From contig JALHST010000117.1 of assembly GCA_022865355.1 (NCBI GenBank), positions 1 through 45,765 on the forward strand: a stretch of DNA of 45,765 nucleotides, in the 5' to 3' direction. Position numbers and translations under genes: made by a program. This document shows positions 1-45,765 of this stretch, piece by piece. Positions within the stretch are counted from its first letter, which is position 1. The number at the start of each line of letters is the position of its first letter. Source of the DNA: Maribacter sp. (GTDB taxonomy: Bacteria > Bacteroidota > Bacteroidia > Flavobacteriales > Flavobacteriaceae). Below the pieces are notes generated by a model, which was given only the letters and a program-made list of their open reading frames with translations, made no database searches and was not told the origin of the DNA.

Positions 1-984
1 AAAATCACTTTTGGGGATGCCATGCCCGGTGTCAGAGACCAAAATATTGACATGTTTGCCTTCAGGAACTATCGAAATACCGATACTACCTTTACCTTTC
101 ATGGCATCGATGCCATTTTTGACCAAGTTTTCTATGGTCCAGTGATAGAGTGAAGGATTTAATTGTACCGACAGGCTTTCAATCTTTGAATCAAATGAAA
201 AGTGGATAAGTTTTGAACTGCGCACCTTAAGGTAATCAAACGCATCCCTTGTTTCCTTAACAATGTCATGTTGCTTTAATTTGGGCAAAGACCCTATTTT
301 CGAAAATCGTTCGGTTATAGTCTCCAAACGTGAAATATCCTTTTCAATTTCTTTGGTGATTTCAGGGTTAATATTCTCCGATTTCAATAATTCGTTCCAA
401 CCTAATAACGACGAAAGTGGGGTGCCGATCTGATGGGCGGTTTCTTTGGCCATCCCCGCCCAAAGTTTATTCTGTTCGGAGGCTTTATTGGTCTTAAAGA
501 AAAAGAAGATTACTGCCCCAAATAGAAAAATGATAAGAAGTAGGGCCAACGGATAGTATTTTAATTTATTGAGTACTTCTGAATTGCCGTAATACAAGGT
601 GGCCAATTCCTCGTCAAGATGGTTGATGATGATCGGTTGATTTTCCCTTTTGAATTTTTCGATGGTGTTATTGATATAGGCCGTATCCTTCCCCTTATCT
701 TCGGGCATATTATGAATTTTGGTCGACCCGTCCTTATTGACCAAGATCATGGGGGTGGAAGTATTGTTCTGAAAAACTTTCAACGATAGATTGCCCGGGT
801 CCGCGTCAAGAGGAGCGGATAACAATTCCGAATGGGCCGTGGCCCAAATTTCCATTTTATGACGTTCCTCCTCTTTGAATTTTTTAAAAAAACTATTGGT
901 ATTCCAAAGTATCAAGCTTACGATAACAAAGGACGCAATCAATAAAATGATGTTTGAACTTTTGTTTTTGGGATTAAAATTCAT
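1..984 (-). CDS. Sensor histidine kinase, truncated by the window edge
   Basis: A reading frame enters from the left edge on the minus strand and has 328 codons here from ATG at 984; the stop lies outside the window. Residues about 11-27 form one membrane segment and about 142-163 a second, enclosing a periplasmic-side region of roughly 115 residues. After the second segment comes a His-kinase phosphoacceptor box (ETAHQIGTPLSSL, probable phospho-His H184), then an N box (NLVKNGIDAMKGKG) and a G1 box (DTGHGIP), so dimerisation and ATPase domains are present. The remaining G2 region is cut off. The box with QIGTPLSSL in place of the common HELRTPL is a variant frequent in Bacteroidetes kinases. 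No response regulator lies beside it in the window, so the signal and target are unknown. The gene is divergent from the flavin reductase gene. Confidence 0.85.
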   Translation of the reverse strand, partial: MNFNPKNKSSNIILLIASFVIVSLILWNTNSFFKKFKEEERHKMEIWATAHSELLSAPLDADPGNLSLKVFQNNTSTPMILVNKDGSTKIHNMPEDKGKDTAYINNTIEKFKRENQPIIINHLDEELATLYYGNSEVLNKLKYYPLALLLIIFLFGAVIFFFFKTNKASEQNKLWAGMAKETAHQIGTPLSSLLGWNELLKSENINPEITKEIEKDISRLETITERFSKIGSLPKLKQHDIVKETRDAFDYLKVRSSKLIHFSFDSKIESLSVQLNPSLYHWTIENLVKNGIDAMKGKGSIGISIVPEGKHVNILVSDTGHGIPKSDF

Positions 985-1089
985 CCAAATGGCTTCTTGG
1001 TTTAAATATAACGCTATTTGATAGAAAATGGTGTATGATATGCCAAGGCGCTTTTTAAATGCTGGGCAAATACCTAACTTTACGACAAG

Positions 1090-1971
1090 ATGAACGAAAC
1101 GATTTCAATAACTCCGGGCGATCTTACCACCGGTAAATTACACGGATATTTATTGGGGGCCATTGGTCCAAGACCTATAGCATTTGCCAGTACCCTGGAT
1201 GCCAAAGGTAGGCCCAATCTATCCCCTTTTAGTTTTTTCAATGTATTTAGTACCAAGCCCCCTATCTTGATATTCTCGCCGGCCAGAAGGGGCCGTGACA
1301 ATACGACCAAACATACATTGGAAAACGTATTGGCCACCAAGGAGGTCGTTATAAATATCGTCAATTATGATATGGTTCAACAAATGTCATTGGCCAGTAC
1401 AGAGTATGCTCAAGGGGTCAACGAGTTTAAAAAGGCCGGATTGACTATGGTCCCAAGTGAACTCGTCAAACCTTTTCGAGTGGCCGAATCGCCCGTACAA
1501 TTTGAATGTAAAGTAACAAAGATTGAGGCTTTGGGAAGCCAGGGAGGTGCGGGGAATCTCGTCTTCTCGGAAGTGGTGAAAATGCATATTGATCCAACAA
1601 TACTGAATGAAATGGGCGCGATTGACCCCTATAAGATCGATCAAGTAGCCCGAATGGGCGGCAATTGGTATAGCAGGGCCAATCGCGGCTTATTTGAGGT
1701 GCCGAAACCCCTGTCTACGCTTGGCATTGGCATCGACCACATACCGGCACACATTCGTAACAGTAAGATTCTTGACGGTAACGATTTGGGCATGTTGGGC
1801 AACGTCGAAAAGATTCCGACCCAAGAAGAAGTCAATGAATTTGTCAATACAAATATCGAATTGCGCTCCCTGATTAGTGGAGGGGAACGAAGCGCTCTAG
1901 AACACAGGGCCAAGGACTATCTGAATCAGCATGACGTTCTTGCTGCTTGGAAAGTGCTCTTAGCAAATTAA
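1090..1971 (+). CDS. Flavin reductase-like (FMN-binding split barrel) protein
   Basis: This 293-residue protein belongs to the flavin reductase-like, FMN-binding split-barrel family. The N-terminal part (about residues 8-180) carries the typical pattern: GAIGPRPIAFASTLD, then NLSPFSFFNVFSTKPPILIFSPA, where FMN phosphate and isoalloxazine contacts lie, then TLENV...VINIV. Such enzymes bind FMN and either reduce free flavin with NAD(P)H or act on small substrates. The C-terminal ~110 residues are an extension common to cytosolic flavobacterial members, with no recognised motif. No signal peptide is seen. The start is the ATG at 1090; a near-consensus -7 element (TAacTTTA, 1075-1082) lies just upstream. 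The gene stands alone, and the actual substrate cannot be deduced. Confidence 0.85.
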   Translation: MNETISITPGDLTTGKLHGYLLGAIGPRPIAFASTLDAKGRPNLSPFSFFNVFSTKPPILIFSPARRGRDNTTKHTLENVLATKEVVINIVNYDMVQQMSLASTEYAQGVNEFKKAGLTMVPSELVKPFRVAESPVQFECKVTKIEALGSQGGAGNLVFSEVVKMHIDPTILNEMGAIDPYKIDQVARMGGNWYSRANRGLFEVPKPLSTLGIGIDHIPAHIRNSKILDGNDLGMLGNVEKIPTQEEVNEFVNTNIELRSLISGGERSALEHRAKDYLNQHDVLAAWKVLLAN

Positions 1972-2149
1972 ACCGAAAACAAATGCCCCCAAGCAAATAT
2001 TCCTTAAGGTTTATGGTTGGATTTTATTATAAAAAAACAGGGTTATATCTTTTATGGGCAAGCAGCATAAATTATACAGGGAAATAGGCGCCAGCCAAAA
2101 AGAACCTGGACAAAAAAAGCGCACATACTGCTGGGGATTGTGAAAACCT

Positions 2150-2178
2150 TTGTTATTCTTAATAACTTCCTATATTTA
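2150..2178 (+). promoter_or_regulatory. Candidate Bacteroidetes promoter for the DUF3127 gene
   Basis: A TTG (2150-2152) followed by 18 nt and TATATTTA (2171-2178) fits the Bacteroidetes layout TTG-N17-23-TAnnTTTG except for the last base. It would give a leader of about 70 nt before the ATG at 2254. The rest of the gap from 1972 to 2149 shows no gene or clear repeat. Confidence 0.4.
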
Positions 2179-2253
2179 TATTAGGTTGATTTTGGCATTA
2201 CCCTTATTTTTAGGGACTTTTTTAAAATTATAAGCAGTTTAATTCTCGAAGAA

Positions 2254-2631
2254 ATGGAAGTACAAGGAAAAATTAAAATGGTAGGGGAGACCCAAACTTT
2301 TGGAAATAATGGTTTCAGAAAACGCGAAGTGGTCATTACGACCGAGGAACAATATCCTCAACATATTATGATCGAATTCGTACAAGATAAATGCGACCTA
2401 CTAAACAACTATCAAATTGGGCAGGCCGTAAAAGTTAGTATCAACTTGAGGGGACGCGAATGGACAAATCCTCAAGGGGAAGTCAAGTATTTTAATTCGA
2501 TCCAGGGTTGGCGCATCGAGAATTTGCAGTCCGAAGCATCTGCGGAGAATAGACCGCCGGTTCCACCCATGGAGGCCTTTGAACCAGCGGATAGCATTAA
2601 TGAGGAAGATCACGACGATCTGCCCTTTTAA
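2254..2631 (+). CDS. DUF3127 domain protein (OB-fold-like)
   Basis: This 125-residue cytoplasmic protein matches the DUF3127 family, which is largely confined to Bacteroidetes. The conserved core is MEVQGKI.....TFG..GFRKRE.V..T.....Q.I..EF.QDKC.LL....G..VKVSINLRGREW.NP.GE.KYFN...GWRIE. The pattern resembles single-stranded-DNA-binding OB folds, including a short acidic tail ending DDLPF. That tail recalls the acidic SSB tip (DDDIPF) which docks partner proteins, so a nucleic-acid or SSB-like role is plausible but unproven. The gene is monocistronic and is followed by a hairpin terminator at 2656-2693. Confidence 0.85.
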   Translation: MEVQGKIKMVGETQTFGNNGFRKREVVITTEEQYPQHIMIEFVQDKCDLLNNYQIGQAVKVSINLRGREWTNPQGEVKYFNSIQGWRIENLQSEASAENRPPVPPMEAFEPADSINEEDHDDLPF

Positions 2632-2655
2632 CAAATCTAATTTTCGAATTACAAC

Positions 2656-2693
2656 GACCTGTCCATTCTTCTTATTTGGCAGGTCTTTTTTTT
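2656..2693 (+). terminator. Rho-independent-type terminator after DUF3127 gene
   Basis: GACCTG (2656-2661) pairs with CAGGTC (2680-2685). Extra CC/GG pairing sits at the top of the stem beyond one bulged base, and a run of T follows (2685-2693). It lies 25 nt after the stop codon of the DUF3127 gene. Confidence 0.65.
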
Positions 2694-2732
2694 CATCGCC
2701 CATTTAAGTATATTTAACTTAAAGTCACTGCT

Positions 2733-3398
2733 TTGAAAAAGGAAGGAAGACATATACCGATAACTTTCCTATCGAAGGATCTTAAATTTCCTTCAGTGGA
2801 AAATGCGAATCCGGAGGGACTCTTGGCAGTAGGAGGTGATTTATCCTCTGAGCGGCTCCTTTTAGCCTACCAAAGTGGCATCTTTCCGTGGTTCAATGAA
2901 GACTCCTTGATTCTTTGGTGGAGCCCGATATCTAGAATGGTTTTATTCCCTAATAAAATAAGGATTTCAAAAAGTATGCGAAAGGTGATGAAAGGCAGTC
3001 AGTTTCGACTGACGAAAAATACCTGCTTCGAAGCGGTCTTGAATGCGTGTGCAAGCGTTCCGAGAAAAGATCAAAAGGGCACATGGATTACCAATGACAT
3101 GAAACAGGCCTATTTGCGCTTGCATCAAATAGGATACGCCAAATCATATGAGGTTTGGGAGGGAGATCTCTTGGTAGGCGGACTCTATGGTATAGACCTC
3201 GGGCACATTTTCTGCGGGGAAAGTATGTTCAGTATTTCTAGTAACGCTTCCAAATTTGCGTTTATTAGTCTTGCCAAGGAATTGGAAGGAAGAAACTATG
3301 ACCTTATAGATTGTCAAGTTTATAATGAACATCTGGCGAGCCTGGGGGCGGTGGAAATTCCCAGAATGGAATTTATTAAGATACTACAAAAGAATTAA
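2733..3398 (+). CDS. aat: Leucyl/phenylalanyl-tRNA--protein transferase
   Basis: This enzyme moves Leu or Phe from aminoacyl-tRNA to N-terminal Arg/Lys of proteins, marking them for ClpS/ClpAP degradation (bacterial N-degron pathway). The 221 residues match the family length. The N-terminal signature is clear: FPSVENANPEGLLAVGGDLS, LLLAYQSGIFPWF and ILWWSPISRMVLFP (about residues 20-70), followed by the GNAT-like core with GGLYGIDLGHIFCGESMFS (about 148-166) and a final DCQVYNEHLASLGA segment. No in-frame ATG precedes the conserved N-terminus, so the TTG at 2733 is the probable start. The stop overlaps by 4 nt the stop of the convergent gene at 3395. Confidence 0.93.
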   Translation: MKKEGRHIPITFLSKDLKFPSVENANPEGLLAVGGDLSSERLLLAYQSGIFPWFNEDSLILWWSPISRMVLFPNKIRISKSMRKVMKGSQFRLTKNTCFEAVLNACASVPRKDQKGTWITNDMKQAYLRLHQIGYAKSYEVWEGDLLVGGLYGIDLGHIFCGESMFSISSNASKFAFISLAKELEGRNYDLIDCQVYNEHLASLGAVEIPRMEFIKILQKN

Positions 3399-3979
3399 TA
3401 AAGTACCCTATCAAGATTTCTGGGCAAGGCAGATCGCATCCTCATAAAATTGCCTTCGGCATCAAACCAGAGTTCAAAATCATTTTGCACACCCTTTCGG
3501 CTTCCATGGATCATCACCTTATACTCATTATTTGATTGTAATAGATTTTGAAAAGTGCTGTTGATGATGGTCTCTTGCGTTTGGTTTGTGCCATTCCGTA
3601 AGGGGTATTCTTGAAAAATTCGAAGGATTTTTATTTTTTCAAAATTCCGAGAGAGATATCCTTCCAATTGTTCATACGTTTCCATCGGGATATCGATTTG
3701 TTTTACTCGAAACCCTGAATTTGTAAAGATTCCAGCGCTATCAAAGTCAAAATGATAATGTAGCCTGCCCGATTTGAATTTTAAAGAATAGATGGTACCC
3801 GCGCTATCTACCTCTCTATAATAACGTATTTGTTTTAATACTTGGCCTGCAGATTCAAAGGCTAGCTCTATTTTTGGAAATTGGGACTTTTTTATACGAT
3901 GTTCCCGTTCAGGTTTTTCCTGCGCGAAAAGAAAAGAACCGACCAAAAGAAAGAAATATAAAATTCTAAACCTCTTCAT
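3395..3979 (-). CDS. Small exported protein of unknown function
   Basis: I do not recognise a named family. From the ATG at 3979 the product is 194 residues and opens with a typical signal peptide (MKRFRILYFFLLVGSFLFAQ, cleavage after about residue 19-20, with the AQ/E border common in flavobacteria). An upstream ATG at 4006 would place nine extra residues before the signal peptide, so 3979 is preferred. The mature part is charged, without cysteines, with alternating beta-type segments (YSLKFKSGRLHYHFDFDSAG, FELWFDAEGNFMRMR), and looks like a small periplasmic or outer-membrane-associated protein. It overlaps the tail of tag by 14 nt and is probably co-transcribed with it. Confidence 0.65.
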   Translation of the reverse strand: MKRFRILYFFLLVGSFLFAQEKPEREHRIKKSQFPKIELAFESAGQVLKQIRYYREVDSAGTIYSLKFKSGRLHYHFDFDSAGIFTNSGFRVKQIDIPMETYEQLEGYLSRNFEKIKILRIFQEYPLRNGTNQTQETIINSTFQNLLQSNNEYKVMIHGSRKGVQNDFELWFDAEGNFMRMRSALPRNLDRVLY

Positions 3980-4529
3980 AACGAAAGCACCTGATTTCAT
4001 GATCATTTACCATACCCGTGGCCTGCATATGGGCATAAACGACGGTAGAACCTACAAATTTGAAGCCTCTTTTTTTAAGGTCCTTGCTCAAGGCATCCGA
4101 AATTTCGGTGGTGGACGGAGCTTCCTTGTGATTTTGAAGGTTGTTTTTGATAGGTTGCCCGTCAACAAAGCGCCATATATAATTACTAAAGCTCTCAAAT
4201 TCGTCTTGAATCTTTATAAACGCCAGGGCATTGCTAACGGTTGCCTGAACTTTAAGCTTGTTGCGAATGATTCCCGCATCCTGTAGCAATGATTCAATTT
4301 TAGTGGCATCGTATTTTGCAATCTTATTATAATCAAAATGGTCGAAGGCTTTTCTGAAATTTTCACGTTTGCGGAGAATCGTAATCCAACTTAAGCCAGC
4401 CTGGAACGTTTCCAATACTAAAAATTCGAAGAAGGTGAGGTCGTCTTTTACAGGTACGCCCCATTCCTCATCGTGATAGGCCTTGTAAAGTGGGTCACCA
4501 ACGCACCAACCGCATCTGTGCTTTTCCAT
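3966..4529 (-). CDS. tag: DNA-3-methyladenine glycosylase I
   Basis: Tag excises 3-methyladenine from alkylated DNA as the first step of base-excision repair. The protein has 187 residues, the usual length. The N-terminus RCGWCVGDPLYKAYHDEEWGVP and the core FEFLVLETFQAGLSWITIL.KRENFR.AF are diagnostic. The zinc ligands of the E. coli enzyme (Cys, His, His, Cys) correspond to C6, H19, H177 and C181 here, the latter pair in the C-terminal VNDHEIRCFR. The helix-hairpin region LLQDAGIIRNKLKV is also present. The gene heads a two-gene unit with the small exported protein downstream. It is divergent from the TetR operon across a 320-nt gap. Confidence 0.95.
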   Translation of the reverse strand: MEKHRCGWCVGDPLYKAYHDEEWGVPVKDDLTFFEFLVLETFQAGLSWITILRKRENFRKAFDHFDYNKIAKYDATKIESLLQDAGIIRNKLKVQATVSNALAFIKIQDEFESFSNYIWRFVDGQPIKNNLQNHKEAPSTTEISDALSKDLKKRGFKFVGSTVVYAHMQATGMVNDHEIRCFRYEEV

Positions 4530-4772
4530 AATCGATTATAAAGGATTAAAGATAAACGATTTGATTTAATGATCGGGAATAAACCAGGACCATGACTACC
4601 CCTGTGGGGTATTCCATATGCGAATTACGTTCTGTTCCCCATCTATGTAAAGAAGGGCATCTACTCAGGCATCGGCATTGCCTAACGAGATAACATAGGC
4701 ATTTTTTATGGGAAAATGGAGCCCTAAAAATGGGGAACCTATTATTGACGAAGCCCAACTTTTTATAAAAAG

Positions 4773-4785
4773 ATAGCAATACTAT
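4773..4785. promoter_or_regulatory. Upstream operator copy ATAG-N5-CTAT (TetR candidate)
   Basis: ATAGcaataCTAT is an inverted repeat that extends by one pair to GATAG...CTATC (4772-4786). It is the first of two copies of ATAG-N5-CTAT upstream of the tetR gene; the copies are 44 bp apart start to start. TetR-family dimers usually bind such short AT-rich palindromes near their own promoter. The remainder of the gap from 4530 to 4771 shows no supportable gene. Confidence 0.55.
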
Positions 4786-4814
4786 CGTTAAAGATTAGTT
4801 AAACTATCATATAT

Positions 4815-4831
4815 TAATAGTATTACTATTA
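4815..4831. promoter_or_regulatory. Promoter-proximal operator, 17-bp palindrome
   Basis: TAATAGTA-T-TACTATTA is a perfect 8-bp inverted repeat around one central base, containing the second ATAG-N5-CTAT copy at 4817-4829. It overlaps the promoter: its last two bases are the first two of the -7 element at 4830-4837. Bound repressor would block RNA polymerase. It is the best candidate operator for the adjacent TetR protein. Confidence 0.65.
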
Positions 4832-4837
4832 TCTTTG
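4830..4837 (+). promoter_or_regulatory. Promoter -7 element of the tetR-exporter operon
   Basis: TAtcTTTG is a perfect match to the Bacteroidetes -7 consensus TAnnTTTG, 12 nt before the ATG at 4850. No TTG -33 box is seen at the expected distance. It overlaps the 17-bp palindrome. Confidence 0.65.
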
Positions 4838-4849
4838 ACTTTTTAAAAG

Positions 4850-5545
4850 ATGCATATTATGGAAAAGCTGCTGGAATCAATCAAGATTGGAATCAACGAC
4901 AAGTTGTATGTAAAAGACCCGGAATCGTCTGAATTGGGAAAACGCATTATCGAAGAAAGCATTTTGATGATCGATGCCATGGGTTTCGAAAGCTTCACCT
5001 TCAAGAAATTGGGTGTTAAGATAGGAAGCAATGAAAGTTCTATCTATCGGTATTTTGAAAATAAGCACAAACTCTTACTTTACTTGGCTTCCTGGTACTG
5101 GGGTTGGCTTGAGTACCAATTGGTGTTTTCTACTAATAGTATGACCGATGTGGCCGAAAAATTAAAAAAGGCCATACAAATTATTACTAAGACCACAGAG
5201 CAAGATTCCTCCTTTTCACATATCAATGAGGTGCTGCTGAATAATATAGTAATCAATGAATATTCGAAATCGTATCTGACCAAAGAGGTCGATACCGAGA
5301 ATAAGGATGGCTATTTTGTCATTTACAAAAGATTGGTCAACCGATTGAGTTCAATGATATCCGCTCTTAATGAAGGGTATCGGTATCCGAGCAGTTTGGC
5401 TAGTACAGTTCTAGAAAGTTCGTTGCACCAACAGTTTTTAAAAGATCATTTTACTTCATTGACCGATTGTCGTGAAAATGACGATTTCACTACCTATTTT
5501 ACGCAGTTGGTATTTAATTCCTTAAACACAAAATCACATGGCTAA
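4850..5545 (+). CDS. TetR/AcrR-family transcriptional regulator
   Basis: This 231-residue protein has an N-terminal TetR helix-turn-helix: IIEESILMIDAMGFESFTFKKLG (about residues 28-50), then the recognition helix region IGSNESSIYRYFENKHKLLLYL (about 56-78), the hallmark YRYF-K pattern. The C-terminal ligand/dimer domain is not similar to a named subgroup. It is the first gene of an exporter operon and overlaps the ABC gene by 8 nt, so it is very likely a local repressor that senses an exported compound. Two palindromic operators and the promoter lie directly upstream, pointing to autoregulation. ATG at 4850 or the in-frame ATG at 4859 could start it. Confidence 0.88.
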   Translation: MHIMEKLLESIKIGINDKLYVKDPESSELGKRIIEESILMIDAMGFESFTFKKLGVKIGSNESSIYRYFENKHKLLLYLASWYWGWLEYQLVFSTNSMTDVAEKLKKAIQIITKTTEQDSSFSHINEVLLNNIVINEYSKSYLTKEVDTENKDGYFVIYKRLVNRLSSMISALNEGYRYPSSLASTVLESSLHQQFLKDHFTSLTDCRENDDFTTYFTQLVFNSLNTKSHG

Positions 5546-7205
5546 AACCGTTTTGACCGCCTGGTCCCGGTTGATGGGTCTATTGAAACTTGATAAAAGG
5601 GATGTTTTGCAGACCTTTTACTATGCCATTTTTGCTGGCTTGGTAAACCTTTCCTTACCCCTTGGTATTCAAGCGATTATTAATTTAATTCAGGGAGCTC
5701 AGATCAGTACTTCGTGGATTATCTTGGTGGTCCTGGTAACAGGTGGGGTCGCCTTCGCAGGTCTTCTTCAGTTGATGCAGTTGCGCATTATCGAGAACGT
5801 ACAGCAAAAGATATTTACGCGGGCATCTTTTGAATTTACCTATAGGTTTCCGAAAATCAAGATGAGTGAGTTACGCGATTATTATCCTCCTGAGCTTGCG
5901 AACCGTTTTTTTGATACCTTAAACGTTCAGAAGGGACTGTCAAAGATACTCATTGATTTTCCGGCCGCATTATTACAGATTATTTTTGGATTGATTCTCT
6001 TATCATTTTACCATCCTTTTTTCATTCTCTATGGTATTTTATTGATTATGTTGATTTACATAGTCTTTAAGTTCACAGCGCAAAAAGGCTTGGATACCAG
6101 TCTCGAAGAGTCTAAAAGTAAATACAAGGTGGCCCATTGGATCCAGGAAGTCGCCCGCTCCCTGATTAGTTTTAAACTGTCGGGAAAGACCAGTTTGGCC
6201 GTAGATAAGAATGATTTGTTGGTCTTAAATTATCTTGACGCCCGCGAAAGCCATTTCCGCATTCTTGTTATTCAGTATATCCAAATGATCGGATTTAAAG
6301 TACTGGTCACGGCAGGGTTGTTGGTAATTGGAGGGTTGTTGGTGCTGAACCAAGAAATGAATATCGGGCAGTTCGTGGCCGCCGAGATCATCATTTTATT
6401 GGTAATTACTTCGGTAGAAAAATTGATCCGTGGATTGGAGACCTTTTATGATCTTTTGACTTCTTTGGAAAAACTGGGGCAGGTGGTCGACAAGCAATTG
6501 GAAGCGCAAAACGGGGAAACCCCATTTTTGGAGAATGATGATTTGACCGTGCAATTAGAAAATGTTTCCTTTAGCACGAGCGGAAATTCCAAAAAGATTG
6601 TAAAAGATATTTCACTAATAATAAGGCCAAGAAGCTCAAAATTGATACTTGGAGCAAATGGATCTGGAAAATCAACGTTATTGCGACTGATTGCCGGAAT
6701 TATTGAACCAACCCAAGGGAACATTTATGTAAATGATGTATCCTTAAAAGCCATTAATCCCAATCATTACCGCTCGTTCTTAGGGCAATCGTTGACTGAG
6801 GAAAGTCCGTTCGAGGGCACTATCTTGGAGAATATCACATTTGGGGATCGAAGTATCTCGCCAAAGGATTTGCAATGGGCCTTGGAAAAGGTGGGTCTCC
6901 AAACATTTATAAAGCAACAGCCAAAAGGCTTGAACACTATGTTGTATCCCGAAGGCCAACAGATACCTTATACCGTTTCGAAAAAGATAGTACTGGCGCG
7001 CAGCATCGTTCGAAGGCCCAAGTTATTGATTCTTAATGATCCCCTAAATCAATTTGATGAACTGGAAGCTTTGCAGATCATAAAATTCTTGACCGACTCG
7101 AACAACCCATGGGCATTGGTGGTCGTAAGTCAAGATCAAAAGTGGTTGGGGCACTTTGAAAAGGTAATCACTTTGGACAATGGCAGAATAGTTGCCGAAA
7201 ACTAA
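5538..7205 (+). CDS. ABC exporter (permease plus degenerate ATPase domain)
   Basis: This is a 555-residue fusion of a type IV-fold exporter membrane domain (residues about 20-310, around six membrane segments, e.g. near 30-50, 56-76, 140-180, 245-290) and a nucleotide-binding domain (about 335-555). It has the layout of peptidase-free type 1 secretion ABC proteins. The NBD is abnormal. Walker A is intact (GANGSGKST, starting at residue 372) and the Q-loop region FLGQ is present. However, LSGGQ is replaced by IPYTV (476-480), Walker B reads LLILND so that the Asp-Glu pair becomes N500-D501, and the H-loop His is Q532. It could be a weak ATPase, an ATP-gated channel-like protein, or need a partner encoded elsewhere. 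It is coupled to tetR by overlap and to the HlyD gene 6 nt downstream. Confidence 0.85.
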   Translation: MAKTVLTAWSRLMGLLKLDKRDVLQTFYYAIFAGLVNLSLPLGIQAIINLIQGAQISTSWIILVVLVTGGVAFAGLLQLMQLRIIENVQQKIFTRASFEFTYRFPKIKMSELRDYYPPELANRFFDTLNVQKGLSKILIDFPAALLQIIFGLILLSFYHPFFILYGILLIMLIYIVFKFTAQKGLDTSLEESKSKYKVAHWIQEVARSLISFKLSGKTSLAVDKNDLLVLNYLDARESHFRILVIQYIQMIGFKVLVTAGLLVIGGLLVLNQEMNIGQFVAAEIIILLVITSVEKLIRGLETFYDLLTSLEKLGQVVDKQLEAQNGETPFLENDDLTVQLENVSFSTSGNSKKIVKDISLIIRPRSSKLILGANGSGKSTLLRLIAGIIEPTQGNIYVNDVSLKAINPNHYRSFLGQSLTEESPFEGTILENITFGDRSISPKDLQWALEKVGLQTFIKQQPKGLNTMLYPEGQQIPYTVSKKIVLARSIVRRPKLLILNDPLNQFDELEALQIIKFLTDSNNPWALVVVSQDQKWLGHFEKVITLDNGRIVAEN

Positions 7206-7211
7206 ATTACT

Positions 7212-8561
7212 ATGCTGAACATATCAATTAACCCCCTGAATAAAACAGTACCGCTTATCGGTTTTAAATCAACCGAAAAGGTCTTTCATCAAAGACATTA
7301 TAAGCATTTTAACCGATTCTTGACCGGTTCCGCGATTTTTGTGTTCATCGTCCTATTTTTGCCATGGACCCAGAATATTCGGGGAAAGGGGTATTTGACT
7401 ACCTTGAAGCCCGACCAACGCCCGCAGACAATACAATCACCTATTCCCGGCCGTATCGAAAAGTGGTATGTACAGGAAGGTGACTACGTTCAAAAAGGAG
7501 ATACCATTCTTTTCATTTCAGAAATTAAGAACGAATATTTCGATCCCAATCTGGTGGAACGAACAGGACAACAAATCAAATCAAAAACAATGGCCTTGGA
7601 ATCTTATGGGAGCAAAGTGAAGGCATTGAACAATCAGATAGGGGCACTGGGGAACGAAAGGAAATTAAAATTGGAACAGGCCAAGAACAAATTGATGCAA
7701 TCGCGATTGAAGGTACAGAGCGATAGTATGGATTTGGAAGCTGCCAAAACGAATATCACTATTGCCGAAAGACAGTATGTTCGCGTTGAGCAATTGCAGA
7801 AGGAAGGTCTAAAAGCCGTTACTGATGTAGAAGAAAAGCGTTTAAAATGGCAAGAAACCCAGGCAAAGTTGATTTCGCAAGAAAACCTGCTGTTGGCTTC
7901 TAAAAATGAGATCCTCAATGCCGAAATGGAAATCAATCGCCTTCAGGCAGAATTCACCGACAAAATTTCAAAGGCACAGAGTGAGATGTATACGGCCCAA
8001 TCAAGTCGGTTCGATTCTGAAGCACAAGTAACAAAGCTTGAAAATGAGTACACTAATTATGAGATGCGTAATGATATGTATTACATACGGGCGCCTCAGA
8101 GTGGATATATCAACAAGGCCTTAAAAGGAGGTATTGGTGAAACCTTCAAGGAAGGCGAACGATTGGTTGGCATAATGCCTGCCGATTATGATATGGCCGT
8201 CGAAACTTTTGTGGAGCCCCTAGATCTTCCTTTGGTGCATATTGGCGAGGACGTACGCATTCAATTCGATGGCTGGCCCGTCATTGTTTTTAGCGGATGG
8301 CCCAATATTTCGTATGGCACCTACGGAGGAAAAGTAATTGCTATTGAAACTTTTATCAGCGAAAACGGAAAATACCGTGTACTCTTGGCCCCTGATCCCC
8401 TTGACCATCCTTGGCCCAGCGCATTACGCGTAGGGTCGGGGGCAAATACGATTGCCCTTCTTGAAGATGTGCCAATATGGTATGAGCTCTGGAGACAGCT
8501 CAATGGCTTTCCGCCGAATTATTACCAACCCGAAAAAGACACCGCAAAAGCCACCAAATAA
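7212..8561 (+). CDS. HlyD-family periplasmic adaptor (membrane fusion protein)
   Basis: This 449-residue protein bridges the inner-membrane ABC protein and the outer-membrane channel. It has a cytoplasmic N-terminus of about 35 residues, one membrane segment (about 37-53, GSAIFVFIVLFLPW), and a first lipoyl half-motif (QSPIPGRIEKWYVQEGDYVQKGDTIL, about 75-100). A long alpha-helical hairpin rich in K, E, Q and L follows (about 115-280), then the second lipoyl half and beta-barrel part (YYIRAPQSGYINKA, GIGETFKEGERLVGI). The single membrane segment and long hairpin fit HlyD/EmrA-type adaptors. It lies between the ABC gene (6 nt) and the TolC gene (1-nt overlap, TAATG), so the three parts of a tripartite pump are made together. 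Confidence 0.9.
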   Translation: MLNISINPLNKTVPLIGFKSTEKVFHQRHYKHFNRFLTGSAIFVFIVLFLPWTQNIRGKGYLTTLKPDQRPQTIQSPIPGRIEKWYVQEGDYVQKGDTILFISEIKNEYFDPNLVERTGQQIKSKTMALESYGSKVKALNNQIGALGNERKLKLEQAKNKLMQSRLKVQSDSMDLEAAKTNITIAERQYVRVEQLQKEGLKAVTDVEEKRLKWQETQAKLISQENLLLASKNEILNAEMEINRLQAEFTDKISKAQSEMYTAQSSRFDSEAQVTKLENEYTNYEMRNDMYYIRAPQSGYINKALKGGIGETFKEGERLVGIMPADYDMAVETFVEPLDLPLVHIGEDVRIQFDGWPVIVFSGWPNISYGTYGGKVIAIETFISENGKYRVLLAPDPLDHPWPSALRVGSGANTIALLEDVPIWYELWRQLNGFPPNYYQPEKDTAKATK

Positions 8562-9964
8562 TGCGCAATTTTCTGAGCTACATACTGGTTTTGTTCTTTT
8601 TCATGGCCAATGCGCAAGAGCCTGATAAGCTTGTCCTTGGTTTTAAGGAGTATTTGGGGTATGTGAAAAAGTATCACCCTGTAGCCAAACAGGCCGAATT
8701 GAAAATAGAGATGGGCCAAGCGAATCTGATGCGTTCCCGTGGTGGATTCGACCCTATGCTCGAGCTTGATTACGATAGAAAGGAATTTAAGGGAACTGAA
8801 TATTTCGACCGCCTGAATGCCACATTTAAGATTCCGACTTGGTTCGGCATTGACCTGAAAGGCAATTTTGAGCAGAACAATGGGGATTTTCTGAATCCTG
8901 AGAATCGTGTCCCGATTGATGGATTGTACAGTGCGGGAGTTTCTATGTCGGTTGGCCAGGGCTTTTGGGTCAACGAACGTATGGCGACCTTACGAAAGGC
9001 CAAATTTTTCAGGGAGCAATCGAAGGTCGACCGAGACCTTCAGGTCAACCAGATATTGTTCGAGGCCTCCTTGGCCTATTTTAACTGGTTGCAGGCGTAT
9101 CAGGACCATCAGATTTTTCAAAATTTTTTAGACAATGCCGAAGTGCGTTTGGCCGGTGTCAGAACAAATGCCAGATTGGGAGAAGTGCCGGCAATCGACA
9201 CCCTTGAAGCGAGAATTGCCTCTCAGGATCGCGCCCTGAATTTAGAGCAGGCCAAGGTGCGTCTGATGCAGCAGTCGCTTGAGCTCTCAAATTTCCTTTG
9301 GTTGAATGATAATATTCCCGTAGAACTCAATCCCAGCATAGTGCCCGATATGGATCTTGAGGAACGTATTGATATCACCTTGGAAATTCTCGGGAAACCA
9401 TTGGACAGCTTCACCATCCAAAATCACCCCAAGCTTAAATCATTGGGTTATAAAATAGATGGACTTCAGGTCGAAAAAAACATGAAAGCGAATAAGATGT
9501 TGCCGGTAATCGATTTGGAATATAATTTTCTGACGGAAACACCTGACTTTATAACATCCTTTGAAAATCAAGGCTACAAAGGCGGATTGAATTTTAGATT
9601 ACCACTTTTTCTTAGAAAGGAACGTGGTGACTTAAAACTGGCAAAACTCAAGTTAAAAGATGCCGAGTTCGAGCTCGACAATGCAGAAATACAAATAAGG
9701 AACAAGACCCTGGCCATTTACCGTGAACTTGAATCTTTCGAGGCACAGAATGCGCTAATAAAAGAAATTGTAGCCAATTACAATACCTTACTCGCCGCCG
9801 AGGAACGCAAATTTAGTTTTGGGGAAAGTTCACTGTTTCTTATAAATACTCGTGAAGGCAAACTTATAGATTCCAAGTTGAAGCAGAACGAGGTTCGCAA
9901 TAAGTATTTTTCGGCCAAGGCTAAATTATTCAATAGTTTAGCTGTAGTACCTGGGAATTTGTGA
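8561..9964 (+). CDS. TolC-family outer-membrane efflux protein
   Basis: This 467-residue protein begins with a signal peptide (MRNFLSYILVLFFFMANAQ, cleavage near residue 19). The mature part shows the two-fold repeated helix/strand plan of TolC channels: YVKKYHPVAKQAELKIEMGQANLMRSRGGFDPMLEL near the start, and the matching HPKLKSLGYKIDGLQVEKNMKANKMLPVIDLEY in the second half. It should form the trimeric outer-membrane channel and periplasmic tunnel for the adjacent HlyD adaptor and ABC protein. It is the last gene of the operon. The 116 nt before the convergent TonB-like gene hold no clear terminator. Confidence 0.88.
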   Translation: MRNFLSYILVLFFFMANAQEPDKLVLGFKEYLGYVKKYHPVAKQAELKIEMGQANLMRSRGGFDPMLELDYDRKEFKGTEYFDRLNATFKIPTWFGIDLKGNFEQNNGDFLNPENRVPIDGLYSAGVSMSVGQGFWVNERMATLRKAKFFREQSKVDRDLQVNQILFEASLAYFNWLQAYQDHQIFQNFLDNAEVRLAGVRTNARLGEVPAIDTLEARIASQDRALNLEQAKVRLMQQSLELSNFLWLNDNIPVELNPSIVPDMDLEERIDITLEILGKPLDSFTIQNHPKLKSLGYKIDGLQVEKNMKANKMLPVIDLEYNFLTETPDFITSFENQGYKGGLNFRLPLFLRKERGDLKLAKLKLKDAEFELDNAEIQIRNKTLAIYRELESFEAQNALIKEIVANYNTLLAAEERKFSFGESSLFLINTREGKLIDSKLKQNEVRNKYFSAKAKLFNSLAVVPGNL

Positions 9965-10080
9965 TAGCAATTGTATTATTTGGTTGGCCATTCGCCAATT
10001 GAAAGGTTGTGTCCCAATCCAAATCACAGCAATTGGGATTTAAAAAGCGAGGCCAAGTCAAGCCCAATATTTCGATACTA

Positions 10081-10815
10081 TCATGACTTCTCTTGATAAA
10101 TATAGGTAATCGTACCTTTTTGGGTAGGTTTCGAGGAAGAATTGAATTTGGCCTTAAGCGCATAGGTAATGGCATTGTCGACGAGGCAGCCGTTCGATGT
10201 GCTGGAGCTTTTTTCGTTAAAATCAGCGGCCGTAACATTTCCCAATGCGTCAACTGAAATATTGACTACCACCTTACCTCCTTCGATGCAGGTATAAATG
10301 GGTGGCGGCAAGCGATAGTTATTTCGATTGATCAAGGAGTAAGATACCGAAGTGCGACGGGCGGCAAGATTATTCGTAAATACTTCCTTATCGGCCTCTT
10401 TTTCCCCAATCATTTGTTCCGCTTCCTCCCTTTTTTTGGCAAGTTCCTTAATTTTGGCTACATATTCCGAGTCTGCCAAAAGATCATCGGATGCTCCTTC
10501 ATTATCGTTCGCGGTCGTTTTCTCCGCCATGATTTCTTCCAGCGTCTTTAAGGGTTCCGGATTGCCAAAACTCGGTTTTTCAGCTTCGTTGAAGGCCATA
10601 TGCGTCTTTATCGGATCGGCTTTTTGAAGTTCTTCTGCAGATTTTTCCTCTTCTTTGATAATTTCCTGCAAATCTTGATCATCCAGCACCATTTCGACCA
10701 TATAGTCGTCCTCTTTTTCCTGTTGTCCCAAGTGGATATTGAATAAAATCAATACCATCAATGACAAAGAAAAAAAAGTAATCAAAAATGATAATTGCTT
10801 GCGATTCAGGTTCAT
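10081..10815 (-). CDS. TonB-like energy-transducer protein
   Basis: This 244-residue protein has a short N-terminal basic stretch, one membrane segment (about residues 8-27, LSFLITFFSLSLMVLILFNI), then an acidic, Lys/Glu-rich spacer (about 33-150) and a C-terminal TonB-like beta-alpha-beta domain. The last part contains GGKVVVNISVDALGNVTAADF and ends AITYALKAKFN...GTITYIYQ. The layout matches TonB-type proteins that couple the inner-membrane proton gradient to outer-membrane receptors. The spacer is charged and not Pro-rich, as is common in Bacteroidetes. Two cysteines in the C-terminal domain (in YTCIEGG and NGCLVD) could form a disulfide. No ExbB or ExbD gene is nearby; the partner receptor is unknown. 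Confidence 0.72.
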   Translation of the reverse strand: MNLNRKQLSFLITFFSLSLMVLILFNIHLGQQEKEDDYMVEMVLDDQDLQEIIKEEEKSAEELQKADPIKTHMAFNEAEKPSFGNPEPLKTLEEIMAEKTTANDNEGASDDLLADSEYVAKIKELAKKREEAEQMIGEKEADKEVFTNNLAARRTSVSYSLINRNNYRLPPPIYTCIEGGKVVVNISVDALGNVTAADFNEKSSSTSNGCLVDNAITYALKAKFNSSSKPTQKGTITYIYQEKS

Positions 10816-10870
10816 AGTGCTATAACCACAATTTGATAAAAATATTTTAATTGATCGTCAAATTGAAATG

Positions 10871-11590
10871 TTATTCCAAGTAATGTTGTGAGTTATCAGT
10901 TTTACCGAGTATAATTTCCCCAAAAATGCTCGGATCCATGGCTTTATTTACGTTGAAATCACCTATTTTGGTTCTTCGCAGCGCCGATAAATACCCTCCG
11001 CTCTTTAAGGAGGACCCCAAATCATGTGCCAAAGATCTTATGTACGTACCTTTACTACAAATTACACGAAAGTGTACTTCGGGCAGGTTTATTTCAGTAA
11101 TTATTAATTCTGATATAGTAACCAAACGTTTATTAACTTCAACTTCCTTCCCTTCCCGGGCATATTCGTATAGCCGTTTCCCATCTTTTTTCAATGCCGA
11201 ATATATGGGTGGCCGCTGCTCGATCTCACCGATGAAATCATTTGCTTTTTGCCTTATAAGATCTGCCGTCAAATGATCCATCGGAAAGTTTTGGTCAACT
11301 GCAGTCTCCATATCATAGGATGGCGTAGTCGCACCCAGGGTTATGGTTCCAACATATTCTTTGACCTGCCCCTGCAGCTCGTTGATTTTTTTGGTAAACT
11401 TTCCGGTGCAGATAAGTAAAAGTCCGGTTGCCAGCGGATCCAACGTTCCGGCATGGCCAATCTTAATTTTTTTTATCTTGAATTTTTTCCGGATAGCCCA
11501 CTTGATCTTATTTACCGCTTGAAATGATGTCCAGCCAAGGGGTTTGTCTATGAGTAAGACCTGTCCTTCCTGAAATTCTTCCAAAGTCAT
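10871..11590 (-). CDS. truB: tRNA pseudouridine(55) synthase
   Basis: TruB converts U55 in the T-loop of tRNAs to pseudouridine. The 239 residues include the opening LLIDKPLGWTSFQAVNKIK, the catalytic motif KIGHAGTLDPLATGLL with catalytic D51, the RPPIYSALKKDGKRLYEYAR segment and CSKGTYIRSLAHDLG. The protein is short compared with the ~300-residue E. coli enzyme because the C-terminal PUA-like domain is reduced, which is usual in Bacteroidetes. The start codon overlaps the uppP stop by one base (TAATG), so translation is probably coupled. It is the last gene of the ftsX-DUF3098-uppP-truB operon. Confidence 0.95.
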   Translation of the reverse strand: MTLEEFQEGQVLLIDKPLGWTSFQAVNKIKWAIRKKFKIKKIKIGHAGTLDPLATGLLLICTGKFTKKINELQGQVKEYVGTITLGATTPSYDMETAVDQNFPMDHLTADLIRQKANDFIGEIEQRPPIYSALKKDGKRLYEYAREGKEVEVNKRLVTISELIITEINLPEVHFRVICSKGTYIRSLAHDLGSSLKSGGYLSALRRTKIGDFNVNKAMDPSIFGEIILGKTDNSQHYLE

Positions 11591-12375
11591 TAAATCACGG
11601 TTAGGGGTCGAAGGAAGTAATGAATGACAAGAAGTGCGATTCCGACAATGATTCTGTAGTATCCAAACATTTTAAACCCGTGTTTGCTGAGGTATCCTAT
11701 AAAACTTTTAATGGCCAGAAGTGCCACTAGGAATCCCACAACATTACCAATGATCAATAAATTAATTTGATTTTGTGAGAGCGTAAAGCCGGCGTTGTAG
11801 TAGTCATAACTTCTTTTAAGGGTCGCTCCCAACATGGTCGGTACGGCTAGGAAAAAGGAAAACTCGGCAGCGGCCGTCCTTGAAAGTTTTTGGGTCATAC
11901 CCCCAACGATACTTGCGCCACTCCTCGAAACACCCGGAATCATGGCCAAACACTGAAATAGGCCAATTTTAAAAGCCATGCCATAAGATATTTCGGTATT
12001 TTCCGAATTGCCGAACCAATCATCGACCTTTAAAAGTATGATACCCCCAAGGACTAGGGAAACGGCTACGGTTATTGGATTTTCCAATAAGGAATAGATT
12101 AGGTCGCTCAGCAGTAAACCAAAGACCACTGCCGGCAAAAAGGCCAATAGAAGTTTAAAATAGAAGTCAACGCTTTGAAAAAAGCGTTTGAAATAAAGGA
12201 CCACCACCGATAAAATCGTGCCTAATTGAATTACAATGGTAAACAACTTAGTAAAATCTTCCTGGGCAATCCCAAAAAAGGAGGAAGCAATGATCATATG
12301 TCCCGTAGAAGAAATGGGTAAATACTCGGTAATACCTTCGATAATCGCAAGGACTATGGCCTGTAGTATATCCAA
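11590..12375 (-). CDS. uppP: Undecaprenyl-diphosphate phosphatase
   Basis: UppP (BacA) dephosphorylates undecaprenyl pyrophosphate to the carrier lipid used for peptidoglycan and other envelope glycans; it is an integral inner-membrane enzyme and gives bacitracin tolerance. The 261-residue protein has about eight hydrophobic segments and both signature regions: [16 protein letters not shown] (E13, E17, H26) and PGVSRSGAS around residue 150. The gene is separated from the upstream DUF3098 gene by 3 nt and overlaps truB by 1 nt. Confidence 0.95.
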
Positions 12376-12378
12376 AAT

Positions 12379-12645
12379 CTATTTATTCTTGTGAGGATTC
12401 AATAGTATGGCATACACTTCTATGCCCAAGCCAATAAGAACCAGGGTTGGTGCCAATCGTATTCTTCTAAAATTGAAGATATCCTCGTTAAAAATACTGG
12501 GGTCATCACTGCCACCGCCACTCATTAAAATAAAACCCAACACTATACATGCGATGCCGATAAACCTGAATAGATAGTTCTTTTCTTGGAAGATAAATTC
12601 CTGCTGCGGGCCTTGCCCCATTTTATTCGTTTCTTTTTTGCCCAT
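12379..12645 (-). CDS. DUF3098 small membrane protein
   Basis: This 88-residue protein has a polar N-terminus and two membrane segments (about residues 26-42, FRFIGIACIVLGFILM, and about 66-80, APTLVLIGLGIEVYAILL). Between them is the characteristic SGGGSDDPSIFNEDIFNFRRIRLAP, diagnostic of the Bacteroidetes family DUF3098. Its function is unknown. Its constant place between ftsX and uppP suggests a role connected with cell-wall synthesis or division. It lies 9 nt after ftsX and 3 nt before uppP. Confidence 0.88.
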   Translation of the reverse strand: MGKKETNKMGQGPQQEFIFQEKNYLFRFIGIACIVLGFILMSGGGSDDPSIFNEDIFNFRRIRLAPTLVLIGLGIEVYAILLNPHKNK

Positions 12646-12654
12646 GGCGCAAAT

Positions 12655-13533
12655 TTAATAATATAATTCGTCAGTCTTAAGATTTAAAAAGCGCTGTGTA
12701 GCAAAGTAAGTACTTATAAATGAGATAAGTATTCCTAGCATAAAAACACCCAAAAAAAGCATTATGAGTAAACTGCTATCATTAAATAACTCAAGTTCGG
12801 GAAAGGTCTTGTTGACATAATAGAGAACGCCCGCCAGAGCTAAGAGGGCTAGTAAGGCCCCTAACATGCCCAGTTTGATATTCGTCCATATGAACGGCCT
12901 TCGTATAAATGTTTTGGTCGCTCCGACCATTTGCATGGTTTTTATTATAAAACGTTTTGAATAAATAGACAAACGTATCGAACTATTTATGAGCAAAACG
13001 GCAATAAAGGTAAATAGGGCACTCGCTACCAAAATCCATAAGCTTATCTTCTTGACGTTCTCTGTCAAAAGTCCGACCAGGGGTTTGTCATAGCTTACCT
13101 CGTCGACATACCCTTTTTTAGAGAGTTCGGCTGCAATTTCCTCAATTTTTTCGAGCGATACAAAATCTGCTTTCAGTTGTACATCGATCGAGTTTTTTAG
13201 CGGATTGTAGCCTAAAAAATCCAAAAAATTCTCCCCAATTTCCTTACTATGCTGCTCTGCGGCCTCTTCCTTGGAGACAAAGGTGGCGGTCTTGGTATAT
13301 TCGGCCATGGCCAAACTCTTTTGCAGTTGGTCGATTTCGACTTCCTTGGCGGTATCCTTTAGAAAGAGTGAAATCGTAATTTGTTCCTTAAAATGGTCTG
13401 CCATTTTTTTGGTATTCAACACCAAAAGCCCTAGAATGCCTAACAAAAAAAGTACGAGTCCGATACTGAGTACAACCGAGAAATACGAAGATATCAATTT
13501 CTGTTTTTGATAGCTTTCAAATGATTTGCCCAT
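12655..13533 (-). CDS. ftsX: Cell-division ABC permease FtsX
   Basis: FtsX pairs with the ATPase FtsE at the divisome and relays ATP hydrolysis to periplasmic wall hydrolases. The 292 residues contain one N-terminal membrane segment (about 17-39), an extracytoplasmic domain (about 40-165, including ITISLFLKD and the YVDEVSYDKPLV part) and the three-segment FtsX/MacB-like domain (about 168-285) with RFIIKTMQMVGATKTFIRRPF as the coupling loop. ftsE is not in the window. It heads the operon with DUF3098, uppP and truB. A near-consensus -7 element on the minus strand (TATTTTTA, 13551-13558) lies 17 nt before the start. Confidence 0.92.
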   Translation of the reverse strand: MGKSFESYQKQKLISSYFSVVLSIGLVLFLLGILGLLVLNTKKMADHFKEQITISLFLKDTAKEVEIDQLQKSLAMAEYTKTATFVSKEEAAEQHSKEIGENFLDFLGYNPLKNSIDVQLKADFVSLEKIEEIAAELSKKGYVDEVSYDKPLVGLLTENVKKISLWILVASALFTFIAVLLINSSIRLSIYSKRFIIKTMQMVGATKTFIRRPFIWTNIKLGMLGALLALLALAGVLYYVNKTFPELELFNDSSLLIMLFLGVFMLGILISFISTYFATQRFLNLKTDELYY

Positions 13534-13579
13534 AAATGGTAATGAAAATGTAAAAATAGGAAAGTAAATTGAATAAACT

Positions 13580-13587
13580 TATTTTTG
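13580..13587 (+). promoter_or_regulatory. Promoter -7 element of leuS
   Basis: TAttTTTG matches the Bacteroidetes -7 consensus exactly and lies 26 nt before the ATG at 13614. It also lies downstream of the possible TTG start at 13569, which would then be untranscribed and so cannot be the real start. Confidence 0.6.
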
Positions 13588-13613
13588 CTCCTTATTCAAA
13601 GGGAACACCTATC

Positions 13614-16580
13614 ATGCAGTACAATTTCAACGAAATTGAGGCCAAATGGCAGAAATATTGGGCGGAGAACCAGACTTTCAAGGCAGCGAATGGTTCGGAT
13701 AAACCGAAATTCTATGTATTGGACATGTTTCCATATCCTTCCGGGGCCGGTTTGCATGTGGGGCATCCATTGGGGTATATCGCCAGTGATATTTATGCCC
13801 GCTATAAAAGACATCAAGGGTTTAATGTTTTGCATCCCATGGGTTACGATTCCTTTGGTTTGCCCGCCGAGCAATATGCCATACAGACCGGACAGCATCC
13901 TGCCGATACCACTCGGGTAAACATAGAGGGTGGAAAAGACAAGGAAGGCAATGTTATTGAGGGCTACCGCAAACAATTGGACCGAATGGGTTTTTCATTT
14001 GATTGGGGCCGAGAGGTACGCACCAGTGACCCAAGCTATTACAAATGGACACAGTGGATCTTTATTAAACTATTTAATACTTGGTACAACAAGGTGTCGG
14101 ACAAAGCGGAGGACATCAAAACATTGATCACTACTTTTGAAGCAGAGGGAAATATAATCGTTTCTGCAATATGCGATGCGGATGTACCAATTTTTAGTGC
14201 GAAGGAATGGAGGCAGTATACCCGAAAACGACAGGAGGAAATACTTTTAAAATATAGGCTTACCTATTTAGCGGAGTCGGAGGTCAACTGGTGTCCCGCC
14301 CTGGGCACGGTACTCGCCAACGATGAGATAGTAAACGGGGTTTCAGAACGGGGTGGTCACCCCGTGATCCGTAAAAAGATGACCCAATGGAGCATGCGCA
14401 TTACGGCGTATGCCGAACGCCTGTTAAACGGACTGGAAAAAATCGATTGGCCGCAACCCTTAAAAGATTCGCAAGCCAATTGGATCGGCCGGAGCGTGGG
14501 AGCAATCGTAAAATTCAAGTTGCTAAGTGCAACAAAGGACAAAATTTCTTCCCTCGAACCTAAGCCTTTAACCCCAAAGAACTTTATAGAAGTTTTTACG
14601 ACCCGGCCCGACACGATCTTCGGGGTAAGCTTTATGACCTTGGCCCCGGAACACGATTTGGTGCCTATGATTACGACGACTGAGCAAAAAGAGGAGGTAG
14701 AGTCATATATCGAGGCCACGGCAAGACGTTCTGAACGGGACCGCATGTCTGATGTAAAAACGATCAGTGGAGCCTTTACGGGGGCTTATGTCGAGCACCC
14801 CTTTACCAAAGAACCGGTACCTGTATGGATCGGCGACTATGTTTTAGCGGGTTATGGTACGGGTGCCGTTATGTCAGTGCCTTGTGGGGACCAACGCGAT
14901 TATGATTTCGCGAAACATTTTAATATTCCCATTCCCAACATATTTGAAGGTGTCGATATCTCTCTGGAGGCTTTTGCAGATAAGGACAATACGATTATCG
15001 CCAATTCCGATTTTTTAAACGGACTCACCTATAAAGAGGCCACGGGAAAGGTCATAGCAGCGTTGGAAAAGATAGGGCACGGGGAAGGCAAGGTCAATTA
15101 CCGGTTGCGAGATGCTGTTTTTAGCCGCCAACGCTATTGGGGAGAGCCCTTTCCGGTATACTATGACGAAGACGGCATGCCCCGGATGCTCGACGAAAAA
15201 TTTCTTCCCTTAAAACTGCCCGAAGTCAAAAAATACCTCCCTACCGAAACTGGCGAGCCCCCGTTGGGGAATGCGACGGTTTGGGCCTGGGATACGAATA
15301 ATTCGGCCGTGGTCGGTACGCGACTGATCGATCATAAATCGGTATTTCCATTGGAACTGAACACTATGCCCGGCTGGGCGGGAAGCTCCCAATATTTCAA
15401 TCGTTATATGGATGCCCACAATGAAAAGGCGATCTTTTCGCAAGAAGCCATCAATTATTGGCAAGATGTCGACCTGTATATCGGCGGGAGTGAACATGCC
15501 ACAGGGCATTTACTCTACTCCCGTTTTTGGCAAAAATTCATGTTCGACTTAGGGCTGGTACCCAAAGACGAATTTGCCAAAAAACTGATCAATCAGGGAA
15601 TGATAACCGGGACGAGTGCTTTTATTTACAGACTTGGACATCATCCGAACGTCTTCGTTTCCAAGGAACTGGTAGATGCCTACCAAAATGAAGAAACAAA
15701 GGAAGACGTTTTAAGGCAAATTCAAAGTGTCGTGGGGAACACCCTAAAAGACCTCTCATTTGATAAAATTCACGTCGATGTTGATTTTGTGGATGCCTCA
15801 GATCAATTAGATGTCATTAAGTTTAGGAACTGGCAGCCTGAATTCAAAAATGCCATGTTTATTCCGGACCGGGCACCAAAACTTTTACGGGAAGTCGAAA
15901 AAATGTCCAAATCAAAATACAACGTGGTGAGTCCGGATGCGATTTGTACCGAATATGGGGCGGATAGCCTGCGGCTTTATGAAATGTTCCTGGGCCCCCT
16001 GGAGCAATCTAAACCTTGGAATACCGCCGGAATTACGGGCGTACATAGCTTCCTTAAAAAACTGTGGAAACTTTATTTTGATGAAGAGGGATTAAAGGAT
16101 TTAAAAGCCGAACCCTCTGCTGAAAACCTCAAGACCTTGCATAAAACCATTAAAAAAGCGAAGGAGGATATCGAAAACTTCAGTTTCAACACCTCGGTAT
16201 CTACTTTTATGATCTGTGTGAACGAGTTGACGACCCAAAACTGTCAGAGCAAGTCGATTCTGGAGTCGTTGGCCATCTTGGTTTCACCATATGCCCCTCA
16301 TATAGCCGAGGAATTATGGGAAAAATTAGGAAATTCTACGTCCATTTCAACAGTGTCGTATCCTAAATTCGAAGCGAAATATGTCCTGGAGAGCAGTAAG
16401 GAATATCCTATCTCGTTCAACGGAAAATTACGATTTACCATTGAACTGCCATTAGACATGGGCAAGGACGAGATTGAGGCGGCCGTTCTGGCACATGAAA
16501 AGACCCGGCAGCAATTACAAGGGCGTACGCCCAAAAAAGTCATCATCGTACCAGGCAAAATCGTAAATATAGTGTCATAG
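13614..16580 (+). CDS. leuS: Leucyl-tRNA synthetase
   Basis: This class I synthetase charges tRNA-Leu. From ATG 13614 it has 988 residues, longer than the ~860 typical of E. coli. The HIGH-type motif is HVGH (48-51) after PYPSGAGL, the CP1 editing domain contains GTGAVMSVPCGDQRDYDFA, and KMSKS is at 763-767. Extra length comes from at least two insertions: about 50 residues after FNTWYN before the YRLTYLAESEVNWCP segment, and about 80 residues before KMSKS. A TTG start at 13569 would add 15 residues but lies upstream of the promoter -7 element, and the conserved beginning is MQYNFNEIEAKWQKYW. The gene is divergent from ftsX and has no partner downstream for 147 nt. Confidence 0.97.
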   Translation: MQYNFNEIEAKWQKYWAENQTFKAANGSDKPKFYVLDMFPYPSGAGLHVGHPLGYIASDIYARYKRHQGFNVLHPMGYDSFGLPAEQYAIQTGQHPADTTRVNIEGGKDKEGNVIEGYRKQLDRMGFSFDWGREVRTSDPSYYKWTQWIFIKLFNTWYNKVSDKAEDIKTLITTFEAEGNIIVSAICDADVPIFSAKEWRQYTRKRQEEILLKYRLTYLAESEVNWCPALGTVLANDEIVNGVSERGGHPVIRKKMTQWSMRITAYAERLLNGLEKIDWPQPLKDSQANWIGRSVGAIVKFKLLSATKDKISSLEPKPLTPKNFIEVFTTRPDTIFGVSFMTLAPEHDLVPMITTTEQKEEVESYIEATARRSERDRMSDVKTISGAFTGAYVEHPFTKEPVPVWIGDYVLAGYGTGAVMSVPCGDQRDYDFAKHFNIPIPNIFEGVDISLEAFADKDNTIIANSDFLNGLTYKEATGKVIAALEKIGHGEGKVNYRLRDAVFSRQRYWGEPFPVYYDEDGMPRMLDEKFLPLKLPEVKKYLPTETGEPPLGNATVWAWDTNNSAVVGTRLIDHKSVFPLELNTMPGWAGSSQYFNRYMDAHNEKAIFSQEAINYWQDVDLYIGGSEHATGHLLYSRFWQKFMFDLGLVPKDEFAKKLINQGMITGTSAFIYRLGHHPNVFVSKELVDAYQNEETKEDVLRQIQSVVGNTLKDLSFDKIHVDVDFVDASDQLDVIKFRNWQPEFKNAMFIPDRAPKLLREVEKMSKSKYNVVSPDAICTEYGADSLRLYEMFLGPLEQSKPWNTAGITGVHSFLKKLWKLYFDEEGLKDLKAEPSAENLKTLHKTIKKAKEDIENFSFNTSVSTFMICVNELTTQNCQSKSILESLAILVSPYAPHIAEELWEKLGNSTSISTVSYPKFEAKYVLESSKEYPISFNGKLRFTIELPLDMGKDEIEAAVLAHEKTRQQLQGRTPKKVIIVPGKIVNIVS

Positions 16581-16727
16581 TTTTGTTGCTCATTCAATTA
16601 AAAAACTATGAATGGGGTACATTTTGTCAGTTTAAACAGTTCGGCGACTTCCATTTGCCTTATGCGATAAGTATGGCGAGGTTTTTGCTTTTAATGATTA
16701 TATATAAATTTTAAATAGGATACGATT

Positions 16728-17423
16728 ATGATGATGTATTATATACTCCTAGGCGCCATTGCCCTAGTCAGTTTTTTAGTCAGTAATAAACTAAAGAGCA
16801 AGTTTAAGTATTATTCTACGGTACATTTAAGAAATGGGATGAGCGGTGCTGAAATAGCCGAAAAAATGCTGGCCGATAATGGCATACGGGATGTTAAGGT
16901 CGTTTCTACGCCCGGTATGTTGTCAGACCACTATAATCCACAAAATAAAACGGTCAACCTCAGTGAAGGGGTCTATAGTCAGCGCAATGCCTCCGCTGCC
17001 GCGGTAGCTGCCCATGAATGTGGGCATGCTGTACAGCATGCGCATGCCTATGAATGGCTGGCCTTGCGTTCCAAACTGGTCCCAGTGGTCAGCGTAACTT
17101 CTGGAATGTCTACCTGGGTGGTTTTCGGCGGAATTATGTTGGGTGCCGCTGCAGGTATCGGTTTTGGGTATTGGGTGGCAGTAGCCGGACTTATTATGAT
17201 GGGTTTTGCAACCTTGTTCAGTTTTATCACTTTGCCCGTCGAGTATGATGCCAGTAATAGGGCTTTAGCTTGGTTGAAATCAAAAAACATGCTTACCCCC
17301 GAAGAATATAAAGGGTCTGAAGATGCCTTGAAATGGGCGGCTCGAACCTATGTGGTCGCAGCGATCGGTTCACTGGCTACTTTGGTGTACTGGGGCATGC
17401 AGGTATTGGGCAATCGCGACTAA
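16728..17423 (+). CDS. Membrane zinc metallopeptidase (YugP-like)
   Basis: This 231-residue protein belongs to the YugP-like zinc peptidase family (putative neutral zinc metallopeptidase). An N-terminal membrane segment (about residues 4-20) is followed by the soluble part with the core GMSGAEIAEKML...VVSTPGMLSDHYNPQNKTVNLSEGVY. The catalytic motif HECGH is at 96-100 (HExxH), after SAAAVAAHECGHA. Two or three further membrane segments follow (about 115-170 and 205-225). The intact HExxH supports an active protease, but the substrate is unknown. Three consecutive ATG codons (16728, 16731, then 16737 after TAT) make the exact start uncertain by a few residues. Confidence 0.9.
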   Translation: MMMYYILLGAIALVSFLVSNKLKSKFKYYSTVHLRNGMSGAEIAEKMLADNGIRDVKVVSTPGMLSDHYNPQNKTVNLSEGVYSQRNASAAAVAAHECGHAVQHAHAYEWLALRSKLVPVVSVTSGMSTWVVFGGIMLGAAAGIGFGYWVAVAGLIMMGFATLFSFITLPVEYDASNRALAWLKSKNMLTPEEYKGSEDALKWAARTYVVAAIGSLATLVYWGMQVLGNRD

Positions 17424-17483
17424 ATAGTAAAACTGGGAAAGACTACAAAGACGGTAGACCCTGCCTGCTGTTTGTATGGTGTA

Positions 17484-17954
17484 TCAAATCGTAATTTGCC
17501 GGTCGATTTGTTGGGCCAATGATATGAAGGTTTCCGTTCGCGAAACGCCTTCTATCTGTTGAATTTCCTTATTAAGTACCTGCATTAGATGTTCGTTATC
17601 CCTGCAAAGGACTTTGATGAGGATCGACCAATTTCCGGTAGTGTAATGACATTCTAAAACTTCAGGTATTTTTTCAAGTTGTTTTACCGCAGCGGGATTG
17701 CTCATGGCCTTGTCCAAATAAATACCAATATATGCCATGGTAGTGTATCCCATAATTTTCGGATTGATGATAAACTTAGATCCCACCAAAAGACCTGAAG
17801 CTTCCAGTTTTCGAAGACGCTGATGAATCGCGGCGCCAGAAATTCCGATACTACGCGCAATTTCCAAAACCGGCTTTCTTGCATCTGCCATAAGCATCCT
17901 TAATATCTTTTTATCGATGCCATCAATTTTTATCTTTTCGTTAGCAGATTTCAT
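17484..17954 (-). CDS. Lrp/AsnC-family transcriptional regulator
   Basis: This 156-residue protein has an N-terminal AsnC-type winged helix (DGIDKKILRMLMADARKPVLEIARSIGISGAAIHQRLRKLEASGLL, about residues 12-56) and a C-terminal RAM ligand/assembly domain (about 70-150, with YIGIYLDKA and HYTTGNWSILIKVLC). Such proteins form octamers and respond to amino acids. It lies downstream of and co-directional with the saccharopine dehydrogenase-like gene across 141 nt. A near-consensus -7 element on the minus strand (TATATTTA, 17977-17984) suggests its own promoter 22 nt before the start. Regulation of amino-acid, possibly lysine, metabolism is a context inference. Confidence 0.92.
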   Translation of the reverse strand: MKSANEKIKIDGIDKKILRMLMADARKPVLEIARSIGISGAAIHQRLRKLEASGLLVGSKFIINPKIMGYTTMAYIGIYLDKAMSNPAAVKQLEKIPEVLECHYTTGNWSILIKVLCRDNEHLMQVLNKEIQQIEGVSRTETFISLAQQIDRQITI

Positions 17955-18095
17955 GGGAAGGGTTTCATGTACTATATAAATATATCAAAATTAATTGCAT
18001 AGTGTTAGATTGATTTTAAAGTTAAAAGCAGGGATTCAAACACGTAAAAAGAGCGCGTTGGTTTTGGGATAGGATCTATTTTGCTGGGGGAAGTA

Positions 18096-19469
18096 CTAAC
18101 TGGCCACTGAATTTGGATTGTACCCCAAATAGGGCACTTCATTTTCTTTAAAATGTATCCCGTAATTTTTTAACTCGGTCAAAATGGGTTGATATACCAA
18201 TTTGTCAATGGGTATTTGTACACCGGGCTCCTTGATCTTCTTATTCAAAATGAGCAGGGTGGCAATGGCAACCGGAAGCCCTACGGTCTTTGCCATGGCC
18301 GTATGTAAACGATTTTCACCTAACACGACCATATTGGCATCGATTTGTCGTTTTTTCCCCAGCAGCTCATAGCCAAATTTGTGATACATTACGATCATAT
18401 CCTTATCAGTATCCTCCAATGTCCAACTGTCCTCTAAAATCTTTTGAAGAATTTGGGCCGGAGTGGCGTTTTTTAAGGATATTATCTTCTTCGCATCGAA
18501 TAAGTTCAATTCCAACAATTTTTCCCACATGATATCATCTTGATCGATCTTAAGATAATATCGCAGCTTCAATTCAACCGAATCAGTAGGTGAATAGGGT
18601 AAAAATAAGTTGACGAATTCCCGATAGGACATGCCTTCCGAGTTTTCAATCGTGTAACTGTCATCGGTCATCCCCAATTGCACGAACATATTCCATGCCT
18701 TCGAAAAACCCACTCTACGCATGGTTCCTCGATACAGGGTCAAAGCGTCTTCCAAACCATAGGCCTTTCGATAGTCTAAAGAATCCCGATTGGCATATCC
18801 TTCGAATTTGCCATATCCTTCAATTGTGAAGAATTCGGTTCTTCTAAATAGTTTGTGGTAGGGAATATACTTATAGGTGCCTTCCTGTATAAATTTTGCG
18901 GCCCCACCCTGTCCTGCCAGCACTACATTCCTGGGATTCCAAGTGAATTTATAATTCCAGAGATTCGTGTCACTTTCCGGAGCCACCAACCCCCCGGTAA
19001 AAGATTCGAACAAGAGCATCTTACCCCCTTGACTGCGGATACGATCAATAATCTGCATGGCACTCATATGGTCTATCCCAGGATCAAGTCCCACCTCATT
19101 CATAAATACCAGGCCTTTTTCCTTTGCTTTGGCATGTAGCGCCTTAATTTCTTCGCTTACATAAGAGGCAGTTACCAAATGTTTTCCTGATGCAATACAT
19201 TCTTTGGCTACCAGGATATGAAAATGTGCCGGGAGCATCGATACGACAATATCACTATCATGAATCGATTTTTTTCGTTGATCGTCATCAAGTACATCAA
19301 AACGAAAAATAGTACAGGCGGGATGATCATGTAAGTATTTCGGAACCCCATCTGGATTTATGTCACCAATGGCCAAATGAATATTTTCCTTCTCGGCATG
19401 TTCAATAAAATAGTCCAATAAATAAGAAGTAGACTTTCCGGCACCGACAACCAATATTTTTCGTAGCAT
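18096..19469 (-). CDS. Saccharopine dehydrogenase-family protein
   Basis: This 457-residue protein has an N-terminal Rossmann fold (VVGAGKSTSYLLDYF, about residues 7-21, then IGDIN and SMLPAHFHILVAKECI) and the saccharopine reductase-type C-terminal domain (MNEVGLDPGIDHMSAM, then FESFTGGLVAPESDTNLWNYKFTWNPRNVVLAGQGGA). This matches the LYS9/saccharopine dehydrogenase (glutamate-forming) family, which interconverts saccharopine with aminoadipate semialdehyde plus glutamate. In bacteria that use it, the route is usually lysine breakdown. No lysine-ketoglutarate reductase gene is adjacent, so the role is inferred from family. The neighbouring Lrp-type gene is a possible regulator. Confidence 0.85.
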   Translation of the reverse strand: MLRKILVVGAGKSTSYLLDYFIEHAEKENIHLAIGDINPDGVPKYLHDHPACTIFRFDVLDDDQRKKSIHDSDIVVSMLPAHFHILVAKECIASGKHLVTASYVSEEIKALHAKAKEKGLVFMNEVGLDPGIDHMSAMQIIDRIRSQGGKMLLFESFTGGLVAPESDTNLWNYKFTWNPRNVVLAGQGGAAKFIQEGTYKYIPYHKLFRRTEFFTIEGYGKFEGYANRDSLDYRKAYGLEDALTLYRGTMRRVGFSKAWNMFVQLGMTDDSYTIENSEGMSYREFVNLFLPYSPTDSVELKLRYYLKIDQDDIMWEKLLELNLFDAKKIISLKNATPAQILQKILEDSWTLEDTDKDMIVMYHKFGYELLGKKRQIDANMVVLGENRLHTAMAKTVGLPVAIATLLILNKKIKEPGVQIPIDKLVYQPILTELKNYGIHFKENEVPYLGYNPNSVAS

Positions 19470-19553
19470 GTACTAAGGTACTTTTGTTGATGAAAAAACG
19501 ATTTACGAAGGTATCAAATTGTTACATTTATAAAAAAATAGATAATTCAAGTT

Positions 19554-19940
19554 ATGAACAAAACAATTTTTTTGACGGGGATCCTATTCGGTTTGACGGG
19601 GATACTTTTAGGGGCTTTTGGCGCCCACGGTCTAGAAAAGCTGATCGCTGCCAAAGCGCTACAAACTTATGAAACCGGGGTTAAATATCAAATGTACCAT
19701 GCTCTTTTTTTAATGATACTGGCAGGTATAAAGCCCATGAAGCCTGAAAGTAAGAAATTGGTTTTTTACCTAATATTATTTGGGATATTACTTTTCTCAT
19801 TTTCGATATACCTGTTGGCCCTCAACGAATTGACCGATTTTGATTTTAGGGCAATTGCCTTTCTCACCCCATTGGGAGGAATCATGCTCATCCTAGGTTG
19901 GGGCATTCTAGGCTATCGTAGTTTTAAGTATTTCGACTAA
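19554..19940 (+). CDS. DUF423 small membrane protein (YgdD-like)
   Basis: This 128-residue protein has four membrane segments (about residues 5-25, 48-62, 68-88, 98-122). The family signature is GLTGILLGAFGAHGLEK near the start and TYETGVKYQMYHALFL in the second segment; both are diagnostic of DUF423/YgdD. Function is unknown. A near-consensus -7 element TACATTTA (19523-19530) sits 23 nt before the ATG. It stands alone between two divergently oriented units. Confidence 0.88.
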   Translation: MNKTIFLTGILFGLTGILLGAFGAHGLEKLIAAKALQTYETGVKYQMYHALFLMILAGIKPMKPESKKLVFYLILFGILLFSFSIYLLALNELTDFDFRAIAFLTPLGGIMLILGWGILGYRSFKYFD

Positions 19941-19979
19941 TAAATTCTCAAAATTAATAGCTTGAAATTAATTTTATGA

Positions 19980-19987
19980 TAATTTTG
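19980..19987 (+). promoter_or_regulatory. Promoter -7 element of pckA
   Basis: TAatTTTG matches TAnnTTTG exactly, 21 nt before the ATG at 20009. A TTG at 19962-19964 lies 15 nt upstream, slightly closer than the usual -33 spacing. Confidence 0.55.
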
Positions 19988-20008
19988 TACTATCAAAAAC
20001 TCATTTAA

Positions 20009-21625
20009 ATGAATATATCGGAACATAAGGCGAAATCGATTTCGCTGAAGGGGTACGGAATTATGCACGATAATATCCACTATCAGCTAACCCCCGCACA
20101 ATTGCACGCCCTAACTTTGGAAAAAGGGATGGGGAAGGAAACCGCCACTGGAGCCTTGGCCATCAATACTGGAAAGTTTACCGGAAGGTCTCCACAGGAT
20201 CGATTTATAGTCAAGGATGCGATAACGTCCGATAAGGTATGGTGGGGTCCGATCAACATTCCGTTTGAACCCGAAAATTTTGATGCCCTTTACCGGAAGG
20301 TCATGGCGTATATGAATAATATCGAGCTGTATGTTCGGGATTGTTACGCCTGTGCAGATGCCAATTACCGTATGAATATCAGGGTGATTACAGAATATCC
20401 TTGGTCAAACTTGTTTGCCTACAATATGTTCATCAGACCGACTGCCGAGGACCTTAGGAATTTTGATCCGGAATGGACGGTGATCAACGCACCTGGGTTT
20501 CTTGCCCAGCCCGAAACTGACGGCACACGACAAGAAAATTTTGCCATTCTGAACTTCACAAGAAAGATTGCCTTAATAGGAGGTTCAGGATATACCGGTG
20601 AAATAAAAAAGGGAATTTTTTCGGCCCTGAACTTTATACTTCCCGTCACTAAAAATACCTTGCCCATGCACTGTTCGGCAAACGTGGGCAAAGAGGGGGA
20701 TACGGCCATATTTTTTGGATTGTCGGGCACGGGTAAAACGACCTTGTCCGCAGATCCGAATCGAAGGCTCATCGGTGATGATGAGCATGGCTGGAACAAT
20801 GAAAATGCCATATTCAATTTTGAAGGAGGCTGCTATGCGAAAGTCATTGACCTCTCGCCCGAACATGAACCAGAAATTTTTGCGGCCATTAAAAAAGGAG
20901 CGCTCTTAGAAAATGTAATAATCGATGAAAATGGGGAGGTCGATTTTAGGGATACCTCGATCACACAAAATACCCGCGTAAGTTATCCATTGTACCACAT
21001 TGAAAATATCCAACAACCTTCCATCGGCAAAAACCCCAAGAACATATTCTTTTTAACGGCCGATGCCTTTGGGGTATTGCCGCCGATTTCGAAATTAACG
21101 CCAAGTCAGGCAGCCTATCATTTTATATCGGGATATACGGCGAAGGTCGCTGGTACCGAAGCGGGCGTAGTTGAGCCGGTTCCTTCGTTCTCTGCCTGTT
21201 TCGGTGCGCCTTTCATGCCTTTGCACCCCGCAAAATACGCCGAGATGTTGAGTAGAAAAATGAAGGAGGCAGGTGTAAATGTCTGGCTGGTGAATACGGG
21301 GTGGACCGGAGGTCCTTATGGTGTTGGCACACGTATGAAATTAAAATATACCAGGGCTATGATACAGGCGGCGTTAAATGGGGATTTGGGCTTATACTCC
21401 TATGATATGTATCATATACATTCAGTTTTTGGGGTCGCTCAGCCTAGGGAATGTCCTGGGGTGCCAACCAGTGTTTTGAGCCCGCGGACCACTTGGAATA
21501 ACGATGAGGCCTACTACAAGACCGCCTTTAAGCTTACCAATGCCTTCAGGGAAAACTTTAAAAAATTCGAAGCCTATGCCAGTGAGGAAATCCGCAGGGG
21601 AGGACCCCAACGATATGCCTTCTAA
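20009..21625 (+). CDS. pckA: Phosphoenolpyruvate carboxykinase (ATP)
   Basis: This is the ATP-dependent enzyme converting oxaloacetate to phosphoenolpyruvate, the entry step of gluconeogenesis. The 538 residues are standard. Recognisable parts are TGRSPQDRFIVKD (about 53-65), the substrate-binding Arg region, the kinase-1a P-loop GLSGTGKTTLSADPNR (about 238-253), the metal-binding LIGDDEHGW, and TAFGV-type, SGYTAKVAGTE and NTGWTGGPYGVG motifs in the second half. ATG 20009 is preceded by a -7 element, and the gene ends in a strong terminator, so it is monocistronic. Confidence 0.97.
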   Translation: MNISEHKAKSISLKGYGIMHDNIHYQLTPAQLHALTLEKGMGKETATGALAINTGKFTGRSPQDRFIVKDAITSDKVWWGPINIPFEPENFDALYRKVMAYMNNIELYVRDCYACADANYRMNIRVITEYPWSNLFAYNMFIRPTAEDLRNFDPEWTVINAPGFLAQPETDGTRQENFAILNFTRKIALIGGSGYTGEIKKGIFSALNFILPVTKNTLPMHCSANVGKEGDTAIFFGLSGTGKTTLSADPNRRLIGDDEHGWNNENAIFNFEGGCYAKVIDLSPEHEPEIFAAIKKGALLENVIIDENGEVDFRDTSITQNTRVSYPLYHIENIQQPSIGKNPKNIFFLTADAFGVLPPISKLTPSQAAYHFISGYTAKVAGTEAGVVEPVPSFSACFGAPFMPLHPAKYAEMLSRKMKEAGVNVWLVNTGWTGGPYGVGTRMKLKYTRAMIQAALNGDLGLYSYDMYHIHSVFGVAQPRECPGVPTSVLSPRTTWNNDEAYYKTAFKLTNAFRENFKKFEAYASEEIRRGGPQRYAF

Positions 21626-21628
21626 GAC

Positions 21629-21657
21629 AAAACCCTTTGGATTTCCAAAGGGTTTTT
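21629..21657 (+). terminator. Strong terminator after pckA
   Basis: A 12-bp perfect stem (21629-21640 with 21645-21656) has the core ACCCTTTGG/CCAAAGGGT, a 4-nt loop ATTT and T residues to 21657. It begins 4 nt after the pckA stop. The A-rich other flank could also serve the convergent hemD transcript. Confidence 0.88.
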
Positions 21658-21685
21658 AGTGTATTGATTAGTAAGGGGCACCTAT

Positions 21686-22438
21686 TTATTTTTTATTCGC
21701 CTCGGTAATATATTTTTGAAGTGCCATGGTCATTGACGGGGTGTCGGGAGTCGGGGCCTTGATATCGATGCGCAATCCGGCTTCCGTGGCCGCTTCTATG
21801 GTCGAATCACCGTAGACAGCGATACGGGTGTCATTTTGTTTAAAATCGGGAAAATTCTTTAAAAGTGATTCTATTCCCGAAGGACTAAAAAACACCAAAA
21901 TATCATAATATACGTCCCTCAGATCCGATAGGTCGCTAATGACGGTCTTGTAAAATATACCCCGGGTATAATTAACACCTAGTTTATCCAATGTTGCCGG
22001 GATAATAGGCTTTAGAACATCGGAGGAAGGCAGCAGAAAGGCTTCGTCCTTATATTTTTTGAACAGCGTTACCAAATCATCGAAATTCATTTTACCCACA
22101 TAGATCTTTCGTTTTCGGTAAATGACATATTTCTGAAGATAAAAAGCGACTGCCTCTGATTGGCAAAAATATTTCATTGAATCAGGCACCTTGAATCGCA
22201 TTTCCTCCGCAATCCTAAAATAGTGATCTACCGCATTGCGGCTGGTGAGGATAATGGCCGAATAATTTTTGAGATCTATCTTTTGCAGTCGAACATTTTT
22301 GGCATCAACCCCTTCAACATGTATAAAGGGCCTAAAATCAACTTTTACCTTTTCCTTATCAATGAGTTTTGAATAAGGAGAGTTTTCCATTTTCGGCTCC
22401 GGTTGTGATACCAAAATTGTTTTTACTTTCATGTGCAA
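21686..22438 (-). CDS. hemD: Uroporphyrinogen-III synthase
   Basis: HemD closes and isomerises hydroxymethylbilane to uroporphyrinogen III in haem synthesis. The 250-residue protein shows the weakly conserved two-domain pattern: TILVSQPEP at the start, NYSAIILTSRNAVDHYFRI (about residues 58-76), PSSDVLKP and the late DILVFFSPSGIESLLKNFP with IAVYGDSTIEAA. The family is poorly conserved in sequence, but these blocks are typical of the flavobacterial form. Start may be ATG 22438 or the in-frame ATG 22432. The DUF4271 gene lies 99 nt upstream on the same strand, a usual flavobacterial pairing. Confidence 0.85.
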   Translation of the reverse strand: MHMKVKTILVSQPEPKMENSPYSKLIDKEKVKVDFRPFIHVEGVDAKNVRLQKIDLKNYSAIILTSRNAVDHYFRIAEEMRFKVPDSMKYFCQSEAVAFYLQKYVIYRKRKIYVGKMNFDDLVTLFKKYKDEAFLLPSSDVLKPIIPATLDKLGVNYTRGIFYKTVISDLSDLRDVYYDILVFFSPSGIESLLKNFPDFKQNDTRIAVYGDSTIEAATEAGLRIDIKAPTPDTPSMTMALQKYITEANKK

Positions 22439-22537
22439 AAAGTTATTGCTTTGTTATTTTCGCATGTACCTATATACCATCAATATTAATTTTTAAAGCA
22501 ATTAATATCTTACATGGTTACAGCTTCATACATCCTA

Positions 22538-23191
22538 CTACTTAAGATAGCTCCCGAGAATAATAAACGGCGCAATTTCAAGAGCGCAAAGGTACAAAAT
22601 AAAATAGAAAAAGTTATTGGTAATGAATTTTTGATGAATCCGCACCACATTGACCCAACCGATTGCATTTATCAAGAGAATTAAAAAAACTGCGAGATAA
22701 ACAACAATTTTCGAGTCCTTTAAGACGTAGGTAAGAATCACATTGGCCATAAACATCAAAAGGGAACTATGATTTAAATAAGAAAGCTTGCTAAAAATAA
22801 TCTCACTAATAATCTTGTAGTTGCCAAAAATAAATCCGTTCCCCAATTGTAAAAATACCTTGGCTATCTCAAATAGGAGAATAGCGCCTAAAATGATCGG
22901 AAAGATCAAGGTATAGCTCTCGTCTCCATTTGGTGCGAATAACTTCCATATAAAAAAAAGAAATAGGGCCAAGTTACTTATTTGAAAAACACTAAAGAAA
23001 ACTTGAAACCAATTCATTAACGGTTCTTTCTTGTTGAACATGAAAATATACTTGTTGTTGAACGGCAGGATAATAAAATTAAGAAATCGGTTATAGAATT
23101 GATTTTTGGCGATAACCAGTAACAAGAGACTTCCGACTAAAAGTACGGTAGTCCAATCAAAACTTTCAATAGTGCGAAGTACGGGCTCCAT
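22538..23191 (-). CDS. DUF4271 membrane protein
   Basis: This 217-residue protein has about six membrane segments and fits DUF4271, a Bacteroidetes family of unknown function commonly next to hemD. The first segment is near residues 15-27 (WTTVLLVGSLLLLVI), with others around 60-80, 90-110, 140-155, 165-180 and 195-213. The conserved feature seen here is the start of the second segment, FNKKEPLMNWFQVFFSVFQISNLALF. Its start codon overlaps the stop of the upstream GT39 gene by one nucleotide, so the two are translationally linked. Confidence 0.82.
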   Translation of the reverse strand: MEPVLRTIESFDWTTVLLVGSLLLLVIAKNQFYNRFLNFIILPFNNKYIFMFNKKEPLMNWFQVFFSVFQISNLALFLFFIWKLFAPNGDESYTLIFPIILGAILLFEIAKVFLQLGNGFIFGNYKIISEIIFSKLSYLNHSSLLMFMANVILTYVLKDSKIVVYLAVFLILLINAIGWVNVVRIHQKFITNNFFYFILYLCALEIAPFIILGSYLK

Positions 23192-24858
23192 TAGTCAAGT
23201 CTTATATTTTGACCATTAAGACCATAATGTAGCCCATTTTCAGAAATACCGATTCTGAAATACACCGGATTTTCCATTAAGGGTTTTGGTAGCTTAAACG
23301 TAAAAAACGTGGTATCATTTGATTTCAAGGTCAAATTCTTATTCTCGGGCCGTACATCTTGTATGGGTATGATGTCAACGGGACGTTTGTAGTCGTTCAA
23401 ATAGGTCACTCCGAATCTAATTTTCTTCAGATCGATATCGATATCATAAGGATTATATACTTTTAGCGTATGTTCACTGCCCCAGGGATTTTCAAATTTC
23501 CGGGTATCGACAAAACACTTCAGTTTGCGATAGGATTCAAAATCATCGATTATCTTTCCATAATATGTGCTTTCGTTTAAATTGGCAATTTGTATGTCCC
23601 TTTCGGGAATATATTGTGATAGATAAAGAATATTCTTATGTTGCACTTTTGACTCGGATTCATCGATAGAATATTCGTTTTCCCGATACATTGTATTGTT
23701 TAAGGAAAACGAGGTTTTCCCGGAATAAAAGGCATACATAGGGGCCAAACGATATGAATTTTCAAACACAACGGGCATATCCCCGGCAATTAACGCGACC
23801 TTTCGAACCCATTTCTTATTGCCATGACTTTCGTACGTTACAGGAAATAAGGGCTCGTAAATGAGGCCTATGCGCAAGATTGAAAGCAATACGATATTGA
23901 CCAGCCCCAATCTAAAAATCCATTTTCGGGTACTTTCGTTGATCAACATATCATTGAACGTCATTATTGTCAACGGTATTGAAATGACGATGATCCATTG
24001 CGTTTGTACGATCCGGTGGAGGCTTGATATAAAAAAGAATACAAGTACGCCATAAGTTAGATATACGAGTGCCTTCGTAAACAAATCAGTAATCCCGGTT
24101 TTGAAAAGTGCGCGATAAACCCAAGGAAAAATGAGTCCAAAAAGGGCAAAGAGATTTAGAAAATATCCCAATGTAAACTGTTTAAAATCATACGCTTCGT
24201 TCGGACGCTCGAATAAATGATATTTTATCGAAATAAAGTCATGGTCATAAAGCCAAATGAAATGGGGTATATAGGCAACCAAAGCGATGAAAACGGCCAT
24301 CCAGGCATATTTATTGGCCAATAATTTCAGATTCGACAGCAAGACAAAGAAGATAACCAATATCGCGTGGTATTTACTATACATCAAAGCGGCCATCACA
24401 AGGCCCATACCTATTGCCAACGAAAAGGAAGGTTTTGTTAGGAATCTCTTATATACCAGTAAGAAAAGGGCGGTAAAAAAAAGTAATGGGGTATCGGGCA
24501 AGGTAAAAAACCCATAGGCATTCAATAAGGTCACCGAAAAAGTCAGTATAAAAAAGTGGGTTATATACTCTTTCTTTCTTTTATTATCAATCAAGAGCCA
24601 TAAAATAATCAAGGTGCCTATCGAAAGGACACAGCTCATAAATCGAACGCCCAGTTCCCCAGAAAAAAAGAAACTACTGATCTTGATCAATAAGGCCACC
24701 ATGGGTGGATGGTCGAAATAACCCCAGGCCATATGTTGCGAGAAATACCAGTAATAGGCCTCATCAAAAATAAGTTCGGTAAAATATGATTGCAGCAGAT
24801 TGATAATGAAGACGACCCCTAAGAGATATAAGAATAGTTTGGGAAATTTTTGAAGCAT
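23191..24858 (-). CDS. GT39-type membrane glycosyltransferase (ArnT/PMT-like)
   Basis: This 555-residue protein has about ten or more membrane segments in its first ~350 residues and a soluble C-terminal part (about 370-555). Just after the first segment it has the acidic motif LIFDEAYYWYFSQHMAWGYFDHPPMVALLIK. The D-E pair and the YFDHPP motif are the signature of dolichyl/undecaprenyl-phosphate-sugar mannosyltransferases of the GT39/GT83 type. The enzyme should transfer a sugar from a polyprenyl-phosphate donor on the periplasmic face. The acceptor is unknown. The polyprenyl-phosphate mannose synthase-like gene divergent at 25049 is a plausible donor-making partner. Confidence 0.85.
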   Translation of the reverse strand: MLQKFPKLFLYLLGVVFIINLLQSYFTELIFDEAYYWYFSQHMAWGYFDHPPMVALLIKISSFFFSGELGVRFMSCVLSIGTLIILWLLIDNKRKKEYITHFFILTFSVTLLNAYGFFTLPDTPLLFFTALFLLVYKRFLTKPSFSLAIGMGLVMAALMYSKYHAILVIFFVLLSNLKLLANKYAWMAVFIALVAYIPHFIWLYDHDFISIKYHLFERPNEAYDFKQFTLGYFLNLFALFGLIFPWVYRALFKTGITDLFTKALVYLTYGVLVFFFISSLHRIVQTQWIIVISIPLTIMTFNDMLINESTRKWIFRLGLVNIVLLSILRIGLIYEPLFPVTYESHGNKKWVRKVALIAGDMPVVFENSYRLAPMYAFYSGKTSFSLNNTMYRENEYSIDESESKVQHKNILYLSQYIPERDIQIANLNESTYYGKIIDDFESYRKLKCFVDTRKFENPWGSEHTLKVYNPYDIDIDLKKIRFGVTYLNDYKRPVDIIPIQDVRPENKNLTLKSNDTTFFTFKLPKPLMENPVYFRIGISENGLHYGLNGQNIRLD

Positions 24859-25021
24859 TATTTTGAGTATCTTAAATTTTGCTGGAACCTAATAAAGGAC
24901 TTAATACCTCCCTGTATTATTTTTGCTATGAAGCGTCAAAATTACGAATTATGTCGTTTAGGTACCCTTTTAAAAAAATGATAAATACGATTATCCCGTT
25001 TTCATACAACCATTAAAACAC

Positions 25022-25029
25022 TATTTTTG
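25022..25029 (+). promoter_or_regulatory. Promoter -7 element of the GT2 gene
   Basis: TAttTTTG matches the consensus exactly, 19 nt before the ATG at 25049. A second exact TAttTTTG lies at 24918-24925 on the same strand. The rest of the 190-nt gap shows no gene. Confidence 0.5.
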
Positions 25030-25048
25030 CCCAAATACTATCAAATCA

Positions 25049-25777
25049 ATGTCGGATCGACTAGTCATTATTCCCACATACAATGAGATTGAGAACATTG
25101 AGGCCATCATAAAAGCGGTTTTTGAACTTTCCACCGAATTTCATGTTCTTATTGTTGATGATAATTCCCCGGACGGTACCGCCAAAGTTGTGGAGGAGTT
25201 GCAGGCAAATTTTAAGGACCGGCTTTTCATAGCGGTTCGCAATGGTAAATTAGGTTTAGGCACGGCTTACATTCATGGGTTTAAATGGGCCATTGACCGA
25301 AAGTATAATTACATCTTCGAGATGGATGCAGACTTCTCACACAACCCGTTAGACCTTGAAAGATTGTATGCCGCTTGCGCGAACGGTGCCGATGTTGCTG
25401 TGGGGTCACGATATAAAAAAGGCGTAAATGTCGTTGACTGGCCCTTGTATCGGGTATTGTTGTCCTATGGTGCATCAATTTATGTAAAAATAATCACCGG
25501 GATGCGGGTACACGATCCCACCGCAGGTTTTGTGTGCTATAAACGATATGTTTTGGAAAATATACACCTAGAGTCAATTCGATCGATCGGGTATGCTTTT
25601 CAAATTGAAATGAAATTCAGGGCCTATCTAAAAAATTATAAAATTGAGGAAATTTCAATCGTCTTTCGTGACCGCCTTCGGGGGAAATCAAAAATGAGTG
25701 GCTCGATTATCCACGAGGCGATATTCGGGGTTCTTAAAATGAAGATTAGAAGTTTGTTTCATAAAGATAAATTTTAA
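25049..25777 (+). CDS. Polyprenol-phosphate mannose synthase-like GT2
   Basis: This 242-residue GT2 glycosyltransferase is of the dolichol-phosphate mannose synthase type, with only the cytosolic catalytic domain and no C-terminal membrane region. Visible motifs are IIPTYNEIENIEAII (about residues 7-21), VDDNSPDGTAKVV (36-48), the DxD metal site in FEMDADFSHNP, VGSRYKKG, and the terminal IVFRDRLRGKSKMSG typical of DPM1-like enzymes. It likely transfers mannose (or another hexose) from a GDP-sugar to polyprenyl phosphate. It heads a unit with pyrC 2 nt downstream, and is divergent from the GT39 gene that could use its product. Confidence 0.9.
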   Translation: MSDRLVIIPTYNEIENIEAIIKAVFELSTEFHVLIVDDNSPDGTAKVVEELQANFKDRLFIAVRNGKLGLGTAYIHGFKWAIDRKYNYIFEMDADFSHNPLDLERLYAACANGADVAVGSRYKKGVNVVDWPLYRVLLSYGASIYVKIITGMRVHDPTAGFVCYKRYVLENIHLESIRSIGYAFQIEMKFRAYLKNYKIEEISIVFRDRLRGKSKMSGSIIHEAIFGVLKMKIRSLFHKDKF

Positions 25778-25779
25778 CT

Positions 25780-27114
25780 ATGGGTAGAATATTGTTAAAA
25801 AATGCTTCTGTTGTCAGTGACAATGTCATATTTGAAGGTGATATTCTAGTGCAGGAAGAGCACATAGCAAAAATTGATAGAAGCATCAGTCATGAAACCG
25901 CAAAAGTCTATGATCTCGCCGGCAGCTTTGTGTTGCCTGGCTTTATAGACGATCAAGTACATTTTAGGGAGCCGGGACTAACCCACAAAGGAACGATAGC
26001 CACCGAGAGCAGAGCGGCTATCGCTGGAGGAATCACCTCGTATATGGAACAACCCAATACGAATCCGCAAACAACGACCCTTCAAAATTTAGAAGCAAAG
26101 TTCGCCATTGCCAATAAAGCCTCTTTTGCCAATTATTCTTTTCTTTTCGGAGGTACGAACGATAATTTGGAAGAACTGAAACGATTGGATAAAAATGCCT
26201 GTTCAGGCATAAAATTATTTTTAGGATCCTCTACGGGCAATATGTTGGTCGATAATGAAGAGGTCATCGAAAAAATTTTTAGGAATACCGACATGGTCAT
26301 CTCTGCGCATTGCGAAGATGAAACGACCATTCGGCATAATTTGGCCAAATACAGGCAAATTTATGGTGATGCTATTCCTATGAAGTGTCACCCGCTTATC
26401 AGAAGTGAGGAGGCCTGTTATATCTCTTCCTCCAAGGCGGTCGCCCTTGCCAGAAAAACTGGAGCCAGGCTGCATGTTTTTCATGTATCTACGGGCAAGG
26501 AGACCGGGCTGTTTCAAAATGATCTGCCATTAGCCGAGAAAAAAATCACTGCAGAGGTCTGCATCCATCATCTTTGGTTTTCCGATGAAGATTATGATAC
26601 CAAAGGATCGCTGATCAAGTGGAACCCTGCTGTTAAGACATCGGCAGACCGGTCAACATTATGGGAGGCCGTTTTGGATGACCGAATTGATGTCATTGCC
26701 ACCGATCATGCACCTCATACCCTGGATGAAAAGAACAACACCTATGAAAGGACCCCTTCGGGAGGCCCCCTTGTTCAACATGCGGTGCCCGCACTATTCG
26801 AAAAATTTCATGAGGGCTTGATATCCTTAGAAAAGATCGTCGAAAAAATGTGCCACAATCCCGCTATCTTGTTCCAAATAGAAAAACGGGGATATATCAA
26901 AGAGGGTTATTTTGCCGATATAGTGGTAGCTAATTTGAACAACCCCTGGACAGTTGCCAAAGAGAATATTGCCTATAAATGTGGATGGTCACCTTTCGAG
27001 GGGGTACACTTTAAATCTAGCATTTCACATACCTTTGTCAATGGACATTTAGCCTATGAAAATGGCAAATTTTCGAACGAAAGAAATGCTAGGAGATTAA
27101 CATTCAATAGATAG
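25780..27114 (+). CDS. pyrC: Dihydroorotase
   Basis: The enzyme reversibly cyclises carbamoyl-aspartate to dihydroorotate in pyrimidine synthesis. The 444-residue amidohydrolase starts with the metal site DDQVHFREPGLTHKG (D57-H61-R63), where the usual first His of the HxH pair is Q59. This Q form is, to my knowledge, typical of Bacteroidetes dihydroorotases. Other parts are MEQPNT, KLFLGSSTGNML with the probable carbamylated Lys, the His region AHCE, LHVFHVST, and the catalytic ATDHAPHT (T308-D309-H310). It sits 2 nt after the GT2 gene and 2 nt before the DUF4296 gene, a typical flavobacterial cluster. Confidence 0.92.
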   Translation: MGRILLKNASVVSDNVIFEGDILVQEEHIAKIDRSISHETAKVYDLAGSFVLPGFIDDQVHFREPGLTHKGTIATESRAAIAGGITSYMEQPNTNPQTTTLQNLEAKFAIANKASFANYSFLFGGTNDNLEELKRLDKNACSGIKLFLGSSTGNMLVDNEEVIEKIFRNTDMVISAHCEDETTIRHNLAKYRQIYGDAIPMKCHPLIRSEEACYISSSKAVALARKTGARLHVFHVSTGKETGLFQNDLPLAEKKITAEVCIHHLWFSDEDYDTKGSLIKWNPAVKTSADRSTLWEAVLDDRIDVIATDHAPHTLDEKNNTYERTPSGGPLVQHAVPALFEKFHEGLISLEKIVEKMCHNPAILFQIEKRGYIKEGYFADIVVANLNNPWTVAKENIAYKCGWSPFEGVHFKSSISHTFVNGHLAYENGKFSNERNARRLTFNR

Positions 27115-27116
27115 TC

Positions 27117-27545
27117 ATGAGAAAATATATTTATTTTTTGATGCTGATAGGCCTAACTTCCTGCAATGAAAAATTGTTGGAAAAGCCCGATAATCTAATT
27201 GACAGGGGCAAAATGGTACAGATACTCGCCGATATGGCCATCGCAAACGCCGCAGTAATAGCGAATAAATCGTTGCTTGAGAACAATAACTTTAGGCCTA
27301 CAGAGTATGTCCTAACAAAATATGGTATAGATAGTGCCCAGTTCGTTGATAGCGATCGATACTATGCTTCCATTCCTATGGAGTATGAATCTATATATCA
27401 AGAGGTCGAATCAAAATTAGACCAGGAGAAAAAGGAAATGGAATTAGCTAAAAAACTAAAGGACAGCCTTCATCAAATAGAACTGAAGGAAAAGAAGAAA
27501 TTGACCACCGAACGATCAAATGCGCTTAAGGATTCTCTTCCTTAA
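27117..27545 (+). CDS. DUF4296 lipoprotein
   Basis: This 142-residue protein has a lipoprotein signal (MRKYIYFLMLIGLTSCNEK) with lipobox LTSC, so C16 is the probable lipidated residue. The body contains the DUF4296 pattern: PDNLIDRGKMVQILADMAIANAA followed by YVLTKYGIDSAQFVDSDRYYA...Y..IYQEV, then a Lys/Glu-rich coiled tail. Function is unknown. The gene follows pyrC by 2 nt and its last 20 nt overlap the 3' end of the convergent epimerase gene. Confidence 0.87.
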   Translation: MRKYIYFLMLIGLTSCNEKLLEKPDNLIDRGKMVQILADMAIANAAVIANKSLLENNNFRPTEYVLTKYGIDSAQFVDSDRYYASIPMEYESIYQEVESKLDQEKKEMELAKKLKDSLHQIELKEKKKLTTERSNALKDSLP

Positions 27546-28539
27546 ATTTCTGGGAACAGAACCGAATCACCTCTGATAAGGGCTCAAATTCAAATGGGAG
27601 TACATTCTTGATTTTGTCATTGGCATACAGGTCTCTATCCTGTAAGGATTTAATAGAGCTTTTCGTTATGCGCCGACCCCTACCCGTGAAGATATTGACT
27701 GCCCAATCAATAGAACGACCTATTTGTAACTGCCAATATTTCAATTGTTTCGTGGGTTGGGATTTACCTAATTCTTTGGCAATCAGACTTAAGATTTCTT
27801 GAAATTTAAGATTTTTGTCCACCAGAATAAATCGTTCGTTCTTTTGGGCCGAATCAGTCAAATACCGCATTATTTTTACGACATCGTTTACCGAAACGAA
27901 TCCTGTTCCGCCAGGCGGGTAATAGGTATATCCTTTATTGGCTATGGTAAATAATTCACCACTACCCTTTCCCCAAAATCCCGGTCCGACTATCACCCCA
28001 GGATTTACGATTACAGCAGCTAGACCCTCTTGAATTCCTCGCCAGACTTCTATTTCGGCCGCATGTTTTGTAATGGCGTACACGTTGGTGTCGCGTTCGA
28101 TCCATTCGCTATCCTCGTTTGCCATAGTGCCATTCATACTTTTTCCAATAGTGCCAATCGTACTTACATAACAGAGTTTTTTTATTTTTTTGGCAAGGCA
28201 AAGGTTTACGATGTTCGCCGTGCCTTCGGTATTTATTTTTTGCAACTTTTTGTATCGCCGGGGGTCGAACGAAATGAAGGCCGCGGTGTGATAAACAACT
28301 TCTATATTTAGAAAAGACGCTTCCAAAGCGGGTATATCATTAAGATCTGCCTTCACCCATTCAATTTGTGAAAAAAGTTCCGCGGCATTCTGGGTATAAT
28401 ACCAAAAGACTTTTTCGACCCATTTTAAATTGCTTCCTTCACGATATATTGCGCGAACGCGAATATTGTCTTGAAGCAATCGCAATAGCAAATGCGAACC
28501 TACCAAACCTGTACCTCCCGTGACCAAAACCATGCGCAA
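27526..28539 (-). CDS. NAD-dependent epimerase/dehydratase-family protein
   Basis: This 337-residue extended short-chain dehydrogenase has the Rossmann motif GGTGLVGSHLLLRLL (about residues 8-22), the adenine-pocket region VKADLNDI, VVYHTAAFISF, the catalytic YAITKHAAE (YxxxK), and the NPGVIVGPGFWG segment. The family includes sugar-nucleotide epimerases, dihydroflavonol reductase-like and 3-beta-hydroxysteroid-type enzymes. The substrate cannot be told, though the loop pattern is nearer to dihydroflavonol-reductase-like members. ATG 28539 or the ATG at 28533 may start it. It is convergent with the DUF4296 gene, overlapping by 20 nt, and divergent from tyrS. Confidence 0.85.
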   Translation of the reverse strand: MRMVLVTGGTGLVGSHLLLRLLQDNIRVRAIYREGSNLKWVEKVFWYYTQNAAELFSQIEWVKADLNDIPALEASFLNIEVVYHTAAFISFDPRRYKKLQKINTEGTANIVNLCLAKKIKKLCYVSTIGTIGKSMNGTMANEDSEWIERDTNVYAITKHAAEIEVWRGIQEGLAAVIVNPGVIVGPGFWGKGSGELFTIANKGYTYYPPGGTGFVSVNDVVKIMRYLTDSAQKNERFILVDKNLKFQEILSLIAKELGKSQPTKQLKYWQLQIGRSIDWAVNIFTGRGRRITKSSIKSLQDRDLYANDKIKNVLPFEFEPLSEVIRFCSQKFKEENP

Positions 28540-28600
28540 ATTTAGGAATTCGGTCGGGATATATTCAATTATTAGCCAAGGTATAGCGTTCGTTTTCCTT

Positions 28601-28608
28601 TATATTTG
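28601..28608 (+). promoter_or_regulatory. Promoter -7 element of tyrS
   Basis: TAtaTTTG matches TAnnTTTG exactly, 24 nt before the ATG at 28633. It overlaps the TTG at 28606, which therefore is not a translation start. Confidence 0.6.
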
Positions 28609-28632
28609 CAGCAATTAATCAGCAAAAATAGA

Positions 28633-29928
28633 ATGGTAGTGAATTTTGTGGAAGAATTGAAATGGAGAGGCATGCTACACGATGCCATGCCCGGCACCGA
28701 AGAGCATCTTTTGAGTGGAATGCAGTCTGCCTATGTGGGGATAGATCCCACCGCCGATTCGTTGCATATAGGGCATTTGGTGAGTGTAATGATGTTGCGT
28801 CATTTTCAGCTGTCAGGCCATAAGCCATACGCATTGGTAGGTGGGGCCACAGGAATGATCGGGGACCCCTCCGGAAAATCTGCCGAGCGCAATTTATTGG
28901 ACGAAGGCACCTTGCGTCGAAATCAGAAAGCTTTGAAGGAGCAACTTTCCCGTTTTTTGGATTTTACGAGTGATGCACCAAATGCCGCCATCTTGGTTAA
29001 TAACTATGATTGGATGAAGAATATTTCCTTTTTGGATTTTATAAGGGATGTAGGCAAACATATCACGGTCAACTATATGATGGCCAAGGATTCAGTCAAA
29101 AAGCGCCTCTCGGCCGAAGCGAAGGAAGGAATGTCATTTACTGAATTTACCTATCAGCTGGTGCAGGGATATGATTTTCTTTATCTCTATCAAAAGTATA
29201 ATTGCTCGCTACAAATGGGGGGTAGTGACCAATGGGGAAATATTACGACGGGTACTGAACTTATTCGAAGAATTGCCGGAGCAAAAGGCTATGCCTTGAC
29301 CTGTCCACTGATTACCAAAGCTGATGGGACCAAGTTTGGAAAAACCGAAGACGGGAATGTCTGGTTAGACGCCAATCGTACTTCGCCTTATAAATTCTAC
29401 CAGTATTGGCTGAATACCTCTGACGAGGATGCCGAAAAATATATAAAGATTTTCACATTTTTGACGAAAACCGAAATTGAAAGCCTTGTCAAAGAGCATC
29501 AGGAAAGCCCGCACCTGAGGGTATTGCAAAAGACGTTGGCGCATGAAATCACGGTCATGGTGCATTCGCAGGAAGATTTTGACAACGCCTTACGAGCCAG
29601 TGATATCCTATTTGGTAAGTCCACCTCAAAGGATCTAAAAAAATTAAACGAGAAAACTTTTTTAGAGGTGTTTGAAGGAGTGCCCCAGGCGACCATAGCG
29701 CGGATCGAGCTACAAACGGGATTGGATATGATCGGTGCGCTAGCTGACAAAACGGGATTTTTGTCGTCAAATAGTGAGGCCCGACGGGAACTGAAACAGA
29801 ATTCAATCTCGGTCAATAAGGAAAAGGTCAAAGAAGATTACCGAATCAAAATATCTGACCTAATCAATGACAAATACGTGCTTTTGCAACGGGGAAAGAA
29901 GAATTACTTCGTATTAGTGGCAGACTAG
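28633..29928 (+). CDS. tyrS: Tyrosyl-tRNA synthetase
   Basis: This class I synthetase charges tRNA-Tyr. From ATG 28633 it has 431 residues. The HIGH motif is at H45-H48 (DSLHIGH), the tyrosine pocket includes [26 protein letters not shown], and the KMSKS-type loop is KFGKT at 234-238, as in the bacterial TyrS-1 form. The C-terminal S4-like domain (about 360-431) reads [19 protein letters not shown]. An in-frame TTG at 28606 lies inside the promoter -7 element, so the ATG is preferred. Confidence 0.96.
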
Positions 29929-29951
29929 GCCAAACCGATGTATTCCCCGCA

Positions 29952-30950
29952 TTACAGCACCATCAAATTACAGCCCCGTATATCTGAATTGTCAAATCGT
30001 CCCAATATTTCAAAACGGCCATCGGCCTGCATTTTGCCCAAATCTTGGGTCGCAATAAATGCGCAGGAGTTCAAATTGGCCAGATCGATGATGTTGATTC
30101 CTCCGGTTTTGTTACGGTCTTGGGGTGTCAAGGGGTCTTCAGTATCCCGAATTCGTACTTGCATCCACGGCGGGGTCTTAAAAATACCATCTCCTTCTGA
30201 ATATGCCTGAGACAATAATTCGGTCATCCCATATTCAGAATGGATCCGAGAAACACCGAAGCCCTCTTTAAGTAGGCCATGCAGTTCCTCGCGGATCATT
30301 TCCTTCCTTCGTCCTTTCATTCCCCCCGTTTCCATAATGATGGTATTTTTCAAATTGAATTGAAATATTTCCACCAGTTCCAGAAGGGCGAAAGAAACGC
30401 CGATTAGAAGTATTTTGGTGCCTGCTGCGTCAAGTTTCAACAACTTTTTGGTTAAACTGTCCAAATCATTTAATTGAAAACCACTTTCGGGATGACCGCT
30501 TCGTTTTATGAGATCATCTACCATATACACCAAGGAAGAACCTTGACGTTCCAAGTAAGAAGGCAGTAAGGCCAAAATGCAGTATTCCGATACTAGGCCA
30601 TAGAAATATTGAAACCCCTGTAAGTAACTTTGTCTATACAATTGCACATTGGTAACATAATGAAAGCTGGTGATGCTTCCCGTTGTGCCGCTGCTTGTAA
30701 AGACCATCTCGGGCTTGGCAACTCCCGAAACGACATTTTTCGATTTAAAAAAATCTATCGGCAAAAAGGGAATTTCCTGAAGTGCCGACACGTTTTTTTC
30801 AGTTTTACCCAAATACCTGCAAAATTTATGATACACTGGGTTATTCCTGAATTGATATCCATATATTTTCAAGGCACATTGCTCAAATTCCAATTGAGAG
30901 GTAATTTCAAAGATGGTAGCAGCGTTGAACATCATCCCAAAAATAACCAT
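29952..30950 (-). CDS. LuxE-like acyl-protein synthetase/acyltransferase
   Basis: This 332-residue protein resembles the LuxE acyl-protein synthetase domain, part of the adenylate-forming superfamily. Supporting motifs are IPFLPIDFFKSKNVVSG, the phosphate-binding loop MVFTSSGTTGSITSFHYV (about residues 83-100), METGGMKGRRKEMIREELH and RIHSEYGMTELLSQAYS. LuxE activates fatty acids for bioluminescence reductases, but no luxC, luxD or luciferase gene is here. A role in activating an acyl group for a flavobacterial lipid or pigment is only a guess. The start could be ATG 30950, 30935 or 30932; an exact TAttTTTG lies inside codons 2-5 of the longest version, favouring a shorter one. Confidence 0.72.
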   Translation of the reverse strand: MVIFGMMFNAATIFEITSQLEFEQCALKIYGYQFRNNPVYHKFCRYLGKTEKNVSALQEIPFLPIDFFKSKNVVSGVAKPEMVFTSSGTTGSITSFHYVTNVQLYRQSYLQGFQYFYGLVSEYCILALLPSYLERQGSSLVYMVDDLIKRSGHPESGFQLNDLDSLTKKLLKLDAAGTKILLIGVSFALLELVEIFQFNLKNTIIMETGGMKGRRKEMIREELHGLLKEGFGVSRIHSEYGMTELLSQAYSEGDGIFKTPPWMQVRIRDTEDPLTPQDRNKTGGINIIDLANLNSCAFIATQDLGKMQADGRFEILGRFDNSDIRGCNLMVL

Positions 30951-31035
30951 TTCAAAGTCTTTATGGGAAAAACATTGCGGGTTGGTTCTCTACGAAGTTT
31001 TTAAAAAAACAGTGGGATTATAGCGGCAATTGAAT

Positions 31036-31356
31036 TTACTTCACTACTAATTTTCGGGTAATGGTCTTATTGCCTTCGGTAGCATGCAATACATAGACTC
31101 CGGGCACCAAACGTGAAATGTTCAAAGCGTTCGAAGTAACCCGCTCAGTAAGCACCACTTCGCCAAAAACATCATATACCAGGATGATTTTGGGCCCGTT
31201 CTCAGCACTGGTCATATAGACCACACTTTCATAAACAGGATTTGGATATAACTTGAATCCTGAAATCTCATCGTTTTGATTCTTTAGATTTCGTGGTTCC
31301 TGGGCAGAAAGCGCAATAGAAAACACCATGAATAATGCCAAGTAGATTATTTTCAT
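31036..31356 (-). CDS. Minimal T9SS type A sorting-domain protein, copy 1
   Basis: This 106-residue protein has a signal peptide (MKIIYLALFMVFSIALSAQ), a 15-residue linker and then only a T9SS type A C-terminal domain: FKLYPNPVYESVVYMTS...KIILVYDVFGEVVLTERV.SNALNISRLVPGVYVLHATEG..TITRKLVVK. Such domains direct proteins through the type IX secretion system, where the domain is usually cleaved. Here there is almost no cargo. It is homologous to the next upstream gene (31520-31828) and both are on the minus strand; a near-consensus -7 element (TATCTTTA, 31382-31389) lies 25 nt before the start. Function is unknown. Confidence 0.8.
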   Translation of the reverse strand: MKIIYLALFMVFSIALSAQEPRNLKNQNDEISGFKLYPNPVYESVVYMTSAENGPKIILVYDVFGEVVLTERVTSNALNISRLVPGVYVLHATEGNKTITRKLVVK

Positions 31357-31519
31357 TGTAATTGATTTGGGATCAACACAATAAAGATACTGAAAGACGA
31401 GAATAAGGCGATGAAAATGTTGTGAAATTCGATATATTGTAGGTCAAATAAAAATGACTTGCATTTCATCGATATTATTAAGGGAAAACGAAGTTATTTT
31501 CCTGAAAAAAAGAAGGTAT

Positions 31520-31828
31520 TTACTTGACTATAAGTTTTCGGGTGGCCACCTTATTTTTCTCAAAAACGCGAAGTACGTAAACCCCCGCACCCAGATCGCT
31601 CAGATTCAACTCCGAACCGAGAAGGGTGGTTCGAAGCACCTCAGTACCTAACACATCAAAAATTAAAATCATTTTTGGGGCATTTTCACCGGTAATGATA
31701 AAGACCTTGCCATTGGTTACTGGATTTGGATACAACTTAAAACCATCAATTTCTCCATTCGGCTTTGATTCTTGACCGTAGCTAAAGGAGATAAAAAGAA
31801 GGGAAATTATAAGGTAAAGTTGCTTCAT
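31520..31828 (-). CDS. Minimal T9SS type A sorting-domain protein, copy 2
   Basis: This is a 102-residue paralogue of the previous protein. It has a signal peptide (MKQLYLIISLLFISFSYGQ), a linker of only about ten residues (ESKPNGEIDG), then FKLYPNPVTNGKVFIITGENAPKMILIFDVLGTEVLRTTLLGSELNLSDLGAGVYVLRVFEKNKVATRKLIVK. The NPV, the beta-rich middle and the KLIVK end fit T9SS type A sorting domains. It is separated from copy 1 by 163 nt of AT-rich sequence. An exact -7 element on the minus strand (31856-31863) lies 28 nt upstream. The pair appears to be a tandem duplication that has since diverged. Confidence 0.8.
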   Translation of the reverse strand: MKQLYLIISLLFISFSYGQESKPNGEIDGFKLYPNPVTNGKVFIITGENAPKMILIFDVLGTEVLRTTLLGSELNLSDLGAGVYVLRVFEKNKVATRKLIVK

Positions 31829-31855
31829 GCGATATTGTCAACAAAATATACCTCA

Positions 31856-31863
31856 CAAATATA
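31856..31863 (-). promoter_or_regulatory. Promoter -7 element of T9SS mini-protein copy 2
   Basis: Read on the minus strand, the sequence is TAtaTTTG, an exact consensus match 28 nt before the start at 31828. Confidence 0.5.
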
Positions 31864-31925
31864 CTAATTCTTTGTTCGCTGCGTTCGCGACTCCAAATAA
31901 TATGGCATTTATTCGATGAAATGCA

Positions 31926-31950
31926 CAAAGCCCGCTTTTGGCGGGCTTTG
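31926..31950 (-). terminator. Hairpin terminator after the TonB-dependent receptor gene
   Basis: CAAAGCCCGC (31926-31935) and GCGGGCTTTG (31941-31950) form a perfect 10-bp stem with a 5-nt loop. It is 18 nt past the stop of the receptor gene on the minus strand. The T tail on that strand is weak, but the stem is strong. Confidence 0.65.
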
Positions 31951-31967
31951 AATTTTATATAATATTC

Positions 31968-34796
31968 TTAGAATTTTAGACTATATCCTACCGAGAAGGC
32001 CCTGCCGGGATGTCTTTTGTAAAATAATTGGTTTTGTGCCCCAAAAGATTCATATTGGCTTTCTACATCATCATTCAAAAGGTTGCTAACCTTAAGGTTG
32101 ATACTCTGATTTTGATTTTCCCCGAATGATTTGGTCAAATTTAAATAGAGGTTGTTAAAGGGCATGGTATAGACATCGGGTGCGAAGCCTGTTCCAACCA
32201 CCTCCAAAGTTTTTCCTTGAACGTTATAAAACAGTCCCATTTGAAGGCCTTTCTCGACTTGACTATAATTGATGCTGGCATTGATGAGAAAAGGCGACTG
32301 GCCTTGAAGTGTCCTATCATTTCCCAAGGTTTCCCCGTCCCTGAGGCCCAATTGCCTTAACGTACGTTCTGCATCACTGTACACCTGGGTCGATTTAATG
32401 ATAGACGTATTCACATTGAGGCTGAAATTATTGAAGGCGTTCGCGATAAAACCTAAATTTTTGCGAAGTTCGAACTCCACGCCCAGTACATTGGCATTAC
32501 CCAGGTTCCGAGGGGTAAAGTTATCAAATGAATTTTCAAAATAGGTAAGTTCAATAGGATCCTTAAATGATTTGTAGAAACCGCTCAAGGCAATCATTTC
32601 GGCACTTTCGCCAAACCATTCCATTCTAAGGTCAAAGTTATCGATATAGGTGGGCTGAATGTCTATATTCCCTATAAAGGTTACACTTGACAAAGGGTCG
32701 AAAATTTTAGCGATCGAAGCTTCCTTGAACGAAGGTCTTGCCGTGGTGTGGGCATAGGAACCCCTAAGATTCATTTTGTCGGTCAACTCATAGATGAGGT
32801 TGGCGGTCGGAATAAAATCAAGTTTGTCAAGAATTTTCTGATCATCATAGATTACCTTTTGGGGATCATTAATATCCTTATTGTCCTCACCGGTATATCT
32901 CGTCTGAAAATTTTCCCATCGCAGACCCACTATTGTTCTCAAGCGGTCGCCGATCTTAAATTCATTTGATGCATAGGCCGCGATATTGCGTTGTTTGGCA
33001 TTGTAGGTATTGGCCGGTTCGGCAATTGATATGTCAGGATCAATAAAAGTGCCTGAATCATTGGAAACCGTCCATAGGTTTTCAGGGGCCAGAATGTTGT
33101 CGGCAATACCGTCGAATACCGTGGTGTTTTTATTGCTCTGTATCTCGAAGTTCAAGATACTAAAATCCCGTTTTTTAAAACTGCCATAGGCGCCGAACAG
33201 CAACTTGGCCTCTTTTTTATCTAAAAAGTATTTTCTTGTCACATCCAATTTTGATACGGCGTCGATTTCTTCTAAATTCCTCCAGATTCTTTTGGGCTGA
33301 TTGTTTTGTTGAAAGGAATAAATGCCATCATCGATCCGAAAGGCGGTCGTTCTGATATCCTTGTCCCTAATTTGGGAATAGGTCGGTGACAACGACCATT
33401 CGGTCGACCAGGAAGCATCGCCATTGGTGTGGGTTCCTGTGAGCAGGCCATTGCTAATGGAGCGCTGGGTGTATTCCAGGTTGTCTTTCTTAAAATCGAT
33501 AAAATCGGTAAAATTTAGGGTTTGATTGAACAAGCCGGCCGTCGATTCACCGTTTTGTAAATGCAGTAGATTAAGCTTGTATTTCGACTTTTTGGTTTTA
33601 AAGGAAGTACCTAAAAGCCCACTTACCAGTACATCATTGCTTCCAATATCACCTTTCTGTGTCCGATTGGTCAACAATTCGAAAATGGCCGGGTCGGGAT
33701 TTCTCCGATAAAAATTATTCTCGGCATTTTCGTAAAAAGTGGTACTGTTCTTATAGGAAAAAGAACCTAAAAAACCCAAGCGGTTTTCCCCTTGGCCCAC
33801 ATTGTATTGATTGCCTGCAGTAAATCCGACGCTATAGTCCATGAAACTGGTACTTCTCAATGCAGAAAGTACCGGACTAAATTGCTTTGTGATGGCGGTA
33901 AGCCTAGGATCATAATCGAAGGTATTGGGAATATCCTGTTTTCTATTGATGGGTACATCCCGGGTACCATCATCAAACCCTAGAAAATCGGTGCCGCCCC
34001 CTTTATAATCCAAATAGTTGCTATTAAAATGCATTTCGGGATTGTAAGATCCGCTCAATGATAGACTGTATTCTTTCTTTGTAGGATAATCTTTGGTCAC
34101 AATATTTACAATGCCCCCTGTAAAATCGGCAGGTAGATCGGCAGACGCCGATTTTAATACCAAAACATTGTCAATGATATTCGTTGGGAAAATATCCAAT
34201 TGTATGGTGTTACGATCCGGATCCAAGCCAGGTATGTCGATACCATTTAAAATTGATTTGGTATAACGATCCCCCAAGCCTCTGACATATACATATTTTC
34301 CACCTTGAACCGAAACGCCAGGGACACTCTTAATGGCGTTGGCAACGTCACCCGCCCCTGATTTTTTAAAAGCCTCCGCCGATAGACCATCTAAGAGGTT
34401 GACGGCCTTTTTTTGAATCCCCAATACGGCAGTCTCCGTATTTTTTTTGACACTCACCGCGATAACCACTTCATCGAGGCCCTCCGCCAATGTTTCCATC
34501 GTAACATTTACCGTAGTTACCTCCCCTGGTTTTACCACTACATCGGTAATCTCGACGGTTTTATAACCCAAATAGGAATAGGAAACCGTGTAGGTACCCG
34601 CATCTAAAGCGAGGGTATATTTGCCATCAAAATCGGAAGTGGTCCCTTTCGTGGTTCCTTTTATCACGATATTGGCAAAGGGTACCGGATCCTGAAAATC
34701 GGCATCTTTCAGGGTTCCCGTTACTTCGCCTTGTTGGCCCCAGCTCAGTTGGGATACGAATGCAATTAAAGTTAAAAGCTTAAAATGTAGTTTCAT
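31968..34796 (-). CDS. TonB-dependent outer-membrane receptor
   Basis: This 942-residue protein has a signal peptide (about residues 1-20, ending SQLSWGQ), then a carboxypeptidase-regulatory-like beta-sandwich (about 21-112: GEVTGTLKDADFQDPVPFANI, TTSDFDGKYTL, YSYLGYKT). A plug domain follows (about 140-245, with AIKSVPGVSVQGGKYVYVRGLGDRY and LPADFTGGIVNIVTKDYP), then a 22-strand-type barrel ending GRAFSVGYSLKF. It imports a ligand across the outer membrane using TonB energy. There is no SusD-like partner, so it is not a classic glycan locus. It follows the Cys-rich lipoprotein gene by 91 nt with a hairpin between. Ligand unknown; the PhoBR-like genes next door suggest phosphorus or another regulated nutrient. 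Confidence 0.9.
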   Translation of the reverse strand: MKLHFKLLTLIAFVSQLSWGQQGEVTGTLKDADFQDPVPFANIVIKGTTKGTTSDFDGKYTLALDAGTYTVSYSYLGYKTVEITDVVVKPGEVTTVNVTMETLAEGLDEVVIAVSVKKNTETAVLGIQKKAVNLLDGLSAEAFKKSGAGDVANAIKSVPGVSVQGGKYVYVRGLGDRYTKSILNGIDIPGLDPDRNTIQLDIFPTNIIDNVLVLKSASADLPADFTGGIVNIVTKDYPTKKEYSLSLSGSYNPEMHFNSNYLDYKGGGTDFLGFDDGTRDVPINRKQDIPNTFDYDPRLTAITKQFSPVLSALRSTSFMDYSVGFTAGNQYNVGQGENRLGFLGSFSYKNSTTFYENAENNFYRRNPDPAIFELLTNRTQKGDIGSNDVLVSGLLGTSFKTKKSKYKLNLLHLQNGESTAGLFNQTLNFTDFIDFKKDNLEYTQRSISNGLLTGTHTNGDASWSTEWSLSPTYSQIRDKDIRTTAFRIDDGIYSFQQNNQPKRIWRNLEEIDAVSKLDVTRKYFLDKKEAKLLFGAYGSFKKRDFSILNFEIQSNKNTTVFDGIADNILAPENLWTVSNDSGTFIDPDISIAEPANTYNAKQRNIAAYASNEFKIGDRLRTIVGLRWENFQTRYTGEDNKDINDPQKVIYDDQKILDKLDFIPTANLIYELTDKMNLRGSYAHTTARPSFKEASIAKIFDPLSSVTFIGNIDIQPTYIDNFDLRMEWFGESAEMIALSGFYKSFKDPIELTYFENSFDNFTPRNLGNANVLGVEFELRKNLGFIANAFNNFSLNVNTSIIKSTQVYSDAERTLRQLGLRDGETLGNDRTLQGQSPFLINASINYSQVEKGLQMGLFYNVQGKTLEVVGTGFAPDVYTMPFNNLYLNLTKSFGENQNQSINLKVSNLLNDDVESQYESFGAQNQLFYKRHPGRAFSVGYSLKF

Positions 34797-34834
34797 AAAA
34801 ATAGTTGTAAAACGCGATTTATAAATAAACTAAA

Positions 34835-34860
34835 TGCCCGCCAATATGAATTGGCGAGCA
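34835..34860 (-). promoter_or_regulatory. Intercistronic hairpin between lipoprotein and receptor genes
   Basis: CGCCAAT (34839-34845) pairs with ATTGGCG (34850-34856), extended by GC pairs and one mismatch to 34835-34860, with a 4-nt loop. On the minus strand it is 28 nt after the lipoprotein stop and about 40 nt before the receptor start. It may be an attenuator or an mRNA-stabilising stem, giving different levels of the two proteins. The T-rich tail is short, so full termination is uncertain. Confidence 0.5.
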
Positions 34861-34887
34861 ACTTAGTGAAATAGTAGGTTTTAAATT

Positions 34888-36288
34888 TTAAAATCCTAAA
34901 CTTGCTTTTGCGTTGGTATAGGTCCAGCTAAAAGCACTGGTATCGGCTCCAACAGTTTCAGCGCCTTCGGTAACTTGGCTTGTCCAAGCGGCAGCTCTTG
35001 TTGGCAAATCAGGATTTAGGATAAGCGGGCTTTCACCGGTTCCAACGGCTTCTTGGAAAATTGCCGCATCGGCTCCAACCACTTCCCAGTTGTTGAAGAT
35101 CAACAAACCATCCAAAAAGTTTTGGGCCACACTGTTGCCATTGATCCGAACAATCGATGTTGCCGCAAAATTAAGGGCATATATATTTTCAACGGTTCCT
35201 CTGGCGCTGCTCCTAAAATCTGCATATTTATTGCTCGGGGCCACCATGCTGCCAATGAGGGTAACATTTCTCATAATGAAGGATGCATTGGTAGATCCTT
35301 CCCCGCCGTCGATTTCCAGGTCACTATCCTGAACGTCCCCTGCAATTACGATGGCATTGTCAATCGTTCCGGAATACGCCTGATCAATATCCAAGCCGTC
35401 ATCTCCTCCAGCCCAACATAGCAGGTTGGTAGGGTTTACAGTTCCTCCAAAGAATTCAATACCGTCATCTACATTACCAACGATTTCGATATTGTCGATG
35501 GTAGTGCCCGAGCCTACGGCTCCTAAGGTTAATCCGTTAATTTCGTTGCCTTCCCCGATCAAAGCGCCCCCATGACGAATGGAGATATATTTTAAGGTAC
35601 CAGAATTATCGGCATCGTTCAGCGCATCCCCTGGGCCATACGTACCAAAGGTATCCTCTGCGGGAATTCCTTCGATTTGATATTCGGTCACATCGCCAGG
35701 CAAGGAAGCCGAGGCTCTACCCAAAACCAAAACTCCGCCCCACAAGCCACGATCGTTCTCGTCCAAATTGGTGCCCGCTGTTTGGCCTACCGCAATATTG
35801 TCGTCTTCCGCCGTAAAAATTATTGGCTTGTCCGCGGTACCTACGGCCTCTATTTTTGAATCCCGTTGAACAATCAATGCCGAAGCCAAGGAACCAGAAC
35901 CTGGGGTTCCTTTTATTATGGTGCCAGGTTCAATGGTCAAGGTCACCCCAACCCCGACAACGACTTTTCCCGCAAGCTTATAGATATTGTTGGCGGTCCA
36001 TGTAGTATTTGTACCTATTTCACCTGAAACGGTTATTATTTCAGCACAAGACCCACCAAAGTCGATTCCGGTCTCGTCGCCATTTTGTATCCCATCATTA
36101 CAGGTAGCAGCTACCGGGGAACAGGGTTGGCAGTTGGGGCCGCCACAATCGATCTCGGTTTCGCCTTGATTCAAGATACCGTCATTACAGGTGGCCAAAG
36201 GCTCGATAACGACCGGTTCGTCATTATTTTTGCATGAAGTAACCACCATTGCACCGATTGCAAAACCAGCTAAAATAAGTTTTTTCAT
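34888..36288 (-). CDS. Cys-rich, probably beta-helical lipoprotein
   Basis: This 466-residue protein has a lipoprotein signal (MKKLILAGFAIGAMVVTSC, lipobox VTSC, lipidated C19). Next come two short Cys-type repeats: CNDGILNQGETEIDCGG (from C34 to C56) and CNDGIQNGDETGIDFGG (from C63 to C81). The second has lost an internal Cys (F for C). The remaining ~380 residues show repeating Gly/Asp/Asn-rich strands (GVTLTIEPGTIIKGT, LKYISIRHGGALIG, IDNIEIVGNVDDGIEFFGG, DDGLDIDQAYSG), typical of a right-handed parallel beta-helix. It should be anchored in the outer membrane, possibly on the surface. It is transcribed just before the TonB receptor and divergent from the PhoB-like gene; a ligand-capturing partner of the receptor is a reasonable inference. 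Confidence 0.8.
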   Translation of the reverse strand: MKKLILAGFAIGAMVVTSCKNNDEPVVIEPLATCNDGILNQGETEIDCGGPNCQPCSPVAATCNDGIQNGDETGIDFGGSCAEIITVSGEIGTNTTWTANNIYKLAGKVVVGVGVTLTIEPGTIIKGTPGSGSLASALIVQRDSKIEAVGTADKPIIFTAEDDNIAVGQTAGTNLDENDRGLWGGVLVLGRASASLPGDVTEYQIEGIPAEDTFGTYGPGDALNDADNSGTLKYISIRHGGALIGEGNEINGLTLGAVGSGTTIDNIEIVGNVDDGIEFFGGTVNPTNLLCWAGGDDGLDIDQAYSGTIDNAIVIAGDVQDSDLEIDGGEGSTNASFIMRNVTLIGSMVAPSNKYADFRSSARGTVENIYALNFAATSIVRINGNSVAQNFLDGLLIFNNWEVVGADAAIFQEAVGTGESPLILNPDLPTRAAAWTSQVTEGAETVGADTSAFSWTYTNAKASLGF

Positions 36289-36350
36289 TTCCAGATTTTT
36301 TAATTTTCGTTTTTCAGTTTGTGAGCTGTGCTCGATTATTTATTACGTTG

Positions 36351-36358
36351 CAAAGAAA
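36351..36358 (-). promoter_or_regulatory. Near-consensus -7 element of the lipoprotein operon
   Basis: On the minus strand the sequence reads TTtcTTTG, one mismatch from TAnnTTTG, about 62 nt before the lipoprotein start. The 11-bp repeat array begins 19 bp upstream of it, at 36378. Confidence 0.4.
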
Positions 36359-36377
36359 CCCACAACTTGTGAAGGTG

Positions 36378-36432
36378 GTGTTACCTGGCTATTAAACCTC
36401 TATTGTTATAGTGTTATCATAGTGTTACCATA
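36378..36432. repeat. Five tandem 11-bp units, candidate PhoB/OmpR-type binding array
   Basis: The units are GTGTTACCTGG, CTATTAAACCT, CTATTGTTATA, GTGTTATCATA and GTGTTACCATA, in exact 11-bp register. T at positions 2, 4 and 5 is invariant, A at 6 occurs in four of five, and position 3 is G or A. The last two units together resemble the E. coli Pho box (two 11-bp CTGTCATAAAT-type repeats). The array lies between the divergent lipoprotein and PhoB-like genes. An 11-bp period is the known spacing for tandem binding of OmpR/PhoB-family regulators. Which promoter it serves is open: it is near the lipoprotein -7 element, but the units read toward the regulator gene. The rest of the 36289-36592 gap holds only promoter-like elements. 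Confidence 0.6.
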
Positions 36433-36474
36433 TTAAATCAACGTTAAGTACTTTATAAGTAACCGTATTATCTT

Positions 36475-36482
36475 TACATTTG
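36475..36482 (+). promoter_or_regulatory. Promoter -7 element of the PhoB/PhoR-like operon
   Basis: TAcaTTTG is an exact consensus match 110 nt before the ATG at 36593, giving an unusually long leader for this window. Confidence 0.5.
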
Positions 36483-36592
36483 ACGATGCTATTATTTTAA
36501 TAGGAATCTTAGCGGTTCATTTATTTAATTTTCAAGTACTTATAATAACTGTTTACACAAAAAAGAAGTGGTGAATTGTAAAATAGACCAAC

Positions 36593-37279
36593 ATGAAAAA
36601 AAGTGAAATACGGATACTTTTAGTAGATGATGAATCAGATATCCTCGAAATTGTTAGCTATAATCTTAGCGAAGAGGGCTATCAGGTATTTACGGCCAAA
36701 AACGGCGTGGAAGGCGTGGCCAAAGCCAAAAAGAAGTTGCCGCATTTGATTATTATGGACGTTATGATGCCAGAAATGGACGGGATAGAAGCGTGTGAGA
36801 CAATTCGTAAAACCCCAGGACTTGAAAATACCATCATCACCTTTCTCACGGCCCGAGGGGAAGATTATTCCCAGGTGGCCGGTTTCGATGCCGGGGCCGA
36901 TGATTATATTACCAAACCTATAAAACCAAAGGTTTTGGTGAGTAAGGTGAAATCGTTGTTGCGACGCTTGAAGGAGGAAGATACCGCCAATGAGGACATT
37001 GTTAAAGTAGGAAATATTGTAATCAACCGCGAAGAATACAAAATTATCAATAATGGTAAAGAAATCGTACTTCCACGGAAGGAATTTGAACTATTGGCAC
37101 TGCTCACTTCCAAACCGAATAAGGTTTTCAAACGTGAGACCATTCTCGATAAGGTTTGGGGCAGCGAAGTGGTGGTCGGTGGACGCACGATCGACGTACA
37201 TATTCGAAAACTTCGTGAGAAAATAGGCGATGACAACTTTAAGACAGTAAAGGGAGTAGGCTATAAGTTCGTTCTGTAA
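36593..37279 (+). CDS. PhoB-like response regulator (OmpR family)
   Basis: This 228-residue protein has a receiver domain (about 1-122) with acidic pocket D12-D13, phosphoacceptor D56 in LIIMDVMMPEMDG, the Thr of FLTARGE and the Lys of ITKPIKP. A winged-helix effector domain follows (about 132-228) with LPRKEFELLALLTSKPNKVFKRETILDKVWG and VGGRTIDVHIRKLREKIG, ending KTVKGVGYKFVL. This is the OmpR/PhoB subfamily and closest in style to PhoB. It is coupled to the histidine kinase gene by a one-base overlap. The 11-bp repeat array upstream is the expected site type, so it probably controls the divergent lipoprotein/receptor genes and perhaps itself. Confidence 0.92.
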   Translation: MKKSEIRILLVDDESDILEIVSYNLSEEGYQVFTAKNGVEGVAKAKKKLPHLIIMDVMMPEMDGIEACETIRKTPGLENTIITFLTARGEDYSQVAGFDAGADDYITKPIKPKVLVSKVKSLLRRLKEEDTANEDIVKVGNIVINREEYKIINNGKEIVLPRKEFELLALLTSKPNKVFKRETILDKVWGSEVVVGGRTIDVHIRKLREKIGDDNFKTVKGVGYKFVL

Positions 37280-38334
37280 TGTCTATACGCTTAAAAAAAT
37301 CCTATAGGTTCGCTATTAGATCATCCCTATTGATTTCCCTATTTTCCTTTTTGATACTGTTATTTTTGCAATGGATCTATGACGTTTTCAATTGGTATTT
37401 CATCCTTATTTTCTTACTGCTTTCGTTCATAGCCTCCTTTTTATTGCTTCAGATTCGGATCGAGCGTTTCATATATCGCCGAATAAAAAAAATTTACGAT
37501 GATGTTGCCCTCTTGGAATCTTCCTCGCCTTCCTCGGGAACGATTACGACCGATATGCGCAGCTTGACCGAAGAAATCGAAAAATTTGCGCAGGGAAAGA
37601 AAATTGAGATCGATATCTTAAAAATTCGAGAAGAATATCGGCGTGATTTTTTAGGCAATGTTTCCCATGAACTGAAGACCCCATTATTTACCGTCCAAGG
37701 CTATATAGAAACCCTGTTGGATGGGGCCATGGAAAATAAAAATATCAGAAAAAAATATTTGCAAAGAGCTGCAAAAGGGGTAGATCGGCTCATCTATATC
37801 GTAAAGGATTTGGATCTTATCACAAAATTGGAGGTCGGTGACCTAAATCTAGAACGCGAGGATTTTGATATCATCGAAGTTATCGAAGGCGCTTTTGAGC
37901 TCTTGGAAATGAAAGCCGCAAAAAAGAAAATTGCCCTTACATTCGATACAGATTATATAAAACCGATCATGGTAAATGCAGATAAGGAAAAAATTCAGCA
38001 GGTACTTATCAATCTATTGGTCAATTCGATAAAATACGGTCATACCAATGGCACCACCGAAGTAAGCGTCGAAAACTTGATAAAGAACAAAATAATTGTT
38101 AGGGTTACCGATAATGGCGAGGGAATCCCCAAAAAGGATATCCCACGAATTTTTGAACGATTTTACAGAGTTGACAAAAGTGGTAGCAGAAGCGAAGGAG
38201 GCTCCGGACTCGGTCTGTCGATCGTAAAACACCTCATAGAGGCGCATAATGAGAAAATCTTTGTTGAAAGCGAGATAGGGGTAGGCTCCGAATTTTCATT
38301 TACCTTAGAAAAATCGAAAGTCCAAAACTCATAG
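37279..38334 (+). CDS. PhoR-like sensor histidine kinase
   Basis: This 351-residue kinase has two adjacent membrane segments (about 13-31 and 39-58) separated by only about seven residues, so it lacks a periplasmic sensor domain, as in PhoR. A 70-residue linker leads to the H box NVSHELKTPLFTVQGY (phospho-His H130), the N box QQVLINLLVNSIKYG, G1 VTDNGEGIPKKDIPRIFERFYRVD and G2 EGGSGLGLSIVKHLIEAH. No PAS domain is apparent. PhoR-type kinases sense phosphate status through the Pst transporter and PhoU rather than directly; neither pst nor phoU is in the window. The start ATG shares its first base with the end of the regulator's stop (TAATG). Confidence 0.9.
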   Translation: MSIRLKKSYRFAIRSSLLISLFSFLILLFLQWIYDVFNWYFILIFLLLSFIASFLLLQIRIERFIYRRIKKIYDDVALLESSSPSSGTITTDMRSLTEEIEKFAQGKKIEIDILKIREEYRRDFLGNVSHELKTPLFTVQGYIETLLDGAMENKNIRKKYLQRAAKGVDRLIYIVKDLDLITKLEVGDLNLEREDFDIIEVIEGAFELLEMKAAKKKIALTFDTDYIKPIMVNADKEKIQQVLINLLVNSIKYGHTNGTTEVSVENLIKNKIIVRVTDNGEGIPKKDIPRIFERFYRVDKSGSRSEGGSGLGLSIVKHLIEAHNEKIFVESEIGVGSEFSFTLEKSKVQNS

Positions 38335-38372
38335 TTGCGTGGTCCTGACATCGATATTTCCATAGCTTTGTC

Positions 38373-38380
38373 GTACAAAA
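38373..38380 (+). promoter_or_regulatory. Promoter -7 element near trmB
   Basis: TAgcTTTG is an exact match, only 9 nt before the GTG at 38390, so the mRNA would be almost leaderless. The same 11 bases, TAGCTTTGTCG, recur at the fnr promoter (41595-41605). Confidence 0.5.
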
Positions 38381-38389
38381 AAAATATTA

Positions 38390-39061
38390 GTGGGAAGCAA
38401 AAATAAGTTAAGGCGTTTTGAAGAAAATGCACAATTTAATAACGTGGTCCAGCCTACACGGGAACATATTCGATCGGGCGATATTCACTTAAAAGGTACT
38501 TGGGCGGCCCATTTCGGTAATAATAATCCCATAGTCCTAGAACTGGGTTGTGGTAAAGGCGAGTATACCTTGGGACTCGCCAGGCAAAATCCCGCACAAA
38601 ATTTTATCGGAGTCGATATAAAGGGAGCAAGATTATGGCGTGGGGCTAAAACAGCCCTTGAAGAGAAACTATTTAATGTGGCTTTTCTGAGAACGCAGAT
38701 TGAGTGGATCGACCAACTTTTCGATACAGATGAGGTTTCCGAAATCTGGATTACCTTTCCAGACCCACAGATTAAATATAAGCGCACCAAACATCGGATG
38801 ACCAATCCCGATTTTTTGAAAAAATACCGAACTATTTTAAAACCACAAGGGATGGTGCATCTAAAAACAGATAGCGAATTTATGCATGGGTATACCTTAG
38901 GGCTCTTACAGGGTTTGGGATTGGAAATTTTATATGCCAACCACGATATATATAAAAATGAAGGCAGCCCGAAAAATGTTTTGGGAATCCAGACTTTCTA
39001 TGAAAAACAGTATCTTGAAAAGGGGAAATCGATTACCTATTTACAGTTTCGTATACACTGA
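38390..39061 (+). CDS. trmB: tRNA (guanine-N7-)-methyltransferase
   Basis: TrmB methylates G46 of tRNAs with S-adenosylmethionine. The 223-residue protein has the SAM site VLELGCGKGEYTLGLAR (about residues 50-66), then FIGVDIKGARLWRGAK, and the catalytic/tRNA region ITFPDPQIKYKRTKHRMTNPDFLKKY. The C-terminal LKTDSEFMHGYTL completes the family pattern. The probable start is GTG at 38390, giving MGSKNKLRRFEENAQF, which fits the conserved flavobacterial N-terminus; no nearby ATG does. The LysE-type gene follows by 3 nt. Confidence 0.94.
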   Translation: MGSKNKLRRFEENAQFNNVVQPTREHIRSGDIHLKGTWAAHFGNNNPIVLELGCGKGEYTLGLARQNPAQNFIGVDIKGARLWRGAKTALEEKLFNVAFLRTQIEWIDQLFDTDEVSEIWITFPDPQIKYKRTKHRMTNPDFLKKYRTILKPQGMVHLKTDSEFMHGYTLGLLQGLGLEILYANHDIYKNEGSPKNVLGIQTFYEKQYLEKGKSITYLQFRIH

Positions 39062-39064
39062 TCC

Positions 39065-39694
39065 ATGGAACACTTGTTAATTCTTTTTTTTGCAACTTTT
39101 TCTGCCGCATTCATGGCGACCGTGCCGCCGGGACTGTTGAATATGAATGCCGCCAAGACAAGTGTCGAAAAAGGGAAATTGAACGGAGTGATTTTTAGTC
39201 TCGGGGTATCGAGCATGATTATTATCCAAGCGTACATCGCGGTCCTGATTTCAAAATTTCTATATCGAAATCCGGAAGTAATCGATCTGTTGTTGAAATT
39301 AGCCCTTTTGGTATTCGCTTTTTTCACGGTATATTTTTTTATAGCCGCGCAGAGAAACAAGGTTAGGGCTCCAACAAAAGTAGTGGTAAGTAAAAGGAAT
39401 AGTTTTTATAAGGGATTCTTTTTGGCGGCCCTAAACCTGTTGACTATCCCATATTACAGCGGACTGAATGCCATGTGGAATGCCTCGGGATGGATCCAAT
39501 TCGAAATAACCGATATTGTTATTTTTATTTTGGCAGCCGGTTTTGGCACGTTTTCAGTGCTGTACCTGTATGTGTTTTATTTCAATAAAATGGAAACCAA
39601 GACGAATCGATTTTCGAAGAACAGTAATTATATTTTAAGTGCATTAATGATGGTTCTCTTAGTAATTACAATTATTAGGATTTTATACAAATGA
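39065..39694 (+). CDS. LysE-family translocator
   Basis: This 209-residue inner-membrane protein has about six membrane segments (about residues 3-25, 40-62, 72-92, 115-133, 148-168, 185-207). The opening segment FSAAFMATVPPGLLNMNAAKTSVEKGKLNG matches the LysE/RhtB family, including the Pro-Gly-Pro-like PPG and the conserved Asn. Members export amino acids and similar small molecules. The substrate cannot be read from sequence. It overlaps the next gene by 4 nt (ATGA) and follows trmB by 3 nt, so the three may share a transcript. Confidence 0.82.
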   Translation: MEHLLILFFATFSAAFMATVPPGLLNMNAAKTSVEKGKLNGVIFSLGVSSMIIIQAYIAVLISKFLYRNPEVIDLLLKLALLVFAFFTVYFFIAAQRNKVRAPTKVVVSKRNSFYKGFFLAALNLLTIPYYSGLNAMWNASGWIQFEITDIVIFILAAGFGTFSVLYLYVFYFNKMETKTNRFSKNSNYILSALMMVLLVITIIRILYK

Positions 39695-40041
39695 CGAAAC
39701 CTGACAACAAAGACTTCTTTCAAAAGGTATATGAAGTCGCACGACAGATTCCGTACGGCCGGGTGACTTCTTATGGCGCCATTGCCAAATATCTTGGCGC
39801 AGCTCGAAGTGCCCGTATGGTGGGTTGGGCAATGAACGCTTCAGAAAAGAAAGGAGATGTTCCCGCCCACAGAGTAGTGAACAAAATAGGATTGCTAACG
39901 GGAAAACATCATTTTGATGGCACCAATTTGATGCAACAACTATTAGAAAACGAGGGAATCCAGGTCAAGGAACATCAGATCGTAAATTTTGAAAAGTATT
40001 TTTGGGATCCCTGGAAGGAACTTCAGGACCATACGTCTTAG
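39691..40041 (+). CDS. Alkyltransferase-like (ATL) DNA-binding protein
   Basis: This 116-residue protein has the O6-alkylguanine-DNA alkyltransferase C-terminal fold: PYGRVTSYGAIAKYLG (about residues 21-36), then ARSARMVGWAMNAS and the active-site segment VPAHRVVNKIG, where the usual PCHRV is PAHRV. Without the acceptor Cys it cannot take up alkyl groups. Such ATL proteins bind O6-alkylguanine and hand the lesion to nucleotide-excision repair. The Arg finger region (RSARMVG) is kept, which supports lesion binding. The gene overlaps the LysE-type gene by 4 nt, and the next gene has its own promoter 100 nt downstream. Confidence 0.88.
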   Translation: MTKPDNKDFFQKVYEVARQIPYGRVTSYGAIAKYLGAARSARMVGWAMNASEKKGDVPAHRVVNKIGLLTGKHHFDGTNLMQQLLENEGIQVKEHQIVNFEKYFWDPWKELQDHTS

Positions 40042-40143
40042 CAGCGGGCATTCCTGACATTATCGAGGAAGGACGAATAGTTTCAATCTATTGGCACATC
40101 TTACTTTTCAATCGCAACCCTTTACCTTCTCATAGTGAAACTG

Positions 40144-40151
40144 TATCTTTG
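40144..40151 (+). promoter_or_regulatory. Promoter -7 element of the mrp operon
   Basis: TAtcTTTG matches the consensus exactly and is 22 nt before the ATG at 40174. Confidence 0.6.
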
Positions 40152-40173
40152 TTGTTTAGAATGATTTTATATA

Positions 40174-41313
40174 ATGAAAATTGATAAAAAGGAAGTATTA
40201 AAGGCGCTTGAAACGATTACAGTCCCTGGTGAAGGACAGAATATGGTCGAAAGCGGAGCTGTGAAGAATATACAGATTTTTGGTGATGAGGTAGAAATTG
40301 ATATTACGATCACAAATCCAAGTCTTCAGGCTCGTAAAAAGACCGAGGTGGAGATTTTGAAGATCATACATCAGCAAGTATATGAAAAAGCAAAAATAAA
40401 GGTAAATATTAAAGTAGATACCCCGATTAAGCCAAAAACAAATGAAATTAAAGGGAAGCCTATTGCGGGAATACAGAATATCATCGCCATTGCCTCAGGG
40501 AAGGGCGGTGTAGGCAAATCAACCGTAACGGCCAACCTGGCGGTCACCCTTGCAAAAATGGGCTTTAAAGTTGGCCTATTGGATGCCGATATTTATGGTC
40601 CGTCTATGCCCATAATGTTTGACGTTGCCCATGAAAAACCATTGGCAGTCAATGTTGAGGGCAAATCGAAGATGAAACCCATTGATAGCTACGGTGTAAA
40701 ATTATTGTCTATCGGATTTTTTACCCAACCGGATCAAGCGGTAATTTGGAGAGGCCCCATGGCTTCAAAAGCTTTGAATCAAATGATTTTTGACGCCCAT
40801 TGGGGGGAATTGGATTTTATGCTTATCGACCTGCCACCGGGTACAGGTGATATTCATTTGAGTATTATGCAGGCCCTGCCAGTTTCGGGGGCCGTAATAG
40901 TCAGCACCCCCCAGGAAGTGGCTTTGGCCGATGCGCGCAAAGGCGTAGCCATGTTCCAACAGGAGGCCATCAATGTACCAGTATTGGGAATCGTTGAAAA
41001 CATGGCGTATTTTACCCCTGAAGAACTTCCGAATAACAAATATTATATCTTTGGAAAGGAAGGTGCAAAGCATTTGGCGGAAGATTTAAAAGTACCATTT
41101 TTAGGGGAAATACCCTTGGTTCAAAGCATTCGGGAAGCTGGCGATATAGGAAGGCCCGCCGCCTTGCAGACCGCAACGCCGATTGAAACCGCTTTTGATA
41201 TCTTGACTAAAAATATAGTTCAGGAAGTAGTCAATAGAAATGAGCATCTGCCCCCAACGGAGGCAATCAAAATAACAACAATGGCCGGTTGTTCGGCTGT
41301 TAAAAAGAAATAG
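40174..41313 (+). CDS. mrp: Mrp/ApbC-type P-loop ATPase lacking the CxxC motif
   Basis: This 379-residue protein has an N-terminal MIP18/DUF59 domain (about 1-85) and a Mrp/NBP35 P-loop domain (about 100-360). The deviant Walker A is ASGKGGVGKST, then LDADIYGPSMP and LIDLPPGTGDIHLS. Mrp proteins carry or deliver Fe-S clusters. The usual CxxC of the cluster-binding site, after ENMxxF, is absent here: ENMAYFTPEELPNNKYYIFG. The only Cys in the whole protein is near the C-terminus (MAGCSAV). The NifU-type gene begins 1 nt after the stop and could supply the cluster. The start is 22 nt from an exact -7 element. Confidence 0.92.
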   Translation: MKIDKKEVLKALETITVPGEGQNMVESGAVKNIQIFGDEVEIDITITNPSLQARKKTEVEILKIIHQQVYEKAKIKVNIKVDTPIKPKTNEIKGKPIAGIQNIIAIASGKGGVGKSTVTANLAVTLAKMGFKVGLLDADIYGPSMPIMFDVAHEKPLAVNVEGKSKMKPIDSYGVKLLSIGFFTQPDQAVIWRGPMASKALNQMIFDAHWGELDFMLIDLPPGTGDIHLSIMQALPVSGAVIVSTPQEVALADARKGVAMFQQEAINVPVLGIVENMAYFTPEELPNNKYYIFGKEGAKHLAEDLKVPFLGEIPLVQSIREAGDIGRPAALQTATPIETAFDILTKNIVQEVVNRNEHLPPTEAIKITTMAGCSAVKKK

Positions 41314-41314
41314 G

Positions 41315-41554
41315 ATGACTTCGGAAGAGCTAAGATTGAATGTGGAAAAGGCGTTGGATGAAATCCGCCCGTTTTTGCAAAGTGACGGAGGAGATATTTC
41401 GCTCGTTTCCATAGACAATGAATCGTCGGTAAAAATTAGATTAGAGGGAGCATGTATTGGCTGTACAGTGAATCAGATGACCTTGAAAAGTGGCGTCGAG
41501 ATGACCATAAAAAAATATGCCCCACAAATAGAGGAAGTAATAAATCTTAGCTGA
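41315..41554 (+). CDS. NifU C-terminal-domain Fe-S scaffold protein
   Basis: This 79-residue protein consists of a single NifU C-terminal (Nfu) domain: EIRPFLQSDGGDISLVSID...VKIRLEGACIGCTVNQMTLKSGVEMTIKKYAPQI. The CIGC motif binds a [4Fe-4S] cluster at the dimer interface, and the protein acts as a scaffold or carrier. It lies 1 nt after mrp, so the two are surely co-expressed. The stand-alone Nfu domain is normal length. It is followed after 73 nt by the reductase gene, which has its own -7 element. Confidence 0.93.
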   Translation: MTSEELRLNVEKALDEIRPFLQSDGGDISLVSIDNESSVKIRLEGACIGCTVNQMTLKSGVEMTIKKYAPQIEEVINLS

Positions 41555-41594
41555 TCTTCTGATTTTAATCATAAGATTGCAGGCATTCGCATAC

Positions 41595-41602
41595 TAGCTT
41601 TG
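41595..41602 (+). promoter_or_regulatory. Promoter -7 element of the fnr-fdx operon
   Basis: TAgcTTTG is an exact match 25 nt before the ATG at 41628. A TTG at 41577-41579 lies 15 nt upstream. Confidence 0.55.
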
Positions 41603-41627
41603 TCGGAACATTGAACTTGGATACTTA

Positions 41628-42686
41628 ATGATAAAAACCGATATATTGATAATTGGAGCGGGACCTACGGGTCTTTTCGCCGTTTTTGAAGCGGGCCTGC
41701 ACCAATTAAAATGCCATTTGATAGATGCCCTTCCACAAGCTGGGGGGCAGTGTTCCGAAATCTATCCCAAAAAGCCCATCTATGATATCCCTGGATTTCC
41801 CGAGGTATTGGCCGGGGAATTGGTAGATAACCTCCTGGCACAAATAAAACCTTTTCAACCCGGGTTTACCTTGGGCGAACGGGCCGAGACCATCGAACGA
41901 CTTGAGGACGACTCGTTTTTGGTTACGACGAACCTGGGCACGAAACATCAGGCGCCCATAGTCGCTATTGCCGGGGGACTGGGGAGTTTTGAGCCCAGAA
42001 AACCACTGCTTCAAAACTTAAAAAAATACGAGGATAATGGCGTCGATTATATGATTAAAGATCCGGAAGTCTTTCGCAATAAACGGGTAGTTATTGCCGG
42101 TGGGGGCGATTCGGCCTTGGATTGGAGTATCTTTTTGTCAAATCTTGCCTCCGAGGTTACTTTGATACACCGCCGCAATGAATTTCGCGGGGCTTTGGAT
42201 TCGGTTGAAAAGGTGCAGAAGCTAAAGAATGAGGGAAAGATAAATTTGGTGACCCCGGCGGAAATAGTGGCGCTTAAAGGAAAAAACACCTTGGAGGCCG
42301 TTACCATTCGAAAATCGGAAAACCCCTTGGAGGATTATGATTTGGAGACCGATAATTTCATTCCCTTATTCGGACTCTCGCCTAAATTGGGACCTATTGC
42401 CGATTGGGGCTTGGAAATAGAAAAGAATGCCATCAAAGTCAATACGTTTGACTATCAGACCAACATTGCGGGAATCTATGCCATTGGTGACGTAAATACG
42501 TATCCGGGCAAACTAAAACTTATTCTGTGTGGTTTCCACGAAGCGACCTTAATGTGCCAAAGTGCCTACCAGCGAATCTTTCCCGATAAAAAATACGTAA
42601 TGAAGTATACGACCGTTGGGGGGGTCCAAGGTTTTGATGGCAGTATAAAAGAGGCCACTAAATCGGTGGTAAAATCTATTGATTAA
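41628..42686 (+). CDS. Ferredoxin/flavodoxin-NADP reductase, thioredoxin-reductase-like
   Basis: This 352-residue FAD protein is of the type 2 ferredoxin-NADP reductase family, built like thioredoxin reductase. The FAD site is ILIIGAGPTGLFAVFEAGL (about residues 6-24), with ALPQAGGQCSEIYPKKPIYDIPGFP following. The NADPH site is VVIAGGGDSALDWS, then HRRNEFRGA, and the C-terminal FAD site is GIYAIGDVNTYPGKLKLILCGFHEA. The CxxC pair of thioredoxin reductase is missing, as expected for FNR. It moves electrons between NADPH and ferredoxin or flavodoxin. The ferredoxin gene begins directly after its stop, so the two form a redox pair. Confidence 0.9.
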   Translation: MIKTDILIIGAGPTGLFAVFEAGLHQLKCHLIDALPQAGGQCSEIYPKKPIYDIPGFPEVLAGELVDNLLAQIKPFQPGFTLGERAETIERLEDDSFLVTTNLGTKHQAPIVAIAGGLGSFEPRKPLLQNLKKYEDNGVDYMIKDPEVFRNKRVVIAGGGDSALDWSIFLSNLASEVTLIHRRNEFRGALDSVEKVQKLKNEGKINLVTPAEIVALKGKNTLEAVTIRKSENPLEDYDLETDNFIPLFGLSPKLGPIADWGLEIEKNAIKVNTFDYQTNIAGIYAIGDVNTYPGKLKLILCGFHEATLMCQSAYQRIFPDKKYVMKYTTVGGVQGFDGSIKEATKSVVKSID

Positions 42687-43016
42687 ATGACCGACGTCAA
42701 AATAAAAATTATCGATCGCGAAGGTATTTCGCATATAGTGGATGCCCCGACCGATATGAATATGAACCTAATGGAATTGGTGCGTTCCTATGAACTTGCA
42801 CCCGAAGGAACCATTGGAATCTGTGGAGGCATGGCCATGTGCGCCTCTTGTCAGTGTTATGTAATATCCGAGCATAAACTCTCCGAAAAATCAAATGAGG
42901 AAGAGGCTATGTTGGCGGAAGCTTTTTATGCACAGGACAATAGCCGGCTAGGATGCCAAATACGTATTACCGAAGTCATTGATGGCCTTGAAGTGACATT
43001 GGCACCGGAAAGTTAG
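42687..43016 (+). CDS. [2Fe-2S] ferredoxin (adrenodoxin-like)
   Basis: This 109-residue ferredoxin has the cluster motif ICGGMAMCASCQCYV, i.e. C-x5-C-x2-C, with the fourth ligand C in SRLGCQIRI; spacing fits adrenodoxin/ISC-type [2Fe-2S] proteins. An extra Cys follows the third ligand by one residue. The N-terminal beta-grasp reads KIKIIDREGISHIVDAPTDMNMNLMELVRSY. It starts at the base after the reductase stop, so it is the natural electron partner of that enzyme. The 193 nt to the convergent ABC gene show no supportable gene. Confidence 0.93.
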   Translation: MTDVKIKIIDREGISHIVDAPTDMNMNLMELVRSYELAPEGTIGICGGMAMCASCQCYVISEHKLSEKSNEEEAMLAEAFYAQDNSRLGCQIRITEVIDGLEVTLAPES

Positions 43017-43209
43017 AAAAAGAGTCCAGGCTGTCCCGTACGGCCAGACAGCAGACAAAAATATCCATACAAATGTTGCTGAATTCCTGATCTCTTCTTT
43101 TACTTTATACCTCTGAATATCCCGGAAATTCGCAACGACGCTATTTATAGCATCGGTTAGGCCACCAAAAGCAAAACGGTTTAATCCTTGAAAAGCAGGG
43201 AATCCGAAT

Positions 43210-44946
43210 TTATATCCTTGCTTGATACGTGAACAAATTGTAATACCGTCCTTCCTTGGCAATCAACTCGTCATGGGTGCCCTGTTCGGCAATCCTACCG
43301 TTTTCTATTACCAATATTTGATCGGCCTTTCTGATGGTACTTAATCGGTGGGCGATCACGAAGGTCGTTCGGCCTTCCGTCAGGGTGGCCAAACTTTTTT
43401 GAATCAGGGCCTCACTTTCGGTATCGAGATTTGAAGTGGCCTCATCCAAAATCAAAATTTTTGGATTTGCCAGGACTGCGCGGGCAATCGCTATGCGTTG
43501 ACGCTGACCGCCCGAAAGTTTTACCCCTCTTTCACCGATTAGCGTATCAAGACCCTTATCAAAACGATCCGTAAATTCATTCACATAAGCCGCTTTGACC
43601 GCTTGTTGCAGTTCTTCTTCAGAAGCATTGGGTCTCGGAAACTGAATGTTTTCCCGTATGGTGCCCTCGAACAAAAATTCATCCTGCAGTACCACCCCTA
43701 AATTTCTCCGATAACTCTGAAGGTTCACTTTAGACAAGTCTACTCCATCAATGGTAATAGTTCCCGATTGCGGAGTTAGAAAAGTGGCCGACAAACCGGC
43801 AATCGTTGATTTGCCTGAACCCGAACTCCCGACCAAGGCCACTACTTGACCTGAATTGACCTTAAAACTAATATTGTGCAAAACTTCCTTATCCTCTTCA
43901 TAAGCGAACGAAACATCATCGAATTCCACAACACCCTTTATCGTCTCCAATTTGATGGTGCGATCCTTCTCATTGGCTTCAGGGGCCAAATTCATAAGTT
44001 CTTCCGTTCGATCCAACCCTGCCAAGGCTTCGGTCAGTTGACTTCCAATGTTGCTCATCTGTACGATAGGGGCGATCATTAGTCCCAAAACAAAGGTAAA
44101 GGAGAGAAAATCGCCGATGGTCAAATTATTGAACATAATGTTATAACCACCTATACCCATAATTCCCGTGGTGGCCACCCCTAATAAGAAGGTTGAGGAA
44201 CTTGTCATAAAAGCGGTCGCCGTAAGACTCTTTTTTACGTTCTGGAACAACTCATAAACCCCTGCCTCAAAGACCTTATGTTCCTGATCCTCTGCATTAA
44301 AGCCTTTGATGACCCGTATTCCTCCCAAGGTTTCGGTAAGCCTACCTGTGACGTCCGCATTTATTTTGCCCCTGTTCCTGAAAATGGGCCGGATGATCTT
44401 AAATGCCTTTAAGGCGATCAAGGCAAAGATTGACAAGGGCACAAAGGTGAATAGGGTCATTGACGGACTGATATACAGGAGATAAATCAGGGCACCAATG
44501 GCCGTAAGGGTGCCGCCGACCAATTGCACTAGGCCGGTTCCGATTAAATTGCGAACTCCCTCCACATCGGTCATTATGCGCGATACCAGTGCGCCTGATT
44601 TGGTGTTATCAAAAAATCGAATAGGTAGGGAAAGCACCTTCTTTTGAACCTGGGCCCGAAGCTCCGAAATAAGATATTGTGCCTGAACACTCAAGATTTT
44701 GGTCAATAAAAAGGAGGTAATAGCTTGTATGAGGATAGAAAATGCTACCAAACCGACCAAAATCTGAAGCATCTTCAAATTTTTATTTGGGATGACGTCA
44801 TCCATAAAATATTTTAAGGAAATAGGCCCTACAAAACTGGAAGCATTACTTATTACTATTAATATCAATCCTATAAAGACCAGATTTCGCCGCGGCCATA
44901 TAATGGTCTTGAAAGCCTTTAGGATACTAATTTTTTTTTCCGCCAT
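43210..44946 (-). CDS. ABC exporter, MsbA-like (lipid or drug)
   Basis: This 578-residue half-transporter has six membrane segments (about 18-40, 55-75, 135-180, 245-290) and a canonical NBD. Walker A is GSSGSGKST, the Q-loop VVLQDE, the signature LSGGQRQRIAIARAV, Walker B ILILDEATSNLD and the H-loop VIAHRLST, all intact. It fits MsbA/BmrA-type homodimeric exporters of lipids or hydrophobic compounds. No adaptor or channel gene is next to it. An exact minus-strand -7 element (44969-44976) is 22 nt before the start. It contrasts directly with the degenerate ABC protein at 5538-7205. Confidence 0.92.
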   Translation of the reverse strand: MAEKKISILKAFKTIIWPRRNLVFIGLILIVISNASSFVGPISLKYFMDDVIPNKNLKMLQILVGLVAFSILIQAITSFLLTKILSVQAQYLISELRAQVQKKVLSLPIRFFDNTKSGALVSRIMTDVEGVRNLIGTGLVQLVGGTLTAIGALIYLLYISPSMTLFTFVPLSIFALIALKAFKIIRPIFRNRGKINADVTGRLTETLGGIRVIKGFNAEDQEHKVFEAGVYELFQNVKKSLTATAFMTSSSTFLLGVATTGIMGIGGYNIMFNNLTIGDFLSFTFVLGLMIAPIVQMSNIGSQLTEALAGLDRTEELMNLAPEANEKDRTIKLETIKGVVEFDDVSFAYEEDKEVLHNISFKVNSGQVVALVGSSGSGKSTIAGLSATFLTPQSGTITIDGVDLSKVNLQSYRRNLGVVLQDEFLFEGTIRENIQFPRPNASEEELQQAVKAAYVNEFTDRFDKGLDTLIGERGVKLSGGQRQRIAIARAVLANPKILILDEATSNLDTESEALIQKSLATLTEGRTTFVIAHRLSTIRKADQILVIENGRIAEQGTHDELIAKEGRYYNLFTYQARI

Positions 44947-44968
44947 GCTATTTTTTTTGAAATGATTG

Positions 44969-44976
44969 CAAAGGTA
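44969..44976 (-). promoter_or_regulatory. Promoter -7 element of the MsbA-like gene
   Basis: On the minus strand the sequence reads TAccTTTG, an exact consensus match 22 nt before the ATG at 44946. Confidence 0.55.
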
Positions 44977-45123
44977 AACGAAAATAGGGGAAACCTTAAA
45001 TGATAATGAACCGTATCATTTTTAAAAATAAAAATTAGCATTTCGAGCGGAAGTCCTTTATTTTCACATGCGAAATCGAAAGGTGTTCAAAGCGAAACAA
45101 ACCAAAAAGCTTCGTTGCATCCT

Positions 45124-45131
45124 TATTTTTG
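45124..45131 (+). promoter_or_regulatory. Promoter -7 element of the penicillin-acylase-family gene
   Basis: TAttTTTG matches the consensus exactly, 29 nt before the ATG at 45161. The remainder of 44977-45123 shows no gene. Confidence 0.55.
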
Positions 45132-45160
45132 CATAATCAAAGATTCATAATTGCTATCCC

Positions 45161-45765
45161 ATGAAATACATCGCTTTCATTTTTCTAATCCCTTTACTAT
45201 CCTGTGCGCCAAACGATTCTGCTGATACCCAAGTCCTGAATTGGCAGGCCCAAGCCCAAAATGTGACGATCATCCGAGATGATTTTGGGATACCCCACAT
45301 CTACGGAAAGACCGATGCCGATGCGGTCTTCGGATTGCTATATGCCCAATGTGAGGATGATTTCAACCGCGTTGAACAGAATTATATTTGGGCTATGGGC
45401 CGATTGGCGGAAATTGAAGGCAAAGAGGCCTTGTATAGTGATTTGCGGGCCAAATTATTAATGACCGAGGCCGAAGCAAAGGCCAATTACGAACAGAGTC
45501 CTCCTTGGTTGAAATCACTGTGCAATGCCTTTGCCGATGGCATCAATTATTTCTTGTATACCCATCCGGAAGTAAAGCCGAAATTATTGACCCATTTTGA
45601 GCCCTGGATGCCCCTATATTTTAGCGAGGGTTCTATAGGCGGTGATATCGAGCGGATATCAACCCAAAAAATCAAGGCATTCTATGAAAGCGGGATGGAA
45701 ATTCCGATAGCACAGGAAATTGAAATTAAAAAGAAAGCCGAAATGGCGGAGCCACAAGGATCTAA
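45161..45765 (+). CDS. Penicillin-acylase-family lipoprotein, cut by window edge
   Basis: The 201 complete codons in the window open with a lipoprotein signal (MKYIAFIFLIPLLSC, lipobox LLSC, C15). The alpha-chain region follows: VTIIRDDFGIPHIYGKTDADAVFGLLYAQCEDDFNRVEQNYIWAMGRLAE, the classic N-terminal pattern of penicillin acylases (Ntn hydrolases made as a precursor and self-cleaved). The last readable residues are EPQGS plus AA of the next codon. In this family self-cleavage occurs before a Ser in a GSN-type site, so S201 at 45761-45763 is probably the catalytic nucleophile of the beta chain. Substrates may be N-acyl compounds such as acyl-homoserine lactones or acylated amino acids. The rest is outside the window. 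Confidence 0.85.
   Translation, partial: MKYIAFIFLIPLLSCAPNDSADTQVLNWQAQAQNVTIIRDDFGIPHIYGKTDADAVFGLLYAQCEDDFNRVEQNYIWAMGRLAEIEGKEALYSDLRAKLLMTEAEAKANYEQSPPWLKSLCNAFADGINYFLYTHPEVKPKLLTHFEPWMPLYFSEGSIGGDIERISTQKIKAFYESGMEIPIAQEIEIKKKAEMAEPQGS

Follow-up and report, generated by a model that had tools for sequence, protein, structure and literature searches.

Introduction

The pho box bound by E. coli PhoB is built from 11-nt direct repeat units with a CTGTCAT core (PMC4415409, PMC10294691), and the Pho box of cyanobacterial SphR from tandem 8-bp repeats joined by 3-bp linkers, with the consensus CTTAACCT (PMC1906773). Putative Pho boxes have also been marked near plcP in marine bacteria (PMC4796936). 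Within Bacteroidota, phosphate-starvation genes are known for organisms such as F. johnsoniae and B. fragilis. The F. johnsoniae PhoBR cluster (PUSIV) is reported to respond to Pi depletion with FC values of 8.02 for the TBDT, 9.91 for the lipoprotein FII and 3.06 for phoB, with OprP and phoR listed as not significantly induced (FC -1.3 and 0.76); the FI-FIII lipoproteins of this organism were modelled as polygalacturonase-like and are distantly similar to a Caulobacter low-phosphate lipoprotein (PMC8115612). The term "Pho box" is absent from the text of that paper. B. fragilis PhoB binds the pstC promoter in a gel shift with a 512-bp fragment (PMC3547664), and TAnnTTTG is the -7 consensus of F. 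psychrophilum (PMC9723704), in a paper whose text does not name PhoB. We found no operator sequence or Pho-box motif for Bacteroidota in the open-licence PubMed Central papers searched.

Here we analyse a 45,765-nt stretch of a Maribacter sp. genome (contig JALHST010000117.1; hereafter the window), in which a 304-bp intergenic region separates an operon and a two-component system that are divergently oriented:

31968-34796, minus strand: TonB-dependent receptor with a CarboxypepD_reg domain, second gene of the lipoprotein operon
34888-36288, minus strand: surface lipoprotein; N-terminal repeats rich in cysteine; right-handed beta-helix predicted at residues about 79-451
36593-37279, plus strand: PhoB-like response regulator with receiver and winged helix (domain search)
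37279-38334, plus strand: PhoR-like sensor histidine kinase with HisKA and HATPase (domain search)

By gene content and predicted fold, this locus resembles F. johnsoniae PUSIV in placing PhoB-PhoR beside a TonB receptor and a lipoprotein of pectin-lyase-like fold, but the locus-tag order there is PhoB, TBDT, lipoprotein (PMC8115612), whereas here the lipoprotein comes first and is divergent from the regulator.

Results

Regulator, kinase and the divergent operon

The regulator combines a receiver and a winged helix, is 35% identical to E. coli PhoB and carries an identical recognition-helix segment, RTxDVHIRxLR. It scores below the NCBIfam PhoB cut-offs (TIGR02154, 214 vs 296.2 bits; NF053854, 207.5 vs 270 bits), and we therefore refer to it as PhoB-like rather than as NCBI PhoB; the kinase is likewise PhoR-like, yet scores under the NCBI cut-off. 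With 38 first-look response-regulator-like candidates in its own genome, the regulator is nevertheless the sole match there at E<=1e-60, and exactly one match at this threshold was found in each of 53 of the 60 genomes compared.

For the lipoprotein, no Pfam or NCBIfam family was detected at E<=0.001. Its AlphaFold model (29 sequences, mean pLDDT 82.6) returned no Foldseek match at E<=0.001, and a second structure comparison retrieved beta-helix proteins (Z 18.7-21.7), the list being headed by phage tailspikes, NosD and alginate epimerases (best Z 21.7). On the predicted model the lipoprotein is a right-handed beta-helix; that the fold is shared proves no function. The receptor scored 62.8 bits against the TIGR04056 cut-off of 368.25, and with a partner lipoprotein lacking a Pfam family at E<=0.001 an assignment to SusCD/PusCD was rejected, in agreement with the view in the sequence-only reading that the locus has no SusD. 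In two relatives (L018 and L020, from genomes G030 and G011) two lipoprotein domains occupy a single open frame, of 795 and 825 aa.

Two tiny proteins are encoded on the minus strand of the window at 31520-31828 (102 aa) and 31036-31356 (106 aa), each consisting of a signal peptide and a type A T9SS sorting domain almost without passenger. Of 30 regulator loci, 13 have matches to such T9SS-tail proteins in the DNA around the PhoB-like gene, and a LuxE-like acyl-protein synthetase often accompanies them (10/30; at 29952-30950 in the window).

An array of 11-bp units in register with a -7 box

Five consecutive 11-bp units occupy positions 36378-36432 (GTGTTACCTGG/CTATTAAACCT/CTATTGTTATA/GTGTTATCATA/GTGTTACCATA) and share T at positions 2, 4 and 5 in 5/5 and A at position 6 in 4/5. 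The sequence-only reading had described these five units correctly, together with the 19 bp between the proximal unit and a -7-like box on the minus strand (TTTCTTTG), but its count fell short, since a sixth unit lies in register at 36362-36372 on the lipoprotein side (TCACAAGTTGT in lipoprotein sense). In an 81-base profile of the lipoprotein strand in relatives (see below), the 11-bp units begin at columns 1, 12, 23, 34, 45 and 56, and the -7 box TNTCTTTG falls at columns 70-77, in the same 11-bp register, leaving a gap of 9 bp between TTTACA and TNTCTTTG. Numbered from the distal end, the elements of the intergenic region are as follows:

36417-36427, minus strand: half-site 1 (TAACACTATGA, lipoprotein sense), profile columns 1-11
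36424-36427, plus strand: GTTA of half-site 1, second member of the pair conserved at the regulator promoter
36406-36416, minus strand: half-site 2 (TAACACTATAA), in profile register
36413-36416, plus strand: GTTA of half-site 2, first member of that pair, 56 bp upstream of the regulator -7 box
36395-36405, minus strand: half-site 3 (CAATAGAGGTT), degenerate, the weakest of the six across the 32 best upstreams
36384-36394, minus strand: half-site 4 (TAATAGCCAGG), TAA invariant in the 32 best upstreams
36373-36383, minus strand: half-site 5 (TAACACCACCT), TAAC invariant in the 24 model sequences
36362-36372, minus strand: half-site 6 (TCACAAGTTGT), TTTACA in the consensus of relatives
36351-36358, minus strand: putative lipoprotein promoter -7 box (TTTCTTTG; consensus TAnnTTTG), in the 11-bp array register
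36432-36446, plus strand: ATTA-N7-GTTA, a further and weaker pair towards the regulator, seen in the sequence, 8 bp off the array register
36469-36482, plus strand: putative regulator promoter -7 region, TATCTTTA (36469-36476) overlapping TACATTTG (36475-36482)

A search of both strands of the window found no other run of five consecutive TNTT units. Under a looser measure (any three invariant columns in five 11-mers), 28 of 45,710 plus-strand positions qualify, overlaps counted, and the array by itself is for this reason suggestive rather than compelling. Dinucleotide shuffles of the 304-bp intergenic region produced a five-unit TNTT array in 0/2000 cases, and in 1/500 a 5x11 array of any kind having three invariant columns plus a further column at 4 of 5.

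Conservation in front of lipoprotein/TonB-receptor operons

Matches to the lipoprotein, many of them distant, were found in 72 of the 99 genomes searched. Upstream DNA was taken for 110 loci (30 from the genome set including the Maribacter genome itself, and 80 named contigs), from which ten were dropped as paralogous (L027-L030), as having <150 bp upstream (L046, L071, L105) or as near-duplicates (L044, L047, L067), leaving 100 non-redundant upstreams for the profile count; L014 was left out of the protein alignment A1. The 32 best of the 100 fit a single ungapped profile with a fixed distance to the -7 box, and in 32/32 the leave-one-out score exceeded those of all 30 of the upstream's own shuffles. 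Because these 32 were chosen by score, a selection-free spacing count was added: across all 100 upstreams, TAAC pairs numbered 69, 51 and 44 at spacings of 11, 33 and 44 bp, compared with an average of 3.9 for spacings outside the multiples of 11, and the 68 upstreams not chosen contained 34 pairs at 11 bp vs 2.2. This 11/33/44 pattern is what two strong pairs 33 bp apart yield. Flanking DNA of the same loci has a mild excess of TAAC pairs at 11 bp (81 vs 39), perhaps from other nearby boxes.

Judged from sequence, many Flavobacteriaceae have the array in front of lipoprotein/TonB-receptor operons, at a constant distance from the -7 box, so that the 11-bp register, whose loss in orthologous intergenic regions had been named beforehand as a refutation, is conserved in a large part of the orthologues. 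Two loci with a regulator beside the lipoprotein, L002 and L012, fit the profile poorly (scores 32.5 and 25.6). Outside Flavobacteriaceae, a Bacteroidales MAG (L101) has a very clean array upstream of its lipoprotein gene, with five TAAC units at exact 11-bp steps followed by AAAC and TACTTTTG.

Recurrence at phosphate-acquisition genes

A sequence-only array model (R1) was built from 24 promoters, 23 of them among the best 32 by rank and none outside that list, in which the TAA of units 4 and 5 is invariant. R1 scored a subset of the first-look candidates: 150 of the 2056 in the Maribacter genome and, with tighter filtering, 77 or 31 in each genome elsewhere. Match counts are therefore lower bounds, and its E-values are rough owing to a shortened calibration. 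In the own genome the top match was the window promoter itself, a training sequence (E 6e-15), and ranks two and three fell to promoters of the 4.4-kb contig C127 (E 1.2e-5 and 0.03), which carries the only PF12849 (PstS) match of this genome. One precedes a small CarboxypepD_reg protein and the other a phosphate-selective porin followed by the PstS gene; in both, 18 bases separate the last TAAC from the -7 TTTG, as between unit 6 and the lipoprotein box. The small protein (C127:3927-4343, minus strand, L151) is a secreted, CarboxypepD_reg-only protein of 138 aa that resembles the N-terminal domain of the TonB receptor, has its own array beside the porin-PstS genes and has relatives with arrays in other genomes. 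Matches 4-10 (E 0.17 to 6.2) lie in or beside genes without evident phosphate link and were treated as chance, and no array was evident by eye in about 230 bp upstream of PhoX. A further contig, C97, carries PhoU (Pfam), and the frames around it resemble pst permease, pstB and PiT genes. The absence of Pst genes stated in the sequence-only reading thus holds for the window but not for the genome, given the PstS-family gene on C127 and PhoU on C97. Similarly, a two-component system does adjoin the operon, but it is unlikely to be private to it, as the regulator is the sole E<=1e-60 match and the same box stands before porin-PstS.

Across the 60 genomes, R1 gave at least 41 matches at E<=0.001 in at least 27 genomes. 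Seven of the 41 in relatives are training promoters, and 33 of the 34 non-training matches precede genes for a TonB receptor (15), a small CarboxypepD_reg protein (11), a phosphate-porin (5), a lipoprotein (1) or PstS (1); some of these assignments were by sequence similarity, with Pfam run on ten examples. The lone exception in relatives (G072:C1:1491589-1491650, L181) is beside no phosphorus gene and has a putative 466-aa lipoprotein downstream. Matches occurred in 0/7 genomes without a close regulator orthologue vs 27/53 with one (one-sided Fisher p 0.011, uncorrected for kinship). Recurrence of the array at porin, PstS and PiT-type cluster promoters is established at the level of sequence, as are the array itself, its conservation and its -7 register.

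In a sample of the phylum, at least 23 of 148 genomes had an R1 match, and 125 had none at E<=0.001 with this Flavobacteriaceae-trained model. Among the 24 new loci, 18 lie ahead of genes for a receptor, a lipoprotein, a small CarboxypepD_reg protein (one, by resemblance) or PstS; L221 is weakly receptor-like, and L218, L220, L222, L224 and L227 are not near such genes. The same -7 register is seen in L225, with six TAA units before a PstS gene, and in L216, with five TAA units and one TTAC unit before a receptor. A claim of phylum-wide use of the array is weakened by these counts, and since the model was trained on Flavobacteriaceae-type promoters its silence elsewhere in the phylum means little.

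The promoter served and the pair at the regulator gene

Among the 32 best loci, the regulator gene adjoins the lipoprotein in seven (L001, L018, L020, L032, L034, L039 and L054), and the remaining 25 showed no regulator match in the surrounding DNA examined. Because the spacing from the array to the -7 box holds in loci without a regulator gene seen nearby, the lipoprotein-receptor promoter appears to be a client, and the possibility that the array serves the regulator alone was rejected, as it stays with the lipoprotein or receptor without a regulator gene near. The sequence-only reading had left the served promoter uncertain because the array seemed to point towards the regulator. That orientation follows from likening TGTTA to the E. 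coli TGTCA, but read as TTAAC, the cyanobacterial core, the array points to the lipoprotein. The fixed -7 spacing likewise indicates that the lipoprotein operon is served, with a pair of units kept at the regulator promoter as well. From the -12 to -5 position given for the -7 element (PMC9723704), transcription from each promoter would start about 5 bp downstream of its box.

For 30 of the 53 regulator matches the upstream DNA was examined for this pair. Because the distance to the -7 box differs by a few bases between loci, and because some of the upstreams were misplaced, an ungapped profile described the regulator promoter poorly. A simple pair count was used instead: GTTA-N7-GTTA stands before the regulator gene in 27 of the 30 genomes (shuffles, mean 0.7, maximum 4) and is absent from L130, L132 and L140. 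In 24 of the 30 loci 52-57 bp separate the pair from a following TATCTTTA-like -7 box whatever the neighbouring gene, the pattern of these TATCTTTAC-like boxes having been picked by eye on the same sequences. Steps between GTTA elements like those that the weaker second pair of the window makes with the array also recur, at 8 bp in 3/30 and at 19 bp in 10/30 of these upstreams. In the window, the regulator pair consists of units 1 and 2 of the array. Where the divergent gene encodes a lipoprotein or receptor, the pair lies 73 bp before the TTTG of that gene in six of nine pair loci, as in the lipoprotein profile (present in L111, L112 and L115-L118; absent in L134, L136 and L139), whereas with other neighbours a divergent TTTG in array register was found in one of 18 loci with the pair (L138). 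The spacing of 52-57 bp irrespective of neighbour, together with this 1/18, points to the pair probably being kept for the regulator's own promoter, with the intergenic region of the window sharing it between both promoters. The pair at the regulator gene suggests autoregulation.

Discussion

We propose that the array is very probably a Pho box that is bound by the adjacent PhoB-like regulator under phosphate limitation and serves the lipoprotein/TonB-receptor promoter. Pho boxes have two or more direct repeats with an 11-bp period directly upstream of a -10 or -7 box and recur at phosphate-acquisition promoters including pst; here there are six units, the profile gap to the -7 box is 9 bp, and the array returns before PstS and porin genes. 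According to this model, when phosphate is short the phosphorylated regulator would occupy the six TTAAC-type half-sites, all 11-bp direct repeats, as tandem subunits, covering the expected position of a -33 element 9 bp ahead of the -7 box. From there it would recruit RNA polymerase to the promoter of the lipoprotein and TonB receptor. The distal two half-sites keep an almost constant distance to the regulator -7 box and would probably serve phoB-phoR autoregulation. We infer binding, a phosphate response, activation rather than repression, and autoregulation. Judging by its context, the receptor would take up phosphate or an organic phosphorus compound. The earlier view of a PhoB-type array at a putative regulated outer-membrane uptake locus holds up on these comparisons.

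The array shares with the cyanobacterial SphR Pho box its 11-bp period, the TTAAC core printed for gene upstreams and a presence at pst genes, but differs in having six repeats, compared with at least three there, and in a register fixed to the Bacteroidota -7 element TAnnTTTG (PMC1906773). Like the E. coli pho box, it consists of 11-bp direct repeats about 10 bp before a -10-type box and is associated with a regulator of the same recognition-helix segment, with phoB and pst promoters among the targets; unlike it, the core is TTAAC rather than TGTCA, there are six half-sites and the sigma element is another (PMC4415409, PMC10294691). A Bacteroidota PhoB directly upstream of pst genes is also described for Bacteroides fragilis, with no motif defined in the portion of that report drawn upon here (PMC3547664). 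Overall, the TTAAC core is closer to the cyanobacterial than to the E. coli Pho box. A comparable case is the Bacillus subtilis PhoP box, which consists of TT(A/C/T)ACA repeats and has in common with the array TTAACA/TTTACA repeats at an 11-bp period. The locus most likely presents, as far as sequence can indicate, a Bacteroidota Pho box of known general kind but of its own layout, with six TTAAC half-sites in -7 register.

That the array is a chance run was rejected and seems to us barely conceivable: the intergenic DNA is AT-rich, the short half-sites are common and loose arrays occur elsewhere in the window, but the window search, the TAAC spacing count and the absence of such an array from all 2000 shuffles speak against it, as do conservation and recurrence at phosphate genes. 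It is also improbable that the array is the site of another OmpR-family regulator, its location at phosphorus genes then reflecting a second phosphate-linked regulator. Each genome offers many response-regulator-like candidates for such a role, but the adjacent regulator is the single close match in nearly all of the 60 genomes, has the same half-sites upstream of its own gene in 27/30, and R1 matches in those 60 genomes were seen only where it is present. Slightly less probable still is repression of the lipoprotein-receptor promoter by the array-bound regulator. Half-sites 5-6 overlap the region of the expected -33 element, E. coli PhoB is a dual regulator (PMC10294691), and deletion of a PhoR-like two-component system in Riemerella, which may be a different system from that of the window, raised pstS 8-fold (PMC5399024), a rise that fits poorly with simple activation. 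Nonetheless, the array stands about 10 bp before the -7 box, as activating E. coli boxes stand 10 bp before the -10 (PMC1906773), and the counterpart genes in F. johnsoniae rise on Pi depletion (PMC8115612).

Unlikely, but deserving more weight than either of these, is the alternative that the array serves the lipoprotein-receptor operon alone, with the pair serving whichever gene is divergent and the regulator not autoregulated. Nearly all sampled regulator genes do have a divergent neighbour, and in the subset beside small T9SS-tail proteins TTTG is found 67-71 and 79-83 bp away on the divergent side, which would allow another geometry; in cyanobacteria, moreover, autoregulation is said to be not general (PMC1906773). 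Conversely, the distance of the pair to the regulator -7 box (a pattern set by eye) is kept in 24/30 loci with any neighbour, the 73-bp step to the divergent TTTG is seen in 6/9 pair loci with a lipoprotein or receptor neighbour, vs 1/18 with a divergent TTTG in array register beside others, and F. johnsoniae phoB itself rises on Pi depletion (PMC8115612). We retain a Pho box probably shared with the regulator promoter as the preferred explanation.

A defined box and a profile for genome scans would allow others to predict the Pho regulon in this phylum and to test it. Through the array, beta-helix surface lipoproteins of one family, with their TonB receptors, are linked to phosphate control even where no regulator gene is adjacent, and it offers a ready test of how a large group of bacteria senses phosphate hunger. 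More tentatively, and with rather less than even confidence, the six-site PhoB array may represent a conserved Bacteroidota design, in which three dimers stacked in one 11-bp register run straight into the -7 box and the two far sites are shared with a divergent phoB promoter. If so, one regulator filament would turn on the outer-membrane phosphorus receptor together with the regulator's own production, and the response would be sharp and self-amplifying.
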